DNA of 64,000 nucleotides from Alphaproteobacteria bacterium. Its GTDB lineage: Bacteria; Pseudomonadota; Alphaproteobacteria; CAAGCB01; CAG-977. The translations under genes were made by a program, and so were the position numbers. The stretch is from assembly GCA_024413465.1 (NCBI GenBank), contig JAKSVU010000005.1:1-64000 (forward strand). The letters run 5' to 3'. Below, one piece after another: positions 1-64,000 of this stretch (the first letter of the stretch is position 1; each line of letters begins with the position of its first letter). The notes under the pieces are model-generated. The model was given only the letters and a program-made list of their open reading frames with translations, was not told the origin of the DNA and made no database searches.

Positions 1-395
1 AAATAACTATTTTTGTTTTACACAAAAAGTAACAAAATAATTCTTTAATGTAAATTTTATACAAAAACCAAAATTTTTTAAAAAAACAATATAAGTATTA
101 TAGATAACCACTTGAATATAAAAAATTTTTTTGTTTTACCTTCCTACCTAAATTATTGAAAAAAACGAAAAATTTCCTCTCGGTAACAATTCGGTAACAG
201 AGTATATTATTGGATTCATCAATGCAATAATTTTATAGAAAATTATTTAATTAGTTTTCGTTTACTAACATAATCTCTTTGTACTATCTCAAAACTACCA
301 TATTTGTATTTAAGGACAAAAAGTGGGAATAACCGGAATAATCGCAGATTCCTATTGGATAGAAGGTGGAATGAACTGGGAATGAACGGAATGAC
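1..395. other. AT-rich region without a gene
   Basis: No convincing reading frame is seen on either strand. The only structure noticed is a 9-bp direct repeat TCGGTAACA at 180-188 and 191-199, and several GGAAT-type words around 325-395, just past the stop of the leftward gene that ends at 396. The repeat may be an operator or chance. The window edge may cut an upstream gene's promoter. Confidence 0.5.
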
Positions 396-848
396 CTAAA
401 AACAGGCAAATGTATCGCTTCGCAAATAGCGAGAAATCTCATTAAGAGCAAAAAGAACTGCTGAGCCTACGAAACTATCATTCGTCTGAAATCCTATTGG
501 ATTTTTCATCAACAACCATTTGGAAATACATTCCTCTTTAGCCATTTTGTCGTCATGATCTATTTTTGAATATTCTTCATAGATAGCTTTAAAATTGGGA
601 AACTGTCTCACAAAAATCCAATAAGATCTTTTTATCAACTCTTTTGAATCTACTAACTCTTCTGGATAACTATGTTTTTCAAAATTTTCAGACAAATATA
701 TTAAATAAGGAACAGCAACCACTTCTTTAAATCTTGTAAAATCAACATCTGCAATATGAGGTTCATATTTTTGAATTAACATTCTATAAAATGTTTCAAT
801 CATCATATTGTAAAGACATGTGACTCCTGTTTGACCGTTATGTTCCAT
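396..848 (-). CDS. hypothetical protein, 150 aa
   Basis: A soluble, mostly helical-looking protein with no signal peptide, membrane segment or family motif that I recognise. The start is supported by AAGGA about ten bases upstream of the ATG. Aromatic and charged residues are spread evenly; one stretch reads SYWIFVRQFPNFKAIYEEY. It is transcribed away from the ArdC-like gene to its right and may belong to the same accessory island. Coding status rests on the complete frame and ribosome binding site only. Confidence 0.55.
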   Translation of the reverse strand: MEHNGQTGVTCLYNMMIETFYRMLIQKYEPHIADVDFTRFKEVVAVPYLIYLSENFEKHSYPEELVDSKELIKRSYWIFVRQFPNFKAIYEEYSKIDHDDKMAKEECISKWLLMKNPIGFQTNDSFVGSAVLFALNEISRYLRSDTFACF

Positions 849-1077
849 ATATTTTTTGTCCTTAAAATTATAATATCTATTTTCTTATCTCAATCTCGTA
901 AATATTCAATTAATTGCTTATGTTCTTTATTATTTTCTTTAAAAGTCAACATCCAAGACAAGAATAAAAGCTGTATCCCCTATCTTCACTTCGTAAACTT
1001 CGTTGCGACTGGGCGATTCCCCTCACCTTTTATTGATATTGACTTTTTCTTTGTCTTCTCCGCCAGACGGGCTCATC

Positions 1078-1108
1078 AGGGTTGCAAAGCACATCGCTTT
1101 TCAACCCT
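1078..1108 (+). promoter_or_regulatory. leader hairpin upstream of the ArdC-like gene
   Basis: An inverted repeat with arms AGGGTTGCAAAGC (1078-1090) and GCTTTTCAACCCT (1096-1108), one mismatch, and loop ACATC. It ends 27 bases before the ATG at 1136 and leaves the AGGAGA ribosome binding site exposed. It could be an attenuator or an mRNA-stabilising 5' hairpin. It lies in a patch (960-1110) that is less AT-rich than its surroundings. The function is inferred. Confidence 0.35.
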
Positions 1109-1135
1109 TTAACCGTCTTTTTAGGAGAAACAAAA

Positions 1136-2008
1136 ATGTTAAATTCTGAATATGCAGACACAATTGCACAAACTATCATTGATAAATTAGAAACTTTTGA
1201 AGGTTCATGGCATAAACCTTTTATTACTCATTTTGCTTCTAATGCTTTTTCTAATGCTCCTTATCGTGGCATTAATCAACTTCTACTAAATATCTATGCT
1301 CAAGAACGAGGATTAAAATCTTCTTTGTTTGCAACATTCAAACAATTTAAAAAACATAATATGCCTATAAAAAAAGGTGCTAAAGGTTTACCAATCATCT
1401 TTTGGCAAGAACACACTTACACTGAAGAAATGAAAAATCTCGACACAGGCGATATTGAAGAAGTCGAAAAAAAAGGTTTTATCTGTAAAAAATATATTGT
1501 TTTCTCAATTGAAGATACTGAAAACTATACCCCCACAGTCGAAGAAACTTTTAAATCTATGCGTCCAAGCATTAAAGAATTTTTTGAAAATACCGGTATT
1601 GGAATTGTTTGGGGTGGAAATCAACCGGCTTATAGCCCTAAAAATAAAGTCGTCTTTATGCTAAATGAAAATGATTTTATTTCTGAAACAGAATTTGTTT
1701 CAACAATGGCTCATGAATTTTCACACGCTGCCCAAGATGCTTTAAATATGGACATGTCCGGAAAATTCGGTGACGCTCAATATGCTTTAATGGAACTTGC
1801 CGCAGATATTTCAGCAGGTTTTACAAGTTCATTTTTGGGTTATGAATATCTTATGACTTCAAATAATCTTGCTTATTTAAAATCATGGCTCCAAGCTATC
1901 AAAGATGATAAAAAAGCTATTTTCAAAGCTTGCTCTATTGCTCAAGCAACAACTGACTACTTGATACAATTCCAAAATGTATCTCATTCAGAACTTGAAG
2001 AAGAATAA
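1136..2008 (+). CDS. ArdC-like antirestriction protein with zincin domain
   Basis: A 290-residue protein with the layout of the ArdC/DUF1738 family: an N-terminal ssDNA-binding region (about 1-125, with APYRGINQLLL near 41-51 and GLPIIFW near 84-90) followed by a zincin-like metallopeptidase domain carrying HEFSH at 193-197. Family members are carried by plasmids and conjugative elements and protect incoming DNA. The ATG at 1136 is preceded by TTAGGAGAAACAAAA, so I prefer it to an upstream in-frame start at 1082. A strong terminator follows directly, so the gene appears monocistronic. It suggests that this end of the window belongs to a mobile element, although no relaxase or integrase is seen. 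Confidence 0.85.
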   Translation: MLNSEYADTIAQTIIDKLETFEGSWHKPFITHFASNAFSNAPYRGINQLLLNIYAQERGLKSSLFATFKQFKKHNMPIKKGAKGLPIIFWQEHTYTEEMKNLDTGDIEEVEKKGFICKKYIVFSIEDTENYTPTVEETFKSMRPSIKEFFENTGIGIVWGGNQPAYSPKNKVVFMLNENDFISETEFVSTMAHEFSHAAQDALNMDMSGKFGDAQYALMELAADISAGFTSSFLGYEYLMTSNNLAYLKSWLQAIKDDKKAIFKACSIAQATTDYLIQFQNVSHSELEEE

Positions 2009-2011
2009 AAC

Positions 2012-2040
2012 AAAAGGGGGAAATATTCCCCCTTCTTTTG
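2012..2040 (+). terminator. intrinsic terminator after the ArdC-like gene
   Basis: The stem is GGGGGAA (2016-2022) with TTCCCCC (2026-2032) around an ATA loop, flanked by AAAA on the left and TTCTTTTG on the right. It begins four bases after the stop codon. Confidence 0.8.
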
Positions 2041-2210
2041 TTCTCTTTTAAAATTTTTCGATTTTTGCCCAACCGAGCCAAATGAAGTTCCGCCCAAAAA
2101 TTGAAAAAAATTATTCTATATCAGATATTATTAATTGAGTTTCTACTCAACTTAACATTTTCAAAATTTATTTATTAAGATATTTTCTAGCATTTAACTT
2201 TGCATAATTT

Positions 2211-3095
2211 TTACTTATTCAAAACTCTCACTATTAATTCAAACCACTTAGAGTTATGAATAATTCTCGTTTTTTGGTAGTTATTCGTTAACACTTCTTT
2301 CTTAGTAAGTTTAGAATAATCTTCCCAATTTTTATCAAAAACATACGTTGCATTATCTATATTGTCACATTCCAAAACTATTAAATTTTCAAATTCAAAA
2401 GCCACATAATTCCGAAAATAAGATTCTCCCCTATATATTTTACGTGGAGAAAATGAATTTAATAATTTTATTCGATCGTCGATAAATTTTTTTCTTGTAT
2501 CTCGTAATTTATTGTAGTTGGGAAATAAATTTTGAGCAGATACCATTTTTTCTCCCTGTGGAAAAATAATCCAAGGAACCTTCTCTACAGGAATGATATT
2601 ATCAATATCTTCTGTGATAAAACAATTTCCAAAAATTTCCAAAAACATATTAATTAAATGAAGCAAACAGTTTTCTTCATTTATGTTTACAGGACGAGAT
2701 ATAACACAATTATTTTTCTCATAAAAAAAAACTTTCTCAAGAGGAGGATTTACAAATTCTTTTGGATAACATTTTTTATAAATATCACAATATTTTTCCC
2801 TGCATTCACCATTCCATAATTTCCATTTCCATAAAACTGTATTTACAAATCGATTTTCTTTCGGCAAACCTTTCCTTATTAGAAATTTCCCATATAAATT
2901 AAACGATGTAAATCTCCCTATATTTGCTGGAACAATACATTCTCCATTTTGAGGCAATGATGAAAAACCTATTTTTTGTAACAAATCTATAGAGACATTA
3001 TCTAGTGATCTAACATATATAATCGATTTGTTATTTTTTTTATAACTTCCTGTATATTTTTCTACATTATTTATATATTTATTTATAATTAACAT
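2211..3095 (-). CDS. hypothetical protein, 294 aa, accessory
   Basis: A complete frame for a soluble protein rich in aromatic residues and lysine. The C-terminal part (about 240-294) contains an ATYVFDKNWEDYSKL segment followed by RIIHNSKWFELI, which looks like a compact domain. I cannot assign a family. Base use is even more AT-rich than the core genes, and the gene sits back to back with the RloA/RloB-type pair across a 300-base intergenic region holding a candidate small RNA. A role in the same defence locus is possible but is inferred from position only. Confidence 0.6.
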   Translation of the reverse strand: MLIINKYINNVEKYTGSYKKNNKSIIYVRSLDNVSIDLLQKIGFSSLPQNGECIVPANIGRFTSFNLYGKFLIRKGLPKENRFVNTVLWKWKLWNGECREKYCDIYKKCYPKEFVNPPLEKVFFYEKNNCVISRPVNINEENCLLHLINMFLEIFGNCFITEDIDNIIPVEKVPWIIFPQGEKMVSAQNLFPNYNKLRDTRKKFIDDRIKLLNSFSPRKIYRGESYFRNYVAFEFENLIVLECDNIDNATYVFDKNWEDYSKLTKKEVLTNNYQKTRIIHNSKWFELIVRVLNK

Positions 3096-3131
3096 CTCAA
3101 AATTCCTTCATATCTAAATGTTGTTATTGAC

Positions 3132-3235
3132 AAGGAATACGATTTCATGCTAATACACAAGTGACATAGTTAAGGAAATCGCAATCCTTATCATTTATTC
3201 AGTGCAAAAAGAGGGCAAATCTTTTTGCACTTTTA
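3132..3235 (+). ncRNA. candidate structured small RNA with terminator, in the 300-base gap 3096-3395
   Basis: The gap between two divergent genes holds two nested structures in rightward order. First, a 15-bp imperfect inverted repeat: AAGGAATACGATTTC (3132-3146) against GAAATCGCAATCCTT (3175-3189), with 28 bases between. Second, a perfect 11-bp hairpin, GTGCAAAAAGA (3202-3212) and TCTTTTTGCAC (3220-3230), followed by TTTTAAG. The second is terminator-like only in the + direction, yet there is no + strand gene upstream for it to end, so a short transcript of about 100 nt is the simplest reading. It could instead be a leader attenuator of the ATPase gene at 3396 or an operator. No promoter is asserted. 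Confidence 0.4.
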
Positions 3236-3395
3236 AGTATGTATACGTTTTTTGTCAATGTCAAATAAAAAAACAAAGATGTGCATTTTTTTTGTTTATA
3301 TTCTTTATTTTTTTATAAAAAAGAAAAAAGAATTATTGTAATGATCAAGAAAAAAGTTTATATCTATACCTACAGAGATATTACGAGGATTAAAA

Positions 3396-4688
3396 ATGTT
3401 ATCTTACTTTAGAGTACAAAACTTTAAGTCTATTTTGGATTTAGAATTATCTTTGTCTTTTGATGAAGGTAAGTTACCAAATAGATATAAAGATTCAGAT
3501 AAAATTGTAGCAATTGGAAATTTAAAACAAAAAAAAACTAAATTTGTTCCTGTTTTATCGATATATGGAGCAAATGCTTCAGGAAAAACAAACATAATAA
3601 AAGCTTTAGAATGTTTCATAGACATAATGTCAAGTGATATTATAGGAAGTTATTCCCCAAACAAACTTAATAACAAATACAATTCTACAAAGTTCGAAAT
3701 AGAACTATTTGAAAAAAATAGATTATTTACGTATATTTTAGAATATGACAATAACACCATCATTCATGAAAAACTAACTGAAAAAAATAGTGAAAAAAAT
3801 ATACTTTTTGAAATAAAAGATAAAAAGTGTATGTTTGAAAATATATTTACAAAAGAATATTCCAAAGATCAATTAGAAAAAATCTATAATGTTGAATGCC
3901 AAGATAATAAAGAAAAAAATCAAATTAAACCATTTTTACAGAGAATTGGACGAAATTATCAAAATTTAAATGATACTCTATATTTAGTCTTTTCATCCAT
4001 TTTAAAATTACGTCCTTTATTAGCTAATCAAATTCCTTTACCCATTGGAATTGAAGTATTGTCAAATGCATTAAAAGTTGAAGTTAATGAAGCCTTTAAA
4101 ATAGTAACTGATTTGTTGAGAAAATTGGATTTAAATATAGATAAAATGAAATTAAATAGGTATGAAATACCTACCAAAGAAGAAAACACTTCTTTTGTAA
4201 AAAATTTAAAAAATTGCTACAAAGGTCAAAAAAATGATAAGTATATTATCGACGATGTCTTATCATATCACAAGGATATCAATGGAAAAAACATCGAATT
4301 TAATTTTTTAACAGAAGAATCTCAAGGAACACGTATTTCATCTGGATTAATAGGTATATTATTAACAACTCTAGAAGAAGGATCTACTATTCTAATTGAT
4401 GAATTAGATTGCTCTTTACATCCACTGTTACTTATAAAATTAATAAGCCTTTTTAAAGATAAAGAATATAATAAGAAAGGTGCTCAACTTATTTTTACTA
4501 CACACAATACTGACATTCTTGACAATGATTTAATGAGAATATCAGAGATTGCTATTGTTAATAAAAATTTAGAAAAAGGATCAACTATACGTAAGATATC
4601 AAACTTTGAAGGAATACGAAATGTAACAAATTTCAGAAAACAATATCTTTCTGGAATATTTGCTGGAATTCCTTTTCCTTATATATAG
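3396..4688 (+). CDS. AAA ATPase, RloA/AbiLi-like (defence)
   Basis: A 430-residue ATPase of the AAA15/AAA_21 ABC-like class. The start reads MLSYFRVQNFKSI, typical of SMC/RecF-like ATPases. The P-loop GANASGKT is at about 58-65, the Walker B segment ILIDELD is near 333-338 and is followed by CSLHP, and the H-loop region FTTHNTD is near 367. The gene is followed 10 bases later by an RloB-family gene. Such ATPase-RloB pairs are known from restriction-linked rlo loci and from AbiL-type abortive infection systems. The ATPase is presumably the sensor or motor and RloB the nuclease-like partner. GAGG precedes the ATG. The prediction rests on motifs and pairing; activity is inferred. Confidence 0.85.
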   Translation: MLSYFRVQNFKSILDLELSLSFDEGKLPNRYKDSDKIVAIGNLKQKKTKFVPVLSIYGANASGKTNIIKALECFIDIMSSDIIGSYSPNKLNNKYNSTKFEIELFEKNRLFTYILEYDNNTIIHEKLTEKNSEKNILFEIKDKKCMFENIFTKEYSKDQLEKIYNVECQDNKEKNQIKPFLQRIGRNYQNLNDTLYLVFSSILKLRPLLANQIPLPIGIEVLSNALKVEVNEAFKIVTDLLRKLDLNIDKMKLNRYEIPTKEENTSFVKNLKNCYKGQKNDKYIIDDVLSYHKDINGKNIEFNFLTEESQGTRISSGLIGILLTTLEEGSTILIDELDCSLHPLLLIKLISLFKDKEYNKKGAQLIFTTHNTDILDNDLMRISEIAIVNKNLEKGSTIRKISNFEGIRNVTNFRKQYLSGIFAGIPFPYI

Positions 4689-4698
4689 AGAAATAACA

Positions 4699-5331
4699 AT
4701 GGAAAGTATTTGGAAAACAATTATCATTATATGTGAAGGGAAATCAGAAGAAAATTATATTTCGGAATTGAATAGATTCTTTAGAGAAAACGATATCCGA
4801 ATCATACTAACACCTAAACCAGTTGGTGCGGGTGAATATAAGTCTGTTATTAAGACATACAAAAATCAACGAACTGATAACAAAAAAAGTAAAATAGAAA
4901 TCTGGGTTGATTTTGATATTTATTTAAGAAATGATAACAATTGCATGGATAATTACCAAAAGAAAAAACAATCTATACCTGACTTTTTATTCAATCATCA
5001 AAATTTTGAAGATTTCTTAGTTTTACATAAAGATGATTATACACTGCAAAATTGGTTAGACATATGTAGAAAAGTTAATCATTTCAGCACCCCCTTACAT
5101 GGCAAGGGTGAACAGGGATACATGAATTTATTAGAAAATAACATTTTTCCTGGATATAAAAAAGGAGATTTGCCTTTAAACATAGATAAAGATAGCCTAG
5201 TAAATTTGCTAAAGCACAATATGGACAAAACAATACCCTTAAAATCTGATTTTGCAGATTTTTTATCAAAGATAATAGATACCCATATTCTTAAATGTTT
5301 AGTAAGTTTAGTAATTCTTGGTTTATTTTAA
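4699..5331 (+). CDS. RloB-like TOPRIM-type protein
   Basis: A 210-residue protein starting MESIWKTIIIICEGKSEENY. The strand-turn ICEGKSEE with Glu13, and the acidic IWVDFD segment near residues 69-74, fit the TOPRIM-like fold of the RloB family (PF13707). RloB proteins accompany RloA-type ATPases in phage-defence loci, so with the gene ending at 4688 this forms a two-gene AbiL/RloAB-like system. I chose the ATG at 4699 because the residues before it (from 4660) overlap the ATPase and do not resemble the family. The C-terminus ends in a hydrophobic stretch (LKCLVSLVILGLF), which is unusual and may reflect a frameshift or a divergent tail. Confidence 0.75.
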   Translation: MESIWKTIIIICEGKSEENYISELNRFFRENDIRIILTPKPVGAGEYKSVIKTYKNQRTDNKKSKIEIWVDFDIYLRNDNNCMDNYQKKKQSIPDFLFNHQNFEDFLVLHKDDYTLQNWLDICRKVNHFSTPLHGKGEQGYMNLLENNIFPGYKKGDLPLNIDKDSLVNLLKHNMDKTIPLKSDFADFLSKIIDTHILKCLVSLVILGLF

Positions 5332-5378
5332 AAAATTCGATACTGATATATCCGTTAAATTCATTTATTTTTTATGTA

Positions 5379-5408
5379 AAATCCGCAATGAACTCTCATT
5401 GGGGATTT
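5379..5408 (-). terminator. terminator of the HU gene
   Basis: AAATCCGCAATG (5379-5390) pairs with CATTGGGGATTT (5397-5408) across a six-base loop with one G-G mismatch. On the - strand it is followed by TTTTACAT. It lies about 20 bases past the HU stop codon and could also end the rightward RloB transcript. Confidence 0.6.
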
Positions 5409-5426
5409 AATTCTTCAAAACTAAAA

Positions 5427-5699
5427 TTAGTTCAAAGCATCTTTTAATAATTTACCAGCTTTGAATTTTGGAGCTTTAGAAGCTGGAATCTTGATTTCTT
5501 TTCCTGTACGTGGATTACGACCTGTTGTTGCTTTGCGTGTTGCTACAGAGAATGTACCAAACCAACCAAACGTACTTCGTCTTTTGCTTTCAATGCTGAT
5601 TCAACTGCACCTAATGTTGCATCCAATGCTTTTGTTGCATCTACTTTTGTTAATCCTGCTTTTTTTTGCAATTGCATCAACTAATTCTGCTTTATTCAT
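5427..5699 (-). pseudogene. HU-family DNA-binding protein gene with two compensating frameshifts
   Basis: Read with two single-base corrections, this encodes a full 90-residue HU protein (N-terminus MNKAELVDAIAKKAGL, core GFGTFSV, arm [13 protein letters not shown], end [11 protein letters not shown]). As written, codon 13 is followed by one extra A in an A8 run (plus-strand T run 5660-5667), and one T is missing in the codons for Gly-Phe-Gly near residue 47 (plus-strand 5559-5561). The shifted segment hits a TGA, so translation would stop early. The ATG has a strong AAGGAG site, and a terminator follows. Both errors sit in homopolymers and cancel in length, so a consensus error in a live gene is as likely as true decay. 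Confidence 0.85.
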
Positions 5700-6036
5700 A
5701 TGTCTATCTCCTTAAAATGAATACTCAATATAACCTTTCTGCCCAATTTGGATGGGAGTTTTTTCGAGAAGTTTAGTGTTTATGCCTAATTGAGGCTAAT
5801 TTATAATGTTGAGATTTGATGCCATTTTTTTTGCACAAAAGTCACTATTCTTGCACATTTTTGCACTAAATTTCCGTTGATTTTTTTGTATTTTGCATAT
5901 TTCCCCAAAGTGTTTGAGTTTTAGTTCCGGACAAAAAAGGTAATTTGTGCAATTTTATTTTATCTTCCAATTTAAGATGTGTCAGAATATCTCTGAGATT
6001 TATATTTTTATATTTTGTTTAATAAATTAATTATTA
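5700..6036. promoter_or_regulatory. intergenic region with phased TTGCACA/T motifs
   Basis: The 337 bases between the HU start and the protease stop hold no gene. TTGCACA occurs at 5831 and 5851, TTGCACT at 5861, and an inverted TGTGCAA at 5946-5952. The first three are spaced 20 and 10 bases, that is, on one face of the helix, which is how operators of a multimeric regulator often look. They lie upstream of the HU gene. The regulator is unknown. Confidence 0.3.
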
Positions 6037-7050
6037 TCACACTGTAGTTATATCATCTACAAAAGTAATTTTTTCATCATATATCTCTGTTAGGTTTCTT
6101 ATATATTTAGAAGGGATTGCTAATCCATAGCCAAATTTATCATAATCACCTTGTGGGTCAGGAACTTCCGTAACAATTCCTATTATTTGACCTTTATTAT
6201 TTAAAACAGGACCTCCACTGTTACCACCCTTGATTTTCCCAGTTAATAGCATTAAGTCATATCCGCACAAATATGATTTTTCTATACCTGCTATTTGTCC
6301 AGTTGTAGCTGTTAAAAAATTATTAAAGCCAGCATGGTTAGGATATCCCATTACCATTATTTCATCAATTATTTCTCCGGTTCCTATTTCTACAAAATCA
6401 TCAAAGTTATAAGCATCTTTTGGTGGAATAATATATAATAAATCAATTTTTGGAGCTGTTAAAATTTTAGATTTATTAAGAATATTTGCTGGAATACTAT
6501 AAATTTGTGCATAATCTTTATTCTCCAAGCAGTGTTTTGCAGTAACAATACCATTTGCAACTTTAAAACATGATCCTGTATGCTGTTCTTTATTCTCTTT
6601 AGAACATACAAAAATAGGTAAAACATTATTTTGGTATGATTGATAAATATATTTAAATCCGTATACTATATTATTTAAGCATTTCTGATTGGCGATAGTA
6701 TTAGGGATAATTTCAGCAATAGCATAATAAAATTCATCATCAAACATTGTATTAAAACCTGCAACCTGTATTTTTGACAGAATATTGAAATCGCATAATT
6801 TATTACATATTCTTGATATTGTTTTGGGTTGAAGCACGATAGCTTGCTCGTCAATTTCCCTATACTTAGTTCCATAGTGTTGTGCAAAATCCAATGTGTT
6901 TTTTACTATTTCTGCAGCTAAACCATCCCCTAAACGTTGTTTTAGTTGTTTATAGTGCATACTATGTATTTCATTGCTACGAAAAAAATTAACTATGTCT
7001 ACACAAAGTTCGGGATACTTTATTCCATATTTTGATAAATCATCTATCAT
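6037..7050 (-). CDS. stand-alone trypsin-like serine protease
   Basis: A 337-residue protein without signal peptide. Residues 1-140 form an unrecognised N-terminal region; about 145-320 is a trypsin/HtrA-type domain with the triad His173 (TAKHC), a candidate Asp203 (KIDLLYI) and Ser278 in GGNSGGP. No PDZ domain follows. Cytoplasmic trypsin-like domains joined to a small extra domain occur in bacterial conflict and defence loci, where the protease acts as an effector or switch. That reading is inferred from the absence of an export signal and from the neighbourhood (RloA/RloB pair, RelA/SpoT operon). It appears to be a single-gene transcript. Confidence 0.8.
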   Translation of the reverse strand: MIDDLSKYGIKYPELCVDIVNFFRSNEIHSMHYKQLKQRLGDGLAAEIVKNTLDFAQHYGTKYREIDEQAIVLQPKTISRICNKLCDFNILSKIQVAGFNTMFDDEFYYAIAEIIPNTIANQKCLNNIVYGFKYIYQSYQNNVLPIFVCSKENKEQHTGSCFKVANGIVTAKHCLENKDYAQIYSIPANILNKSKILTAPKIDLLYIIPPKDAYNFDDFVEIGTGEIIDEIMVMGYPNHAGFNNFLTATTGQIAGIEKSYLCGYDLMLLTGKIKGGNSGGPVLNNKGQIIGIVTEVPDPQGDYDKFGYGLAIPSKYIRNLTEIYDEKITFVDDITTV

Positions 7051-7179
7051 AATATCATTCTTCCTTATTTTAAATAATAATTAGAAGATTATTTGTGGTC
7101 AAGATTATATTTTCAGAATAACAATCTCTTTAATTACTATATATAAATTTAAATAAATATAACAATTTTTTTTATTTTT

Positions 7180-7335
7180 TTACCTCGCCCTGTAGGGAGA
7201 GGACATAAGTTTCATTCCCACATGCTAGGGGGATGAACGCAGTTCATGACGCCGACAGGCGGTCCCGAAGGGACGAGCGAAGCGAGCAACAATTTCTTAG
7301 CGAAAAATGAGCTTAGAAATTCTTTAGGGGTAGTC
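7180..7335. repeat. dispersed intergenic repeat, copy 1
   Basis: Most of the 318-base gap 7051-7368 is this repeat, which is clearly more GC-rich than its surroundings. It begins TACCTCGCCCTGTAGGGAG (7181-7199), as at 10879, 11166, 38441 and 49156. It includes a 61-63-base block (7227-7289) that occurs inverted at 11072-11132, with the sub-hairpin GTCCCGAAGGGAC. The ends are not precise. The rest of the gap is AT-rich without visible features. Confidence 0.75.
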
Positions 7336-7368
7336 AAAAATTAAAATATCATAATAAAAATTAAATAA

Positions 7369-9885
7369 TTACCTCATGATTGACTGTTGTTTCTTCACCA
7401 AATTATCTCTGACTTCACGATCTTTTTGAACCTTTGCCAAATTACTTTGCATAGAAGAAGTGTTTACTTGTGGAAGAACAACAGGTCCTTTTGCAGAAAT
7501 TTTTTCCTGTAAAGATGAAATCTGTTTTGGTTGTGAAGCTTTTTGGTTTGATCTCATCACTTGCGTAAAAGCTTTTTTGCCTTCTGCTGATTTTGTTAAT
7601 TCTGCCAAAGCTTTCATTTTTTCAATTTTTGCTTCAGGAGAACGAGCATCAACACCTGCTTTTTGAACGGCTTCATTCATCTTATTTTCAACAAAGCTGA
7701 TTGCTTGTTTTTCTTCTGCTGTTAAATTTGCATTTTTTTCTGTATTTCCGGCTAAAGCAATCATTTTATCAACGACTTCCAAAGCTTCAGCTGGTTTTAC
7801 AGAAACCGTTTTCTTTTGTAAATCCGGATTTGATTTTGTTTTAAAGGCTTCCTGTAATTGTGAAATGGATTGAACAGCAACTGGTTGTACAATCTTCACT
7901 TCAGGGCGTTTAACTTCTTCAGGTTTTGAAATAACGCTTTCAACAGGTTCAACAACTTTGACAGGTTCCGCCACCTTTTCAACAGGTTTTTCTTGAACTT
8001 GTTCAACTTGTTTTTTAGGATCTTCTAATTCAATTCCCCATGCTTTTGCCGCTTGTTTTTTACCAGCAAACAAAGCCTTTTCCAAACTGCATTCTTTTTT
8101 GACAGAATCCATACAAGCCTTTGCCACAGGATCTGTAAATACTTTATAATAACCTTTTATACCTGTCTTATCACAAACACTATGAATAAACATTCCGCGT
8201 TCTGCTTCAGCATTTAATTCTATGTCAAATGCCTGTTTTTTAAACCCTTCCGGATCTTTTTGTTTCATATCGGAAGCATATTCTGCATAAGAAGCATATT
8301 GTGGATTTTCTTTTAAAATCTTTTGATGTTGTTTTACAACACGAGCTTGTTTAGCAATCTGAGCAGCCAAATCAAAAGCTGACATTTTTGGATTCAACAA
8401 TATTTCATTTTTTGAATTTGTCACACCATCTTTGACGTCTTCATCAAAAATGAACTTCATTCCGGCAGATTGTGGCATATATTTGAGCATAGATGCCGTT
8501 CTATAATCTTTCGTCGCAATCGCAATCGCTTCTTTCATTTTAATATTGCGAGCAGCAATTTCCTTGTTTGAAAGTTCAGAATCTTTTTCGCGTTCACATC
8601 TTTTATCAACGCGATATTCGAACGTTCCTGAGGCATTTTCTTCATGAGCGGCCGTCGTCAAATTAATCGAGCGTCTACCTTTATCATAATAAGTGATACT
8701 GCAAGCAACACTTCCTTTTTCTTCTTTTCCATATCGAAGAGCATTTGAAATTTGATGACATTTTGACACAGCTTTGAACCACAAACCTGTCAGTCCATCC
8801 TTACCACGATTGTGCGTCAAACCTGTCACATTTTTGATCCAAAAACCTTTTTTAACTAGTGGCAAATCTTCACCACCAGAAACTTTTTGATATTGTTTAT
8901 TCAAACGCTCAATTGCTCGACCTGCAACTGAAGCAACGTAATTCATTTCTGGAGAACGTAATTTTGATTTAATTTTTTGATCAGAAAGAGACGTATCATC
9001 CGTCATTCCAATTGTATGAGCTTTGAAAGCATGAACAAAATCATACGGTTCTTCCGAATTACCCATCACTATTCCTTCGATAGTTTTCTTATCTTTTTTG
9101 CGACCAACCGTCGAATAACTGGAAGAATATCTGTCTGCATCTAAATCTTTACGATATTGAAGTTCAAATGCAAATTGATCTTTTGCATAATAATCAGCAA
9201 CGACACTATCCTTTGCATACCCCATCATACCAGATAAAATACATTCTTGTTCCGGCTTTCCTGCACGTTTTGCTTTATCATACGAACGCATTCCCGGACA
9301 TTCCATCATTGCCTGTTGATAAGCTAAAAATGCCTTTGGATTATTGTGACGAACTTCATATAAATATTGATAATGAGCCGTATCTGCCGCTGCTTCATAA
9401 ATACGATCATTTACCATACGTTCAACGACGTTATTATTTTCTGCGAACTCTCTCGTTCCTTCATGGGTAAATTGTTCTTGATGTTGAAATTCATGGCAAA
9501 AGGTTGCTGCTGCAGAATAATTATCCACTAAAATTGATGGACACAAACATATTGTGCGACCATTACACCATCCAGCACACCCACGACCAGCATCACCTTG
9601 AACTAATAAATCAGGACGATCTTCCAAAGGCATAGCACGAATCTTTGCCAACTGAGTTGGGCTTTCAACGACCTTTGATAAAACGTCTTTAATGTAAGGA
9701 ATTTTACGATCCGGTGTTGCTTCGTTGATAATAAAATAATCATTTGCCTGATTACCGAAGCGAATAATTCGAAGTTCCTCATTTTCGTTTTCTGGATCTT
9801 TAATTTTTTCAACCTTTAAATCGTTATATACGCCAACTTCATTAAGTTCTGATTTTTTACTAAAAAGATCGTTTAAAAAACTCAT
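7369..9885 (-). CDS. large HExxH putative metallopeptidase protein, 838 aa
   Basis: Residues 1-200 contain a zincin-like motif HEFQH at 131-135, preceded by Cys-rich GCAGWCNGRTICLCP and followed by a Glu-rich segment with YEAAADT that may supply the third zinc ligand. This resembles putative metallopeptidases of the DUF6782 type, though I am not certain of the family. The middle (200-640) is of unknown fold. The C-terminal 200 residues are low-complexity and coiled-coil-like, rich in Val-Glu-Lys-Pro. There is no signal peptide or membrane segment. The gene is last of three co-oriented genes after a 59-aa acidic protein and a RelA/SpoT-domain protein. The small gene's stop is only 18 bases upstream, and GGAG precedes the ATG, so the three look like one operon. 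Confidence 0.7.
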   Translation of the reverse strand: MSFLNDLFSKKSELNEVGVYNDLKVEKIKDPENENEELRIIRFGNQANDYFIINEATPDRKIPYIKDVLSKVVESPTQLAKIRAMPLEDRPDLLVQGDAGRGCAGWCNGRTICLCPSILVDNYSAAATFCHEFQHQEQFTHEGTREFAENNNVVERMVNDRIYEAAADTAHYQYLYEVRHNNPKAFLAYQQAMMECPGMRSYDKAKRAGKPEQECILSGMMGYAKDSVVADYYAKDQFAFELQYRKDLDADRYSSSYSTVGRKKDKKTIEGIVMGNSEEPYDFVHAFKAHTIGMTDDTSLSDQKIKSKLRSPEMNYVASVAGRAIERLNKQYQKVSGGEDLPLVKKGFWIKNVTGLTHNRGKDGLTGLWFKAVSKCHQISNALRYGKEEKGSVACSITYYDKGRRSINLTTAAHEENASGTFEYRVDKRCEREKDSELSNKEIAARNIKMKEAIAIATKDYRTASMLKYMPQSAGMKFIFDEDVKDGVTNSKNEILLNPKMSAFDLAAQIAKQARVVKQHQKILKENPQYASYAEYASDMKQKDPEGFKKQAFDIELNAEAERGMFIHSVCDKTGIKGYYKVFTDPVAKACMDSVKKECSLEKALFAGKKQAAKAWGIELEDPKKQVEQVQEKPVEKVAEPVKVVEPVESVISKPEEVKRPEVKIVQPVAVQSISQLQEAFKTKSNPDLQKKTVSVKPAEALEVVDKMIALAGNTEKNANLTAEEKQAISFVENKMNEAVQKAGVDARSPEAKIEKMKALAELTKSAEGKKAFTQVMRSNQKASQPKQISSLQEKISAKGPVVLPQVNTSSMQSNLAKVQKDREVRDNLVKKQQSIMR

Positions 9886-9903
9886 AGGAAAACTCCTTAT
9901 AAA

Positions 9904-10083
9904 TTAATATTCTTTAGCAGAAACCTCTACAATATCCCCATCATCATCAAACATAATTTCAGATAAGTATTTATTATTGATTTTTTCCGTTTTACCTACT
10001 TTTTCATAAGCACAACGAGGACCAGCTTCGTTATATTCAACTTTGACAACCTTTGAACCAATTTTGAAATACTTATACGTCAT
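9904..10083 (-). CDS. small acidic protein, 59 aa, operon middle gene
   Basis: A complete frame starting MTYKYFKIGSKVVKVEYN and ending EIVEVSAKEY-like, with an acidic DDDGD cluster near residues 46-50. Its ATG overlaps the stop codon of the RelA/SpoT-domain gene by one base (TAATG), a typical translational-coupling arrangement, and its own stop is 18 bases before the metallopeptidase-like gene. No family is recognised. The size, acidity and placement between two enzyme-like genes would suit an antitoxin, inhibitor or adaptor, but that is inference. The frame is closed and the overlap is exact, so it is likely real. Confidence 0.65.
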   Translation of the reverse strand: MTYKYFKIGSKVVKVEYNEAGPRCAYEKVGKTEKINNKYLSEIMFDDDGDIVEVSAKEY

Positions 10084-10784
10084 TATCTTGTTTTTCCTTG
10101 CAGTTTCATTCTGGTAAGAGAAGCCTTTTTGCGTTCATCTGCTATTCCTTGAACGGCAGACTGCAAAGATTGTTTTGACACTTCTTTTTCTGGAACGTTT
10201 TGCAACTTACGACCTTTCGTCGTTGCATTATATTTTCTGGCAGCTTCTTCAAACATAAACTTTGTTGCTTTTTCACGAACGTTTATCTCTGTTTGTTCAC
10301 TTGCTGTCAAAGGACGATTTCCTGCGGCTGCGATAATAGAACGAATTTTTTCATAATGTGGATGAGATTGTTTGTCTGCTTCAGCAAAACAACGCAATTG
10401 AATTTGTAATTCAACCGGAGTCCCATTTTCAGCAGCTAAAATATATTTTACGTCGCGATATCCACGACTATTAGGTTGATCCATTCTGTCAACGTGGCGA
10501 ATTGTTTCTGCTTTCTTGGCTAAAATACCACGAACAGCATCTATTTGTTCCAACGTATCACACAAAATACGACCACGAGCTAAATCCTGTAATTTAGAAG
10601 GATCACCTTGATATTTACTTGCCAACTTTTCTTCAGCTCTAGCACGTCCTTTCAAAGGAGCTTCCACAAATTCAACGCCTAGTTCTTTTTGAATAAAAGA
10701 ACCTAATGCATCTAACTCTGGCTTAGCTTGTTCAGCCATTTTGTAGGCTTCATCAAGAGTTGCTGGTTGATATGGTTTTGCCAT
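10083..10784 (-). CDS. RelA/SpoT-domain protein (divergent alarmone-synthetase fold)
   Basis: A 233-residue protein with a RelA/SpoT nucleotidyltransferase-like core at about 40-135: LKGRARAEEKLASKY (44-58), DLARGRILCD (67-76), SRGYRDVKYIL (106-116) and VELQIQL (124-130, equivalent to the EIQIRT element). Where canonical synthetases have a Tyr-x-Ser-x-His element, this protein has Tyr-Arg-Asp-Val-Lys, so (p)ppGpp synthesis cannot be assumed. No hydrolase, TGS or ACT domain is present. The ATG at 10784 has GTGGA eight bases upstream and is preferred to an upstream in-frame ATG at 10799. It heads an operon with a 59-aa gene and an HExxH protein, flanked by repeats on both sides. Such stand-alone domains include toxins (toxSAS) and small alarmone synthetases. 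Confidence 0.75.
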   Translation of the reverse strand: MAKPYQPATLDEAYKMAEQAKPELDALGSFIQKELGVEFVEAPLKGRARAEEKLASKYQGDPSKLQDLARGRILCDTLEQIDAVRGILAKKAETIRHVDRMDQPNSRGYRDVKYILAAENGTPVELQIQLRCFAEADKQSHPHYEKIRSIIAAAGNRPLTASEQTEINVREKATKFMFEEAARKYNATTKGRKLQNVPEKEVSKQSLQSAVQGIADERKKASLTRMKLQGKTR

Positions 10785-10877
10785 CGTTTTTATCCACATA
10801 AAGTTAAAACTGGCACATTTTCGCAGATTTTTATGCTTTTGTCAAACAATTTTGTCTAAAAAAGATACTCCATTTTT

Positions 10878-10980
10878 TACCTCGCCCTGCAGGGAGAATA
10901 CGTGATTTTTATTGCCCCATGTTAGGGGAAACGAAAGTTCTTAATGAACCGTAGGTGAATTTAGAAATTCGAAAAGGGTA
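10878..10980. repeat. dispersed intergenic repeat, copy 2 (divergent)
   Basis: Starts TACCTCGCCCTGCAGGGAG (10879-10897) like the other copies but diverges after about 25 bases. The tail TTTAGAAATTCGAAAAGGGTA resembles the end of copy 1 (7313-7332). Together with copy 3 it fills most of the 473-base gap 10785-11257, in which I see no gene. Confidence 0.65.
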
Positions 10981-11015
10981 GAAATGTAAATTAGATTAAA
11001 AATATTCAAACTAAA

Positions 11016-11250
11016 TCATCCCCTTCGCGCTTTTTATAGTCGCGAACAAGTTTGCTCCTTAAAAACCTTACTTGCTCGCTTCGCTCGTCCCTTCGGGACC
11101 GCCTATCGGCGTCATAAACTACGTTTATCCCCTTCAAAGTGGCAGTCTTATCTTATCAAGATTATTTACCTCGCCCTGTAGGGAGAGGACATCTTTTGTT
11201 GGTGAGTTTTTACAAAACGAACCTTACAAAAGATTGGTGAGGGGGCTTAT
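11016..11250. repeat. dispersed intergenic repeat, copy 3, with inverted block
   Basis: Composite repeat. The left part (11020-11066, CCCTTCGCGCTTTTTATAGT and on) recurs at 38549 and 49270. The middle part (11072-11132) is the reverse complement of 7227-7289 with only a few mismatches. The right part (11166-11250) is the TACCTCGCCCTGTAGGGAG module, with the inner pair ATCTTTTGT and ACAAAAGAT and closing TGGTGAGGGGGCTT as in copies 4 and 5. A small antisense-looking frame across it is not a gene. Confidence 0.75.
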
Positions 11251-11257
11251 AACTTAA

Positions 11258-12220
11258 TCAAATTGCTTTTTCAATAATTGCTCTAGCCAACCGAAAATCT
11301 AAGCGTCTGCGCCGTATTCCTTTTTTTGTATTTCCTTTGAACGGCGTCAATAAGACGTCTGCTGACTGCTGGCGAATTTGATTCAACAGTAAATTTGCTC
11401 GATCTATCAATTTTTGGCGTTGTTCAATGGGAACGTCAACGTCTATCAGAGTAATATGACGCGAAGAAATTTTAATTTTATTCGCCCAATCATAATTGAT
11501 ATTTTCTTTAAAATCGAACTTTATAAAAGTTTTATCATCGGTATTATCAACAGCCCTTAATCCAAGCCAACCATTCAAATCATTGAACGAAATTTTCTTC
11601 GTATTTTGTGGTTCAATTCTGATTTTAAAAATATCCGATAACGTATTTACGAATTTATCTGATTTATAAACCTTAATTTCTGAAAAATCCTTTTTTATTC
11701 CGTCAAAACATGCCACACAAACTGGATTTTCTGTATCTGCAAAAGGATTTTCTTCCAATATTGTAATTGAATGAAGTAAGTTTTTCTGAGTATAATTTGA
11801 ATTGATAAAAGATTCTGGAATAATTGCTACGACGAATTTTGACACCTCAATCATTTTATCTAATGCAATCAAATAAAGATCATCATACTTTTCTTTAGAA
11901 AAATACGTTGTTAAATCAATTTTTAAACGAGAGGCTGATTGTTTTGCCAAATACGGAGGGTTTGTAATTATAATCGAATTTTCAACCTTTGGAATACGAA
12001 CTAAAGAATCATTTATTTCCCAAGATAAATTTTCATCAATATCCATTCCTTTTGTTTTCGTAAAACCAATTGATTTAGCTACCTTTAACAAATTCCCAGC
12101 ACCTGCAAAAGGATCAAAAGCAATTTCACGTTTTGATTCCTTAATAAAGTCGAGAATTTGTGGTTTTAACCACAATTCTTTTACGGTAAAAAACTGACCT
12201 AATTGCTGTTTTTTTGTCAA
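11258..12220 (-). CDS. N6-adenine DNA methyltransferase (class I)
   Basis: A 320-residue SAM-dependent methyltransferase. QFFT (9-12) is the usual N-terminal element of gamma-type N6-adenine enzymes, DPFAGAGNL (36-44) is motif I, MDID (59-62) is the acidic ribose-binding strand, and NPPY (87-90) is the catalytic motif IV. No restriction partner is adjacent, so it is either an orphan methylase of a mobile element or a solitary host methylase. The start is TTG, directly after the TAA of the acetolactate decarboxylase gene, with GTGGA a few bases upstream. The two genes therefore probably share a transcript, an odd pairing that suggests insertion next to a metabolic gene. The Arg-rich tail (GIRRRRLDFRLAR) may help bind DNA. 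Confidence 0.85.
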   Translation of the reverse strand: MTKKQQLGQFFTVKELWLKPQILDFIKESKREIAFDPFAGAGNLLKVAKSIGFTKTKGMDIDENLSWEINDSLVRIPKVENSIIITNPPYLAKQSASRLKIDLTTYFSKEKYDDLYLIALDKMIEVSKFVVAIIPESFINSNYTQKNLLHSITILEENPFADTENPVCVACFDGIKKDFSEIKVYKSDKFVNTLSDIFKIRIEPQNTKKISFNDLNGWLGLRAVDNTDDKTFIKFDFKENINYDWANKIKISSRHITLIDVDVPIEQRQKLIDRANLLLNQIRQQSADVLLTPFKGNTKKGIRRRRLDFRLARAIIEKAI

Positions 12221-12922
12221 TTATGATTCCACAATTTTGACGACTTTAGAACAATCTTTTGACAAATCACATTTATCAAAATCCGGATTATTTTCTGGAA
12301 CAATCAATTCAAATTCTGAAAACGTAGATAATTGTAAAGTGGCTTCTGTCAAGGCAAAATCACGAACGTGTCCACCACGTTGCAATTCATCATCAATATA
12401 ATGCATGTGTAATCCTGCTGGAACCATCATTTTCATATAAGCAGGGAATCTGAAACCGATAATCGTTCCCGTTGTATTTTGAATATCAGATTCAACTTGG
12501 AATTTTGTTACATCAAATAATTTTTTGTATGGTTTCTTTTGTTCAGGAACAGAACGAACACTGACTTTACTGAATGTCCCATGAATTTTAAAAGCAATGA
12601 AACTATTTCTTTGTGGAGCATACAATTTCATTTGGTGATCCAAAGATTCAACTCCTAACATTTTTTTCAAAATAATTTCTTTTTCAGGTTCAAATTGAGC
12701 CATCGTTGCAAAAGGAACTTTTTTCTTTAAATCCAATTGATGAATAGAACAATACGCATCAACTTGATATGGAACACCATCTAAAACGATCAATTCGCCA
12801 TCAAGTTTATCTATCGTTCCGATACCAATACTGTTTTTTTTGATGATAGATTTTAAAGATTTAAAACCGTCATACATACCATTCATCAAAGCATTGATTG
12901 TAGAATATTGTGATATTTTCAT
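12221..12922 (-). CDS. budA: acetolactate decarboxylase
   Basis: Converts 2-acetolactate to acetoin (EC 4.1.1.5) in the butanediol fermentation branch. The 233-residue length is typical. The strongly conserved stretches are visible: YSTINALMNGMYDG at the N-terminus, GIGTIDKLDGELIVLDG, FKIHGTFSKVSVRSVPEQ, GTIIGFRFP, and the zinc site GLHMHYIDD...GGHVRDF with His at about 172, 174 and 185. The protein is cytoplasmic. I prefer the second ATG (12922), which has GGA six bases upstream. No acetolactate synthase or butanediol dehydrogenase is in the window. The gene lies just after the DUF1667/FAD/GlpA-like genes and could be the last metabolic gene of that operon, linking it to redox or carbon overflow. 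Confidence 0.9.
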   Translation of the reverse strand: MKISQYSTINALMNGMYDGFKSLKSIIKKNSIGIGTIDKLDGELIVLDGVPYQVDAYCSIHQLDLKKKVPFATMAQFEPEKEIILKKMLGVESLDHQMKLYAPQRNSFIAFKIHGTFSKVSVRSVPEQKKPYKKLFDVTKFQVESDIQNTTGTIIGFRFPAYMKMMVPAGLHMHYIDDELQRGGHVRDFALTEATLQLSTFSEFELIVPENNPDFDKCDLSKDCSKVVKIVES

Positions 12923-12933
12923 GTTCATTCCAA

Positions 12934-13302
12934 TTATTTGACTAAAACAGATTTTGTGGCAACGATATCAGCACCCGTATCCAAGACGTTTTTGATTAAA
13001 ACTTGTCCGATTTCTATTGGAGCCGTAAATTTTTGTTTGACAGCTAAATCAGCAATTTCAATCAACTTTGCCTTTGATACAGGAATATTTGTCCGAACAG
13101 GACACATTTCATATTCACCATTTTGAACTTGAACAAGTGCCGTCAAAGTACGAACTGGATCAACAACTTCTGCTTTAGCATAAACCTCACCACGCTTACA
13201 CTTAAAACCAGTAATTTCTGTAACTTGATTCTTATCGTCCGTTTTAACTGTTATTTGACATCCATTTGGACACACAGTACACGTAATTAATCGTTCAGAC
13301 AT
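12934..13302 (-). CDS. DUF1667 Cys-rich protein
   Basis: A 122-residue protein with an N-terminal metal-binding-like motif CTVCPNGC and a later FKCKRG. This family (DUF1667) normally follows a GlpA-like glycerol-3-phosphate dehydrogenase and an FAD/NAD oxidoreductase in anaerobes and facultative bacteria, exactly as here, and is thought to act as an electron-transfer or assembly partner. The start at 13302 (MSERLITC) has AGG eight bases upstream and overlaps the end of the FAD gene by 16 bases. An in-frame TTG six bases earlier is less likely. Confidence 0.85.
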   Translation of the reverse strand: MSERLITCTVCPNGCQITVKTDDKNQVTEITGFKCKRGEVYAKAEVVDPVRTLTALVQVQNGEYEMCPVRTNIPVSKAKLIEIADLAVKQKFTAPIEIGQVLIKNVLDTGADIVATKSVLVK

Positions 13303-14498
13303 AAACAAACCTCGCTTGTAAGATTTTCAGCAGGAACTGTAATTGATTCCATGTGATTTGGTTGAAGATGTGGATAGCGTTTTGTAAATCCATTGCAAGT
13401 AATCGTTGCGTTTTTATGAGGCGCACGAACACGGAATTGTAAACGAACAGCTTTTGTTCCACTTACTTTATAAGGCAACACGTATCCAAATCCACCGTCA
13501 AATTTAACGTCTATCGTAGATTTTTCAAATTGCGTTCCATTTACGTAATCAGCAGCGTTTTTACCAGCTTCTTTTGCTTCAACAGCTAAATTATCAACTA
13601 AATCATGAACGTGTAAAGCATTTCCACATCCAAAAATACCATCAACACTCGTCATCAAGTTTTCATCGACAATCATTCCATTAGAGCGTTCATTTAATTT
13701 GATTCCCGCTGTTTTTGCAACTTCATTTTCAGGAATTAAACCAACTGACAATAAAACCGTATCGCAATCCAAAGTAAATTCTGTTCCAGCAATTGGTTGC
13801 ATTTTATCATCTAACTTGGCAATTGTTACTTGTTCAACTCGCTTTTTACCTTTGATATTGGTAATCGTATGAGACAAATATAAAGGAATACCAAAATCAT
13901 CCAAACATTGAATGATATTTCTTTGTAAACCACCTGGATTTTTCATCACTTCGACAATGGCTAAAACTTTTGCCCCCTGTAAAGTCATACGACGAGCCAT
14001 AATTAAACCAATATCACCAGACCCTAAAATAACAACCTTTTTACCAATCAAATAGCCAGAAGTATTGACTAATTTTTGAGCCAATCCTGCCGTATAAATT
14101 CCGGCTGGGCGTTCACCTGGAATATGAATGACACCACGAGGGCGTTCGCGACAACCTGTACACATGACAATTGCCCCAGCATCAATGGTATCTACGCCTT
14201 TTTCACTGGTTGTTGTAATTTGTCTTTGATCGTTAATGTTTAACACCGTCGTTTCTGTTAAAAATTCAACACCAGCTTTCAAAGCTGCTTTTGAAACGCG
14301 ATCTGCAAATTCTGGCCCCGTTAATTCTTCTTTGAATAACCCCAAACCAAAACCGGCATGAATACATTGATTTAAAATACCACCAGTATGGCGTTCACGA
14401 TCTATGACAATAACGCGTTCTGCCCCATTTAATTTTGCTGATTCAGCAGCAATCAATCCTGCAGGACCACCCCCGACAATCACAACTGGCTTAGTCAT
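13287..14498 (-). CDS. FAD/NAD(P)-dependent oxidoreductase, GlpB/HcnB-like partner
   Basis: A 403-residue two-dinucleotide-binding-domain flavoprotein. The N-terminal FAD site VIVGGGPAGLIAAE is near residues 6-19, GGILNQCIHAGFG is near 43-55, a second GxGxxG-like site for NAD(P) reads VVILGSGDIGLIMA near 155-168, and an FAD-closing GCGNALHVHDLVD segment is near 290-302. It overlaps the GlpA-like gene by 8 bases and the DUF1667 gene by 16, so the three form a tightly coupled unit. Together they probably oxidise glycerol 3-phosphate (or a related hydroxy acid) and pass electrons on. The substrate is inferred from the family context. Confidence 0.85.
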   Translation of the reverse strand: MTKPVVIVGGGPAGLIAAESAKLNGAERVIVIDRERHTGGILNQCIHAGFGLGLFKEELTGPEFADRVSKAALKAGVEFLTETTVLNINDQRQITTTSEKGVDTIDAGAIVMCTGCRERPRGVIHIPGERPAGIYTAGLAQKLVNTSGYLIGKKVVILGSGDIGLIMARRMTLQGAKVLAIVEVMKNPGGLQRNIIQCLDDFGIPLYLSHTITNIKGKKRVEQVTIAKLDDKMQPIAGTEFTLDCDTVLLSVGLIPENEVAKTAGIKLNERSNGMIVDENLMTSVDGIFGCGNALHVHDLVDNLAVEAKEAGKNAADYVNGTQFEKSTIDVKFDGGFGYVLPYKVSGTKAVRLQFRVRAPHKNATITCNGFTKRYPHLQPNHMESITVPAENLTSEVCLCLND

Positions 14499-15909
14499 TT
14501 TTAATATCCTTTTTAATCAAATTTGACCCTATTCCTTTTTTGGTTAATTCTGTCATAGGAATTCCCAATTCTTCTGACATAATTTCCAAAATACGATAAG
14601 TACAGAACCCACCTTGACATCTGCCTTGACCAGCGCGTGTTCTTAATTTTATTCCATCAAGAGTTGTTGCACCTTCACGAATAGCTTGTCTGATTTCAGC
14701 TTCACTTACTCGTTCACAACGACAAACGATTTTTCCATATTGAGGATTTTCAGCAACTGCTTTTTTCAATTCTTCAATACTCATTGTTCTCACTTTTTTA
14801 TGACGAGGAACACGAGGATTGAAATCCCCTTTTTGTGTCAGTTTTAATCCTTGTTTTTTCAATATATTCACCATAAGTTCAGCCACAGCAGGTGCTGCAG
14901 TTAAACCTGGAGATTGAATTCCAGCAACATTAATAAATCCTTCTTCACCTGTTGGCCCAATGATAAAATCATCTCCTGTTGCCACAGGACGAACACCAGC
15001 AAATTGAGAAAACAAAGAACAAGCTTTGATTTCTGGAATAATTGCTTGCGTGCTTTTTAAAATAGCTTCAAAAGCTTCATTTGTTGTTGATTTATCATCA
15101 GCTGGCACACCGTCTTCTGCCGTTGGACCAATCATCAAAGTTCCATCTAAAGTTGGAATAACCAAAATCCCTTTACTCGTCTTACTTGGTAATGGGAAGA
15201 TAACGCGCGTTGTTAAACCTTCGCAACTACGGTCTAATAAATATTCCTGTCCTTTACGAGGTTTAATTTCAAACGTTTTAACCCCTGCCATTTCCGCAAT
15301 TTTATCAGCATAAACACCAGCAGCATTAATGATGTATTTTGCTTCAAAAGTTTGATGTTCCGTAATAACTTTATGCGTTTCTATTCCAATTACAGGGTGA
15401 TTTGGGAAAAATTCTACCCCATTTTGAATAGCATTATATAGTAGTCTATACGTAAATTCATACGGATTAATCACGCCTGCAGAAGGAGCATATAAAGCAG
15501 CTGTAATTGTGTGTGAAAGATGTGGTTCAAACGCATATAATTCTTCTCCACGCAAAATCTTTAAATCAGGAACACCTAATTCTTGACCTTGTTTCAAGAA
15601 AAACTCCAAGCGTTCTTCATCCTCTGGTCCTCTGGCAATCATCAATTCGCCGACGCGTTTAAATGGAATATCCAATTCGTCTTTTAATTCACCATATAAA
15701 TAGTTTCCACGAACACATAGCGTTGACTTAATCATTCCGGGAGCAGAATGAAAACCAGCATGGACAATACCACTATTTGCTTTCGTTGCCCCAAAAGCAG
15801 CTTCAGCCTCTTTTTCAACTAAAGCAATTTTTAAATCATATTTAGACAACTCTCGGGCAATTGCTGTACCTGTAACGCCAGCCCCGATAATAACAACGTC
15901 GTAAAACAT
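14491..15909 (-). CDS. GlpA-like FAD dehydrogenase with [2Fe-2S] BFD-like domain
   Basis: A 472-residue glycerol-3-phosphate dehydrogenase/GlpO-type flavoprotein. The FAD site VVIIGAGVTGTAIARELSK is at residues 5-23, and KANSGIVHAGFH is near 44-55. The DAO-fold body runs to about 370, and a C-terminal BFD-like iron-sulfur domain (about 390-450) has KIVCRCERVSEAEI and GRCQGGFC, giving four Cys ligands. The gene follows a HemY-like gene with a one-base overlap and precedes the FAD-oxidoreductase and DUF1667 genes. Probable cytoplasmic or membrane-associated oxidation of glycerol 3-phosphate to dihydroxyacetone phosphate; gpsA (18.9 kb) runs the reverse, biosynthetic direction. Confidence 0.88.
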   Translation of the reverse strand: MFYDVVIIGAGVTGTAIARELSKYDLKIALVEKEAEAAFGATKANSGIVHAGFHSAPGMIKSTLCVRGNYLYGELKDELDIPFKRVGELMIARGPEDEERLEFFLKQGQELGVPDLKILRGEELYAFEPHLSHTITAALYAPSAGVINPYEFTYRLLYNAIQNGVEFFPNHPVIGIETHKVITEHQTFEAKYIINAAGVYADKIAEMAGVKTFEIKPRKGQEYLLDRSCEGLTTRVIFPLPSKTSKGILVIPTLDGTLMIGPTAEDGVPADDKSTTNEAFEAILKSTQAIIPEIKACSLFSQFAGVRPVATGDDFIIGPTGEEGFINVAGIQSPGLTAAPAVAELMVNILKKQGLKLTQKGDFNPRVPRHKKVRTMSIEELKKAVAENPQYGKIVCRCERVSEAEIRQAIREGATTLDGIKLRTRAGQGRCQGGFCTYRILEIMSEELGIPMTELTKKGIGSNLIKKDIKND

Positions 15910-16526
15910 TACGCCTCCGTTTTAAAAGATTTATATTGTTTTTTGGAAATAATTTTATTTTTAAAAGCTTCTTCAACAACAGGAGCAATATCTTGTTCCA
16001 TTTTCTTCATTAACTCAATTTTTCCATTAAAACCAACTTTTGCTAAATCTTTATCAGCCAACATCAAATCATAAAAAGAAAGAGCTTTTTCATTATCTTG
16101 TCTTAATTCAGCCAATTTTGCTTGATATAGATAAGTTGCAGATAAATTGTCTTGATACAGCTCCAAAATATCACCTTCATAATGAACTGCCGTTTCTAAA
16201 TCTTTTCCGTTCACGGCAATCATACCTTGATTCAAGATATCCAACTTACGATTGAATATTTCTAATTTTCCATCAGCAAGTTTTTCTGCTTTTTTCTTTA
16301 AAATCAATCTTTCAGAAAATTTAATTCCTAAAAAGATAATCGGTTTAGCAATTAATTGATACCCCACAAAGTAAATAAGTATCAACACAAGCAATAAGAC
16401 GGCAACTGAAGTTTCAACTTGCCAACCAATCCATTCAATTCTGATAAAACCAGGATGATTTGCAAACCAAGAAGCAACAAATGCCCAGAATAGAAGAACG
16501 AGAGCTTTCCATATAACTTTCAGCAT
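15909..16526 (-). CDS. HemY-like inner-membrane protein (short)
   Basis: A 205-residue protein matching the N-terminal HemY region known downstream of the mitofilin-like gene in alphaproteobacteria. Two membrane segments lie at about 5-22 and 40-60. Between them is a motif like WFANHPGFIRIEWIGWQVET, characteristic of the family. A helical TPR-like part follows to about 170 and then a Lys-rich tail. Family members usually have a longer TPR region (roughly twice this length), so this copy is shortened. It sits three bases after the mitofilin-like gene and overlaps the GlpA-like gene by one base. The exact function is unknown; a role in membrane organisation or heme metabolism has been proposed. 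Confidence 0.75.
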   Translation of the reverse strand: MLKVIWKALVLLFWAFVASWFANHPGFIRIEWIGWQVETSVAVLLLVLILIYFVGYQLIAKPIIFLGIKFSERLILKKKAEKLADGKLEIFNRKLDILNQGMIAVNGKDLETAVHYEGDILELYQDNLSATYLYQAKLAELRQDNEKALSFYDLMLADKDLAKVGFNGKIELMKKMEQDIAPVVEEAFKNKIISKKQYKSFKTEA

Positions 16527-16529
16527 GAA

Positions 16530-17750
16530 TTATTCTCCTTCTACGGCATAAAGAATACCTAGCAATTTATCCAAGGTATTATCAATCGTTGTTGTCGCCA
16601 TAACGTACTTTTCAGCTGAAATCATCCAATCATTGAATAAAGCAAGTTTATCTTCTGGCATTTTTTTCAATTCAACTACGGCATCTGCAAACAAATCTTG
16701 TCTGATTTTTTGTTCTGCTTTTGCCAAAACTGCATTAACAGAAACGTCAGAATCTTCTGCATCTAAACGACGAATAACAATCAAGTCACTCACTTTTGCC
16801 AAGACTTTTTTATACCAAGTATCTTGAACACCAACGCGTTCATTCAACATTGTCTGTCTTGCCAAATCTTTAAATTCTTTATGCAACTTGCATTTTGTCA
16901 AGACACCTTCTTTTGAAATATTTTTCAATGGTGTCATTTGTTTTCTTAAATCACGATTGAATTTTGATAAAGAATAAGCTGATTCAAAAGCAACTTCAAA
17001 TTTATCACCTTTTTGAACGGCATCTTTCATTTGATTTACCATTAACAACAATGATGCAATGCGTTCCTTTTCAATATTTGATTTTGCTAATTTTTGTTCA
17101 ACGGCTGTCATTCTGGACATAACGGAAAGCATATAAGATGAATCTGCTTTCGTTTTTTCTAACCCTTCTGCTTTTTGAGTTAATTTTACAATATTTTCAT
17201 AAGCCGTATCTGCTTTAGCTGACAAATCACGAACGCTATCTTCTAACAATCCTGTTTTAGGCATAATTTCAACGACATGATCAATTTTTTTATCCATTCC
17301 GGTTTGGAATAATTCAAATTTTAATTCCATATCAGCTAATTTTTGTTCCAAAATGGCAATTTTTTGAGCGTCACTGACAGACTGACTCATCAAAGCGTCA
17401 ATATAAACTTCATGAGCTTGTTGTTGTTCTTGTTGTTGATTTTCTTCAACAACTGCCGTTTCAGCTTCTGTTGTTTCGCCACTTGTTGCAACTGGAGTAA
17501 CCTCTATTTTTTGTTCAACAACTTTCATATCTGGTTCGCGCATTTTATCCCAAACCTTTAAAACGTATGGCATAACAGCATTACGAGATTGTGGAACACC
17601 AAAAACACCACCTAAAAGAACAGCCAAGACTAAAACACAGCACAAACCACCATGTCCCTTGCTTTTGGTCTGTTTTTGTTGAACGTTTTCTTCTTCTTTT
17701 TGTTCAACAGGTTGATTTTCTGTTTTTTCTTCAATATTAGTTGTTGTCAT
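16530..17750 (-). CDS. mitofilin-like (COG4223) inner-membrane protein
   Basis: A 406-residue protein with a charged Glu/Gln-rich cytoplasmic N-terminus (1-32), one membrane segment at about 34-52 (GGLCCVLVLAVLLGGVFGVP), a Gln-rich stretch near 105-112, and a long coiled coil (about 115-230). The C-terminal domain has the spacing of alphaproteobacterial Mic60/mitofilin homologues. These shape inner-membrane architecture, and the mitofilin-hemY order divergent from tsaD is a known alphaproteobacterial arrangement, usually beside hemC/hemD. No hem genes are seen here; a GlpA-like operon follows instead. The divergent promoter region with tsaD is only 83 bases. Confidence 0.8.
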   Translation of the reverse strand: MTTTNIEEKTENQPVEQKEEENVQQKQTKSKGHGGLCCVLVLAVLLGGVFGVPQSRNAVMPYVLKVWDKMREPDMKVVEQKIEVTPVATSGETTEAETAVVEENQQQEQQQAHEVYIDALMSQSVSDAQKIAILEQKLADMELKFELFQTGMDKKIDHVVEIMPKTGLLEDSVRDLSAKADTAYENIVKLTQKAEGLEKTKADSSYMLSVMSRMTAVEQKLAKSNIEKERIASLLLMVNQMKDAVQKGDKFEVAFESAYSLSKFNRDLRKQMTPLKNISKEGVLTKCKLHKEFKDLARQTMLNERVGVQDTWYKKVLAKVSDLIVIRRLDAEDSDVSVNAVLAKAEQKIRQDLFADAVVELKKMPEDKLALFNDWMISAEKYVMATTTIDNTLDKLLGILYAVEGE

Positions 17751-17833
17751 TTAGACCTCCGTATATTATCTTAGGGGGGATTTTATCATTTTTTACGAGT
17801 ATGAATAGAAAAATTTAACATGAAAGTGAAAAA

Positions 17834-18859
17834 ATGTTTGTTTTAGGGATTGAATCAAGTTGTGATGAAACAGCTGCAGCCGTTGTAAATGAACGGAAAG
17901 AGCTACTTTCAAGCGTTGTCTTTACACAACCGGAACATACTCAATTTGGAGGGGTTGTTCCTGAAATCGCAGCTCGAGCTCATCTTGAGAAGGTAACTTC
18001 TATCGTTCCAGAAGCTTTAAAACAGGCAAAAATTGATTTTTCTGACCTTTCTGCTGTCGCAGCTTCTTGTGGACCTGGCTTAATCGGTGGTGTTATTGTT
18101 GGAACAATGACTGCAAAAGCCATTGCCTGCGTTCAAAAAATTCCTTTTATTGCCGTTAATCACTTAGAAGCTCATGCTTTGACAGTCCGTCTATCACAAG
18201 ACGTTCCTTTCCCATATTTACTGCTTTTAACTTCCGGAGGTCATTGTCAAATTTTGGTTGCCGAAGGTGTCGGTAAATTTAAACGGTTGGGGGCAACGAT
18301 TGATGATGCTGCTGGTGAAGCCTTTGATAAAGTTGCTAAAATGATGGGATTGGGTTATCCAGGCGGTCCTAAAATTGAAAAATATGCCTTAACAGGTGAC
18401 TCCAAAAAATATGATTTACCTCGTCCAATGGTTGGAAAACCAGGATGCGATTTATCATTTTCCGGTTTAAAAACAGCAGTTCGCAGAATAATTGCAGAAA
18501 AACAAGATTTAACTGAACAAGAAAAAGCTGATTTAGCAGCCAGTTTTCAACAAGCCGTTCTTGATTCTTTGTGTTCAAGACTAAAAAATGCAATTAAAAT
18601 TTTCAAAAAAGATTATCCAAACGGTACACACCTTGTCGTTGCTGGGGGTGTTGCCGCAAATATGGCTTTACGAAACGCTTTAGAAACACTTGCAAGCAAA
18701 CATAAACTCACTTTTGCAGTTGCCCCAATGAAATTTTGCACAGATAATGGGGCAATGGTCGCTTGGGCTGGAATGGAACATTTTCTAAAAGGAGATTCTG
18801 ATCCTTTAACGTTTATGCCCCGTCCGCGTTGGCCTCTTGATCCAACAACAAACAGATAG
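17834..18859 (+). CDS. tsaD: tRNA N6-adenosine threonylcarbamoyltransferase
   Basis: Transfers threonylcarbamoyl to A37 of ANN-decoding tRNAs together with TsaB and TsaE. The 341 residues are full length. The ASKHA nucleotide-binding start reads FVLGIESSCDETAAAVV, the metal ligands are His110 and His114 in NHLEAH, and the phosphate loop TSGGHCQI is present near 137-144. LSFSGLKTAV and AGGVAANMALR are also clear. The protein is cytoplasmic and probably essential. gpsA follows after 14 bases with its own AAAGGA site. Confidence 0.97.
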   Translation: MFVLGIESSCDETAAAVVNERKELLSSVVFTQPEHTQFGGVVPEIAARAHLEKVTSIVPEALKQAKIDFSDLSAVAASCGPGLIGGVIVGTMTAKAIACVQKIPFIAVNHLEAHALTVRLSQDVPFPYLLLLTSGGHCQILVAEGVGKFKRLGATIDDAAGEAFDKVAKMMGLGYPGGPKIEKYALTGDSKKYDLPRPMVGKPGCDLSFSGLKTAVRRIIAEKQDLTEQEKADLAASFQQAVLDSLCSRLKNAIKIFKKDYPNGTHLVVAGGVAANMALRNALETLASKHKLTFAVAPMKFCTDNGAMVAWAGMEHFLKGDSDPLTFMPRPRWPLDPTTNR

Positions 18860-18873
18860 AAAGGATTTGACGA

Positions 18874-19863
18874 ATGAATAAAATATCCGTTTTAGGCGCT
18901 GGTGCTTGGGGAACTGCTCTCGCAAAAATCGTTGCTAAAAACGTTCCATCTGTTTCCTTGTGGGCTCGTGAAGCTGATTTAGTCCAAACAATTAATACAA
19001 CGCACGTCAATCAAACGTATCTTCCAAACGTTATACTGCCGAACAATTTGGTCGCAACGAACGATTTAACACAAGCTATTACAGATGCTGAAGCTATTTT
19101 GTTAGTTATTCCTGCTCAATTTTTACGCACAACAATTGAAAAAGTTGCTTCTATTTGGCCTAAAAACGTCCCTGCCGTAATTTGTTGTAAAGGGATAGAA
19201 CAAAAAACAGGGGCTTTAATGAGTGAAATGTTGGCGGAATATATGCCTAAAACACCTATTGCTATTATTTCAGGTCCTACTTTTGCAGAAGAAGCTGCTA
19301 TGGATAAACCCACGGCTGTCACTTTGGCTTGTGCAGATGAAGAATTGGGAAAAGAACTTGTAAAATCATTAGGTTCTCACACGTTCCGCCCTTACTATAC
19401 GAATGACTTGATTTCCGTTCAAATTGGAGGAGCCGTAAAAAACGTAATGGCAATTGCCGCAGGAATTGTCGCTGGGAAAAAATTAGGTGATAATGCCCAC
19501 GCTGCTATGCTTACTCGTGGATTGGCTGAAATTTCCAGATTAGCAGTTGCTTTGGGTGGTTCTGCTCAAACGCTAATGGGATTAGCAGGAATGGGCGATT
19601 TACTCTTAACGGCAAACAGTACTCAATCCAGAAACTATACAGTTGGTTTAGAATTAGGTGCTGGCAAATCGTTAGCAAAAATTTTGTCAGATAAAAAAAC
19701 GGTTGCAGAAGGTGTCTATACAGCCTCTGCAGTATTAGAACGCGCAAAACAATTAAACGTTGAAATGCCTATTTGTGAATCCTTGTCAAAAATTATGAAT
19801 GACAATGTCAGCATTGATGACGTCATTGAAAATTTATTTGGGCGCCCTTTCAAAAAGGAATAA
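18874..19863 (+). CDS. gpsA: glycerol-3-phosphate dehydrogenase [NAD(P)+]
   Basis: Reduces dihydroxyacetone phosphate to sn-glycerol 3-phosphate for phospholipid synthesis (EC 1.1.1.94). It has 329 residues. The Rossmann motif VLGAGAWGTALA is at residues 6-17, ISGPTFAEE is near 132-140, and the catalytic-lysine region GGAVKNVMAIAAG is near 187-199, followed by GLAGMGDLLLT near 230-240. It lies in a run tsaD-gpsA-PHP phosphatase with 14- and 3-base gaps, so they are probably cotranscribed. Confidence 0.97.
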   Translation: MNKISVLGAGAWGTALAKIVAKNVPSVSLWAREADLVQTINTTHVNQTYLPNVILPNNLVATNDLTQAITDAEAILLVIPAQFLRTTIEKVASIWPKNVPAVICCKGIEQKTGALMSEMLAEYMPKTPIAIISGPTFAEEAAMDKPTAVTLACADEELGKELVKSLGSHTFRPYYTNDLISVQIGGAVKNVMAIAAGIVAGKKLGDNAHAAMLTRGLAEISRLAVALGGSAQTLMGLAGMGDLLLTANSTQSRNYTVGLELGAGKSLAKILSDKKTVAEGVYTASAVLERAKQLNVEMPICESLSKIMNDNVSIDDVIENLFGRPFKKE

Positions 19864-19866
19864 AAA

Positions 19867-20634
19867 ATGATTCCATACAATTTTCATACGCATACCCCTC
19901 GTTGCCAACACGCATATGGCAGTGAACGTGAATATATTGAAAAAGCCATTTCAGTTGGGATGAAAACACTCGGGTTTTCAGATCACTGTCCAGTCCCTTT
20001 CAAAAACGGATACGTATCAAAAATGCGAATGACAATGGATGAAGCTCCTGAATATGTTGAAACTATTCGAAAATTAGCTGAAGAATACGCCTCTCAAATC
20101 AAAATTTTAGTCGGTTTTGAAATGGAATATTTTCCTCAATATTTCGAAGAACAAATCAAATTTTTTGACTCACTGGGAATAGATTATTTAATTTTAGGAC
20201 AACATTTTCTTTATGATGAAGCGCCTTCTGCTTACACAGGCAACCCAACATCCAATCCTCAAGATTTAAAAGACTATGTCAAAATCGTCACAACAGGAAT
20301 GAAAACAGGTAAATTTAAATACCTTTGCCATCCAGATGTTCTCAATTTTACAGGCGATCAAAACCTGTTTTTAGAAGAAATGTATCACGTTTGTGTTTGC
20401 GCAAAACAATTGAATATTCCTTTGGAAGTTAACGGATTAGGAACAGACGGACACCGCAATTATCCAAACCCTGCTTTTTGGAACCTTGCCCAATCAGTTG
20501 GCAATACAGCCATCGTAGGAATGGACGTCCACAAAACAGAATTGATGACAAATCAAGCCGTCTATGACAAATGCCAAAACTTGATTATCTCGCATAATCT
20601 TCCATTAGCCGACATCGATAAGGTATTTGGATAA
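19867..20634 (+). CDS. PHP-domain histidinol-phosphatase-like hydrolase
   Basis: A 255-residue metal-dependent phosphoesterase of the HisJ/HisK type. The N-terminal PHP motif NFHTHTPRCQHA carries the first metal His pair (7, 9), GFSDHCPVPFKNG is near residue 36, GFEMEYFPQY gives the Glu ligand, GQHFL and CHPDVLNF the later His ligands, and VGMDVH near the C-terminus the last. Likely substrate: histidinol phosphate or a related phosphomonoester. No other his genes are nearby, so the substrate is uncertain. The start is three bases after gpsA. Confidence 0.85.
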   Translation: MIPYNFHTHTPRCQHAYGSEREYIEKAISVGMKTLGFSDHCPVPFKNGYVSKMRMTMDEAPEYVETIRKLAEEYASQIKILVGFEMEYFPQYFEEQIKFFDSLGIDYLILGQHFLYDEAPSAYTGNPTSNPQDLKDYVKIVTTGMKTGKFKYLCHPDVLNFTGDQNLFLEEMYHVCVCAKQLNIPLEVNGLGTDGHRNYPNPAFWNLAQSVGNTAIVGMDVHKTELMTNQAVYDKCQNLIISHNLPLADIDKVFG

Positions 20635-20687
20635 ACGATCAAAATAAATCGCTTTTTCATCTATTTCGACAAAATTTACAAGTCCAA

Positions 20688-20726
20688 ATTCGGCAGTTTG
20701 TGACTTTTTCGTTCGGCAGTTTGTGA
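20688..20726. repeat. short tandem direct repeat, possible IS-end relic
   Basis: TTCGGCAGTTTGTGAC occurs twice (20688-20703 and 20711-20726), 23 bases apart, in the convergent gap between the PHP and HAD genes. Read on the other strand the unit is GTCACAAACTGCCGAA, which resembles the multiple terminal repeats of IS21-like elements. No transposase is present, so this may be a relic or a binding site. Confidence 0.35.
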
Positions 20727-20732
20727 CAAGTT

Positions 20733-21479
20733 TTATGCTGCTTTTTCTTTCTTTTCAATTTTAGCCACGATTTTCAACAATTCTTTGAAATCTGTCATTG
20801 TATATTTCGGAGTTGCCTTATATTCGTGATCACCCTGATTGGACTTGAAAAATACGGATATTATTCCAGCTTCATTTGCCCCATGGACGTCTCGCAATAA
20901 ATCATTCCCAACAAAAATTGCTTCAGATGGTTTTACTCCCAAAGCTTTCAATGCTTTTTCAAATAATCTTTTATCCGGCTTACGATATCCATAATCTCCG
21001 GATACGATAATTGGTGAAAAATAATCGAGTAATCCAACTGAATTTAATTCAGGTAAAGCCCAAGCTGATTGAGCATCAGAAACACAAGCCAACTTGTATT
21101 TTTTACGCAATTTATCCAAAGTTTCCTGCACACCATCATATAGTTTTAATGAAAAACGAGAGGCTCCTCTGTATAACTCTGCTGTAATAACAGGCAATTG
21201 TTTTAATTTTTCAGCAGACAACGTTTTTGTAAAAGGAGTTTGATATTTTTCAATGATTTCTTTGAACAAAGCAACAGCATCAAATTCAGCATGATCTTCA
21301 TCATTTAAACGCTGATGTTCATTGATTGCAAAATATTCCTGTTTTAATTTTAATGGATCAATTTTGACCCCTTGAAAATCTAAAAAATTACTGACAGTTC
21401 TGTATAAATTATCATCAACTTCACTTGTCCAAATTTCTGACAAAGTTCCATTAATATCAAATAAAATAGCTTTAATCAT
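20733..21479 (-). CDS. HAD-family hydrolase
   Basis: A 248-residue HAD protein. Motif I reads ILFDINGTLSE at 5-15: the nucleophile Asp8 is present, but the second Asp of the usual DxD is Asn, as in some dehalogenase-like members, so phosphatase activity is not certain. Motif II is in LACVSDAQSAW, and motif III and IV elements (YRKPDKRLFEKALKALG, FVGNDLLRDVHGANEAG) are intact. The Lys-Glu-rich tail ends KIEKKEKAA. The start overlaps the stop of the upstream kinase-like gene by one base, so the two are coupled. The substrate is unknown. Confidence 0.85.
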   Translation of the reverse strand: MIKAILFDINGTLSEIWTSEVDDNLYRTVSNFLDFQGVKIDPLKLKQEYFAINEHQRLNDEDHAEFDAVALFKEIIEKYQTPFTKTLSAEKLKQLPVITAELYRGASRFSLKLYDGVQETLDKLRKKYKLACVSDAQSAWALPELNSVGLLDYFSPIIVSGDYGYRKPDKRLFEKALKALGVKPSEAIFVGNDLLRDVHGANEAGIISVFFKSNQGDHEYKATPKYTMTDFKELLKIVAKIEKKEKAA

Positions 21480-22486
21480 TATTCACCTTCTAGAAAACAA
21501 TTGCGGGCTTCATATATCAATTGGCAACGATAATCATCATCTAACCATTCATTTCTGCTGATACGTAATAAATTTATGCCCATATAAAACGGTAACCGTT
21601 TTGTAATAGAATTAAATGCAGCTTCTTGATCTGGAAATAAAGAACAATATTCCATTAAAAAATGACGAATAAAGGGTTCAACTTCATATTTATTTCCTGT
21701 CGTTCTTAAAAAGAAATGAAATAATTCTGCACACATTCTGCCAATATCAAAAATACGGTCAGCATACATACATCTTTCCAAATCAAAGGAAATAACGTTT
21801 TCCCCATCACCAAACATAAAGTTTTCCGGAGTTGCATCCCCATGAACGATAACTTTATTGTCTTGCCACATTTCTTCGCGTTCTGCCCAAGCCATACCTT
21901 CTTGTTCAAAAAATTCAACTTCTTCTGGCTCCAAGGCATCTCGAACTTGATCGATCATTCTACCCAAATAATTTTTTGGCCAATCAAAATCAACTAATTC
22001 TTCTTGTACAGTATTGTTGTGCCATTTAGCAAAAAAATGTCCTAAAGCTCCCAACTTTTCATAAATAAGAGCTTCATCTCCTGTTTCCAAAGCACGTTCC
22101 AAAATACTACTTAGCAATTCGCCTTCACAGAATTCGATTGTCAACAACCCATCTAATTCATAATTTTTACCGTATGGTTTTGCTACGTAATATGGAGATT
22201 CATCAAATCCAAATTCACGCATTTTCGATAAATTAAAATATTCTCGTTCTAGCTTTTTCCAAGTTAATTCTGGATCATCAATTGCATCATTGAAAAAATA
22301 CTTTCCAATAATTTTGACACCACTATTTTGTTCTTGATATAAATAGACGGCATTTGAACCATTTAATCTATACACATCATAAACTGGATTTTCAACTTCA
22401 ACACCTGTTTGTGGTTGAATTTCATCCTTTAAATAAGTGTATAACGGATCATCTTCCTCAACAATACCTTGGTAAACAGCAGGCAT
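21479..22486 (-). CDS. aminoglycoside/choline-kinase-like phosphotransferase
   Basis: A 335-residue APH-superfamily kinase-like protein. The catalytic loop VIHGDATPENFMFG (HxDxxxxN) lies near residues 215-228, followed by VISFDLERC, whose Asp is the Mg ligand. The N-terminal lobe includes YLYQEQNSGVKIIGKYFF, with Lys as the ATP-contact candidate. Proteins of this family phosphorylate small alcohols, sugars or choline, or act as antibiotic kinases. Here the coupling with a HAD hydrolase and a type I phosphodiesterase suggests metabolism of a phosphorylated small molecule, but no substrate can be named. Confidence 0.8.
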   Translation of the reverse strand: MPAVYQGIVEEDDPLYTYLKDEIQPQTGVEVENPVYDVYRLNGSNAVYLYQEQNSGVKIIGKYFFNDAIDDPELTWKKLEREYFNLSKMREFGFDESPYYVAKPYGKNYELDGLLTIEFCEGELLSSILERALETGDEALIYEKLGALGHFFAKWHNNTVQEELVDFDWPKNYLGRMIDQVRDALEPEEVEFFEQEGMAWAEREEMWQDNKVIVHGDATPENFMFGDGENVISFDLERCMYADRIFDIGRMCAELFHFFLRTTGNKYEVEPFIRHFLMEYCSLFPDQEAAFNSITKRLPFYMGINLLRISRNEWLDDDYRCQLIYEARNCFLEGE

Positions 22487-22504
22487 TTTCTTTTACTTTC
22501 ACTC

Positions 22505-23704
22505 CTATTTTTTAGAAATCATAATCAAGGGAACGTTTATTTCAGCTTCAGTCATACCGGAATGAACTCCCTTCATATCAAAAAACGTATAATTTTCACC
22601 ATAACGTTGTCGCAAAGATTTATTGGTTATCCCAATCAAAACGTAATCACCGATAAAATCCAATGCTTTTGAATGAGGTTCTCCTTCACCAAACAAATGA
22701 TATTTAAAAACCTCTTCACGCGACATCATTGCAAAATCTTTTTTCAAATAAGTCATGTATAACTTTTTAAATTCAGCTTCTTTTCCCGGTTTTAAAAAGA
22801 TACTCGTTATTCTTTCATCTAAACTGATTGGATGAGCTAAACAATCAACCAAATTACCACAATCATTAGCGTAAATTGCTCTTTCTAGCGTCATCATCCC
22901 GTGATCAGCTGTAACCAAAATCAAAGTATCATCCTTCATTTTTTTGGACATAGTGTGTAGCCGTTGGTTGATTGCTCGAACAACTTGCGCATATGGTGAG
23001 GGAGGTGCAACTTTTCCTTTTTTAGCTTCTGTTGGATTTGATAAAGTTGCTTCAGGCGACGTCAAATGTCCTGAATGATCCGGATCTGGCCAATAAGCAA
23101 AGATAAAATGGCGTCCCTCTTGATCTGCAAATTTTAATGATTTTTCACATAATTGACGAATAGAAGTAGGTCTTCCAGGTCTAAATGGAGCAGATAAATC
23201 CCCAATTTGAACTTCTCCTTTAGTTGCTTTTTTAATCTTATCAAAAATATGTTCGTATTGAACTAAATCAGCAGCTTTTCCTTCTGTAATATCCTCTTTT
23301 GTATAAAAATTCCTATTAGTAAAATACTCGACAACCTTATCGTATTCTTTAAAATAGGCCTGCCATCCTAACCACCCATGAACAATAGGAGGAACGCCAG
23401 AATATAAACTTGTCATACAAGCTGCCGTCGTTGATGGATACATACTATGAATTGTATCTATTTGTTTTTGACGCAAAAAAGATTCAGGAGGAAGTATGTT
23501 TTTCATTGGAACGTCCCCCATGGCATCAAAAACCATAAAAATAATATTTTTGTAGCCTTTTTTCAATTCTTCATCAACTGCTGGCAAAGTCTTATACGGC
23601 GTTTGAACGCCATAATGCTTTAATACGGATGATATCAACGATAAAATTGAATGATCATAATTAACCATCAGTTTTGGTTTTAAAGAAAGAGATAACGTTC
23701 CCAT
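22505..23704 (-). CDS. alkaline phosphatase / nucleotide pyrophosphatase family protein
   Basis: A 399-residue member of the type I phosphodiesterase family (PF01663). IIFMVFDAMGDVP (54-66) carries the first metal Asp, STTAACMTSLYSGVPP (about 90-105) the Thr nucleophile, YWPDPDHSGH the middle Asp/His ligands, and VTADHGMMTLE the second metal pair. A late GVHSGMTEAEINVPL supplies the final His. No signal peptide is seen, so it is probably cytoplasmic, unlike most secreted phosphatases. It heads a leftward three-gene group with a kinase-like and a HAD gene (18-base and 1-base-overlap junctions). Confidence 0.85.
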   Translation of the reverse strand: MGTLSLSLKPKLMVNYDHSILSLISSVLKHYGVQTPYKTLPAVDEELKKGYKNIIFMVFDAMGDVPMKNILPPESFLRQKQIDTIHSMYPSTTAACMTSLYSGVPPIVHGWLGWQAYFKEYDKVVEYFTNRNFYTKEDITEGKAADLVQYEHIFDKIKKATKGEVQIGDLSAPFRPGRPTSIRQLCEKSLKFADQEGRHFIFAYWPDPDHSGHLTSPEATLSNPTEAKKGKVAPPSPYAQVVRAINQRLHTMSKKMKDDTLILVTADHGMMTLERAIYANDCGNLVDCLAHPISLDERITSIFLKPGKEAEFKKLYMTYLKKDFAMMSREEVFKYHLFGEGEPHSKALDFIGDYVLIGITNKSLRQRYGENYTFFDMKGVHSGMTEAEINVPLIMISKK

Positions 23705-23843
23705 AAAAACTCTACTCCGTAATTTTAAATTTCATAAAATTATAGTAAAAAAAAGATAAAAAAGGTTTAATAAACATATTTAAAATATCAAACTTTTTTG
23801 CTAAAATAACAGCAAACTTTAATTTGTGGATTGGAAATGAAAT

Positions 23844-24644
23844 ATGAAAAAAATTATTTTATCGGTTTGCGCACTTGCTCTTATCTTATTTTTGTTTATG
23901 GGGAAAAAAATGGAACGTCAAGGAATAACAAAACACTTACCTACGGATTATAAACAATTCGTCATAGGACATCGTGGAGCTCGTCCAATGGTTCCTGAAA
24001 ACACCCTTTCAGCATTCAAATATGCAAAGGAACACGGTGTAAAAATGGTAGAGCTTGACGTTATGCTGACCGCAGATAAAATTCCTGTCGTATTTCATGA
24101 CGAAACGTTAAAAAGAATGGCCAGAAATCCAGCTCGGATTGATGAACTCACTTTCGAAGAATTACAAAAAATTGAATTACCTGCAGGAGAACGAGTTCCT
24201 TCCTTTGACGCAGTTGTCAAATTATTAAAAGAACTGGATTTATCCGTAAACGTTGAAATTAAACCATCTAAACCGGAATTTGCCAAAATTACGGCACAAA
24301 AAGCATGGGAATGTATCAAAGCAAATGATTTTGCTGATCACGTTTTCGTATCTAGTTTTGAATGGGATAGTTTGTTCGAATTTAAAAAATTAGCTCCATC
24401 CATCAAACGTGGTGTTTTAGTCGAAGACGTCTCTCCAGATTGGCGTGAAACAGCTAAAAAGTTAGAAGCATTTTCTATCAATTATGATGCAAATTTATTG
24501 ACACCTGCTTTAATTGAAGAAATTCACTCTCTCGGCTACAAAATATTAGTTTGGACTGTCAATGATAAAAAAGTTGCCAATACTTTGTTTGAACAAGGCA
24601 TTTTTGCAATCTTTTCAGATGAGCCCGACATTTTAGGGGAATAA
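23844..24644 (+). CDS. glycerophosphodiester phosphodiesterase
   Basis: Hydrolyses glycerophosphodiesters to glycerol 3-phosphate and an alcohol. The 266 residues begin with an N-terminal hydrophobic anchor or signal (4-20, IILSVCALALILFLFMG). The family core follows: VIGHRGARPMVPENTLSAF (42-60, catalytic HRG...PENT), ELDVMLTADKIPVVFHDETL (metal Glu/Asp and catalytic His), then NVEIKP and VWTVND. Glycerol 3-phosphate produced could feed the GlpA-like operon. It converges on the acetyltransferase gene with only two bases between stops. Confidence 0.9.
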   Translation: MKKIILSVCALALILFLFMGKKMERQGITKHLPTDYKQFVIGHRGARPMVPENTLSAFKYAKEHGVKMVELDVMLTADKIPVVFHDETLKRMARNPARIDELTFEELQKIELPAGERVPSFDAVVKLLKELDLSVNVEIKPSKPEFAKITAQKAWECIKANDFADHVFVSSFEWDSLFEFKKLAPSIKRGVLVEDVSPDWRETAKKLEAFSINYDANLLTPALIEEIHSLGYKILVWTVNDKKVANTLFEQGIFAIFSDEPDILGE

Positions 24645-24660
24645 TTTTATTTCCCTAAAA
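24631..24660. terminator. bidirectional terminator overlapping two convergent stop codons
   Basis: TTTTAGGG (24631-24638) pairs with CCCTAAAA (24653-24660), extended by AA/TT with one bulged G. Both stop codons (24642-24644 and 24647-24649) lie in the loop. The stem provides A- and T-runs on each side, so it can act for both strands. Confidence 0.65.
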
Positions 24661-25294
24661 ACTCTTTGATAATTTTCTTTACTTCATCAAGATGACTGTT
24701 TGTCAAAACAGGAATGAGAGTATTTATTTCCTCAATTTTCTTATCCCACCATTTCCATTTCAACATTAATTCAATCAGTTCATCATCAAATCTCTTGCGC
24801 AAAAATTTTGCAGGATTACCTACAACAATCGTATACGGATCAACGTCACTCCCTACAACACTGTTTGCTCCGATAATCGCCCCATTTCCAATATGAACAC
24901 CTGGCAAAATAACTGCATTTTGCCCAATCCATATGTCATTTTCAATAATTGTATCCCCTTTTAAAGGTAAATCATTTTTTGACGGAGGATTCATATTCCA
25001 ACCTTCAAGCGTATAAAAAGGGAACGTTGAAACGGCATTCATCTGATGATTTGCCCCATTCATCACAAATTCAACACCTTTAGCAATCTGACAAAATTTG
25101 CCAATAATTAACTTATCCCCATTCCATTCATAAAAATGTGTAACATGACGTTCAAAATCTGAATCTGCAATATAGGTAAAATCTCCCACAATGATATTTG
25201 AATTTTTAATTGCAGGTTTTACGTAAATTTCATCAAAATATCCAGCTATTGGATACAGCGTATTCGGATCTGGATTTTTACCATTTTTCATCAT
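24647..25294 (-). CDS. CatB/Vat-like O-acetyltransferase
   Basis: A 215-residue left-handed beta-helix acetyltransferase of the xenobiotic (virginiamycin/chloramphenicol CatB) family. Hexapeptide-like repeats are visible (IGKFCQIAKGVEF, IIENDIWIGQNAVILPGVHI, GNGAIIGANSVV), with the catalytic-His segment NGANHQMNAVSTFPF and the typical end VVGNPAKFLRKRFDDE. Such proteins acetylate streptogramins or chloramphenicol; genomic copies can instead modify surface sugars. No neighbouring resistance gene is seen, so the substrate is open. Confidence 0.85.
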   Translation of the reverse strand: MMKNGKNPDPNTLYPIAGYFDEIYVKPAIKNSNIIVGDFTYIADSDFERHVTHFYEWNGDKLIIGKFCQIAKGVEFVMNGANHQMNAVSTFPFYTLEGWNMNPPSKNDLPLKGDTIIENDIWIGQNAVILPGVHIGNGAIIGANSVVGSDVDPYTIVVGNPAKFLRKRFDDELIELMLKWKWWDKKIEEINTLIPVLTNSHLDEVKKIIKEFLGK

Positions 25295-25413
25295 TTTTTC
25301 CCTTATTTACATTCTGTTTTTTATTTTAATCAAAATTTACAAGAAAATCACTTTTTAAATTGAAAAAAATGTATTATATTTTCCTAAAAATTTGTTGAAG
25401 AAAAGGAGATAAA

Positions 25414-26952
25414 ATGTCAAACAAAACAAAACGTCCTGTCTTGTTGTGTATCTTAGACGGATGGGGAAATCGCGAAAACAAAGAAAACAATGCTATTGAA
25501 ATGGGAAATACCCCAAATTGGCACAATCTTGTTAAAACTTGCCCAAATACTTTAATTGCTACGTCTGGATTAGACGTTGGTTTGCCTGATGGACAAATGG
25601 GCAATTCCGAAGTTGGCCATACAAACATTGGTGCTGGTCGTGTCGTTATGCAAGACTTGCCTAAAATTGATGCAGCTTGCGCAGACGGCTCCTTAAAAAA
25701 TCGTCCAGCTGTCGTTGATTTAATCGCAAACTTGAAAAAAACAAAAGGAACCTGCCATTTAATGGGATTAACTAGCCCAGGTGGCGTTCATTCACACATC
25801 AACCACATCAAAGCATTGGCTAAAATTTTAAGTGATGAAAACATCCCTGTAAAAGTCCATTGCTTCCTTGATGGCCGTGACGTTCCACCTGATTCAGCTT
25901 TAGGATACGTTTCTGATTTTGATAAATATTTATCAACGTTAAATAACGTTAAAATAGCAACTGTTTCCGGCAGATACTACGCAATGGATCGTGATAATCG
26001 TTGGGAACGTGTCACACTCGCCTTTGACGCTTTGATGAATGGTAAAGGCAAAACAGCTTCTTCTGCAGTTCAAGCTATTGACGCTTCCTACAATGAAAAA
26101 GTTTATGATGAATTCGTATTACCAACCGTTATTGGTTCTTATAGTGGTATGGCAGACGGCGATGCTGTTTTATTTGCAAATTTCCGCTCTGACCGTGCTC
26201 GTGAAATTATGTATGCTTTAGCAGACACACAATTCGATAAATTTGAACGCAATAAAACGGTAAAATTTGCAGCTGTTGTCGGTATGACACAATATTCTGC
26301 TGATCATGATCGTTTTGTTAAAGCAATTTACCCACCAGAACAACTTGTTAATATTTTTGGTGAAGTTGTTTCAAAAGCTGGTTTAAAACAATTGCGTATT
26401 GCTGAAACAGAAAAATATGCTCATGTTACCTTCTTCTTTAATGGTGGTGAAGAACGCTTATTTGATGGCGAAGATCGTATTTTGATTCCTTCCCCAAAAG
26501 TAGCAACTTACGATTTGAAACCAGAAATGAGTGCTTTCGAAGTTTGTGATTCTTTGGTTGACGCAATTAAATCTGAAAAATTTGACGTTATCATATGCAA
26601 CTTTGCAAATGGTGATATGGTCGGACATACAGGTGTTCTTGAAGCAGCCATCGCAGCAACTCAAGCTGTTGACAAATGTTTAGGTCGTTTGACTGAAACA
26701 ATTTCAAGTGTTGGCGGTGTTATGTTGGTAACAGCAGATCACGGCAACTGCGAATTGATGAAAGATGAAAAAACAGGCGCTCCTTACACCGCACATACAA
26801 CCTTCAAAGTCCCAGCTGTTTTATACAATGGTGATGCAGGTGTAAAATTGCGTGAAGGTGGCAGATTAGCAGACCTCGCTCCAACTTTATTGGAATTGAT
26901 GGGCATTGCTCAACCTGCTGAAATGACCGGAAAATCACTTTTAGTCAAATAG
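25414..26952 (+). CDS. gpmI: 2,3-bisphosphoglycerate-independent phosphoglycerate mutase
   Basis: Interconverts 3- and 2-phosphoglycerate in glycolysis (EC 5.4.2.12). The 512 residues are full length. VLLCILDGWG (9-18) carries the first metal Asp, MGNSEVGHTNIGAGR the Ser65 phospho-acceptor, FLDGRDVPP and GRYYAMDRD the substrate site, and VTADHGNCE the late metal ligands. AAGGAGA precedes the ATG. It heads the gpmI-envC-ctpA-deacetylase-rppH run, a common alphaproteobacterial gene order. Confidence 0.97.
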   Translation: MSNKTKRPVLLCILDGWGNRENKENNAIEMGNTPNWHNLVKTCPNTLIATSGLDVGLPDGQMGNSEVGHTNIGAGRVVMQDLPKIDAACADGSLKNRPAVVDLIANLKKTKGTCHLMGLTSPGGVHSHINHIKALAKILSDENIPVKVHCFLDGRDVPPDSALGYVSDFDKYLSTLNNVKIATVSGRYYAMDRDNRWERVTLAFDALMNGKGKTASSAVQAIDASYNEKVYDEFVLPTVIGSYSGMADGDAVLFANFRSDRAREIMYALADTQFDKFERNKTVKFAAVVGMTQYSADHDRFVKAIYPPEQLVNIFGEVVSKAGLKQLRIAETEKYAHVTFFFNGGEERLFDGEDRILIPSPKVATYDLKPEMSAFEVCDSLVDAIKSEKFDVIICNFANGDMVGHTGVLEAAIAATQAVDKCLGRLTETISSVGGVMLVTADHGNCELMKDEKTGAPYTAHTTFKVPAVLYNGDAGVKLREGGRLADLAPTLLELMGIAQPAEMTGKSLLVK

Positions 26953-26953
26953 T

Positions 26954-28135
26954 ATGATTTTAATAAAAAAAGCCCCTCTTTTTTTAAAAACCGCTTGCGT
27001 GGTTTTAGGGGGGCTTTTTTTGTGTTCTCAAAGTTTAGCTTCTACAGACAAAGCTTCTGCAAAAGCAGAACTTTCTCAAATTAATTCACAAATTCAACAA
27101 GCAAAAACGAAACAACAGGAAATCAGCAAACAAGTTAAGCAAACTGAAAATGAAATTTTAAGTGTGCGTAAAAAAATGGTTTCTGCTGCAAGTTCTATTC
27201 AAGAACAAGAAGATTCTTTAAACAAACTCGAAAATAAATTGCATGAATTTGAAGAACGCCAAAAATTGATGAAACGCTATCTTGAAAAAAGAAAAAGTCA
27301 ACGCGTTTACGTTCTAGCTGCCCTTCAAAATTTAGCTTGGAAGCCAACGGAAGCTCTTTTAATGCAACCTTTGCCTCCAACGGATACTTTACGCAGTGCC
27401 CTTCTTTTACGGGAAACTGTGCCTCGTATTGAATATTCAGCAAAGGGATTGCGTAAAGACTTACTCAAGGTAGCGAGTTTGACTTCTGCCATTCGTGCTC
27501 AGTACAAACAAATTAAGCAAATGACAAAACGATTAGAATCAAAACATAAAGATATGAACGTTTTGATCAAGAAAAAAACGGATTTGCAAAAAAAGCTTAC
27601 AACCGAAGAAAATCATCAAAAAGAACGTGCTGAATTGTTGGCAAAACAAGCAAATGACTTGCGAGATTTGTTGGCAAAATTGGAAGAAGAAAGCAAAATC
27701 AGAAAACTTAAGCTAAAACAATCAGCTGAGACAACCGGCAAGTTTATGGCTGCAAAAGGAAAAATTCCATTCCCAGCTAAAGGAAAAATTATCAAGAAAT
27801 ATGGTGATTTAACCGAAGCCGGCAGTCCTTCAAAAGGAATTGTTATCCAAACGCGTCCAGGAGCTCAAGTTATTTCTCCATTTGACGGAACAGTTTTATT
27901 TGCAGGGCCATTCCGTGGTTATGGTGAACTTGTAATTATTGAACATGACGACGGCTATCACACTTTGTTAGCAGGATTAGGCAGACTTGATACTTCTGTC
28001 GGTCAAAACTTATTAGTTGGCGAACCAATAGGAATAATGCTAGCAGAATCTCAACAAACGTTGTATATTGAATTACGAAAAGACGGACAACCTGTCAATC
28101 CATCAGGTTTTATGAAAGATGAAAGCAAAGGATAA
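26954..28135 (+). CDS. EnvC-like murein hydrolase activator (LytM/M23 domain)
   Basis: A 393-residue periplasmic protein. A signal peptide (1-29) ends near SQSLAS. Two coiled-coil stretches follow (about 35-110 and 170-260, rich in Gln, Lys and Glu), and a C-terminal degenerate M23 domain (270-385) contains GIVIQTRPGAQVISPFDGTV and LVIIEHDDGYHTLLAGLG. EnvC proteins activate amidases for septal peptidoglycan splitting, and this copy lacks the full HxxxD/HxH set of an active peptidase as far as I can see. The ATG lies one base after the gpmI stop and has no clear ribosome binding site. A terminator-like hairpin is written into its signal-peptide codons. Confidence 0.88.
   Translation: MILIKKAPLFLKTACVVLGGLFLCSQSLASTDKASAKAELSQINSQIQQAKTKQQEISKQVKQTENEILSVRKKMVSAASSIQEQEDSLNKLENKLHEFEERQKLMKRYLEKRKSQRVYVLAALQNLAWKPTEALLMQPLPPTDTLRSALLLRETVPRIEYSAKGLRKDLLKVASLTSAIRAQYKQIKQMTKRLESKHKDMNVLIKKKTDLQKKLTTEENHQKERAELLAKQANDLRDLLAKLEEESKIRKLKLKQSAETTGKFMAAKGKIPFPAKGKIIKKYGDLTEAGSPSKGIVIQTRPGAQVISPFDGTVLFAGPFRGYGELVIIEHDDGYHTLLAGLGRLDTSVGQNLLVGEPIGIMLAESQQTLYIELRKDGQPVNPSGFMKDESKG
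26965..27021 (+). terminator. terminator-like hairpin inside the envC-like signal sequence
   Basis: A 12-bp perfect outer stem (26965-26976, seven A then GCCCC; 27010-27021, GGGGC then seven T) encloses an inner stem AAAACC (26987-26992) and GGTTTT (27001-27006) with an eight-base loop. It begins 12 bases past the gpmI stop, where a terminator would be expected, but the same bases encode residues 5-23 of the next protein. It should partly stop gpmI transcripts and so lower envC-like and downstream expression. Confidence 0.65.
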
Positions 28136-28139
28136 AAGT

Positions 28140-29495
28140 ATGAAAAAGGTAATCTTATTTTTAATGATGTTTATGCTTGCAACACCAGCTTTTGCAAGCA
28201 AAAAGAAAACAGATGACAAAGATGTTGACGTTTACAAATATCTTGCTATTTTCAGCGAAACATTGAAAAAAATAAAAACGGATTATGTTGAAGAAGTTTC
28301 TGAAAAGAAATTGATTGAAAGTGCAATCAACGGTATGCTGACTGCTTTAGATCCACACTCTTCATACTTAAACGAAGATGACTTCAAAGAAATGCAAGAA
28401 CAGACCAAAGGTGAATTTGGTGGTCTCGGTATTGAAGTCACAATGGATGCAGGGTTCGTAAAAGTTGTTTCCCCTATTGATGACACACCTGCTTTCAAAG
28501 CTGGTATCCAAGCTGGGGACTATATCACGCATATTGAAGGTAAAAACGTTTTTGGGATGACCTTAAACCAAGCTGTTGAAAAAATGCGTGGTCCTTTGAA
28601 AACAAAAGTTAAATTAACAATTCACCGTCAAAATACAGAACCTTTTGAAGTTACCATTACACGCGATAACATCAAAATTAAATCCGTCAAAACAGAAGAT
28701 AAGGGAAACGTTGGATATTTGCGTATTTCTTCATTTTCTGAAACGACCACAGATGATTTGAAAAAAACGATAGATCAAATTAAAAAAGATCACTCTGATT
28801 TAGTTGGGTACGTTTTAGATTTGCGTAATAACCCAGGTGGCTTACTTGACCAAGCTGTTCGCGTTTCAGATTTATTCTTGACACAAGGGGAAATCGTTTC
28901 TACGCGTCCTCGTAACAAAGATGAAATTCAAAAATTTTCTGCAGAAGATACAGAAAAAGGTGACTATATTGACGGATTACCTCTCGTTGTTTTAATTAAC
29001 GAAGGTTCAGCTTCTGCAAGTGAAATCGTTTCCGGGGCATTACAAGACAATAAACGTGCCGTTATCGTTGGAATGAAGTCTTTCGGAAAAGGCTCTGTTC
29101 AAACAGTTGTTCCTGTTTCTGACGTTGGAGCTATTCGTTTGACAACTGCTAGATATTACACGCCATCCGGTCGTTCTATTCAAGCAAAAGGGATTGAACC
29201 TGACATTAAAATTCCTTTGGCAAAAGTCGAATATATTCAATCTCACATGGGTGATTTCGAAGAAGCTGCTTACGAAAACGCTTTAGACAAGCAGGATGAA
29301 GATAAAAAAGACAAGAAAAAAGAAGTCAAAGACGAAAAGAAGAAAAAGACTTTAAAGACGAACAAATCCAATAAGGATAAAGAAAAGGAACCAGATCCTT
29401 TTGATAAAAAGGATGATAAGAAAGAAGATTATCAATTAGAACGGGCAATGGATATCGTTCGTGCATTGAATATTCTTCATCAAGCAGGAAAATAA
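28140..29495 (+). CDS. ctpA: carboxy-terminal processing protease (S41)
   Basis: A 451-residue S41 peptidase. A signal peptide (MKKVILFLMMFMLATPAFAS) is followed by an N-terminal helical part, a PDZ domain (about 75-165, GGLGIEVTMDAGFVKVVSPI) and the catalytic domain with NEGSASASEIVSGAL (Ser) and GMKSFGKGSVQT (Lys). The C-terminal 90 residues are a highly charged Lys/Asp/Glu linker followed by DYQLERAMDIVRAL. It cleaves periplasmic proteins at their C-termini and in this gene order may control peptidoglycan hydrolases such as the EnvC-activated ones. The start at 28140 has AAAGGA eight bases upstream; an upstream in-frame ATG lies inside envC. Confidence 0.93.
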   Translation: MKKVILFLMMFMLATPAFASKKKTDDKDVDVYKYLAIFSETLKKIKTDYVEEVSEKKLIESAINGMLTALDPHSSYLNEDDFKEMQEQTKGEFGGLGIEVTMDAGFVKVVSPIDDTPAFKAGIQAGDYITHIEGKNVFGMTLNQAVEKMRGPLKTKVKLTIHRQNTEPFEVTITRDNIKIKSVKTEDKGNVGYLRISSFSETTTDDLKKTIDQIKKDHSDLVGYVLDLRNNPGGLLDQAVRVSDLFLTQGEIVSTRPRNKDEIQKFSAEDTEKGDYIDGLPLVVLINEGSASASEIVSGALQDNKRAVIVGMKSFGKGSVQTVVPVSDVGAIRLTTARYYTPSGRSIQAKGIEPDIKIPLAKVEYIQSHMGDFEEAAYENALDKQDEDKKDKKKEVKDEKKKKTLKTNKSNKDKEKEPDPFDKKDDKKEDYQLERAMDIVRALNILHQAGK

Positions 29496-29498
29496 CTT

Positions 29499-31289
29499 AT
29501 GGAACAAACAGATCATCCTTTTAAGCAAAAAAAGAAAGTATCAGCCAAAAAGTTGTATAACATCTTAGTGTTATTAACTCTTTTGGCTCTTGGATACGCT
29601 GGAACAGGGATTTACTATTCCTTTTTTAATACAGCTCCATCTTCTTTTTATTTTTCAATCAAGGATAAATCCCTCAAAGAAAACGTGTTAACTCCTCCTC
29701 CAATGGAAGAAACACCTGCTCAAAAAGAAATTGCTGACATTTCTGCTCAAATAGAACAACAGCAACAAAATATCGACAATTTGAAAAAGCAAATTGATGA
29801 AATAGATGTCGACGGAACGGAAAAATCTGATATTGAAAAATTAAACGATGAAAAAGTCGCCGAAGAAAATAAAAAAATTGAAGAAATAGAAAAACTCAAT
29901 TCTGAACGTGAACAGGCAGTTCAAGAAAAAATCGGCGAGAATATCCCTAAAGTTGAAGAAAAAACACCTGATGCAGAACAATCTAAAACGACACCTCAAC
30001 AAGCTTCTGAAAAAAGTGAATCTACAAAGGAAAATACAGAAGCAGTAAATTCAACGGAACAATCGCAAATCGAAAATGAAAAAAAAGAAACAAAAAAAGT
30101 AGCGACTGTTGGGGGAATTATTTCTGCTGAAGAAGCCAGTGCTGCTTTAACCGAAAAAATCAAAGAATTTGAAGAAAAGGGAACGACAGAAATTGAAATG
30201 CCCAAAGATAAGCTTGTAAAAAAAGCTGTTCATAAGATGGGTGAAATGCCTAGCTTCAAATCAAATATGTCTAATTTAGCTGACATAAACAATAAGAATG
30301 AGAAAACAAAAGAAGAAAAACAAGCAGAAGAAGATAAACGCCGCTTAATTTTCCGTTCTCATGAAGAATTACCATTACCTGATGTTTTAAAAAGTGATAT
30401 TAAAGCCTCTTTACCAGACTTCTCTTCGATTTTAAAAGGAACAGCTGATGGCAGAGAACCACTTCATTTATTGACGCCTATTGAAAACTTACAAGAAGAT
30501 CATCACTATGGCAAAGTTCCAAGAATAGATACAACAGGGGAAGGAATGACTGCTTTTAAAGCATACAGCGCTCCGGTCAAAAAAGATCCTAAAACAAATG
30601 AAATTTATAATTTACCTTTTTTATCTGTGATGATTTCCAATTTAGGACTAAAGGAAAATTTAACAAAATCAGCAATTGACGTTTTTCCTCCAGAAATATC
30701 ACTTTCCTTTAACGTTTATTCCAGAAAATTAGAAGATTATTTTAAAGCTGCTCGTACAGCAGGCCATGAAACATTATTAGACATACCTGTTCAAATTAAC
30801 GTTTTTCCACAAAGTGACCCAGGTCCTTTTGGACTTGTTGCTGGATTACCTGAACAAGAAAACAGAAAGCGTTTTTACAAAGTTCTTGGCTTAAATTTAG
30901 CATATATCGGGTTGGCTGTTCCTGCTGATCAAACTTTTTCATTTTTAGAAACGGAAATAGCTCGTGATTTTGTAGATGAAACTGTTCGCAGAGGCCTTAT
31001 TCTCGTTTCAGGAACGGATAATGCAAATGAAAATGCTTCCGAAAAAACAATTTCACCTGATATTTATATCAGAAATAATTTTTATCGTTCTGCCCTTCGC
31101 AATTACTTTGCTAAAGTCAAAAAGAAAATCACAAAAGATGGAAAAGCATTTTTGCGTGTTGATGCCTGTCCTGTTTGTTTAGTTGAGTTAATGACTTTCT
31201 TAAAACAAGCTGAACCAACGGATGCAAACCCTATCCCAGAATTTGTTTTACAACCGGTTTCCTACTATGTCGAACAAACCAGAAAATGA
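29499..31289 (+). CDS. divergent polysaccharide deacetylase family protein
   Basis: A 596-residue envelope protein. One N-terminal membrane segment lies at about 20-40 (LYNILVLLTLLALGYAGTGIYY). A long charged, coiled-coil-rich Glu/Lys region spans about 65-310. The C-terminal divergent polysaccharide deacetylase domain (PF04748) spans about 365-590, with LPFLSVMISNLGL, PPEISLSFNVYS and HETLLDIPVQ, where the family usually has HExL. Family genes sit between ctpA and rppH in many alphaproteobacteria. The Glu-rich linker is longer than usual. It probably spans or contacts peptidoglycan; the enzymatic function is not established for the family. Confidence 0.88.
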   Translation: MEQTDHPFKQKKKVSAKKLYNILVLLTLLALGYAGTGIYYSFFNTAPSSFYFSIKDKSLKENVLTPPPMEETPAQKEIADISAQIEQQQQNIDNLKKQIDEIDVDGTEKSDIEKLNDEKVAEENKKIEEIEKLNSEREQAVQEKIGENIPKVEEKTPDAEQSKTTPQQASEKSESTKENTEAVNSTEQSQIENEKKETKKVATVGGIISAEEASAALTEKIKEFEEKGTTEIEMPKDKLVKKAVHKMGEMPSFKSNMSNLADINNKNEKTKEEKQAEEDKRRLIFRSHEELPLPDVLKSDIKASLPDFSSILKGTADGREPLHLLTPIENLQEDHHYGKVPRIDTTGEGMTAFKAYSAPVKKDPKTNEIYNLPFLSVMISNLGLKENLTKSAIDVFPPEISLSFNVYSRKLEDYFKAARTAGHETLLDIPVQINVFPQSDPGPFGLVAGLPEQENRKRFYKVLGLNLAYIGLAVPADQTFSFLETEIARDFVDETVRRGLILVSGTDNANENASEKTISPDIYIRNNFYRSALRNYFAKVKKKITKDGKAFLRVDACPVCLVELMTFLKQAEPTDANPIPEFVLQPVSYYVEQTRK

Positions 31290-31755
31290 TCCTTTATATA
31301 GAAAAAACGTTGGCATCATTGTTTTAAACAAGGATGGAAAGGTTTTTATGGCCAAACGAATTGATTTTAAAAATGAAATTTCTGCTCCATGGCAATTTCC
31401 TCAAGGTGGAATGGATGAAGGAGAAAGCGTTGAACAAACGGGATTACGTGAATTACGTGAAGAAACGGGTATTACGTCCGTTCGCTTGTTAAAAATCAGT
31501 CAAGAATGGCATGCTTACAATTACCCACCAAACGTTCATTACCTTACTCCAGACAAACGCAAATTTAAAGGACAAGTTCAAAAATGGATTTTAGTGGAAT
31601 TTACAGGCAGTGAATCAGAAATCAATTTGAACAAAGAACCTGTGGAATTTTGTGAATGGGAATGGAAAAATCCATCTGAAGCCCCCAAGTTAATTGTCCC
31701 TTTCAAACGCCCAATTTACGAAAAAATTATCGCAGAATTTTTTCCAGAAAATTAG
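31267..31755 (+). CDS. rppH: RNA pyrophosphohydrolase (Nudix)
   Basis: Removes pyrophosphate from 5'-triphosphate mRNA and so triggers decay. The 162 residues include the canonical Nudix box GGMDEGESVEQTGLRELREE followed by TGI, and the N-terminal YRKNVGIIVLN and QFPQGGMDEG expected of RppH. The start at 31267 (MSNKPEND) overlaps the deacetylase gene by 23 bases. An upstream in-frame ATG at 31222 lies deeper in that gene and gives a tail not typical of the family. It ends 16 bases before the autotransporter stop (convergent). Confidence 0.93.
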   Translation: MSNKPENDPLYRKNVGIIVLNKDGKVFMAKRIDFKNEISAPWQFPQGGMDEGESVEQTGLRELREETGITSVRLLKISQEWHAYNYPPNVHYLTPDKRKFKGQVQKWILVEFTGSESEINLNKEPVEFCEWEWKNPSEAPKLIVPFKRPIYEKIIAEFFPEN

Positions 31756-31771
31756 TTTGTATTACTCACAT

Positions 31772-34700
31772 TTAAAAATGATAAATAGCATTAATCATAC
31801 CTGTGTGATTGGTGTAATCGTTTTTAAATTTGCCGATATAATCCAAAGACACTTCTGTATTTCCTTTATGGATCAGTGAAACACCTGCCCCCATTTCTAC
31901 ACCGAAACGATCCATTTGAACAGATTGAGTTTGATATTCAGCCCCATTTCTTAATGTCACTATGCTTGTTCCATGATCACGTTTAAAATCATAAGTTGCA
32001 TAGATATCTGCCTTTGGTTTAACACTTAGATTCTTATTTAAACGAACTTCTTTTTCAACTTTTATACCAGCCAAAGCTGTTCCTTTTTTTGTCGTTTTTT
32101 GATGAACGATTTGATTTGCTGTATCCACGTATTCATACTGAACAGATGAATTAAACCGAGCTCCAATTTCCGGTGTAAACATCCCCATTGGCATTCCAGC
32201 AACCAAGTATGCTCCCATTGACATCACTCTATATTTAGAATTAACGGAAATACCTTCAACAGACTTTGCTTCATTATACTTTCCACGACTTACACCAAAC
32301 ATGCCTGATAAATAAAATGCATCAAAATTATATCGTCCATACATGAAACCTGTATGCGTTTCTGCACTCGTTTTCCCCTGTTTAGCAGAAATATCTGTAT
32401 CCGTATCCAATTCCCATTTTAAAATCATCAGAAGCGTCTATATCAACACCTGTAGCAAATCCCGTATTATCAGCTTTAAATCCGTTTGAATGAGACATTT
32501 TAGCATGATTCAAAAGCCCTTTTGCCCATACGTTTCCTTTTAAATTTTCAAATCCGGCACTTTTCCCCATAATTCCGGCTTGCGTCATACTAATATTGGC
32601 AATATCATTCATCGTTTCAGTTTGTGAAAGAACTGCAACGCTATTTTGAGGAGCAAGTTTATTCAAAGCTCGAATATAGGATGATCCCCCTTTACTAGAT
32701 AAAATTGCCAACTTTGTCGCAATTTTACCTTCTGTCGTTATCTGATTCATTTGTATTCCATCCCAAGCTTCAGCAGTCTTCGCTTGTCGAGATGAACCTC
32801 CACTCATTTTCACCATTTCCGTTGCAGTTTTGACGTTTGTAATATTCAAAATACCATCATGACTGATTGTATAAGAAACACGCCCTGAACTTCCTTGACG
32901 AGCAACAGAAGCCACGTTGATATTATTATCAGCTAAAAATAAAATATGGGGCTGATCTACCAAAGAAAGTTTATTAACGGCAATATCTAAATGTGTCTTC
33001 TCTTTAATTTCAATATTTCTAGTTGCATAGAATTTTCCTGTATTATCAGGTCTGTCAAACAAGACTATGATGTCCCCATTTATTTCAAAGTTATCAGCTG
33101 TAACAGTTTCTGTTCCTAAAACAAAATGATTTGGTATTTTTGTGATTTCTAAATCACCTGGATCGATAACGGATGAAACAATACGTAGTATATTTCCGTT
33201 AATACTTGCAACGTATTGATAATCTGCTGATAAATATTTATTTTTATCTAACGAAAATTCAACCCCAGCATTATCTCCATAAATAAACTGAAAATCTTGA
33301 GTTTTAACTTCATTCCATAAATTTAATAAAGATAAATTAAGCGTGGCATTCGTTCCATTTTGACTGCCATCAGAAATCGTAATTTTGTCAATTAAATTTC
33401 CTGTTAAATCAACGTCTAATTTCAGCGTTCCTGTCCCTATGAACGAACCAATCGTCAAATTGTCTCCCGCTACTCCATTTGCCATATTGAGTGTCTTATT
33501 ATTCATATCCAAAACGCCATCGATTTTAACTTCATTGGTAACATTTACGTTTGCAGATTGCAAAATTGTCTTTCCCAAAGTACCTAAAATATTTTTTGTT
33601 AAATCACCATTTAATTTTAAAATTCCATTATTTGTAATTGTTCCAGTTAATTTAGATAAATCAGTTTCTACTGTTCCCCCAATAATCACTTTTCCATTAA
33701 GAGATTGTGATAATATTCCATCAGACAAATAAATTGTTCCGTTATTATCAACTGTACCAAGCAAATTTTCAGGTTTTATTTGAACAGTATAACCACTGCC
33801 AACACTTAAATTATTATAGATTTTGTTGTTGATTGTAAAATTACCATTCAGATTCAGCGTTCCAGTTCCCAAGTAATCTATATCAATTGTTCCTGAATAT
33901 CCTAAATTAACTACTCCTGAATTTGTAATACCCCCCCCCGTAGATAAAATTCCTGTTGTAAAAGAAACAACTCCAGATATATTCAACGTTCCGTTATTAA
34001 CAATATCATTATTATTTCCTGTAAAATTTACGTCTGAAATGTTTAACGTTCCACTGTTGATTAAAGCTGTATAAAAATTAGATATAGTTCCTTTACTTGT
34101 TGGATCTCCATAAAGAGTTAATTCCATTCCAGAAGCAACCGTAATCCCATCATTATTTTGACTATCTCCATTGATTGCATACCCGTTTAAAGCAATCGTA
34201 TATGGATTTTTAGCTGAACTTTCACTTCCCGTCGTAATAGCACTCGTTTGATTAATATCGCCAGCTAATTCAAATTCTCCAGAAACTTCCAACCCCTTTT
34301 CTGTTCCCGTAATATAATCAGCCAAAGTTAAAACGTTATATTTTTGAGTAACCTTTAATTTTCCAGCAGTCGTTCCATTTTCAAAAGTATATAAATAATC
34401 ACCAAACTGATTTTTTATCGGATTTGTTAAAACGAGAGAACCAGCATTTGTTAAAACTGTCAAATAATCATCTTGAGGTAAAAAGTTTTCACTTGCATAT
34501 CCATTACTAATATGAATACCCGTCAAATTTAAAGTAGCACTATCAAACTCCGCTGCATTAATTTTATCTGTCTCTTTTGTATTCAAATCAGCATCAATTT
34601 TAAGATTTCCCGTTCCTGTCATTACACCAACAGTTAGCGTATTAAACACAGCAGGATCATTTTCCATATCAATCGTTTTTTCATTGATATTTAACGTCCC

Positions 34701-37700
34701 AGAAATTGATATATTTGAAGCAATTGAAATATCACTTTGTAAAACCGTTGTTCCAGAACCAGAAATATCTTTAGTCAAATTTCCTGCTAAATTTAACGTT
34801 CCATTATTTGTCAACGTTCCACTGATAACCAAATTATTTGATGAAACGTTTAATATTGATCCCATGTCTATTGTTAAATTAGTTTGATTTAAATTTGCAT
34901 CAGAACTAAACGTCGTTGTTCCAGATTTGATTTCTGTTGATCCTGTTCCCGTAATGCCAGAAGAAAAACTATTTATTCCTGTTAAGTTTAATGTTCCTGC
35001 ATTTGAAATATCAATCGTATTATCTTCAAAAGTTATATTCTGAATAACCAATGTTCCATTATTTGTTAAAGCCGTTGAAAATCCTGTTACCACTCCATTT
35101 CCAACGATATGAAATTCATCACCACTTTTAACCGTAATTCCATTATTATCTTCTCCAACAAGAGATTTTTCGTTCATATTTAAAGTAAACTCATCATCTC
35201 TGTTCGTTTCTAAAGACGCAGTCACACTTTGATTTGCAGATAAATCAAAAATTAAAACCAATTTTCCTTTTTCAGTTCCAGTAATAAAATCTTCAAAAGT
35301 CAAATTTTCAATTGATCTGGAAATACTTAACACTCCAAAAGAATTCGTTGTAAATTTATACGTATATCCTGCAATTTCTTTATCATCTACATCAACGATA
35401 AAATTCAAATTCGATGAATCGCTCGCGGAAATAATAGTTAGTCCCGTATCTATTTGCGTAGGATTCAAAATACTAATATCCGTTAAAGTAATTGTCCCTG
35501 TTCCGCCTGATAAAGATAAGTAATCTGCATTTTTTGCTGTCAAATCTGCATCTATTTTTAGATTTCCTGTTCCTATCAAATTACCAATTGTTAAAACGTT
35601 ATTTGAAACACTGTTTTGCATATCAAGTGTTTTATTGTTCAAATCTAACGTTCCAGCAACAGTTGTTGCTGTTGTTACTTCAACGTTATCGCTTTGTAAA
35701 ACAGTCGTTCCTGTCCCTGCTATATTTTTTGTTAAATTATCTGCTAAATTTAAGGTAGCATTATTCGTCAATGTCCCCTTAAAATTCGATAAAGGAGAAT
35801 TTACTGTTCCACTTGCAATGACTGTAGTACCCTCGATTGTTTTTAATAATGATCCCCCTGTTAGGTTAACGCTTCCTGTATTCGTAGAAATATTTTGGAA
35901 CAAATTGTCGGCATCAACAGTTAAATTTGCAGATACTTTTAAGGTTCCATCTCCCTTTATCATTTGCGTTAATGTCCCATCATACCCAAAATCAATTATG
36001 CCATTATTTGAAACAGCATTTGTAATACTCAAATTTGCTGGATTAATTTTTAACGTTGCCCCACTGCTAACTGTCAAATTTCCCTGCTGCAAACCAGCTG
36101 TTGAACTAAAATTTGTCGTTCCGGAGCTGATAGTCATTAATCCTGTTCCTGTAACCCCAGAAGCAAAACTGTTTGTTCCTGCTAAATTTACGGTACCAGC
36201 ATTGGCAATATCATCCTCATTATTTGAAAAAACAACGTCTTGTAAATTAAGTGTATCGCCTGTTTTAATATTCGCAAAAGTCGTATAATATTGAACAGTT
36301 AAACTATTTACCGTCAAAGTTTGATTTTTACTATCGGTTACAACCCCTGCTAGTCTCGTTGAACCATTTTCTGCTAAACCACTTAACGTGTGATTATTTC
36401 CGTTAATTGTAAAAGTTCTGTTTGCACCTGCTAAAGTTCCCAATGCCTCTTTTGGTTGCAAATCTCCTGTCATTGAAAAACTTGCCTTTGAAGAATCAGC
36501 TATCAATTCCGGCAAGGTATATACTCTTTCAGCTTGCTTAACGTTCAAACTAAAATAACCACTACTTGCTGTCGTACTGACAGGAGTAATTGTATATTCG
36601 TAATTTTCAGTATTTACGGTAAGAGGATTTGTATCCAGCGTAAAATTTCCTAATATCCCTGAAGAAGCCTCTATAAAACGTATTCCCGTTGCATTTCCTC
36701 CATCAGCCAGTATCTTAATATCGCTGATTTTTATAGTAATTGCTGATGCAGCATTCGTAATACTTAAAATATCACTTTTCTTTGTATTCAAATTTAGGTC
36801 AAAAGCATAATTTAGGGTTGTTCCACTTTCGGCCAATAAATCTGTCATACTTAATGTACCAATTTTACTGTCTTGTGTACTTAATATGGCTTGATTTGAA
36901 ATGTTAGTTTTAATGGATTTGATCGTTGATGTCGCCGCATCATCTTGTAAATGAAGTGTTCCGTAATTTAAATCTATTTCTGTAGCAGTTGGTAAAACTT
37001 GCGTTAATAAAATCGTTCCTGTATTCGTTGAATTTTTATTTATTTCTAATCCTATTTTTACATAACCTTCTGAAACAATTTTATCTTTTATTGTTAAAGT
37101 TTTTTCATTATTTGCATTTAGTATCAATGGTGAATCATATTGTATATAAATACCACTATTTACACCCGTTGACATATTATCAAACAAAACATCTTTTTGA
37201 TCAGCATATATGGTTGTTGTCCAACCATGAACTAAGTTTGCAATAGCAGCTCCATCATAAGCAAAATTATCAACAAATGAAGTATCTGTTATTTTTAAAT
37301 CGCCAAGAGCCGTAGTTTCTAAATAGATAGCCCCACCTCGAGCTTTGTCTTTTACACCTTCATTTGAAATGTTAATCGTATTTTTAGAAAAATAGGAATT
37401 ACTAATGACAAAACTTTTACTTTCTGCAGTATAAATTGAAATAGCCCCACCTCGAGCCTCTGCATCAATTGATGAAATACTATTTCCAATAAAACTCGTA
37501 TTTGTAATAGAAAGTGCATTACCTGTATGATAAATTGCTCCTCCTTGAACTGTAACAGCTGAAGAACTAGAAGCTTTATTGTTCGAAAAGATAGAATCTG
37601 TAATACTTATCAATTGTGCATCTGTAGAACTAGTTGGTTTATATGTATTATAAATAGCTCCACCTTTGGCATCACCACCAGTAGATTCAATTTTATTATT

Positions 37701-38315
37701 CGCAAATATCCCTTTAATCTTTAAGGATTTATCACTTCCACTTACAGTTCCTTGATTGTATATTGCACCACCAAAAACACTTCCACTTGAAGAAACAGTA
37801 TTATCTATAAAATCACCTTGTATCGATGTAAAATATCCCAATCCTCCATTATAAATACCAGCCCCATCTCCCGTAGAAAAATTACTAATAAAATTTCCCT
37901 TGATAGTCTTTCCATTTCCAGACGACAAAATAATTGCTGCACCATCTGTATTATTCGTATTTCCAATAAAATTAGATGTTATATTCCCTGTTATCGATTT
38001 TGGCGTATTAACTTTCCCAATATAATCTACTCCGTTATCATCAGAAACGTCATATTTTGTTCCCAAAATAGTAACCGCCCCTGATGAATTAGGAGTTAAC
38101 GTATAATTATCTGTTGATAAATTTAATGAAATTGTAGCGTGTTTGATTTCACCATCAACAATATAGTTGATTATATTTCCATTAGAAGCATATCCTGACG
38201 TCTCTTCTATTAAAGTATAACTTTCACCGTATGGAGTAATTGCTTTCGCATAATGAGGTGATCCTATCATAAAAAGACCACTCAACCACACATATTTCAT
38301 TTTTGACTTCAACAT
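31772..38315 (-). pseudogene. giant autotransporter adhesin, frameshifted at the start of the barrel
   Basis: Two overlapping frames form one gene of about 2,180 codons. The long frame (32382-38315, 1977 aa) has a signal peptide (1-25, ending HYAKA). A parallel beta-helix passenger follows, first with polymorphic-type segments (GGAIYN repeats, 150-330) and then many repeats like NNGTLNLAGNLTKDI. The start of the autotransporter barrel (KGNVWAKGLL) ends abruptly at KMGIGYGYRYFC. The second frame (31772-32428) resumes with TDTDISAKQGK and runs to the classical C-terminal INAIYHF. The break is near 32400-32412 in a repeated GGATAC/ACGGAT context and is explained by a net change of one base gained or two lost. 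As written, the barrel is not made, so the protein could not be displayed. Confidence 0.85.
33931..33939 (-). other. G9 homopolymer in the autotransporter coding strand
   Basis: Nine consecutive C on the + strand (nine G in the coding sense) encode the Gly-Gly-Gly of STGGGITNSG. Long G tracts are rare in such AT-rich DNA and are classic slippage sites in phase-variable surface-protein genes. The present length keeps the passenger frame open. Confidence 0.6.
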
Positions 38316-38403
38316 AGGATATACCTTTTGAACAAAAAAATCTCAATCCTATGAAATCTACCATAAAATCACAACATTGTTGACTCTTATTTATCAAATA
38401 AAA

Positions 38404-38620
38404 GATGTAAATAAAATATGATATTTTTTATTTCCATTTTTACCTCGCCCTGCAGGGAGAGGACATCTTTTGTTAGCGAACTTTTTTAAGTGAACTTAAA
38501 AAAGATTGATGAGGGGGGCTTAACACAACAATTTCCAAAACATCTTGCCCCCTCATCGCGTTTTTTTATAGTCGCAAATAAATTTGCTTCTTAAAAATCG
38601 TGTTCTCCCTAAATGAAGAA
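38404..38620. repeat. dispersed intergenic repeat, copy 4
   Basis: Within the 352-base gap 38316-38667. A left flank GATGTAAATAAAATATG (38405-38421) is shared with copy 5. It is followed by TACCTCGCCCTGCAGGGAG (38441-38459), ACATCTTTTGTT, the inverted AAAAAAGATTGATGAGG, and a right module (38552-38610, CTCATCGCGTTTTTTTATAG and on) shared with copies 3 and 5. The leftmost 90 bases of the gap are the autotransporter upstream region, with no clear promoter assigned. Confidence 0.75.
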
Positions 38621-38667
38621 AAATTATTTAAGCAACAATCTATGTAATGGGCCTATTCCAAAAAATT

Positions 38668-39702
38668 TTATTTTTTAGGACACCATTTTTTTAAATCATC
38701 CATATTAAGTTTGTATGTTTTTTTATTTTTTTCTAATCTTTGAATATACAAATTTGCATTTTGCAAAACAGTTTCATTTAATATTTTGATGTAGGTAATA
38801 TCATCCTTTTCAAATTCTTTATCAGTTGCAATAATAATTTTATTTGCTTTTTCTGACTCAGGATAATATGCATATTCCAATAACTGACCTATAGCTCTTC
38901 TAATACAATATTTAGCTTCACTTCCTGTCTTTATTTCAAAAATAATTCTTTCATTACCTATCTTTAATTCTACATCAGATTTTCCACCTGATACTTGTTC
39001 TTTTTCACACTTTATTTGCTTATCATTTAAATTTAAATGGTTTTTTAATTCATTATACAAAACATTATTCAGTCTATTTTCCTGTTGGGTACGATAAATT
39101 TGTTCAACATGTTTAATTTTTAAATCTTCTTCAGATTTGCTATTATGTTTAGAATTTGTATTTTCAGAATCTTCTTCCACATCCTCTACTTCTTCAATTT
39201 CAAAGATTTTTAAATTTTTGGATTTTAATTCCAAAATATTATTCAAAAGAGATTTAAATTTTTCCAAAGCTTCATCATGAAGCAAATCTTTGTCTTTTAC
39301 CGTTTTTATTGCACTACAAACATAGCATTTTTCTGCTGTACCAAAAGTAAATTTTAACCCTAAATATTCGGCGTATCTTCCTTTTTTCTCTCCTTTTAAT
39401 TCATCATACATAAAATTTCTTAACAGATCTTCTTGTTCCTCACGATTGTTAGCCGTAAATTGAATTCCAAAACCAACTTCATATGTATCATAACTATTTT
39501 TATCGCGATCAAAATCAGATGGAGAAATAAAAGCATAAAACGCTTTTTCTTTATCAAAATCAGCTTCCAATATTTTTAGATACTTTCTACTTTCATTCAA
39601 ATAATTTTCGAATGTAATTTGCGAATATTCTTTAACCAATTCACATTTAATTTTTTCAAATTTATTGTAGGTTTCTTTAGGTGAGCTAGTTGCTTTTTTC
39701 AT
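38668..39702 (-). CDS. hypothetical protein with C-terminal PD-(D/E)XK nuclease-like domain
   Basis: A 344-residue soluble protein. The N-terminal half is charged and of unknown fold; an acidic linker (EIEEVEDVEEDSENTNSK) is near residue 175. The C-terminal part, from about residue 235, reads GKSDVELKIGNERIIFEIKT, then GQLLEYAYYP and NKIIIATDKEF. The spacing Asp...Glu-x-Lys followed by a Gln-Leu-Leu-Glu-Tyr helix is that of PD-(D/E)XK nucleases of the restriction-like type. The start at 39702 has AGGAGAAAG just upstream; an in-frame ATG at 39768 has none. It is flanked by repeat copy 4 and the Cys/Leu repeat paralogues, in an accessory block. A defence or DNA-processing role is inferred. Confidence 0.65.
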   Translation of the reverse strand: MKKATSSPKETYNKFEKIKCELVKEYSQITFENYLNESRKYLKILEADFDKEKAFYAFISPSDFDRDKNSYDTYEVGFGIQFTANNREEQEDLLRNFMYDELKGEKKGRYAEYLGLKFTFGTAEKCYVCSAIKTVKDKDLLHDEALEKFKSLLNNILELKSKNLKIFEIEEVEDVEEDSENTNSKHNSKSEEDLKIKHVEQIYRTQQENRLNNVLYNELKNHLNLNDKQIKCEKEQVSGGKSDVELKIGNERIIFEIKTGSEAKYCIRRAIGQLLEYAYYPESEKANKIIIATDKEFEKDDITYIKILNETVLQNANLYIQRLEKNKKTYKLNMDDLKKWCPKK

Positions 39703-39858
39703 TTTTCTTTCTCCTATTGTTTTTATATTACACGCTTGAATTTTACTATAAATTACTATGCTTTTCAAAAGTTTTTTCCAAAAATGATAGTCTAATACAT
39801 CATCAAAGTACTTTAAAGTAACTTTTTCATTTTTTTGTATGTATAATACAAATTGTTT

Positions 39859-40494
39859 TTACAAATCATCTAACAATTTTTCACCTATCGTCTTTAAACG
39901 AACTGTAATTGAAATTTCATCTTCATTGATAACCTCATAAAAAGATTGTTCCTTTATCATTTGTCTTACACATTGTGTCGGAAACAAAAATTCTAATGTC
40001 TTTTCAAATTTTTCCGAAAATTTAGCAATTTTAGGACAACACCGAATCATTATATTTTGACATTGTGAAGGAAAATCTGAAATATCAACTAAAAGTGGAT
40101 TATCTGAACAATCAAATGTCCCTTCTACTTTTTCTGGACATCCCTCTAAATTTGTGAGCTGATTGTCAGAACAATCAAAATTTCCTTTTATCTCTTTTGG
40201 ACAACCTTTTAAACTCGTTAATTGATTTTCAGAACAAGTAAAGTAACCTTCTACTTTTTCTGGGCAACCTTCTAAATTTGTTAATTGATTTTCAGAACAA
40301 TCAAAAGCTCCCTTTATTTTTTTAGGACAACCTTTTAAATTGATTAATTTATTACAATTACACTCAAAAGCTCCGTTTATTTCCTTTGGACAACCTTCCA
40401 AACTGGTTAATCTTTTTCCTGAACAATCAAAATATCCATCATAATATTTGAGATTTGTAATTTTTCCTTTTTTTACATTAAATGAGCAACTCAT
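39859..40494 (-). CDS. Cys/Leu 21-residue repeat protein A (5 units)
   Basis: A 211-residue protein built of 21-residue repeats with the pattern FDCSxNQLTSLEGCPKEIK, resembling short leucine-rich repeats. Five full units lie at about residues 22-125, then a capping unit (DNPLLVDISDFPSQC) and a C-terminal globular segment ending ITVRLKTIGEKLLDDL. The N-terminus (MSCSFNVKKGKITNLKYYDG) has the same plan as its two neighbours. GGGAGG precedes the ATG by seven bases. It is the third and shortest of three tandem paralogues. There is no signal peptide; the regular Cys at repeat position 3 and near position 15 suggests a reduced cytoplasmic solenoid. A binding or recognition role is inferred. Confidence 0.8.
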   Translation of the reverse strand: MSCSFNVKKGKITNLKYYDGYFDCSGKRLTSLEGCPKEINGAFECNCNKLINLKGCPKKIKGAFDCSENQLTNLEGCPEKVEGYFTCSENQLTSLKGCPKEIKGNFDCSDNQLTNLEGCPEKVEGTFDCSDNPLLVDISDFPSQCQNIMIRCCPKIAKFSEKFEKTLEFLFPTQCVRQMIKEQSFYEVINEDEISITVRLKTIGEKLLDDL

Positions 40495-40515
40495 AGCAAT
40501 CCTCCCAAATTGTTT

Positions 40516-41340
40516 TTACAAATCATCTAGCAATTTTTCACCTATCGTCTTTAGGCGAACTGTAATTGAAAATTTATCTTCATTGACAACTTCATAAAAA
40601 GGGTGCTTTTTTATCCTTCGTCTTACCAATTTTGTCGGGAAGCAAAATTTCAAAGTATTATCTATTTGCTTTGGAAATTTTGTAATTTTAGGACAATCCT
40701 CAATCTCTATTTTTTGACAATTTGAAGGTAGATCTGAAATATCAACCAATAAAGAATTGTTTGCACAATCAAAATACTCATCTATCTTTTCTGGACAACC
40801 TTCTAAACTTGTCAGTTGATTATGAGAACAATCAAAAGCTCCTTTTATTTCCTTTGGACATCCTTCTAAACTTGTTAGTTGATTCTGAGAACAGTCAAAT
40901 TCCCCATCTACTTTTTCTGGACATCCCTCTAAATTTGTGAGATAATTTTCCCAACAACTGAAATCACCTTTTACTTCTTTCGGACATCCTTTTAAACTCG
41001 TTAATTGATTATCAGAACAATTAAAATAACCTTCTACTTTTTCTGGACAACCTTCTAAATTCGTCAATTGATTTCCAAAACAATCAAAAGCTCCTTTTAT
41101 TTCCTTTGGACATCCTTCTAAACTTGTCAATTGATTATCAGAACAATTAAATCGCCCCTCTACTTTTTTTGGACATCCTTTTAAACTCGTCAATTGATTT
41201 TTAGAACAATTAAAATAACCTTCTACTTTTTCTGGACAACCTTCTAAACTTGTTAATTGATCATCAAAACAATAAAAATTTCCTCCATCATATTTGAGGT
41301 TTATAATCTTTCCATCTTTGACTTCAAATGAATAACTCAT
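40516..41340 (-). CDS. Cys/Leu 21-residue repeat protein B (8 units)
   Basis: A 274-residue paralogue of the genes on both sides, with eight full 21-residue units before the cap NNSLLVDISDLPSNCQ and the same C-terminal segment (FYEVVNEDKFSITVRLKTIG). The ATG at 41340 (MSYSFEVKDGKIINLKY) is chosen by alignment with the neighbours and a GGGA site nine bases upstream; a TTG 15 bases earlier is less likely. The gap to gene A is 21 bases and to gene C 20 bases, so the three are one transcript. The size difference between B and A is almost exactly three repeat units. Confidence 0.8.
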   Translation of the reverse strand: MSYSFEVKDGKIINLKYDGGNFYCFDDQLTSLEGCPEKVEGYFNCSKNQLTSLKGCPKKVEGRFNCSDNQLTSLEGCPKEIKGAFDCFGNQLTNLEGCPEKVEGYFNCSDNQLTSLKGCPKEVKGDFSCWENYLTNLEGCPEKVDGEFDCSQNQLTSLEGCPKEIKGAFDCSHNQLTSLEGCPEKIDEYFDCANNSLLVDISDLPSNCQKIEIEDCPKITKFPKQIDNTLKFCFPTKLVRRRIKKHPFYEVVNEDKFSITVRLKTIGEKLLDDL

Positions 41341-41360
41341 AACAATATTTCCCAATTATT

Positions 41361-42563
41361 TTACAAATCATCTAACAATTTCTTACCTATCGTCTTTTGA
41401 CGAACTGTAATTGAAAATTCATCTTCATTGACAACCTCATAAAAAGATTGTTCTTTTATCCGTTGTCTTACACATTGTGTCGGATGTATAAAATTCAAAG
41501 TATTATCTATTTGACATGGAAATTTAGTAATTTTATGACAATTCTCAATGTCTATTTCTTGACAATTTGAAGGTATATCTGAAATATCAACCAATAAGGT
41601 ATTACCAGAACAACTAAAATTACCTTTTATCTCTTTTGGACAACCTTTTAAACTAGTCAGTCGATTATACGAACAAGAAAAATTACCGATTACTTTTTCT
41701 GGGCAACCTTCTAAATTTGTCAATTGATTTCCAGAACAATCAAAAGCTTCTTTTATTTCTTTTGGACATCCTTCTAAGCTTGTGAGTTGATTTCCATAAC
41801 AATAAAAAAAGCCTTTTATCTCTTTTGGACAACCTTTTAAACTTGTCAATCGATTATACGAACAAGTAAAATTTCCGATTACTTTTTCTGAGCAACCTTT
41901 TAAATTCGTCAATTGATTTCCAGAACAATCAAAAGCTCCGTTTATTTCCTTTGGACATCCTTCTAAACTCGTCAATTGATTATCAGAACAATTAAATCGC
42001 CCCTCTACTTTTTTTGGACATCCTTCTAAGCTTGTGAGTTGATTTCCATAACAATAAAAAGAGCTTTTTATCTCTTTAGGACAACATTCCAAACTTATTA
42101 ATTGATTATGAGAACAATTAAAATCTCCTTCTATTTTTCCAGGGCATCCATCCAAACTTGCTAGTTGATTACAAGAACAATCAAAATCTCCTTCTACTTT
42201 TTTTGGACATCCCTCTAAATTTGTGAGTTGATTTCTAGAACAATCAAAAGCTCCCTTTATTTCCTTTGGACATTCTTCTAAACTCGTCAATTGATTACCA
42301 GAACAATCAAATTTTCCATCTACTTTTTTTGGACATCCCTCTAAATTTGTGAGTCGATTTTCAGAACAATCAAAATCTCCCATTGTCTCTTTGGGACAAT
42401 TTTCTAAACTTGTCAATTGATTGACAGAACAATTAAAATTCCCATCTACTTTTTTCGGGCATCCATCCAAACTAGTCATTTTATTGCGAGAACAATCAAA
42501 ATCACCTCCACCATATTTGAGATTGATAATCTTTCTATCTTTGACATCAAATGAACTTTTCAC
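41361..42563 (-). CDS. Cys/Leu 21-residue repeat protein C (14 units)
   Basis: A 400-residue protein, the first gene of the tandem set, with fourteen full repeat units and the shared cap (NTLLVDISDIPSNCQE) and C-terminal segment (here ITVRQKTIGKKLLDDL). The start is GTG (MKSSFDVKDRKIINLKY), with AGGAGA seven bases upstream; the overlapping ATG at -2 runs into TGA. Alternating LTSLEGCPKEIK and LTNLEGCPEKV units suggest that a two-unit (42-residue, 126-bp) block has been the unit of duplication. DNA-level similarity between units is high, so length change by recombination is likely. Confidence 0.8.
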   Translation of the reverse strand: MKSSFDVKDRKIINLKYGGGDFDCSRNKMTSLDGCPKKVDGNFNCSVNQLTSLENCPKETMGDFDCSENRLTNLEGCPKKVDGKFDCSGNQLTSLEECPKEIKGAFDCSRNQLTNLEGCPKKVEGDFDCSCNQLASLDGCPGKIEGDFNCSHNQLISLECCPKEIKSSFYCYGNQLTSLEGCPKKVEGRFNCSDNQLTSLEGCPKEINGAFDCSGNQLTNLKGCSEKVIGNFTCSYNRLTSLKGCPKEIKGFFYCYGNQLTSLEGCPKEIKEAFDCSGNQLTNLEGCPEKVIGNFSCSYNRLTSLKGCPKEIKGNFSCSGNTLLVDISDIPSNCQEIDIENCHKITKFPCQIDNTLNFIHPTQCVRQRIKEQSFYEVVNEDEFSITVRQKTIGKKLLDDL

Positions 42564-42764
42564 ATCTAATCTCCTAAATTGTTTTTACGTAAAAAACTTT
42601 TTCATATAATCTATCAATATCATCTCAAACAGACAAAATGAGTCATACAAATTCCATTTAATACGCTATAATTTTATCAAGAGTTTTTCATTGGAAAAAA
42701 GCCATAAAAAAAGACAATTAAGTTCATTAGAACAATAAAATTGATTAAATAGATCAAAATACTT

Positions 42765-42930
42765 TATAAAAATAAACCCTTGCTACAAAGCAAGGGCTTA
42801 TTTTATTGAAATCCGAGAAATTAGGAGCATAAAATAAAAATGACAAAGACCTCTCTCCCAAGCATTCCCCGTTTTGACCTCTCAATTAGCCACGAAAGGA
42901 TAAGGTCTTTTTGATAACTATAAATAAACA
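42765..42930 (-). ncRNA. candidate noncoding RNA in the 511-base gap 42564-43074
   Basis: Most of this gap has no gene. On the - strand, AAAAAGACC (42911-42903) pairs with GGTCTTTG (42851-42844) around a structured interior with a possible inner stem CCTTTC/GAGAGG. It is followed about 40 bases on by a good terminator (42771-42802). TTGTCT (42949-42944) and an AT-rich hexamer further on could form a promoter. An alternative is a + strand transcript ending at AAGGTCTTTTTG. A 24-codon + frame at 42840 lacks a well-placed ribosome binding site. I recognise no known RNA family (not SRP, tmRNA, RNase P or an obvious 6S RNA). Confidence 0.3.
42771..42802. terminator. bidirectional terminator
   Basis: CCCTTGC (42777-42783) pairs with GCAAGGG (42790-42796), extended by AATAA/TTATT. 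The - strand side runs into GGGTTTATTTTTATAAAG. It separates the repeat-protein genes from the small RNA and peptide region. Confidence 0.65.
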
Positions 42931-43074
42931 TAACATCCCTTATAGACAAAGCGTGTCATATTTTTTTAATTATCTCAAAAATAAATTAAGAAAAATTAAT
43001 GGCTCTAGTGGTATTTAGCCTCTCACAACTGTCAAAGATGGGAATTTTACAACTAATTCAAAATAAATTTATTC

Positions 43075-43206
43075 TCAATCTACATAACTTCCAGGAACAG
43101 GACAAATATTTTTGCCATCATTATAATTTCCAATACAATAAGGATCACACGCTTGTAGAGCAAGGGAAGAAAGAACTAAAGCTAAAGCAAGAATTAATTT
43201 TTTCAT
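43075..43206 (-). CDS. tiny lipoprotein, 43 aa
   Basis: A small protein starting MKKLILALALVLSSLALQAC, a complete lipoprotein signal with a lipobox ending at Cys20, followed by only 23 residues containing two more Cys (YCIGNY, ICPVPG). GGGGAGA lies seven bases before this ATG, so I reject the longer in-frame start. The mature part is too short for an enzyme; entericidin-like or lysis-protein-like small lipoproteins have this shape, but no family is recognised. It is divergent from the RiPP-like peptide genes 160 bases away, and as a membrane-active or immunity-type partner of those peptides it would fit, by position only. Confidence 0.6.
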   Translation of the reverse strand: MKKLILALALVLSSLALQACDPYCIGNYNDGKNICPVPGSYVD

Positions 43207-43367
43207 GACACATCTCCCCATATAATCATTACATTTATAAAACGAATAAAAAAGCAAATGGTTACAAAAAAAATAAAAAAAATTTCTAACTTTATAAATT
43301 TTTTGTAACTATTTTTCATTTTATCCGTTTCACTAATTAGAAGGAACACCTTTTTAGGAGAACAAAC

Positions 43368-43631
43368 ATGGAAAAAGAAAATAAATTAGTTAACGAACAA
43401 GAAGCTAAAGAAAACGAAATCGTTGAATTAAAAGATGATGATTTATCTACAATTACTGCTGGTTCAGGGAATCAGGTTTTAGATTCACACAAAAATGAGG
43501 TACTCAAAAACAAAAATGATGTTAGACGAAGCAACACTTGCGTTTTAGATTCACACAAAAATGAGGTACTCAAAAACTTACTTTTATCTTCTATTTTCTT
43601 TCAGTACCGTTTTAGATTCACACAAAAATGA
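43368..43631 (+). CDS. RiPP/bacteriocin-like leader peptide gene interrupted by a CRISPR-like array
   Basis: Residues 1-34 (MEKENKLVNEQEAKENEIVE, then LKDDDLSTITAGSG) form a leader like those of double-glycine or Ala-Gly cleaved peptides: acidic, with the conserved ELxxxxLSxITAGS ending. The paralogous gene 289 bases downstream has the same leader and a different core. From residue 37 on, the frame runs into 36-base repeats (encoding VLDSHKNEVLKN twice), and after the second spacer, of 31 rather than 30 bases, it goes out of repeat phase and stops. The original core therefore appears to be replaced or displaced. TTAGGAG precedes the ATG. The translated product beyond the leader is probably not selected as protein. 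Confidence 0.5.
   Translation: MEKENKLVNEQEAKENEIVELKDDDLSTITAGSGNQVLDSHKNEVLKNKNDVRRSNTCVLDSHKNEVLKNLLLSSIFFQYRFRFTQK
43476..43631. CRISPR. short orphan CRISPR-like array (2 full repeats and a degenerate third)
   Basis: Two identical 36-base repeats at 43476-43511 and 43542-43577 (beginning GTTTTAGATTC, ending GTACTCAAAAAC) are followed by a third copy at 43609-43631 identical for its first 23 bases and then degenerate. Spacers are 43512-43541 (30 bases) and 43578-43608 (31 bases). The repeat length, GTTTTAGA start, AAAAC end and spacer length match type II arrays, and terminal-repeat decay places the trailer on the right. No cas gene or obvious tracrRNA anti-repeat was seen in the window. 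A chance tandem coding repeat is less likely because the spacing breaks the reading frame. Confidence 0.7.
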
Positions 43632-43656
43632 ATAAATTTAAAATTGGAGAATATCC

Positions 43657-43848
43657 ATGGAAAAAGAAACAAAAGATACAGAAGTTGTCGAGTTGAAAGA
43701 TGAAGAATTATCTGCAATCACTGCTGGTTCTAATAGTTTAATCACCTCAGAATTTACCGAAAAAGATCGATACGTTTGTACGGGCAAAATTTCTCCACGG
43801 AAGCTAGAAATATGCTCACGATATGCTGAATATAAATTAGAAAATTGA
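43657..43848 (+). CDS. RiPP/bacteriocin-like precursor peptide, 63 aa
   Basis: MEKETKDTEVVELKDEELSA then ITAGS forms a 25-residue leader matching the peptide at 43368, followed by a basic core of about 38 residues (SLITSEFTEKDRYVCTGK, later ISPRKLEIC) with two Cys that could form a disulfide or thioether. TTGGAG precedes the ATG. This precursor layout (acidic leader, LSxIxAG cleavage site, variable core) is that of peptides processed by C39 peptidase/ABC exporters. No exporter, modification enzyme or immunity gene is visible beside it except possibly the tiny lipoprotein. Antimicrobial function is inferred. Confidence 0.55.
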   Translation: MEKETKDTEVVELKDEELSAITAGSNSLITSEFTEKDRYVCTGKISPRKLEICSRYAEYKLEN

Positions 43849-43876
43849 TTAATTAATCCCTCAAAAATAAAGAATA

Positions 43877-44938
43877 TCAATCTTTATTAAACGTATAAGA
43901 AACACCTTTTGTTGTTCCTTGTTTTACCAAAAAACCTTTTTTTACCAATCCTTGAACAGATTTTCGAACTGTTTCGGATTTTTTACCCGTTAATTGAATT
44001 ATTTCAGCCATATCTAGCTCAGACTTATTGATAAATAAATCCAAAATCTCCCGAGCTGTTGTCGGCAACCTGTCTTCATTTGAATTGTGCAATTTCTGAA
44101 TCTTACTTTCCAAAAGTCTTTTCTGTTTTTGTAATGATGTTATAAAAAACGTTAACCAAGGTTCATAATCAACCTTATCAGTCCAAATCGTTTTTTGAGT
44201 TCCTCTCAACGCTCTATAATACGCATCCTTATTGGCTTCAATCATTGATTCCATTGAAGCATACGGCATATAGCCGTATTTATTTTTGAGCATTAAAAGC
44301 ACTGTCAATGCCCTAGACATTCTTCCATTTCCATCAATAAACGGATGAATAGATAAGAAATGAACAACAAAAATACCTATGGTGATAATCGGATGAAGGA
44401 AATGATCCTCAAAAGTATCATTCGTCCATTGAATCAATTCCCTCATCAAACGAGGTGTATCAAAAGGCGTTGCCGTTTCAAAGATTGTTCCAATTTCTTT
44501 TCCATTTACATCATAAGCGGCAACCCTATTTGAATCTGTTTTATATTCACCACGATGACGTTCATCTTTTGAAGAATATTTTAACAAAATTTGATGAAGC
44601 TGTTTTATATAATTCTCAGTTAATGGAATATCATCATAATTTTCAAAAATAGTGTTAATCAATTCTGAATAACCTGCAACTTCCTCCTCATCTCTTGATT
44701 TAAATGACGTTTGATTGATATGACTGAACAATTCTTCAATCTCTGCATCAGTCATCTTATTTCCCTCAATACGATTTGATGAACCAACAGATTCAATCGT
44801 TGCAACACGCTTCATCACCTTTAAATCAGCCTGTGATAATTTTAAAGCATCCGAATACCAAGATCCAACAAACTTATCAATTTCTGCAATTTTATTAAGC
44901 ATATCCGGCGTGATGATAATATCTTTTATTCTTGGCAT
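43877..44938 (-). CDS. Fic-domain protein with inhibitory helix and C-terminal HTH
   Basis: A 353-residue class II-type Fic protein. The N-terminal inhibition motif SSNRIEGN lies near residues 52-59, and the Fic core HPFIDGNGRMSR (catalytic His, phosphate-binding loop) near 197-208. A C-terminal winged-helix part (about 290-350) has LDMAEIIQLTGKKSETVRKS. Fic enzymes transfer AMP from ATP to protein hydroxyls; in this architecture the motif keeps the enzyme off until released. The start at 44938 has AAAGGAG upstream. It may be a stand-alone regulator or toxin-type module in the accessory block; the target is unknown. Confidence 0.9.
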   Translation of the reverse strand: MPRIKDIIITPDMLNKIAEIDKFVGSWYSDALKLSQADLKVMKRVATIESVGSSNRIEGNKMTDAEIEELFSHINQTSFKSRDEEEVAGYSELINTIFENYDDIPLTENYIKQLHQILLKYSSKDERHRGEYKTDSNRVAAYDVNGKEIGTIFETATPFDTPRLMRELIQWTNDTFEDHFLHPIITIGIFVVHFLSIHPFIDGNGRMSRALTVLLMLKNKYGYMPYASMESMIEANKDAYYRALRGTQKTIWTDKVDYEPWLTFFITSLQKQKRLLESKIQKLHNSNEDRLPTTAREILDLFINKSELDMAEIIQLTGKKSETVRKSVQGLVKKGFLVKQGTTKGVSYTFNKD

Positions 44939-45050
44939 TATTTTTCTCCTTTCCCATATATTACCAAATAATCCCAAATAGTCAATAATACTTCCCAGAT
45001 ATTCCCAAATACCCTATTATATAATTGCTGATCTTATCTACTTTTCCACA

Positions 45051-45079
45051 AAAAAACTCCTTCAAATTGAAGGAGTTTT
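45051..45079 (-). terminator. terminator of dnaKJ
   Basis: CTCCTTCAA (45057-45065) pairs with TTGAAGGAG (45067-45075), flanked by A6 on the left, giving a T run on the - strand, and by TTTT on the right. It lies immediately past the dnaJ stop. Confidence 0.8.
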
Positions 45080-45084
45080 CCTTG

Positions 45085-46248
45085 TTATTTTTTGATAAAA
45101 TCTTTGATCTTATTGAAAAAGTTTGTTGATTGAGGACTTGAATCTGTTCCTAATTCTGCAAATTGTTTCAATAATTCTTTTTGTTTACTGCTTAATTTAG
45201 TCGGTGTTTCGACTTGCAATTTCACGAATAAATCCCCAATTGAACGAGATTGTAAAGTTGTCATTCCTTTTTTACGCAAACGAATTTCCGTTCCTGATTG
45301 TGTTCCTGGTTCAATCTTTACTTTTTCCATCGAACCATCAATACAAGGAATCTCAATTTCTCCGCCCAAAGCTGCCGTTGTCATTGGTAAAGGCACGTTG
45401 CAATACAAATCTGATCCTTCACGAGCAAAAATAGGATGCTGTTTTACGTGAACGAAGATATATAAATCTCCATTTGCCCCCCCATTTGTACCGGCTTCAC
45501 CTTGACCGGACAAACGCATACGATTATCCGTATCAATTCCAGCAGGGATAGTTACGTTCAAATTCTTCTTAGCTGAAACTTTTCCTGTTCCACGACATTT
45601 TTTACAAGGAGTTTTAATAACTTGACCAACTCCATGACATTGTGGACAAGGGCGTTCTTCAATAAAGAACCCAGATTGACGACGAATACGACCTGTTCCA
45701 TGACACATATCACACGTTTCAGGTTTCGTTCCCTCAGCACATCCTGAACCATTACAATCAGGACATTTTTCAGTAGATTGAACTTCAATTTCTTTTGAAA
45801 GACCTGTATAAGCTTCTTCCAAAGTAATTTCCATATCATAACGGATGTCAGCACCTCGTTGACCTTCTGAACGGGAAGAACGACGTTTTCCACCCATTCC
45901 GCCTCCGAATAAATCCGAGAACACGTCTTCGAACATACTGCCAAAACCACCGGCACCACCGAAATCGAAATTAAATCCGCCAAAACCACCTCCGAAGCCA
46001 CCGGCTCCTCCGCCAGCACCACCTTGAAATGCAGCTTTCCCATACTGATCATACGCGGCCCGTTTTTGAGGATCTTTTAAAATTTCATAAGCTTCAGTTA
46101 CTTCTTTAAATTTTGCTTCAGCTTCTTTATCACCAGGATTGCGATCCGGATGGTATTTCATTGCCAAAGTTCTATAAGCTTTTTTAATTTCAGTATCACT
46201 TGCATTTTTTTGAATGCCAAGTAATTCATAATAATCAGTATCTGCCAT
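45085..46248 (-). CDS. dnaJ: chaperone DnaJ
   Basis: Hsp40 co-chaperone that stimulates the DnaK ATPase and delivers clients. The 387 residues include a J domain with HPD in [10 protein letters not shown] (about 31-40) and a Gly/Phe-rich linker (about 75-125, [16 protein letters not shown]). Four zinc-binding CxxCxGxG elements follow ([32 protein letters not shown]), then the C-terminal substrate-binding domain. It lies 78 bases after dnaK, with a strong hairpin between. Confidence 0.98.
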
Positions 46249-46272
46249 AATCTTTTCCGTTTATCAAGGAAG

Positions 46273-46301
46273 CCCTTTCCCCATTTTTTATGGGGAAAGG
46301 G
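46273..46301. promoter_or_regulatory. perfect hairpin between dnaK and dnaJ
   Basis: CCCTTTCCCCAT (46273-46284) pairs without mismatch with ATGGGGAAAGGG (46290-46301), loop T5. In the direction of the operon it is followed by CTTCCTTGAT rather than a T run, so it probably protects or attenuates the upstream dnaK message rather than ending it fully, which would lower dnaJ relative to dnaK. Confidence 0.6.
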
Positions 46302-46326
46302 TCGAGGTTTTCTTTTATTTTAAAGT

Positions 46327-48237
46327 CTATTTTTTGACTTCTTCAAAGTCAGCATCAACAACACCGTCATCTTCAGCTGGTTTTGCTTGTTCAGCACCTG
46401 CACCAGCAGCACCGGCTGCAGCACCAGCAGCTTGTTGAGCTTTATACAAAGCTTCACCAATCTTCATAGCAGATTGCATTAAAGCTTCTGTTTTTGATTT
46501 AATTGTATCTGCATCACCTGATTCTAAAACGTCTTGTAATGCTTTGATATCAGCTTCGACTTTTGAACGATCATCAGCAGATACTTTATCACCTAATTCC
46601 TTCATGTTCTTTTCTGTTTCATGAATCAAGGTTTCTGCATGGTTCTTAGCATCAATAGCTTCACGACGTTTTTTATCTTCACTTGCATGAGATTCTGCAT
46701 CTTTGACCATCTTTTCGATATCAGCATCTGACAAACCACCACTGGATTGAACACGAACTGTTTGTTCCTTACCTGTAGCTTTATCCTTTGCAGAAACGTT
46801 TACGATACCGTTAGCGTCAATATCAAATGTTACTTCGATTTGTGGCATACCGCGTGGAGCAGCAGGAATACCAACCAAGTCAAATTGAGCTAATAACTTG
46901 TTGTCTGCAGCCATTTCGCGTTCACCTTGGAATACACGAATTGTTACTGCTGTTTGTCCATCTTCTGCTGTAGAGAATACTTGAGATTTCTTTGTAGGAA
47001 TTGTCGTATTACGATCGATCAAGCGTGTGAATACACCACCTAACGTTTCAATACCCAATGATAATGGGGTAACATCCAACAACAAAACGTCTTTTACTTC
47101 ACCTTTCAATACACCACCTTGAATTGCTGCACCTGTAGCAACAACTTCATCTGGGTTTACACCCTTATGTGGTTCACGACCAAAGAAGTCCTTAACGATT
47201 TCTTGAACTTTTGGCATACGGGTCATACCACCAACCAAAATAACTTCGCTAATATCAGAAGCTTTTAATCCAGCATCCTTCAAAGCTTGTTCGCAAGGAA
47301 GTTTTGTACGTTCCAACAAATCTTCAACTAAAGATTCCAACTTTGAACGGGTTAAAGTAATATTCAAATGTTTTGGACCTGTTGCATCTGCTGTAATAAA
47401 TGGCAAGTTAATTTCCGTTTGTTGAGCAGAGGACAATTCGATCTTTGCTTTTTCTGCAGCTTCTTTCAAACGTTGTAAAGACAAGTTATCTTTACGCAAA
47501 TCAATACCGTTTGTTTTTTTGAATTCATCAGCTAAGTAATCGATAATACGAGCATCAAAATCTTCACCGCCCAAGAAAGTATCACCATTTGTTGCTTTTA
47601 CTTCAAATACGCCGTCTCCGATTTCCAAAATGGACACATCGAACGTACCACCACCCAAGTCGTAAACAACGATTGTACCAGAAGCATTTTTATCCATTCC
47701 ATAAGCCAAAGCTGCTGCTGTTGGTTCGTTAATGATACGCAATACTTCCAAACCAGCAATCTTACCAGCATCTTTTGTTGCTTGACGCTGAGAGTCATCA
47801 AAATAAGCAGGAACTGTAATAACAGCTTGTGTTACAGGTTCACCCAAATAAGCTTCAGCATCTGTTTTAATTTTTTGTAAAATATAGGCTGAAACCTGAC
47901 TTGGAGCATATTTTTTTGAATAAGCATCTACCCAAGCATCTCCATTTTCACCAGAAATAATATTATATGGAACTAATCCTTTTGCGCGTTCAACTTGTTT
48001 ATCGTTAAAACGACGACCGATCAAACGCTTAATAGCAAAAAAAGTTCCTTCTGGATTTGTAACAGCTTGACGTTTTGCTGCTTGTCCGACCAATTTTTCG
48101 CCTTCTTTTGAAAAAGCAACCATTGAAGGAGTTGTTCTTGTTCCTTCTGCGTTTTCAATGACGCGAGCGTCTTTGCCATCCATAATAGCAAAGCAAGAGT
48201 TTGTTGTACCTAAGTCAATACCAATAACTTTTCCCAT
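46327..48237 (-). CDS. dnaK: chaperone DnaK (Hsp70)
   Basis: ATP-dependent chaperone, 636 residues. [15 protein letters not shown] (5-19) is the phosphate-binding start of the actin-like fold. [29 protein letters not shown] and [15 protein letters not shown] are the family signatures, followed by the linker [15 protein letters not shown], the peptide-binding beta domain and the helical lid. The C-terminus is Ala/Gly-rich and ends [14 protein letters not shown], the usual acidic DnaK tail that GrpE/DnaJ systems depend on. A sigma-32-type promoter lies upstream. Confidence 0.98.
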
Positions 48238-48287
48238 AGAATTTAAACCTCATTTATAAAATAACCAGTTCACTGGCGTTAATATGG

Positions 48288-48315
48288 ATATAAGAAACAT
48301 TTTTTTGATTTCAAG
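48288..48315 (-). promoter_or_regulatory. sigma-32 (RpoH) type promoter of dnaKJ
   Basis: On the - strand CTTGAA (48315-48310), then 15 bases, then CTTATAT (48294-48288), close to the alphaproteobacterial heat-shock consensus. It lies about 50 bases before the dnaK ATG. A small hairpin CCAGT-TC-ACTGG (48265-48276) lies in the leader. Confidence 0.75.
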
Positions 48316-48372
48316 AGGAATTTGATTCTTTTTTTGATTTTTTTTGAAAATAGTGATAATTATTCATGTATT

Positions 48373-49113
48373 ATGAATGACGTTGAAATTTTGAATTGGT
48401 ATATAACCGCTGGTGTTGATGAAATAATTGGTGAAGAACCAATTAATCGTCTTGTTGCTGTCCCTAAAAAGCAAAATCTAGCCCCAATTATTCAAAAAGC
48501 TCTTTCACAAGATATTCAAGTTCAAAGAATTGCTGACGTTCCAACAAATGTTTTGGCTAAACAAGCAACGTCATTGAATGAATTAAAATATTTAATTGCC
48601 AATTTTGATACACCTTTGAAAAAAAATGCTCAAAACATGGTCTTTGCAGACGGCAATCCTCAAGCAGATTTAATGGTTATCGGTGAAGCTCCTGGAGAAG
48701 AAGAAGACAAACAAGGTCTTCCTTTTGTCGGCAGAAGTGGGAAATTATTAGACGCTATGCTAAAATCAATTGGGCATGACAGAACGAACACTTATATTAC
48801 GAACGTAGTCAACTTTCGTCCACCAAACAATCGCACTCCCGCTGATGATGAAATTCTTTTATTTTTACCTTTTTTACAAAAACACGTTGAACTTGTTCAA
48901 CCGAAAGTAATATTAACTCTGGGAAAATGTGCTGTTGAAGCTCTTACAGGAAGTAAAGAAGGTATTACTCGTTTGCGTGGAAAGTGGACTTTGTATAACA
49001 ATATACCGATGATGCCATCTTTTCATCCGTCCTTTTTATTGCGAAATTCAATTCAAAAAAAATTTTCTTGGCATGATTTTCTGAGCATTCAACAAAAATT
49101 ATCAACTTTATAA
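48373..49113 (+). CDS. uracil-DNA glycosylase, family 4 (SPO1 pol-like)
   Basis: Removes uracil from DNA. The 246-residue protein has the family-4 elements: MVIGEAPGEEEDKQGLPFVG (about 98-117), GRSGKLLDAMLKSIG, VNFRPPNNRTP, and the C-terminal HPSFLLRN with the catalytic-loop His. The 4Fe-4S Cys ligands usual in this family are not obvious here, which may mean a cluster-less member. The start at 48373 (MNDVEILNWYITAGVDE) matches the common N-terminus of alphaproteobacterial homologues; the 17 residues from 48322 are unlike the family. No clear ribosome binding site is visible. Confidence 0.82.
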   Translation: MNDVEILNWYITAGVDEIIGEEPINRLVAVPKKQNLAPIIQKALSQDIQVQRIADVPTNVLAKQATSLNELKYLIANFDTPLKKNAQNMVFADGNPQADLMVIGEAPGEEEDKQGLPFVGRSGKLLDAMLKSIGHDRTNTYITNVVNFRPPNNRTPADDEILLFLPFLQKHVELVQPKVILTLGKCAVEALTGSKEGITRLRGKWTLYNNIPMMPSFHPSFLLRNSIQKKFSWHDFLSIQQKLSTL

Positions 49114-49132
49114 AGTTAAGGCATTATCCCTT

Positions 49133-49345
49133 GATGTAAATAAAATATGGTATTTTACCTCACCCTGTAGGGAGAGGACATCTTTTGTTAAAGAGTTCCA
49201 ACGAATTTTACAAAAGATTGGTGAGGGGGCTTTTTTCAATATCTCAATAAATTTCAAAACATTTTGCACTCTCATCGTGCTTTTTATAGTCGTAAATAAT
49301 TTCACTCCTTAAAAATCATCTTCTCCCTAAATGGAGAAGAGTTCT
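49133..49345. repeat. dispersed intergenic repeat, copy 5
   Basis: Fills most of the 298-base gap 49114-49411. GATGTAAATAAAATATG (49134-49150, as in copy 4) is followed by TACCTCACCCTGTAGGGAG (49156-49174), ACATCTTTTGTT (49178-49189), its inverted ACAAAAGATTGGTGAGGGGG (49210-49229), and the right module CTCATCGTGCTTTTTATAG with AAAATCATCTTCTCCC. Copies 3 and 5 are most alike over the central 85 bases. Confidence 0.78.
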
Positions 49346-49411
49346 TTTGGCTTATTATTGTCTAAAACAAAATCAAATATTCCACTTAAATTTTAATTCG
49401 TTTGACAAATC

Positions 49412-50317
49412 TTAATTACAAGTTCCACCAAAAAAGATAATATATGTTTTTAAATCAAAATCTTTATATAGTTTATATGCTATTTTACAACCATTTAGTA
49501 CATTAGCTTTAGAACAAAAGGGAAATATTCCTATATACGATTTATAACCATCTTTTAATTTTCCTTTTGTATTAGTAAACCTAATATCCTTTAACATTGT
49601 ACAATTACATGCGACACAATTAGCTTTATTATTCTTTAAAACCAATATTTTTTCATTATCTAATAAATAATACCAAAATTCGCAGTTGTCGTTTTTCTCT
49701 CTCAAAAATTCTTTTGATTCGTATTTTTGCTTTTTTATAAACCGTCTGAATTTATCTGCTAAATTGCAAGATGTACAATAATTATAATCGATAGCTCTAT
49801 TCAGTTTTTTTGCTGTATCTGTAATAGTTTTAGCTATTTTTGAAGGAACTATATAGGGATTAAACATTTGATCTCTATAATAATTAGGTTCACTTAAATC
49901 TTTACGAGTTAAGTCTTTTTCAACAAATAAATCATTAAGTAAAACAAAATAATCATATTTATAATCAAAGAATTCTTGTAATATTTCCATTATCTTCATT
50001 GCGAACATAGTAGATTCTAATGGCTGTTTTCCACATGATAATTTATCTTCTAAATGTACAACAGAATGTCCAGCTGAAATAATGCCTCGTGAAGATAATT
50101 CCATAACATTATTCCTTTTAAAAAAATCAAAAAATTCCGACGAATCTTTCTTCCCTTCAAAAATTTTAATTGCACCATTTTTATCAACCTTATAAACTTC
50201 AATTGAATCTGTTGTGATTTGAGATGCACAAGTAAACTTGTAATCAGGCACAATAAAACGATCTTTATCAGAATATATATCGTTATTAAATGGATAATTT
50301 ATTTTTCTGAAAGGCAT
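49412..50317 (-). CDS. hypothetical protein, 301 aa, Cys-containing
   Basis: A soluble protein without recognised family. Two Cys pairs, YCTSCNLADKF (about residue 180) and CVACNC (about 235), could bind zinc. FVLLNDLFVEKDLT near 125-138 and the C-terminal IIFFGGTCN are further landmarks. Similar layouts occur in uncharacterised proteins of accessory loci. Very AT-rich, Lys/Asn-rich codon use is consistent with acquisition. It sits between repeat copy 5 and the HNH-like gene. Confidence 0.6.
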   Translation of the reverse strand: MPFRKINYPFNNDIYSDKDRFIVPDYKFTCASQITTDSIEVYKVDKNGAIKIFEGKKDSSEFFDFFKRNNVMELSSRGIISAGHSVVHLEDKLSCGKQPLESTMFAMKIMEILQEFFDYKYDYFVLLNDLFVEKDLTRKDLSEPNYYRDQMFNPYIVPSKIAKTITDTAKKLNRAIDYNYCTSCNLADKFRRFIKKQKYESKEFLREKNDNCEFWYYLLDNEKILVLKNNKANCVACNCTMLKDIRFTNTKGKLKDGYKSYIGIFPFCSKANVLNGCKIAYKLYKDFDLKTYIIFFGGTCN

Positions 50318-50559
50318 AGCATTTCTTCACATTTTCATTCTCATGTCCATGTGGTAAAGTATAGCACAAATTTTTTCTAAATATCAAATTTAACCTCAAA
50401 TATGATGATGTGTGTATACTTTTGTTCATGACTTTACTCCGTTGTTTCCAAGTATTCCCGATTACCAAACCTAATAACATTGTACCAAGTGAATATTTTA
50501 CTCATAGCTATAAGCCTTTTGAACTACACACTTAGCACTAGCAGATAGTTTTCTGGAAA

Positions 50560-50590
50560 CAAAAAGGCCAATCCAAAATGGACTGGCCTA
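50560..50590 (-). terminator. terminator of the HNH-like gene
   Basis: AGGCCAATCC (50565-50574) pairs with GGACTGGCCT (50580-50589), one mismatch, loop AAAAT. The - strand side is followed by TTTTTG. It lies 29 bases past the stop at 50619. Confidence 0.75.
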
Positions 50591-50618
50591 TAAAAGGAGA
50601 AAAATTTAAAATTGTTTT

Positions 50619-51383
50619 TTATCTGCCACCATTTTTTGCACGCATCTGAGCAGCAACGTAAGCATTAACTTCTTTCGTGCGATTTGCTTCTGTTGCATGT
50701 TCTGGTTTGTACAACTTTGGATATTCAGATGGATTTACGTTAGACGTATAGTTTGGTTCAACTTTTACGTTATCGCGTGTGAAACCATATTTCTTTGGAT
50801 CGTAAATCATTTCATCACAACGTGGCAACATAACACGGCGTGTTTCACCTGGACGAATACCATCAATTTGTGGATCAAGAATATCATGGTGCCACTGATC
50901 ATGTGGATATAACGGTGTTAAAATGAAGTTCTTGAATTCGTTCTTACCACCACCATGTAAAGGTAATTTGTGGTGAACGTTACAGCATTTTGGACAATAT
51001 CCTTTTTTCATGGATTCGATTTCAGCATCACTCAATGCTAATTTTTCACGCAATTCAGCTTCATGTTCATTAGCTAACATTTTCAAAAATTGCATACGAA
51101 CACCTTCACGAATAATCGTTCCTGTTTCGTAATCGACTTCACCATTAAATTCTGCACGTTTTGCTTTGCGTTCTTCTTTTGAAGGAACACAATAATCAAC
51201 TTCTTCTAATGGCATACCATGTGCGGTATCAAAATTGAAGTTTCCAGCACGTTGATCTGCATTGAATCTTCCATTTGCACGAAAAGCTTGTTCGCCACCA
51301 TGTTGTTGGCCACCATTGCCTTTTCCGCCCTTACCTTTACCGTTTTTGCGTTTCTCATGAACGTATTTATATTCTTCTGCCAT
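50619..51383 (-). CDS. HNH-like nuclease domain protein
   Basis: A 254-residue protein. The N-terminus is Gly/Lys/Gln-rich (KNGKGKGGKGNGGQQHGG, about 10-30), flexible and basic. The middle is helical (ERKAKRAEF, LREKLALSDAEIESM). An HNH-like segment near residues 155-195 reads CPKCCNVHHKLPLHGGG, then KNEFKNFILTP and HDQWHHDILDPQ: a Cys pair, the HH of strand one, an Asn, and a final His. The order C-x2-C, HH, N, H matches HNH nucleases. The C-terminal 60 residues are unknown. GGTGGA lies just before the ATG; an in-frame GTG nine bases earlier is possible. There is no partner gene, so it may be a stand-alone nuclease or a toxin-like domain. Confidence 0.55.
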   Translation of the reverse strand: MAEEYKYVHEKRKNGKGKGGKGNGGQQHGGEQAFRANGRFNADQRAGNFNFDTAHGMPLEEVDYCVPSKEERKAKRAEFNGEVDYETGTIIREGVRMQFLKMLANEHEAELREKLALSDAEIESMKKGYCPKCCNVHHKLPLHGGGKNEFKNFILTPLYPHDQWHHDILDPQIDGIRPGETRRVMLPRCDEMIYDPKKYGFTRDNVKVEPNYTSNVNPSEYPKLYKPEHATEANRTKEVNAYVAAQMRAKNGGR

Positions 51384-51491
51384 TTCTTCCACCTTTAAAA
51401 AAAGTTTCTCAAAATTGAGTTATTGACAAAAATATAACAGAAAAAAATTTTTTTGTCTATAATCTTTTTAAATTTTTTGATATTTTTTTTA

Positions 51492-52172
51492 TTAAAATCT
51501 AAAAACTTCTTTGGATAGTCCTTTTAATTTTTTCTCACTTAAAAGGTAATTTGGATAAATCTGACCGACTATTTTCCAAAATTTTACAGAATGATTTAAC
51601 TCTTTTAAATGTGCGACTTCATGCGCAATAACGTAATCTAAACAAGCAGGATCAGCAAACCCTAATCGCCAACAAATACTAATCACCTTTTTGCTTGAAC
51701 AACTTCCCCAACGACTTTTAGTTTCTGTCAATCGAACCCGTGAAAAAGTCACTCCTAATTCTTGACAAAAATCTTGTATTTTTTGAACGATATAGGGTTT
51801 TACCAGTCTTTTTAATGCCTCTAAAACATGGACTCGAGCAAACTCTATTTTACCTGGAATAAATAAAATATTTTCTTCTATCTTAGGTAAAGAATATAAA
51901 TCTCCACACAAATGAAGCGTATATTTTTGACCTAAAAAAGAAATTTCTGCTCCTTCACAATATTTAAAATCTTCAGGAATTTTTGAAATCTGACTGTATA
52001 TCCAATAAATTTTTGATTGAGCAAATTCAATTGCTTTTTCTGTTTTAACGCGTCTAGGAACAACTAAAACAGCACATTTATTTTTTCTGTCTATTTTTAA
52101 ACGAACATATTTTGCACGAACAGAATTTTCTATTCGAACTTCAATTTTGTGATTTTCAAAATCGAAAATCAT
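51492..52172 (-). CDS. YgjP-like metal-dependent hydrolase (SprT/DUF45)
   Basis: A 226-residue zincin of the YgjP/DUF45 family. The N-terminal strand-rich part (ENSVRAKYVRLKIDRK) is followed by the signature TKSRWGSCSSKKVISICWRL (about 146-165) and the metal motif YVIAHEVAHLKELNHSVKFW (about 178-197, HExxH with a later His). It is widespread in bacteria near core genes and is thought to process unknown proteins. The start abuts the DHH gene at a three-base gap, so the two are likely cotranscribed. Cytoplasmic. Confidence 0.88.
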   Translation of the reverse strand: MIFDFENHKIEVRIENSVRAKYVRLKIDRKNKCAVLVVPRRVKTEKAIEFAQSKIYWIYSQISKIPEDFKYCEGAEISFLGQKYTLHLCGDLYSLPKIEENILFIPGKIEFARVHVLEALKRLVKPYIVQKIQDFCQELGVTFSRVRLTETKSRWGSCSSKKVISICWRLGFADPACLDYVIAHEVAHLKELNHSVKFWKIVGQIYPNYLLSEKKLKGLSKEVFRF

Positions 52173-52175
52173 TTT

Positions 52176-53117
52176 TTATGGAGTAGCAATATATTGAGGA
52201 TCTGTCAAAATAGAAACTAATTCATTTTTGACTCGTTTGGCATCAGCTAAATCAACTTGGCAAGTTCCAACGTTTGCATGGCCACCACCACCGTAGCTTA
52301 ACATCAATTCACCAACGTTTAACAAATGAGTTTTATTCAAAATTGATTTTCCAACGGCAAAAACAATTCTTTGACCATTAATTCGCCACATCGCTTGAAT
52401 AGACATATTTATTTCCGGATGTAACGCATAAATCATAAATCTGTTCCCTGCATAAATGACTTCATCTTGCAAGAAATCGATCATTGCTAGATTTTTTTCA
52501 ATTTTCGTACGTTGTTCAAGCTGTTGTTTAAATTTTTCTTGATGATCAAAATATAAATCAACGCGTTCACGAACGTCTGGCATTTCCAAAACGTCCTCTG
52601 GATCATTATCACGACAAAAATCAATCAAGTTCATCATCAATTGATAGTTGGAAATTCTGAAATTATGGAACCGGCCTAAACCTGTTCTTGCATCCATAAT
52701 AAAACTTAACAACGTCCAACCCGTCGGATTTAAAATATCATCAATCGTATAATTTGCACTATCAGCTTTATCAACTGCATCCATCATCTCTTCGGAAACA
52801 CTACGAAATCTTTCTCTTCCGCCAAAAGTATCCCACACAACACGAGCTGCAGAAGGAGCATTAGGATTAAGGTAGCTATTGCTTTTTTGTCCGACACGTG
52901 CAAGTTCACTGATATGATGATCGAAAACGTAAGAAGCATTTTTATTATATGGAAGATTTGTAATGATATCTCCTTGATGAATATCAACAATACCATCCTG
53001 AACGTCTTTCGGGTGAACGAATTTCACTTCGTCAATTAAATCTAATTCTTTTAATAAAATAGCAGAAACAAGCCCGTCAAAATCACTCCTTGTGACCAAA
53101 CGAAAATGATCTTCCAT
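52176..53117 (-). CDS. DHH-family phosphoesterase (paralogue 2)
   Basis: A 313-residue DHH/DHHA1 protein. The DHH-type metal site is visible as RSDFDGLVSA near 9-18 and YVFDHHISE near 63-71, with the DHHA1 end GGGGHANVGTCQVDL near 275-289. Members hydrolyse small phosphodiesters (oligoribonucleotides, cyclic dinucleotides, pAp) or polyphosphate. It is most similar to the gene directly upstream, so the pair is a tandem duplication; both keep the metal ligands. The substrate is unassigned. Confidence 0.85.
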   Translation of the reverse strand: MEDHFRLVTRSDFDGLVSAILLKELDLIDEVKFVHPKDVQDGIVDIHQGDIITNLPYNKNASYVFDHHISELARVGQKSNSYLNPNAPSAARVVWDTFGGRERFRSVSEEMMDAVDKADSANYTIDDILNPTGWTLLSFIMDARTGLGRFHNFRISNYQLMMNLIDFCRDNDPEDVLEMPDVRERVDLYFDHQEKFKQQLEQRTKIEKNLAMIDFLQDEVIYAGNRFMIYALHPEINMSIQAMWRINGQRIVFAVGKSILNKTHLLNVGELMLSYGGGGHANVGTCQVDLADAKRVKNELVSILTDPQYIATP

Positions 53118-53129
53118 ATCGTCTTTTCC

Positions 53130-54059
53130 TTATAAGTCTTGTGTCATTGTTTCAATAATTTCTTGACGCACTCTATCAGCATCTTCAACTTTTACCTGAC
53201 AGGTAGCAGCATTAACGTGGCCACCACCACCATACTGTAACATAAAGTTTCCAATATTCATTTTGGAAGTACGATTGAAAATAGATTTACCTGCAGCAAA
53301 AACGACGTTGCGTTTATTTTTTCCCCAAATTTCATGTAAAGAAATATTAATTCCCGGGAATAAAGCATAAACCATGAATCTATTTCCTGCATAAATGACT
53401 TCTTCATCACGCAAATTAATATGAATCATATTTTTATGAATAATTGAACAACGTTTTAATTGTTCAATAAACTTATCTTGATGTTCAAAATATAAATCAA
53501 CGCGTTCTTTAATATCTGGATCAGCCAAAATTTCATCAACGTTATTACAAGTTAAACACAAATCAGCCAAATGAATCATCATATCATGCGTTGATAAACG
53601 GAAATTTTTAAAACGGCCTAAACCTGTTCTCGGATCAACGATAAAAGCAATTAAAGCCCAACCTTCTGGATGAAGAATGGATTCCATCGTATGATCTGCA
53701 GTATCTGCCTTATCAATTGCCTTCATCAAAGCTGGAGAAATACTCTTAAAACGACCTTCTGCCCCATAGTATTCGTAAACGACTCGTGCTGCAGAAGACG
53801 CATTTGGATAAGTAATATAGTTTGGTGGAGTAATTAAGCGTTTTTCTTCACTGCTGTGGTGATCAAATGCAATAAATACGTTTTCAACATAAGGAAGATT
53901 ACAAATGATATCTGTTTCAGAAATTGAAACTCTGCCATCCTGCATATCCTTTGGATGCACGAAACGAACTTCGTCAATAATCCCTACTTCTTTTAATAAA
54001 GCCGCACAAATTACACCATCAAAGTCACAGCGTGTAAGTAATCTCTTCTTTTCAATCAT
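53130..54059 (-). CDS. DHH-family phosphoesterase (paralogue 1)
   Basis: A 309-residue paralogue of the downstream gene: TRCDFDGVICAALLKEV near 8-24, IAFDHHSSEEKR near 62-73, and GGGGHVNAATCQVKV near 270-284. It has the same length and the same order of blocks, including GWALIAFIVDPRTGLGRFKN where the other has GWTLLSFIMDARTGLGRFHN. The start at 54059 (MIEKKRLLTR) has GGAG seven bases upstream; a TTG 12 bases earlier is less likely. It probably works as a homo- or heterodimer with its neighbour (inference). Confidence 0.85.
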   Translation of the reverse strand: MIEKKRLLTRCDFDGVICAALLKEVGIIDEVRFVHPKDMQDGRVSISETDIICNLPYVENVFIAFDHHSSEEKRLITPPNYITYPNASSAARVVYEYYGAEGRFKSISPALMKAIDKADTADHTMESILHPEGWALIAFIVDPRTGLGRFKNFRLSTHDMMIHLADLCLTCNNVDEILADPDIKERVDLYFEHQDKFIEQLKRCSIIHKNMIHINLRDEEVIYAGNRFMVYALFPGINISLHEIWGKNKRNVVFAAGKSIFNRTSKMNIGNFMLQYGGGGHVNAATCQVKVEDADRVRQEIIETMTQDL

Positions 54060-54155
54060 GGGAAACTCCAACCAAAAAATTAAATTAAATCATTTTATTA
54101 AAAAAATATTAAAAAATCAATTGAAACTATTTCAATTCGTGCGTAAATATAAGTT

Positions 54156-54539
54156 ATGAAAAAAAATTTACTTTTTATACTTTTATTTGCAACAAGTTGC
54201 ACTCCTTACATTGATTACAGGCATGAACCAAATCAACCGAATGGTGTTGGAACTGCCACTTCAGATCGTGCTGCCATTTGTTACAACGCTTGGCTTACAA
54301 ATCAAAAAGAAGTCAATGACTTAGCAGTTTATCATTGTTCAAAAACAAGGCGTGAACCTGTTTTTATCAGCCGTGACACTTGGTCTTGCAGATTATTTAC
54401 CCCTCAACGCGTCTATTACAAATGTGTCGAAAATCCAGAGTTATCTGAATATGATTTGACTGAGGACGAAATCATTCTTCGTCAAAAAGAACAACGTGCT
54501 CAAGAATTAGATCAAAAACGATTAAAAACACTTTGGTAA
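54156..54539 (+). CDS. small lipoprotein, 127 aa
   Basis: A signal MKKNLLFILLFATSC with a lipobox ending at Cys15, followed by a mature domain with four further Cys (ICYNAW, YHCSKT, WSCRLF, YKCVEN) that could form two disulfides, and a charged Glu/Gln/Lys tail (about 105-127) with coiled-coil character. The periplasmic, membrane-anchored location is inferred. The family is not recognised. Divergent from the DHH genes across an 85-base AT-rich region. Confidence 0.7.
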   Translation: MKKNLLFILLFATSCTPYIDYRHEPNQPNGVGTATSDRAAICYNAWLTNQKEVNDLAVYHCSKTRREPVFISRDTWSCRLFTPQRVYYKCVENPELSEYDLTEDEIILRQKEQRAQELDQKRLKTLW

Positions 54540-54617
54540 AATGTCAAAACAATTTGCACCAAACGGCTTTTTATTGTATCATGCGTCTCAAGTGTATTTT
54601 TGGAGCAATATAATAAA

Positions 54618-55922
54618 ATGAACTCTCTACTCGCAGTAAAAAATCTTGTTTGGGACATACCAACTATTGTTTTGTTATTGGCAACGGGTGGATTGATTAC
54701 TTACATTACGGGAGCCATTCAGGTCCGTAAATTTTTTAAGGCTCTAAAACTTGCTTTTTGCAACAAGGTAGATCGTTATGATGCTGGTGAATTAACTCAT
54801 CTTCAATCGTTACATTTAACACTCTGTGCAACTGTTGGTTCTGGAAACATCGTGGGAATTGCAACAGCAATTACTCTCGGTGGAATTGGATCTATTTTTT
54901 GGATGTGGGTTGCTGCTTTTTTAGGAATGGCAACGAAATATGCTGAAGCTCTTTTATCCGTAAAATATCGTACAATTAATGAATTTGGCGAAATGGTCGG
55001 TGGATCAATGTATTATTTGAAAAACAGATTGCAAAAACCTGTATTGGCCTTTTTGTTTGCTATTTTCGCTATTGGTGCTTGTCTCGGAATTGGCAGTTCT
55101 GCACAAGGACATGCTATTTCAAGCGTTGTATTTGAAGAAATGCATATTTCCAGAATAACAACAGGAATCATTATTGGGATAATGACTTTGTTGGTCACAA
55201 TCAGAGGAATCAATTCTCTTAAGTATTTCGTTTCGATTTTTGCGCCAATTATGATCCTTTTGTATTGCGGTTTTTCATTATTTATTATTTGCTCTCATCC
55301 TGTTCTTGGTTGGAATGCTTTTAAATTGATTTTTACTAGTGCCCTTTCCTCTGACGCTTTGACAGGAGGAATGCTTGGTGTTGCAATTCGATACGGAATT
55401 GGGTATGGTGTTTTTTCAAATGAAGCAGGAATGGGGTCTACCGCCATTGCAGCAGCTTGTGCAAAAACAGGGGAACCATCAAATCAAGCTTTAGTTTCAA
55501 TGATACAGGTTTTTGTTGATACTTTCGTTATTTGTACCTTAACGGCTCTTATCATCATCATGTATGGTCCTAGTAGTCAATCCGAAAGTATTATTGAAAT
55601 GGTTCCTAGCGCTTTCTCTCATTTTATTGGACCAATTGGTGGAAAAGTTGTCTTAATTTCACTCGTTCTATTTTCATTTTCAACAATTTGCGGATGGGAA
55701 TATTACGGAGAAAAATGTATAGACTTTTTGTTGGGATACCGTGCTATATGGCCATTTAAAATTATTTTTCTTATTTCTATATTTTTTGGAGCAAAGGCTG
55801 AAAACCTAGATTTTGTTTTAGGTTTTGCAAATACCTTTAACGGCTTAATGACCTTACCAAACTTAGTTGCTTTGATTCTATTTGCTGGTGTTATTAAAGC
55901 CGATACAAAAAAAATTAAATAA
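54618..55922 (+). CDS. sodium:alanine (AGCS) amino-acid symporter
   Basis: A 434-residue polytopic membrane protein with about ten to eleven hydrophobic segments. AGCS signatures are visible: GAIQVRKFFKALKLA, the first re-entrant segment TLCATVGSGNIVGIATAI (about 79-96, GSGNIxGVA), AAFLGMATKYAEALLSVKYR, and FSNEAGMGSTAIAAACAKT (about 265-283). It imports alanine, glycine or D-amino acids with Na+. The exact start is ambiguous (54600 TTG or 54618 ATG); I give the ATG. The STAS/HATPase pair follows after 17 bases, so the three may be cotranscribed, which is an uncommon association. Confidence 0.88.
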   Translation: MNSLLAVKNLVWDIPTIVLLLATGGLITYITGAIQVRKFFKALKLAFCNKVDRYDAGELTHLQSLHLTLCATVGSGNIVGIATAITLGGIGSIFWMWVAAFLGMATKYAEALLSVKYRTINEFGEMVGGSMYYLKNRLQKPVLAFLFAIFAIGACLGIGSSAQGHAISSVVFEEMHISRITTGIIIGIMTLLVTIRGINSLKYFVSIFAPIMILLYCGFSLFIICSHPVLGWNAFKLIFTSALSSDALTGGMLGVAIRYGIGYGVFSNEAGMGSTAIAAACAKTGEPSNQALVSMIQVFVDTFVICTLTALIIIMYGPSSQSESIIEMVPSAFSHFIGPIGGKVVLISLVLFSFSTICGWEYYGEKCIDFLLGYRAIWPFKIIFLISIFFGAKAENLDFVLGFANTFNGLMTLPNLVALILFAGVIKADTKKIK

Positions 55923-55939
55923 ATTCTGGAGATAAAAAC

Positions 55940-56233
55940 ATGGAAATTGTTATTGAAAAAAAAGAAAATGTAATGAACTGTTGTGTTACTGGAAAAATAG
56001 ATACAGTGACAAGTACAGAATTACAAAAAAAAGTAGATTTATCTGATGTTACAGATGTTACATTTGATTTATCAAACGTGGATTACTTATCATCTGCTGG
56101 ACTTCGTTTTTTCATTGTTTGCCACAAAACGTTAGCAGCAAAATCGGGATCTTTAAAAATTGTAAAAATTCAAGATCACGTTAAAGAAGTCTTCGATATG
56201 GTTGGTTTAGATTCTATTTTGGATTTATCGTAA
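55940..56233 (+). CDS. STAS-domain anti-sigma factor antagonist
   Basis: A 97-residue single STAS domain (SpoIIAA/RsbV type). The conserved stretch DLSNVDYLSSAGLRFFIVCH (about 44-63) contains Ser52 and Ser53, one of which aligns with the phosphorylated serine. It ends KEVFDMVGLDSIL. It binds and neutralises a partner kinase when unphosphorylated. It overlaps the downstream kinase gene by one base. No sigma factor or PP2C phosphatase is in the window. Confidence 0.9.
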   Translation: MEIVIEKKENVMNCCVTGKIDTVTSTELQKKVDLSDVTDVTFDLSNVDYLSSAGLRFFIVCHKTLAAKSGSLKIVKIQDHVKEVFDMVGLDSILDLS

Positions 56234-56661
56234 TGAAAAACATAGAAAAAGTTGATACATCTACAATTAAATTACCTGCTGATATTCAGTATTGGGAAGA
56301 ATTAGAAACATATATGTCCAGAGAATTTGAACAAAACAATATTCCTAAGGACAGAATTATGAAAACGCTGATGGCTGTTGAAGAAATTTTCGTAAACATT
56401 GCCCATTATGCTTACCCTAAAAACAAAGGGTTCGTCTGGATTAAAAACTTTATGGCAGAAAATATGTACCAGATTACCTTCATTGATGAAGGAACTCCTT
56501 ATAATCCATTGGAAAAAGCAGATCCAGATATTACTCTTAATTTAGAAGATCGCGAAATTGGTGGTCTTGGAATTTTTATGGTTAAAAACATCACAGATAA
56601 AGTTGATTATCACCATATCGGAAACCAAAACCAATTTACGATTGGAATTAAAATAAAATAA
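56233..56661 (+). CDS. RsbW/SpoIIAB-like anti-sigma kinase (HATPase_c)
   Basis: A 142-residue GHKL ATPase. The N-box region VEEIFVNIAHYAYP (about 49-62), the G1 motif FIDEGTPYNP (about 87-96) and the G2-like GGLGIFMVKNI (about 116-126) are present. Such proteins phosphorylate the STAS partner and hold a sigma factor or other target. With the STAS gene and alanine symporter it forms a three-gene unit closed by a bidirectional terminator. Confidence 0.9.
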   Translation: MKNIEKVDTSTIKLPADIQYWEELETYMSREFEQNNIPKDRIMKTLMAVEEIFVNIAHYAYPKNKGFVWIKNFMAENMYQITFIDEGTPYNPLEKADPDITLNLEDREIGGLGIFMVKNITDKVDYHHIGNQNQFTIGIKIK

Positions 56662-56677
56662 CAATGATCCAGAAAAT

Positions 56678-56714
56678 AAAAAAACGCGGGAAAATAAAAT
56701 TTCTCGCGTTTTTT
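56678..56714. terminator. bidirectional terminator between the kinase gene and the TolC-like gene
   Basis: AAAAACGCGGGAAA (56680-56693) pairs with TTTCTCGCGTTTTT (56700-56713), loop ATAAAA. It carries A- and T-runs on both sides. Confidence 0.8.
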
Positions 56715-56737
56715 AATTCATTTAAACTGACCTTATC

Positions 56738-58627
56738 CTAGTTCAATAAACATGATTTCAAATCTGCTGCCATTTGTTTACACAATTCACGTAGTGTTTT
56801 TTCTGCGTCTGAAATAAAAGTACGAACTCTAGATTGATTATTGACTTTGACTTCTCGGTAAATCGGAGAATACTTTGACAAGTTTGGATAAGTTCCTGAC
56901 AACTCATTCCAGTAAGCTTGTGCCCCTTCTAACGTTTCAAATGAAGAAACTTGCAACATTTTTCCAGAAACAGGTTTTGCCTTAACCGTCTTTGATTTTT
57001 TCACAACAACAGGTTTTTCCACCTTTTTAGGTGTAGACAATTGATCCATGGTAGGTTTCAATGAAATTGGTTGAGCAGGCTTATCTGCTTTAACTTGATT
57101 TTCATTCAAATTACCAAAGACTTCGAATTGACTACGTTGTGATGGAGGATAATCGTATGAAACGTCTTTGTATGGGAAATCTCCTGCATCACGAGATAAA
57201 TTACTTTCCAAAACATCGGCTAATGCAGCAACAGAAACGTCTGAAGTATTTATACCATTAACAGGATCCCATCCTAAAGCAATAAACATATCACTTTCTG
57301 CCATTTTATATTCAGCATAAGCTAAGTCACGATTAATTTGGCTTTGAATTGCATCAACCATAGCTAACAACAATGCTGATCTGTCCTTTGTTTTTTTAGC
57401 AACTTGACGCATCAAATTTTCATTAACAACGCGCAAGCGTTCATTTACGTTAAAGTTTTCAATTGATTGATTTATTTGTAAATGAGCAATATTGACTTGA
57501 GAAATAATCGCCATTGTCATTGCCAAGCGTTGTTGACGGGCCAATTCTTTTTCAGAATCAATTCTATTTAAACGGCCTGGAGCCGTAATCAAATTGATTA
57601 AATTCCAAGAAACACCAACACCAACTTCTGCCCAATTTTTATTTTTCAGGAACGTATCAGATTGATAATTTATTCCACCACCAAAACTAATTCCAGGGAA
57701 CAATTTAACAATTTCTTTTTTCGCTTCATATTCGCTCAAACGAACTTCATAATCATGAATACGCAATTCTGGACGAGCTAACAAAGCAGAATATTCCCAT
57801 TCGTACAAACCTTCTGCTTTTGATATTTTTTCAATATCCATTTCACGAGGAATATCAAGGACAAAACGAGAATTCATTCCAACGTTCATTAACTTTGCTA
57901 AATCAAGTTTTGCCGTTAAAATTTCTTGTTTGATTTTATTCAAATTTTGCAAAGCAGATAACAAACTTTTTTCGCTTGTTAATTGTTCTGTTGTTTTATT
58001 GCCATCTGTATTTATTCTAATCAATTCTTCATTAATTTTAACTGACAACGTTTCTAAATCTTTTTCAATACGTTGAGCTGCTGCTGCACGCCAGAAAGCA
58101 ACACGCACGTCATGAACAAGATGTTGAACGATTTTTCTTATATTTTCTTGAGCAATAAAACTTTGATTTCCTGCCTGCTTAGCATTGTAATAGCTGACAC
58201 CAAAATCAAGCACGTTAAAAACCATCTGCAAATCAGCATCTCGGAAAGTTTTATTTCCTTTAAAATCATGTTCGACACCTTTTTTATCATGATTTTTAGG
58301 CTCTGATACGCCTCTGTATTCCACACGATTTGAACGAGTTGTCCAACCACCAGAAGCAGCTAATTCTGGCAACATATCAACTGTTTCACCATCTAAATTG
58401 ATATTTAAAGCTTGTTCAAAAATTTCAACACGATTTTGAGCATTGTATTTAATTGCACGAGCCATTGCTTCATATAATGTTACTGGTTTTACGATAGCTT
58501 CTTGATTTTCAAATAAAGCAGTTCTATCCAATTGAACGCGAGCAGCAATTTGTTCATCTGTCAATGGATCATTTTGAACTGTACAAGCGGTTAATCCCAA
58601 TAAAAATAAAATACTTTTTTTCATCAA
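56738..58627 (-). CDS. TolC-family outer-membrane lipoprotein with C-terminal SPOR domain
   Basis: A 629-residue protein: a lipoprotein signal (MMKKSILFLLGLTAC), then the duplicated TolC/OEP fold (about 45-480) with alternating helical and barrel parts (SFGGGINYQSDTFL, GVGVSWNLINLI). A Pro/Lys linker (about 515-550) leads to a SPOR-like domain (MLQVSSFETLEGAQAYWNEL, later TLRELCKQMAADLK). TolC proteins form the outer-membrane duct of efflux and type I secretion; SPOR domains bind denuded septal peptidoglycan. The fusion is unusual and would place the duct near the division site. The inner-membrane pump genes are not in the window. Confidence 0.82.
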   Translation of the reverse strand: MMKKSILFLLGLTACTVQNDPLTDEQIAARVQLDRTALFENQEAIVKPVTLYEAMARAIKYNAQNRVEIFEQALNINLDGETVDMLPELAASGGWTTRSNRVEYRGVSEPKNHDKKGVEHDFKGNKTFRDADLQMVFNVLDFGVSYYNAKQAGNQSFIAQENIRKIVQHLVHDVRVAFWRAAAAQRIEKDLETLSVKINEELIRINTDGNKTTEQLTSEKSLLSALQNLNKIKQEILTAKLDLAKLMNVGMNSRFVLDIPREMDIEKISKAEGLYEWEYSALLARPELRIHDYEVRLSEYEAKKEIVKLFPGISFGGGINYQSDTFLKNKNWAEVGVGVSWNLINLITAPGRLNRIDSEKELARQQRLAMTMAIISQVNIAHLQINQSIENFNVNERLRVVNENLMRQVAKKTKDRSALLLAMVDAIQSQINRDLAYAEYKMAESDMFIALGWDPVNGINTSDVSVAALADVLESNLSRDAGDFPYKDVSYDYPPSQRSQFEVFGNLNENQVKADKPAQPISLKPTMDQLSTPKKVEKPVVVKKSKTVKAKPVSGKMLQVSSFETLEGAQAYWNELSGTYPNLSKYSPIYREVKVNNQSRVRTFISDAEKTLRELCKQMAADLKSCLLN

Positions 58628-58636
58628 AATAATCCT

Positions 58637-59908
58637 TTATGCCAACCAATCTGGGTGGAACAACATAATAAACCCTAATACGAATAAGATTAACCCACCA
58701 AATAATTTACACCACACCATATATTTATCACCAGCATATTTATTGACAGCAAAAGCAGCCAATGAAAAGACGATAATATCATCTAACATAAAGAAGAACA
58801 TATATACGGTGATATACCAATAATGCATCCAAGTTGATAAATGGGAAAATGCCAAAACACTTGTAAAAATAGCAGGCAAAGCAGCAGAACAAACAAATTC
58901 AATTCCATTAACAACGATTGCTAAAGCGAATACACCTGTCAATGTCCCCCAACTTAGAGGTTTTTCAGCTAAAGCACGAATTCTATTTTTAATTCTGTTA
59001 CGACCTTCAGCTGATGTAACCTTACATTTTGGACCTTCAAAAAATGATTTTAAAGATTCAAAACCGGTATAAAGAGCTATCGCACCAATACCAACTGTCA
59101 GCAAACGCATATATCCAATAACTTTAAACAAGTTAATCCAACCTGCCATCAATGCAAAATAGAATACAGCTGAAGCAGCCAAAAAAGACCCAACGATAAC
59201 GACAATCTTGCGTTTATCATTCAAATCAACAATAACGGAAATCATAAAGACGAGAACCCACATAGCACATGGATTAAATCCATCAACCAATCCTAAAACA
59301 ACAGCTAAAAATGGAATTGATTCTTGGAAAACGTCAATTTCTCCAAAATATGGCAAGGTAACCATACGAGATGGCGTATTTGTTTTTGGTTTAGTTCCCA
59401 TCAAAGCAGCTTTAATATCTTCAGCGGAAACAGCTTGTTCTTCTGTTTCACAAGCTTCCCCATCCTTTAATCCGCAAATTGCATGTTTTGTATTACTTTC
59501 CAAAGTACCATTCAACAAAGCACGATAGTCATTAGCATTAAAACCTTCAACGTATCTGCCTTTATATTTGAAAACAGGAGTACCTTTAATGCCATTTTCT
59601 TCTGTATATTTTAGAAAAGCTGTCCGTTCTTCGTTAGAAATTTCAGATAATTCCTTTTGAACAAACGTTTTTTCTGGAAATTCTGTTTTTAGAGTGTTTT
59701 CAATGAACTCAATTGCTTGATGACAATGAGGGCAACCATGAACGTGATACAATTCGACAACTTCACCATTTTCATCAACTGGCAAAAATTGGTTGTCTGT
59801 TGTTTTGAAAAAACCTACCCACACAAACAACGCAATACTAATAAACAACGCTGCAGCATGTGCTTTATCATCACGCAAATCTGCGATAAAGTTCTTGAAA
59901 AATGTCAT
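58637..59908 (-). CDS. DsbD-like membrane protein with N-terminal glutaredoxin-type domain
   Basis: A 423-residue protein. Membrane segment at about 17-35, a periplasmic thioredoxin/glutaredoxin-like domain (about 48-140) with active site HGCPHCHQ (Cys59, Cys62) and cis-Pro region IKGTPVF, and a linker. A membrane domain of about six segments (200-423) follows, including GLVDGFNPCAMWVLVFM, a Pro-Cys motif typical of the DsbD/CcdA hub, and FVCSAALPAIF. It likely moves electrons across the inner membrane to periplasmic or outer-membrane targets. It is nine bases before the TolC-SPOR gene and probably cotranscribed, so the TolC protein or its partners may be substrates (inference). Confidence 0.8.
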   Translation of the reverse strand: MTFFKNFIADLRDDKAHAAALFISIALFVWVGFFKTTDNQFLPVDENGEVVELYHVHGCPHCHQAIEFIENTLKTEFPEKTFVQKELSEISNEERTAFLKYTEENGIKGTPVFKYKGRYVEGFNANDYRALLNGTLESNTKHAICGLKDGEACETEEQAVSAEDIKAALMGTKPKTNTPSRMVTLPYFGEIDVFQESIPFLAVVLGLVDGFNPCAMWVLVFMISVIVDLNDKRKIVVIVGSFLAASAVFYFALMAGWINLFKVIGYMRLLTVGIGAIALYTGFESLKSFFEGPKCKVTSAEGRNRIKNRIRALAEKPLSWGTLTGVFALAIVVNGIEFVCSAALPAIFTSVLAFSHLSTWMHYWYITVYMFFFMLDDIIVFSLAAFAVNKYAGDKYMVWCKLFGGLILFVLGFIMLFHPDWLA

Positions 59909-60007
59909 TTCTCATAACTCCAAAAAATAATTATTTTTTATATTGACAGCGATTTTAATAAATTATTTACCAAATTGCAACGAGTCTTTGACATTTTTTA
60001 TAAAATT

Positions 60008-60514
60008 TTACTTAATTAAAGCTTGAACTTCTTTTAAAGATTTAACAACCACATTTGCTTGTGTTCCATGACGAGATGTTTTCCCGAACAATATATTTGT
60101 TCCAACTCCTGCATTGACACCAGCAGAAATATCCGTTTCTTTATCTCCAATAGAAAAAGAAGATTTCATATCCAAGTCATATTTATATTTTGCTTTGATA
60201 AATAATCCTGGATAAGGCTTATGGTCAATAGACTGCATAAATTGACACCAATATAATTCATCAATATGGACTTGACGTTTTTCAAACTCAGTCAACATAT
60301 AATTTGAAACCGTTTCAAAATCTTGAACGGTATAATACCCTAAATCTATTCCAGATTGATTTGTGATAATGATAATTTTATAACCCAAATTTTGAGCGTG
60401 CTGACATAAATCAAAAATACCAGGAACAAATTCAAAATGTTCGATTTGATAAACGTATTGGTGATCTACATTGATAACGCCATCACGATCTAAAAAAAGA
60501 GCTTTATTCTTCAT
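60008..60514 (-). CDS. HAD-IIIA phosphatase, GmhB/HisB-like
   Basis: A 168-residue HAD-IIIA protein. LFLDRDGVINVD (7-18) carries both catalytic Asp, ITNQSGID the motif-II Ser/Asn, and SIGDKETDISAGVNAG the last motif. It resembles D,D-heptose 1,7-bisphosphate phosphatase but has CQFMQSIDHKPYPG where GmhB has a Cys/His zinc site, so the zinc site appears absent. It overlaps the rbfA end by 11 bases and is the last gene of the infB operon. The heptose assignment is plausible, not certain. Confidence 0.75.
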   Translation of the reverse strand: MKNKALFLDRDGVINVDHQYVYQIEHFEFVPGIFDLCQHAQNLGYKIIIITNQSGIDLGYYTVQDFETVSNYMLTEFEKRQVHIDELYWCQFMQSIDHKPYPGLFIKAKYKYDLDMKSSFSIGDKETDISAGVNAGVGTNILFGKTSRHGTQANVVVKSLKEVQALIK

Positions 60515-60905
60515 CTTTCTTTTCTAAATCACGACGAACTTTTTCTGAAGACAACAATGCTTCAATATGATCCGCTTCAGCTTGAGCTTCATCAGCAAAA
60601 AATTTTACTTCTGGAGCAAGTCTTAAACGCAAATTTTTAGCTAATACTGTACGGAAAAAGCCACGAACTTCGTTCATCTTTTTGATTAAATCCTTCGTTT
60701 CAACGGGATTTATTACCAAAAAGGAAATATAAACTTTACAATAAGAAAAATCCGAAGAAACCTTTGCTTCCATTACTGTCGTTGGAGGCAAATCTAACAA
60801 AGTTTCAGGTACGTTTCCCCGTTCAAAACAGGAACTGATTAAGTGTTTTATTTGTTCCCCAACGCGCAACTGTCGTTGGGAAACTGGTTTAGAATTTGAT
60901 CGCAT
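60504..60905 (-). CDS. rbfA: ribosome-binding factor A
   Basis: Helps mature the 30S subunit (16S 5' end) and aids cold adaptation. The 133 residues have a KH-like fold: QRQLRVGEQIKHLISSCFER at the N-terminus, then MEAKVSSDFSYCKVYISFLV, and LRLAPEVKFFADEA. It lies one base after infB. truB, which often follows, is replaced by the HAD gene here. Confidence 0.95.
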   Translation of the reverse strand: MRSNSKPVSQRQLRVGEQIKHLISSCFERGNVPETLLDLPPTTVMEAKVSSDFSYCKVYISFLVINPVETKDLIKKMNEVRGFFRTVLAKNLRLRLAPEVKFFADEAQAEADHIEALLSSEKVRRDLEKKDEE

Positions 60906-60906
60906 A

Positions 60907-63459
60907 CTAGACCTCGATAATATCTAATTTTGCAGCAACTTCTTCGATTTCATAACATTCGATTGTATCGTCTGCTTGGAAATCATTATAGTTGACAAAA
61001 CTAATACCGCATTCGTATCCTTCACGAACCTCTTTAACGTCATCCTTGAAGCGTTTCAATTTGTCGATAGCTCCTGTATGATAAACGACGTTTGAACGCA
61101 ACAAACGGATCTTTGCACCATGTTTCATCAAACCTTCTTTAACCATACAACCAGCAACTTTACCAACTTTAGATATATTAAAGACTTCACGAATTTTAGC
61201 AATACCCAAGCGTTTTTCTTTCAATTCAGCTGGCAACATACCTTCTAACAAGTTATGAATTGCATCTGTCAATTCGTAAATGATTGAATAGTAATGCATA
61301 TCAATACCTGCCTGTTTAGCAGCATTACGAGCCAACGTATTAGCACGAACGTTAAAGCCAACGATCAAAGCATTTGATGCTTTTGCCAATGTAACATCTG
61401 ATTCGTTAATAGCACCGACAGCACTGTGAACGATTTTGACACCAACTTTTTTGTTTTCTGCTTTGTTGAATTTTTCCAAAGTAGCAACGATTGCTTCGAC
61501 AGATCCTTGTACGTCTGCTTTAATAACAATCGGCAATTCCTTAACCGTTCCAGCATTAACTCCATCACGGAATCTTTCAATAGCAGAACGAGCAGACTTA
61601 ACTTGTAGAGCTTCACGTTCTTTTCTTTGACGATAAGCAGCAATTTCACGAGCTTTATCTTCATCATTGACAACGACAAAATCATCACCAGCAGAAGCTG
61701 TTGATTGGAACCCAACAACTTCGACTGGGAAAGCTGGACCAGCTTCTTCAACGCGTTTACCATTTTCGTCTAACAAAGCTTTAACACGTCCCCAATCTTT
61801 ACCAGCAACAAAGATATCACCTTGTTTTAAAGTTCCGCGTTGTACAAGAATAGTAGCAACTGAACCACGACCTTTTTCCATTTTAGCTTCAACGATAGCA
61901 CCTTCAGCCGTATGGTTTGGATTTGCTTTCAAATCAAGCATTTCAGCTTGCAATAAGACAGCTTCCATCAATTTATCAAGATTGATGCGTTTTTTAGCAG
62001 AAACTTCCACGGACAAAACGTCACCACCCATTGTTTCAACAAACACACCTTCTTGCATTAAATCTTGACGAACTTTTTCTGGATTTGCCCCCGGAACGTC
62101 AATTTTGTTAATTGCAACGATAATAGGAACACCAGCTGCTTTTGCGTGAGAAATAGCTTCTCTTGTTTGAGGCATAATACCATCATTTGCAGCAACAACC
62201 AAAATAACGATATCTGTAATCTTTGCCCCACGAGCACGCATTTCTGTAAATGCAGCATGCCCCGGTGTATCAATAAATGTGACCTTATGGCCATCTTCCA
62301 ATGTAACTTGGTAAGCACCAATATGTTGTGTAATACCACCAGCTTCACGAGCAACAACGTTTGTTTCACGCAAAGCATCCAACAAAGAAGTCTTACCGTG
62401 ATCAACGTGTCCCATAACGGTAATAACTGGAGGACGAGGTAATTTATCGTCTTCATTATCCGGTGCATCGCGCAATCCTTCTTCAACATCAGAATCAGCC
62501 ACACGACGAACTTTATGTCCCATTTCAGTTACAACGATTTCTGCCGTATCTGCATCAATTGTCTGCGTAATCGTTGCCATAACACCCAATTTCATTAATT
62601 GTTTAACAACGTCAGCACCACGTTCTGCCATACGAGAAGCTAATTCTTGAACTGTAATTGTTTCAGGAATAATAACTTCACGATAAACCTTTTCAACTGG
62701 CTTTTGTTGAGAAGCAAGTTTATTACGTTCTTTTTCTCTTGCACGTTTAATGGAAGCCATACTACGACCACGGCCACCTTCGTCGTCGTCATCACCTCCA
62801 CGCATATAGGAATTCATATTGAATTTCTTACCGGAAGACCACTTATCTTCGTTGTATTTAGAAGGACGACGTTCTTCATCACGATTTGATCCACTTAAAC
62901 CACCGGCGCCACCAGATGTTTTATTGTGTTTAAAACTCTTTGCTCGACGCATTTCTGCTGCTTCTAACTCATCCGGAGTAGAAATTGCAACAGACTGATG
63001 AACTTGAGGTCTTGAATTGTTATTATTATTGTTATTGCGATTTTGATTATTTTGCTGATTTGGCTTCTTCGCTTGATTATTATTGTTCTGATTTTGAACA
63101 GGCTTTTTGTTAGCTTGTTCAACAGGCTGTTTTACTTGTTCTTTAGCAACAGGTTGTTCAGCCTTTTGCTGAGAACGTTCTTTTTCTTCTTTTGCTTTAC
63201 GTTCAGCTTCACGACGAGCTCTTTCGGCTTCATCTTTTCGACGTTGCTCTTCAACAACTTTTTCGCGTTGTTCTTGAACTTTTTGGTTATTTTTAACCAA
63301 CTCCAATTTTTTTGCTTTTTCACTATCTAAAACGGAAGAACCACCGTGGGCAGAACTTTGATGATTCGTAACCGAACGATTTTTCTTCACAATCATCTTA
63401 GAACCAGAAGATGTTGGTCTGTTTAAGGAAAGAGTTTTTTTGTTGTTTGCATCTGTCAT
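60907..63459 (-). CDS. infB: translation initiation factor IF-2
   Basis: The GTPase that brings initiator tRNA to the 30S subunit. The 850 residues start with a long Gln/Asn/Lys-rich N-terminal region (about 60-230, with NNNNNN and KAEQPV runs). Then come IF2_N ([20 protein letters not shown]), the G domain with [20 protein letters not shown] and NKIDVP, domain II and domain III, and the C-terminal fMet-tRNA-binding domain ending KLDIIEV. Order ylxR-infB-rbfA is conserved. Confidence 0.98.
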
Positions 63460-63465
63460 AAATAA

Positions 63466-64000
63466 TCAGCCTTTTTCTGTGCAATAATAATCTGTTTGAC
63501 GAAATGCCGCCAAACGTTTTAATTCAGCAACAATTAAATCAGAAATTGTTGTTTTCGTCAAAGCTAAATGGACACAATTATCTGTGCCAACAGCTTCACC
63601 CATTTGTTGTGCTGTCAAACCCATCACAACCTCAACAGGATTTTTCTGACAAAGTCGAATAACTTTTACCCGTCCATCAATTGATCCATCCGTTGCCTCA
63701 ACAACGTAAGAAAATTTATGTTTAGGTACCCCGGCCTCGACTTTATCAAAACCAAAAATAACAGCACCTGCTTTTCTGCCCAAACCAATTAAATTTTTAA
63801 TTCGTTGAACAAACAGATTGTCTATCATTTCTATAAAATTTTCAGGGACAAGAACTTTTTGTTTGGCAACTTTTTTAAACAATCCCTTTTCAACAGCATT
63901 CAAAATCATTTCTTTATCACAAGAAACCCACATTCCACGACCTGGCAATTTATGAGCCAAGTCTGGACAAAGAACACCGTCTGGGGAAACACAAAACCGA
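63466..64000 (-). CDS. YlxR/DUF448 RNA-binding protein with L7Ae-like domain (partial at edge)
   Basis: The frame stays open to the right edge and the residues before 63960 (RFCVSPDGVLCPD, then LAHKLPGRGMW) match the YlxR family, so the gene is cut by the window and no start can be given. About 178 codons are present. The remaining N-terminus should carry the CxxR motif. The C-terminal half (about residues 60-140 of the visible part, LIGLGRKAGAVIFGFDKVE) is an L7Ae-like fold, the fused alphaproteobacterial form. It sits six bases upstream of infB, probably after nusA. RNA binding and involvement with RNase P or transcription-translation coupling have been reported for the family. Confidence 0.88.
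   Translation of the reverse strand, partial: RFCVSPDGVLCPDLAHKLPGRGMWVSCDKEMILNAVEKGLFKKVAKQKVLVPENFIEMIDNLFVQRIKNLIGLGRKAGAVIFGFDKVEAGVPKHKFSYVVEATDGSIDGRVKVIRLCQKNPVEVVMGLTAQQMGEAVGTDNCVHLALTKTTISDLIVAELKRLAAFRQTDYYCTEKG

Follow-up and report, generated by a model that had tools for sequence, protein, structure and literature searches.

The window analysed here, a 64,000-nt stretch of contig JAKSVU010000005.1, contains a lineage-specific gene for a leader peptide, and the core-encoding part of this gene holds a true CRISPR-type mini-array. The same arrangement, with diverged repeats, occurs in at least seven leader-peptide genes of the source genome (G000) and a congener (G011, an alphaproteobacterial MAG from horse faeces), and the mini-arrays are CRISPR-type, with spacers captured from other DNA. 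On balance, we consider it probable that they arose by repeated integration at a repeat-like site of the leader genes, probably by a type II-C Cas1-Cas2, followed by near-neutral decay. The data do not call for a guide function.

Organization of the array in the window

The window array consists of two identical 36-nt repeats (R1 and R2), spacers of 30 nt (S1) and 31 nt (S2), and a third repeat copy that matches R1 and R2 over its first 23 nt and is divergent beyond (Table 1). The 3' part of this terminal repeat, of the GAATAAATTTAAAATTGGAGAA type, is common to the terminal repeats of other arrays. An 87-aa ORF beginning with the leader is open across the whole array, and the 63-aa paralogue that follows begins with the same leader (79% identical in DNA over 71 nt). 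There is no cas gene in the vicinity of the array. The initial annotation had described these features correctly, from the repeat and spacer lengths and the decayed third copy to the intact downstream paralogue and the absence of adjacent cas genes. Its proposal of a mini-array at the leader-core junction is borne out by the captured-gene spacers and the homologous arrays at other paralogues described below. A leader gene with its core replaced by an array is indeed seen, although this is a family-wide state rather than the single event that had been envisaged.

The exact 36-mer is absent elsewhere in the source genome and from 11 family relatives, 85k species genomes and IMG/VR viral contigs, and Rfam matched nothing within the window. 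The repeat is far beyond chance, since diverged copies with the same geometry occur at other leader loci in two genomes. With its two repeats still identical, the window array is the freshest copy, and this identity indicates recent growth.

Other features of the window were noted in passing. A small lipoprotein-like ORF (MKKLILALALVLSSLALQACDPYC...) at 43075-43257 (-) is divergent from the leader gene. Three adjoining genes of CSxNQLTSLEGCPK-type repeats, apparently tandem paralogues, occupy 39859-42563 (-), and a large repetitive autotransporter-like protein of 1977 aa is encoded at 32382-38315 (-).

Table 1. Features of the mini-array locus in the window
Feature	Positions	Strand	Basis
Upstream region, probable promoter and ribosome-binding site	43297..43367	+	conserved among leader-peptide genes (8-locus alignment)
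Leader peptide coding sequence, MEKENKLVNEQEAKENEIVELKDDDLSTITAG	43368..43463	+	protein matches in G000 and G011; third-position differences
Repeat R1, 36 nt	43476..43511	+	nhmmer and repeat-model matches at other loci
Spacer S1, 30 nt	43512..43541	+	without match
Repeat R2, 36 nt, same as R1	43542..43577	+	sequence identity
Spacer S2, 31 nt	43578..43608	+	weak antisense matches only, 19/20 and 18/19 nt
Terminal repeat	43609..43644	+	23 nt as R1/R2, then 3' part of GAATAAATTTAAAATTGGAGAA type
Leader and array-encoded tail, whole ORF, 87 aa	43368..43631	+	first unit open in leader frame
Second leader-peptide gene, ordinary variable core	43657..43848	+	directly downstream of array

The leader-peptide gene family

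A protein search with the window ORF returned 29 matches in the source genome and 27 in G011 (E<=1) and none that was convincing in ten other family members; in a wider leader search, G011 was the sole further carrier. The family combines a conserved leader with a hypervariable core (34 ORFs), a feature of leader-peptide families of the RiPP/bacteriocin type. It is large and dispersed in both genomes, two of the four available for the genus, and its C-termini are hypervariable. Neither of the two leader peptides of the window reaches the cut-off of a Pfam or NCBIfam family, and no gene for maturation, processing or export adjoins the leader loci that were read. The 5' region of the leader genes is strongly conserved, with invariant ATCCGTT, AAGGAA and GAGAA blocks across eight loci in two species. 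A scan for the sigma-70 consensus found no promoter in this region of the window; the conservation is consistent with a promoter shared by the leader loci.

Selection was compared over seven array-bearing genes, comprising five full arrays and two decayed forms. Third codon positions hold 65% of the differences among leaders and 22% of those among repeats, and the former value indicates that the leader peptide is under protein-level selection. The divergence of the repeats (227/756, 0.30) is close to that of leader third positions (91/357, 0.25), so the repeats appear to drift near-neutrally. Their alignment shows no conserved stem and no consensus pairs, and hairpin folding is seen in some copies only. 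At all eight loci the first repeat-spacer unit can be read through without a stop in the leader frame, and the other two frames are stopped in six and seven of the eight. In the spacers alone, none of 8 leader-frame readings contains a stop, against 7 of 16 readings in the other frames (Fisher p about 0.03, in a small test). Many second units have lost the frame or contain a stop. These counts are weak evidence that translation of the tail may matter.

Arrays at other leader-peptide genes

Diverged copies of the repeat sit directly after the leader at several paralogues, with E-values down to 5e-9 in nhmmer and 3e-9 with a repeat model. Seven arrays could be delimited: that of the window, three others in the source genome (C58, C42a and C42b) and three in G011 (C12, C11a and C11b); C53 and C37 hold decayed forms. 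The usual order is leader, repeat, spacer, repeat, spacer, terminal repeat and then the next leader gene. Ten of the 14 spacers are 30 nt long, two are 29 nt and two are 31 nt, with borders set by the analyst where a repeat has lost 9-16 nt. Between loci, repeats are 68% identical and spacers 27%, the same as shuffled spacers. Some repeats have internal deletions and unit steps of 67 and 65 nt occur, yet the spacing is kept even where the frame is broken. The 3' half of R1 differs from that of the terminal repeat at every locus. In the paralogues C47 and C58 6369 of the source genome only one repeat-like stretch is present, which suggests either that the "repeat" began as a part of the peptide gene or that these are collapsed arrays.

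Within the genus, significant copies found by the repeat model are confined to the leader loci of the two genomes. Over 385 genomes of the class the model found nothing above chance, the best E-values (0.002-0.05) being those expected by chance.

Origins of the spacers

All spacers were compared by BLAST with four genomes of the genus. Spacer S1 of the C12 array in G011 matches topA of the source genome at 29/30 positions (E 6e-7), the single difference being synonymous. In the C58 array of the source genome, S1 matches the gene for the large subunit of a phage terminase (27/30, E 5e-5) and S2 one for a DinG-like helicase (26/29, E 2e-4). A weaker match links S1 of C11b in G011 to the gene for ribosomal protein L25 (26/31, E 0.013). 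The gene matches begin at the first base of the spacer and end with it or 1-4 bases short. Such near end-to-end matches establish CRISPR-type capture and exclude coding repeats. The G011 spacers match the other species better than their own genome, where topA agrees at 20/30 and L25 at 21/31 positions; the L25 of a further genome, G009, agrees at 25/31.

Read in the sense of the array, the spacers of all four gene matches are complementary to the mRNA (one-sided p about 0.06), and two weaker matches have this orientation as well. The matches are best at the spacer end adjoining the upstream repeat. A possible NNNAWA-like motif 3' of the four targets is not significant. Window spacers S1 and S2 gave no convincing match to the genus genomes or to viruses, phages, plasmids and other genomes, and the latter four gave no credible match to the repeat or to any spacer. 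One spacer agreed with an IMG/VR contig over 20 nt, but the match went no further and was rejected as chance.

Two further observations were made on these loci. The short contig with the terminase-matching array (C58) also bears a phage head-tail adaptor gene (L034 1367-2644), and a G011 spacer, CCCAGCAGGGCGAGGTAGTAAACGAAATTT (L026 668-697), is similar to CCTCTCCCTACAGGGCGAGGTGGTAAGG, an intergenic repeat that is dispersed in the genus.

CRISPR-Cas systems in the lineage

A search of the source genome for cas9, as proposed in the initial annotation, located a small type II-C locus on contig C38 (28000-39683), with cas9, cas1, cas2, a tracrRNA candidate upstream of cas9 and a six-repeat array whose repeat is unlike that of the window. 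This native array has 36-nt repeats and 30-nt spacers, and II-C arrays across the family have 36-nt repeats at a spacing of 65-67 nt. The native repeat pairs with the tracrRNA candidate at -37.2 kcal/mol. The mini-repeats, in both orientations, pair with it no better than shuffled sequences, which rules them out as guides for the resident Cas9. Membership in type II, suggested earlier from the repeat, is thus not upheld, and no repeat of the mini-array type adjoins any cas9 found in the family, where all II-C arrays carry other repeats. Both cas1 and cas9 are absent from G011, which is 96% complete.

In register, the window repeat is identical to the native repeat at 23/36 positions (z 4.6), with the likeness in the 5' half, and to the Lwa Cas13a repeat, whose sequence was confirmed in papers, at 24/36 (local z 7.7). 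As it resembles both, similarity does not settle its type. Cas13a is absent from the genus, neither G000 nor G011 having a match to NF038188, and no matching effector for the mini-arrays was found among cas9 and cas13a in these two genomes. In another genus of the family, G006 has a Cas13a gene (L075 5301-8492) and a six-repeat array of 36+30 nt (4846-5227) without cas1 or cas2 nearby; this system may borrow the II-C integrase.

Discussion

The explanation we favor begins with the leader genes themselves, in which the stretch just after the leader would resemble a CRISPR repeat. A Cas1-Cas2 integrase would repeatedly insert fragments of about 30 nt there, duplicating the 36-nt site. The lineage's type II-C Cas1-Cas2, acting in trans, is the most likely candidate, given that native arrays share the 36+30 nt unit. 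The fragments would derive from phage and from chromosomal genes of related bacteria. The resulting arrays would putatively be co-transcribed with the leader, the first unit usually still being translated as a peptide tail, and their repeats would later decay at about the neutral rate. Several findings count against parts of this account. What ties the arrays to the II-C integrase is their geometry and a modest similarity of the repeats. G011 is without cas1, yet its topA-matching spacer looks recent; either the writer has been lost, the assembly failed to capture it, or the locus arrived by transfer. The 3'-half differences between R1 and the terminal repeat would not be given by a fresh target-site duplication, the antisense orientation of all four gene matches is not predicted for a pure by-product, and the open first units likewise weigh on the other side.

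That antisense orientation speaks for the possibility that these are orphan guide arrays, their crRNA precursors being transcribed from the leader promoter to serve an RNA-guided and probably RNA-targeting effector, type VI-A-like or of an unknown kind, that is absent from the assemblies or acts from elsewhere. The two weaker antisense matches, the better agreement at the upstream-repeat end of the spacer, the likeness to the Lwa Cas13a repeat, the cas13a and 36+30 array of the relative G006 and the hairpin in some repeat copies all point the same way. We nevertheless judge it unlikely, as the genus lacks Cas13a and G011 lacks both cas9 and cas1, the repeats have no conserved stem, drift near-neutrally and suffer internal deletions, and spacers have three mismatches to targets in their own genome. 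Less probable again is that integration has been kept for core diversification, each 66-nt unit (22 codons) supplying an exported leader peptide with a new tail in frame. Coding selection on the leaders of array-bearing genes, the open first unit with its stop-free spacers and the hypervariability of the family after the leader would suit such a role; second units that are stopped or shifted by 67- and 65-nt steps, and the lack of a processing or export gene beside the loci read, would not, and the openness test is small. An extension of this idea, that the peptide family diversifies itself by means of a CRISPR integrase, with foreign 30-nt pieces in frame behind a putative export leader providing new tails instead of or besides RNA guides, seems to us slightly more doubtful still.

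Spread of the repeats by a mobile element or by a recombination cassette of integron-like or other type, with 30-nt linkers of another origin, is very improbable: the unit does recur at dispersed loci, but inserts of a constant 29-31 nt that match genes almost exactly indicate a CRISPR integrase and the copies are confined to one gene family. An integron attC site was rejected by inspection, the repeat ends being without the core-site pattern. Least credible are ordinary in-frame coding repeats of a multi-core peptide that mimic CRISPR, the alternative named in the initial annotation. The 66-nt spacing of R1 and R2 keeps the frame and the ORF is open, but the spacers were captured from unrelated genes, the repeats do not differ preferentially at third codon positions and the spacing is conserved where the frame is broken; the gene-derived spacers and the codon-position pattern rule out coding tandem repeats.

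A comparison of the mini-arrays with known systems shows partial likeness to several. They share with the II-C system of the source genome the 36-nt repeats, 30-nt spacers, 65-67 nt spacing and a partial similarity of the 5' half of the repeat, and differ in having another repeat that the tracrRNA does not pair with, no adjacent cas genes and a location in peptide genes. CreTA/CreA and scaRNA likewise have few, degenerate repeats outside CRISPR loci and partial matches to genes of their own genome, with one or two repeats and a linked or resident effector (PMC9458426, PMC8501985). In contrast, the mini-arrays occupy many loci of the leader family with different spacers and no effector was found for them among cas9 and cas13a; a CreTA-like guide role for the resident Cas9 likewise finds no support in tracrRNA pairing. 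Virus-borne mini-CRISPR arrays (PMC6858448) and orphan arrays (PMC8616872) are also tiny and without cas genes. Such arrays usually have repeats identical or very similar to those of complete arrays (PMC8616872), whereas the repeats at the leader genes are neither identical nor very similar to those of complete arrays, and a scan of the viral collection did not find the window repeat. In type II-A, ectopic acquisition of spacers also takes place away from the normal site, but inside an existing array (PMC7999890) rather than in protein-coding genes. Archaeal inter-species spacers (PMC3285040) similarly match chromosomal genes of related species, while the present arrays are bacterial and orphan. 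Type VI-A (Cas13a) arrays resemble them in a 36-nt repeat ending in AAAAC, in 30-nt spacers and possibly in spacers complementary to mRNA, and differ in that the genus of the mini-arrays lacks Cas13a and the mini-repeats lack a conserved stem. At the level of titles and abstracts, the literature held no precedent for arrays linked to precursor peptides.

In conclusion, CRISPR-type capture has acted time and again on a family of protein-coding genes and not on a CRISPR locus, and the repeats of the mini-arrays appear to be part of the peptide gene. The birth of CRISPR arrays can thus be observed in nature, and two questions become directly testable: whether leader-gene arrays yield guides and whether spacer capture can rewrite peptides. 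The spacers also constitute a record of gene exchange between sister gut species.
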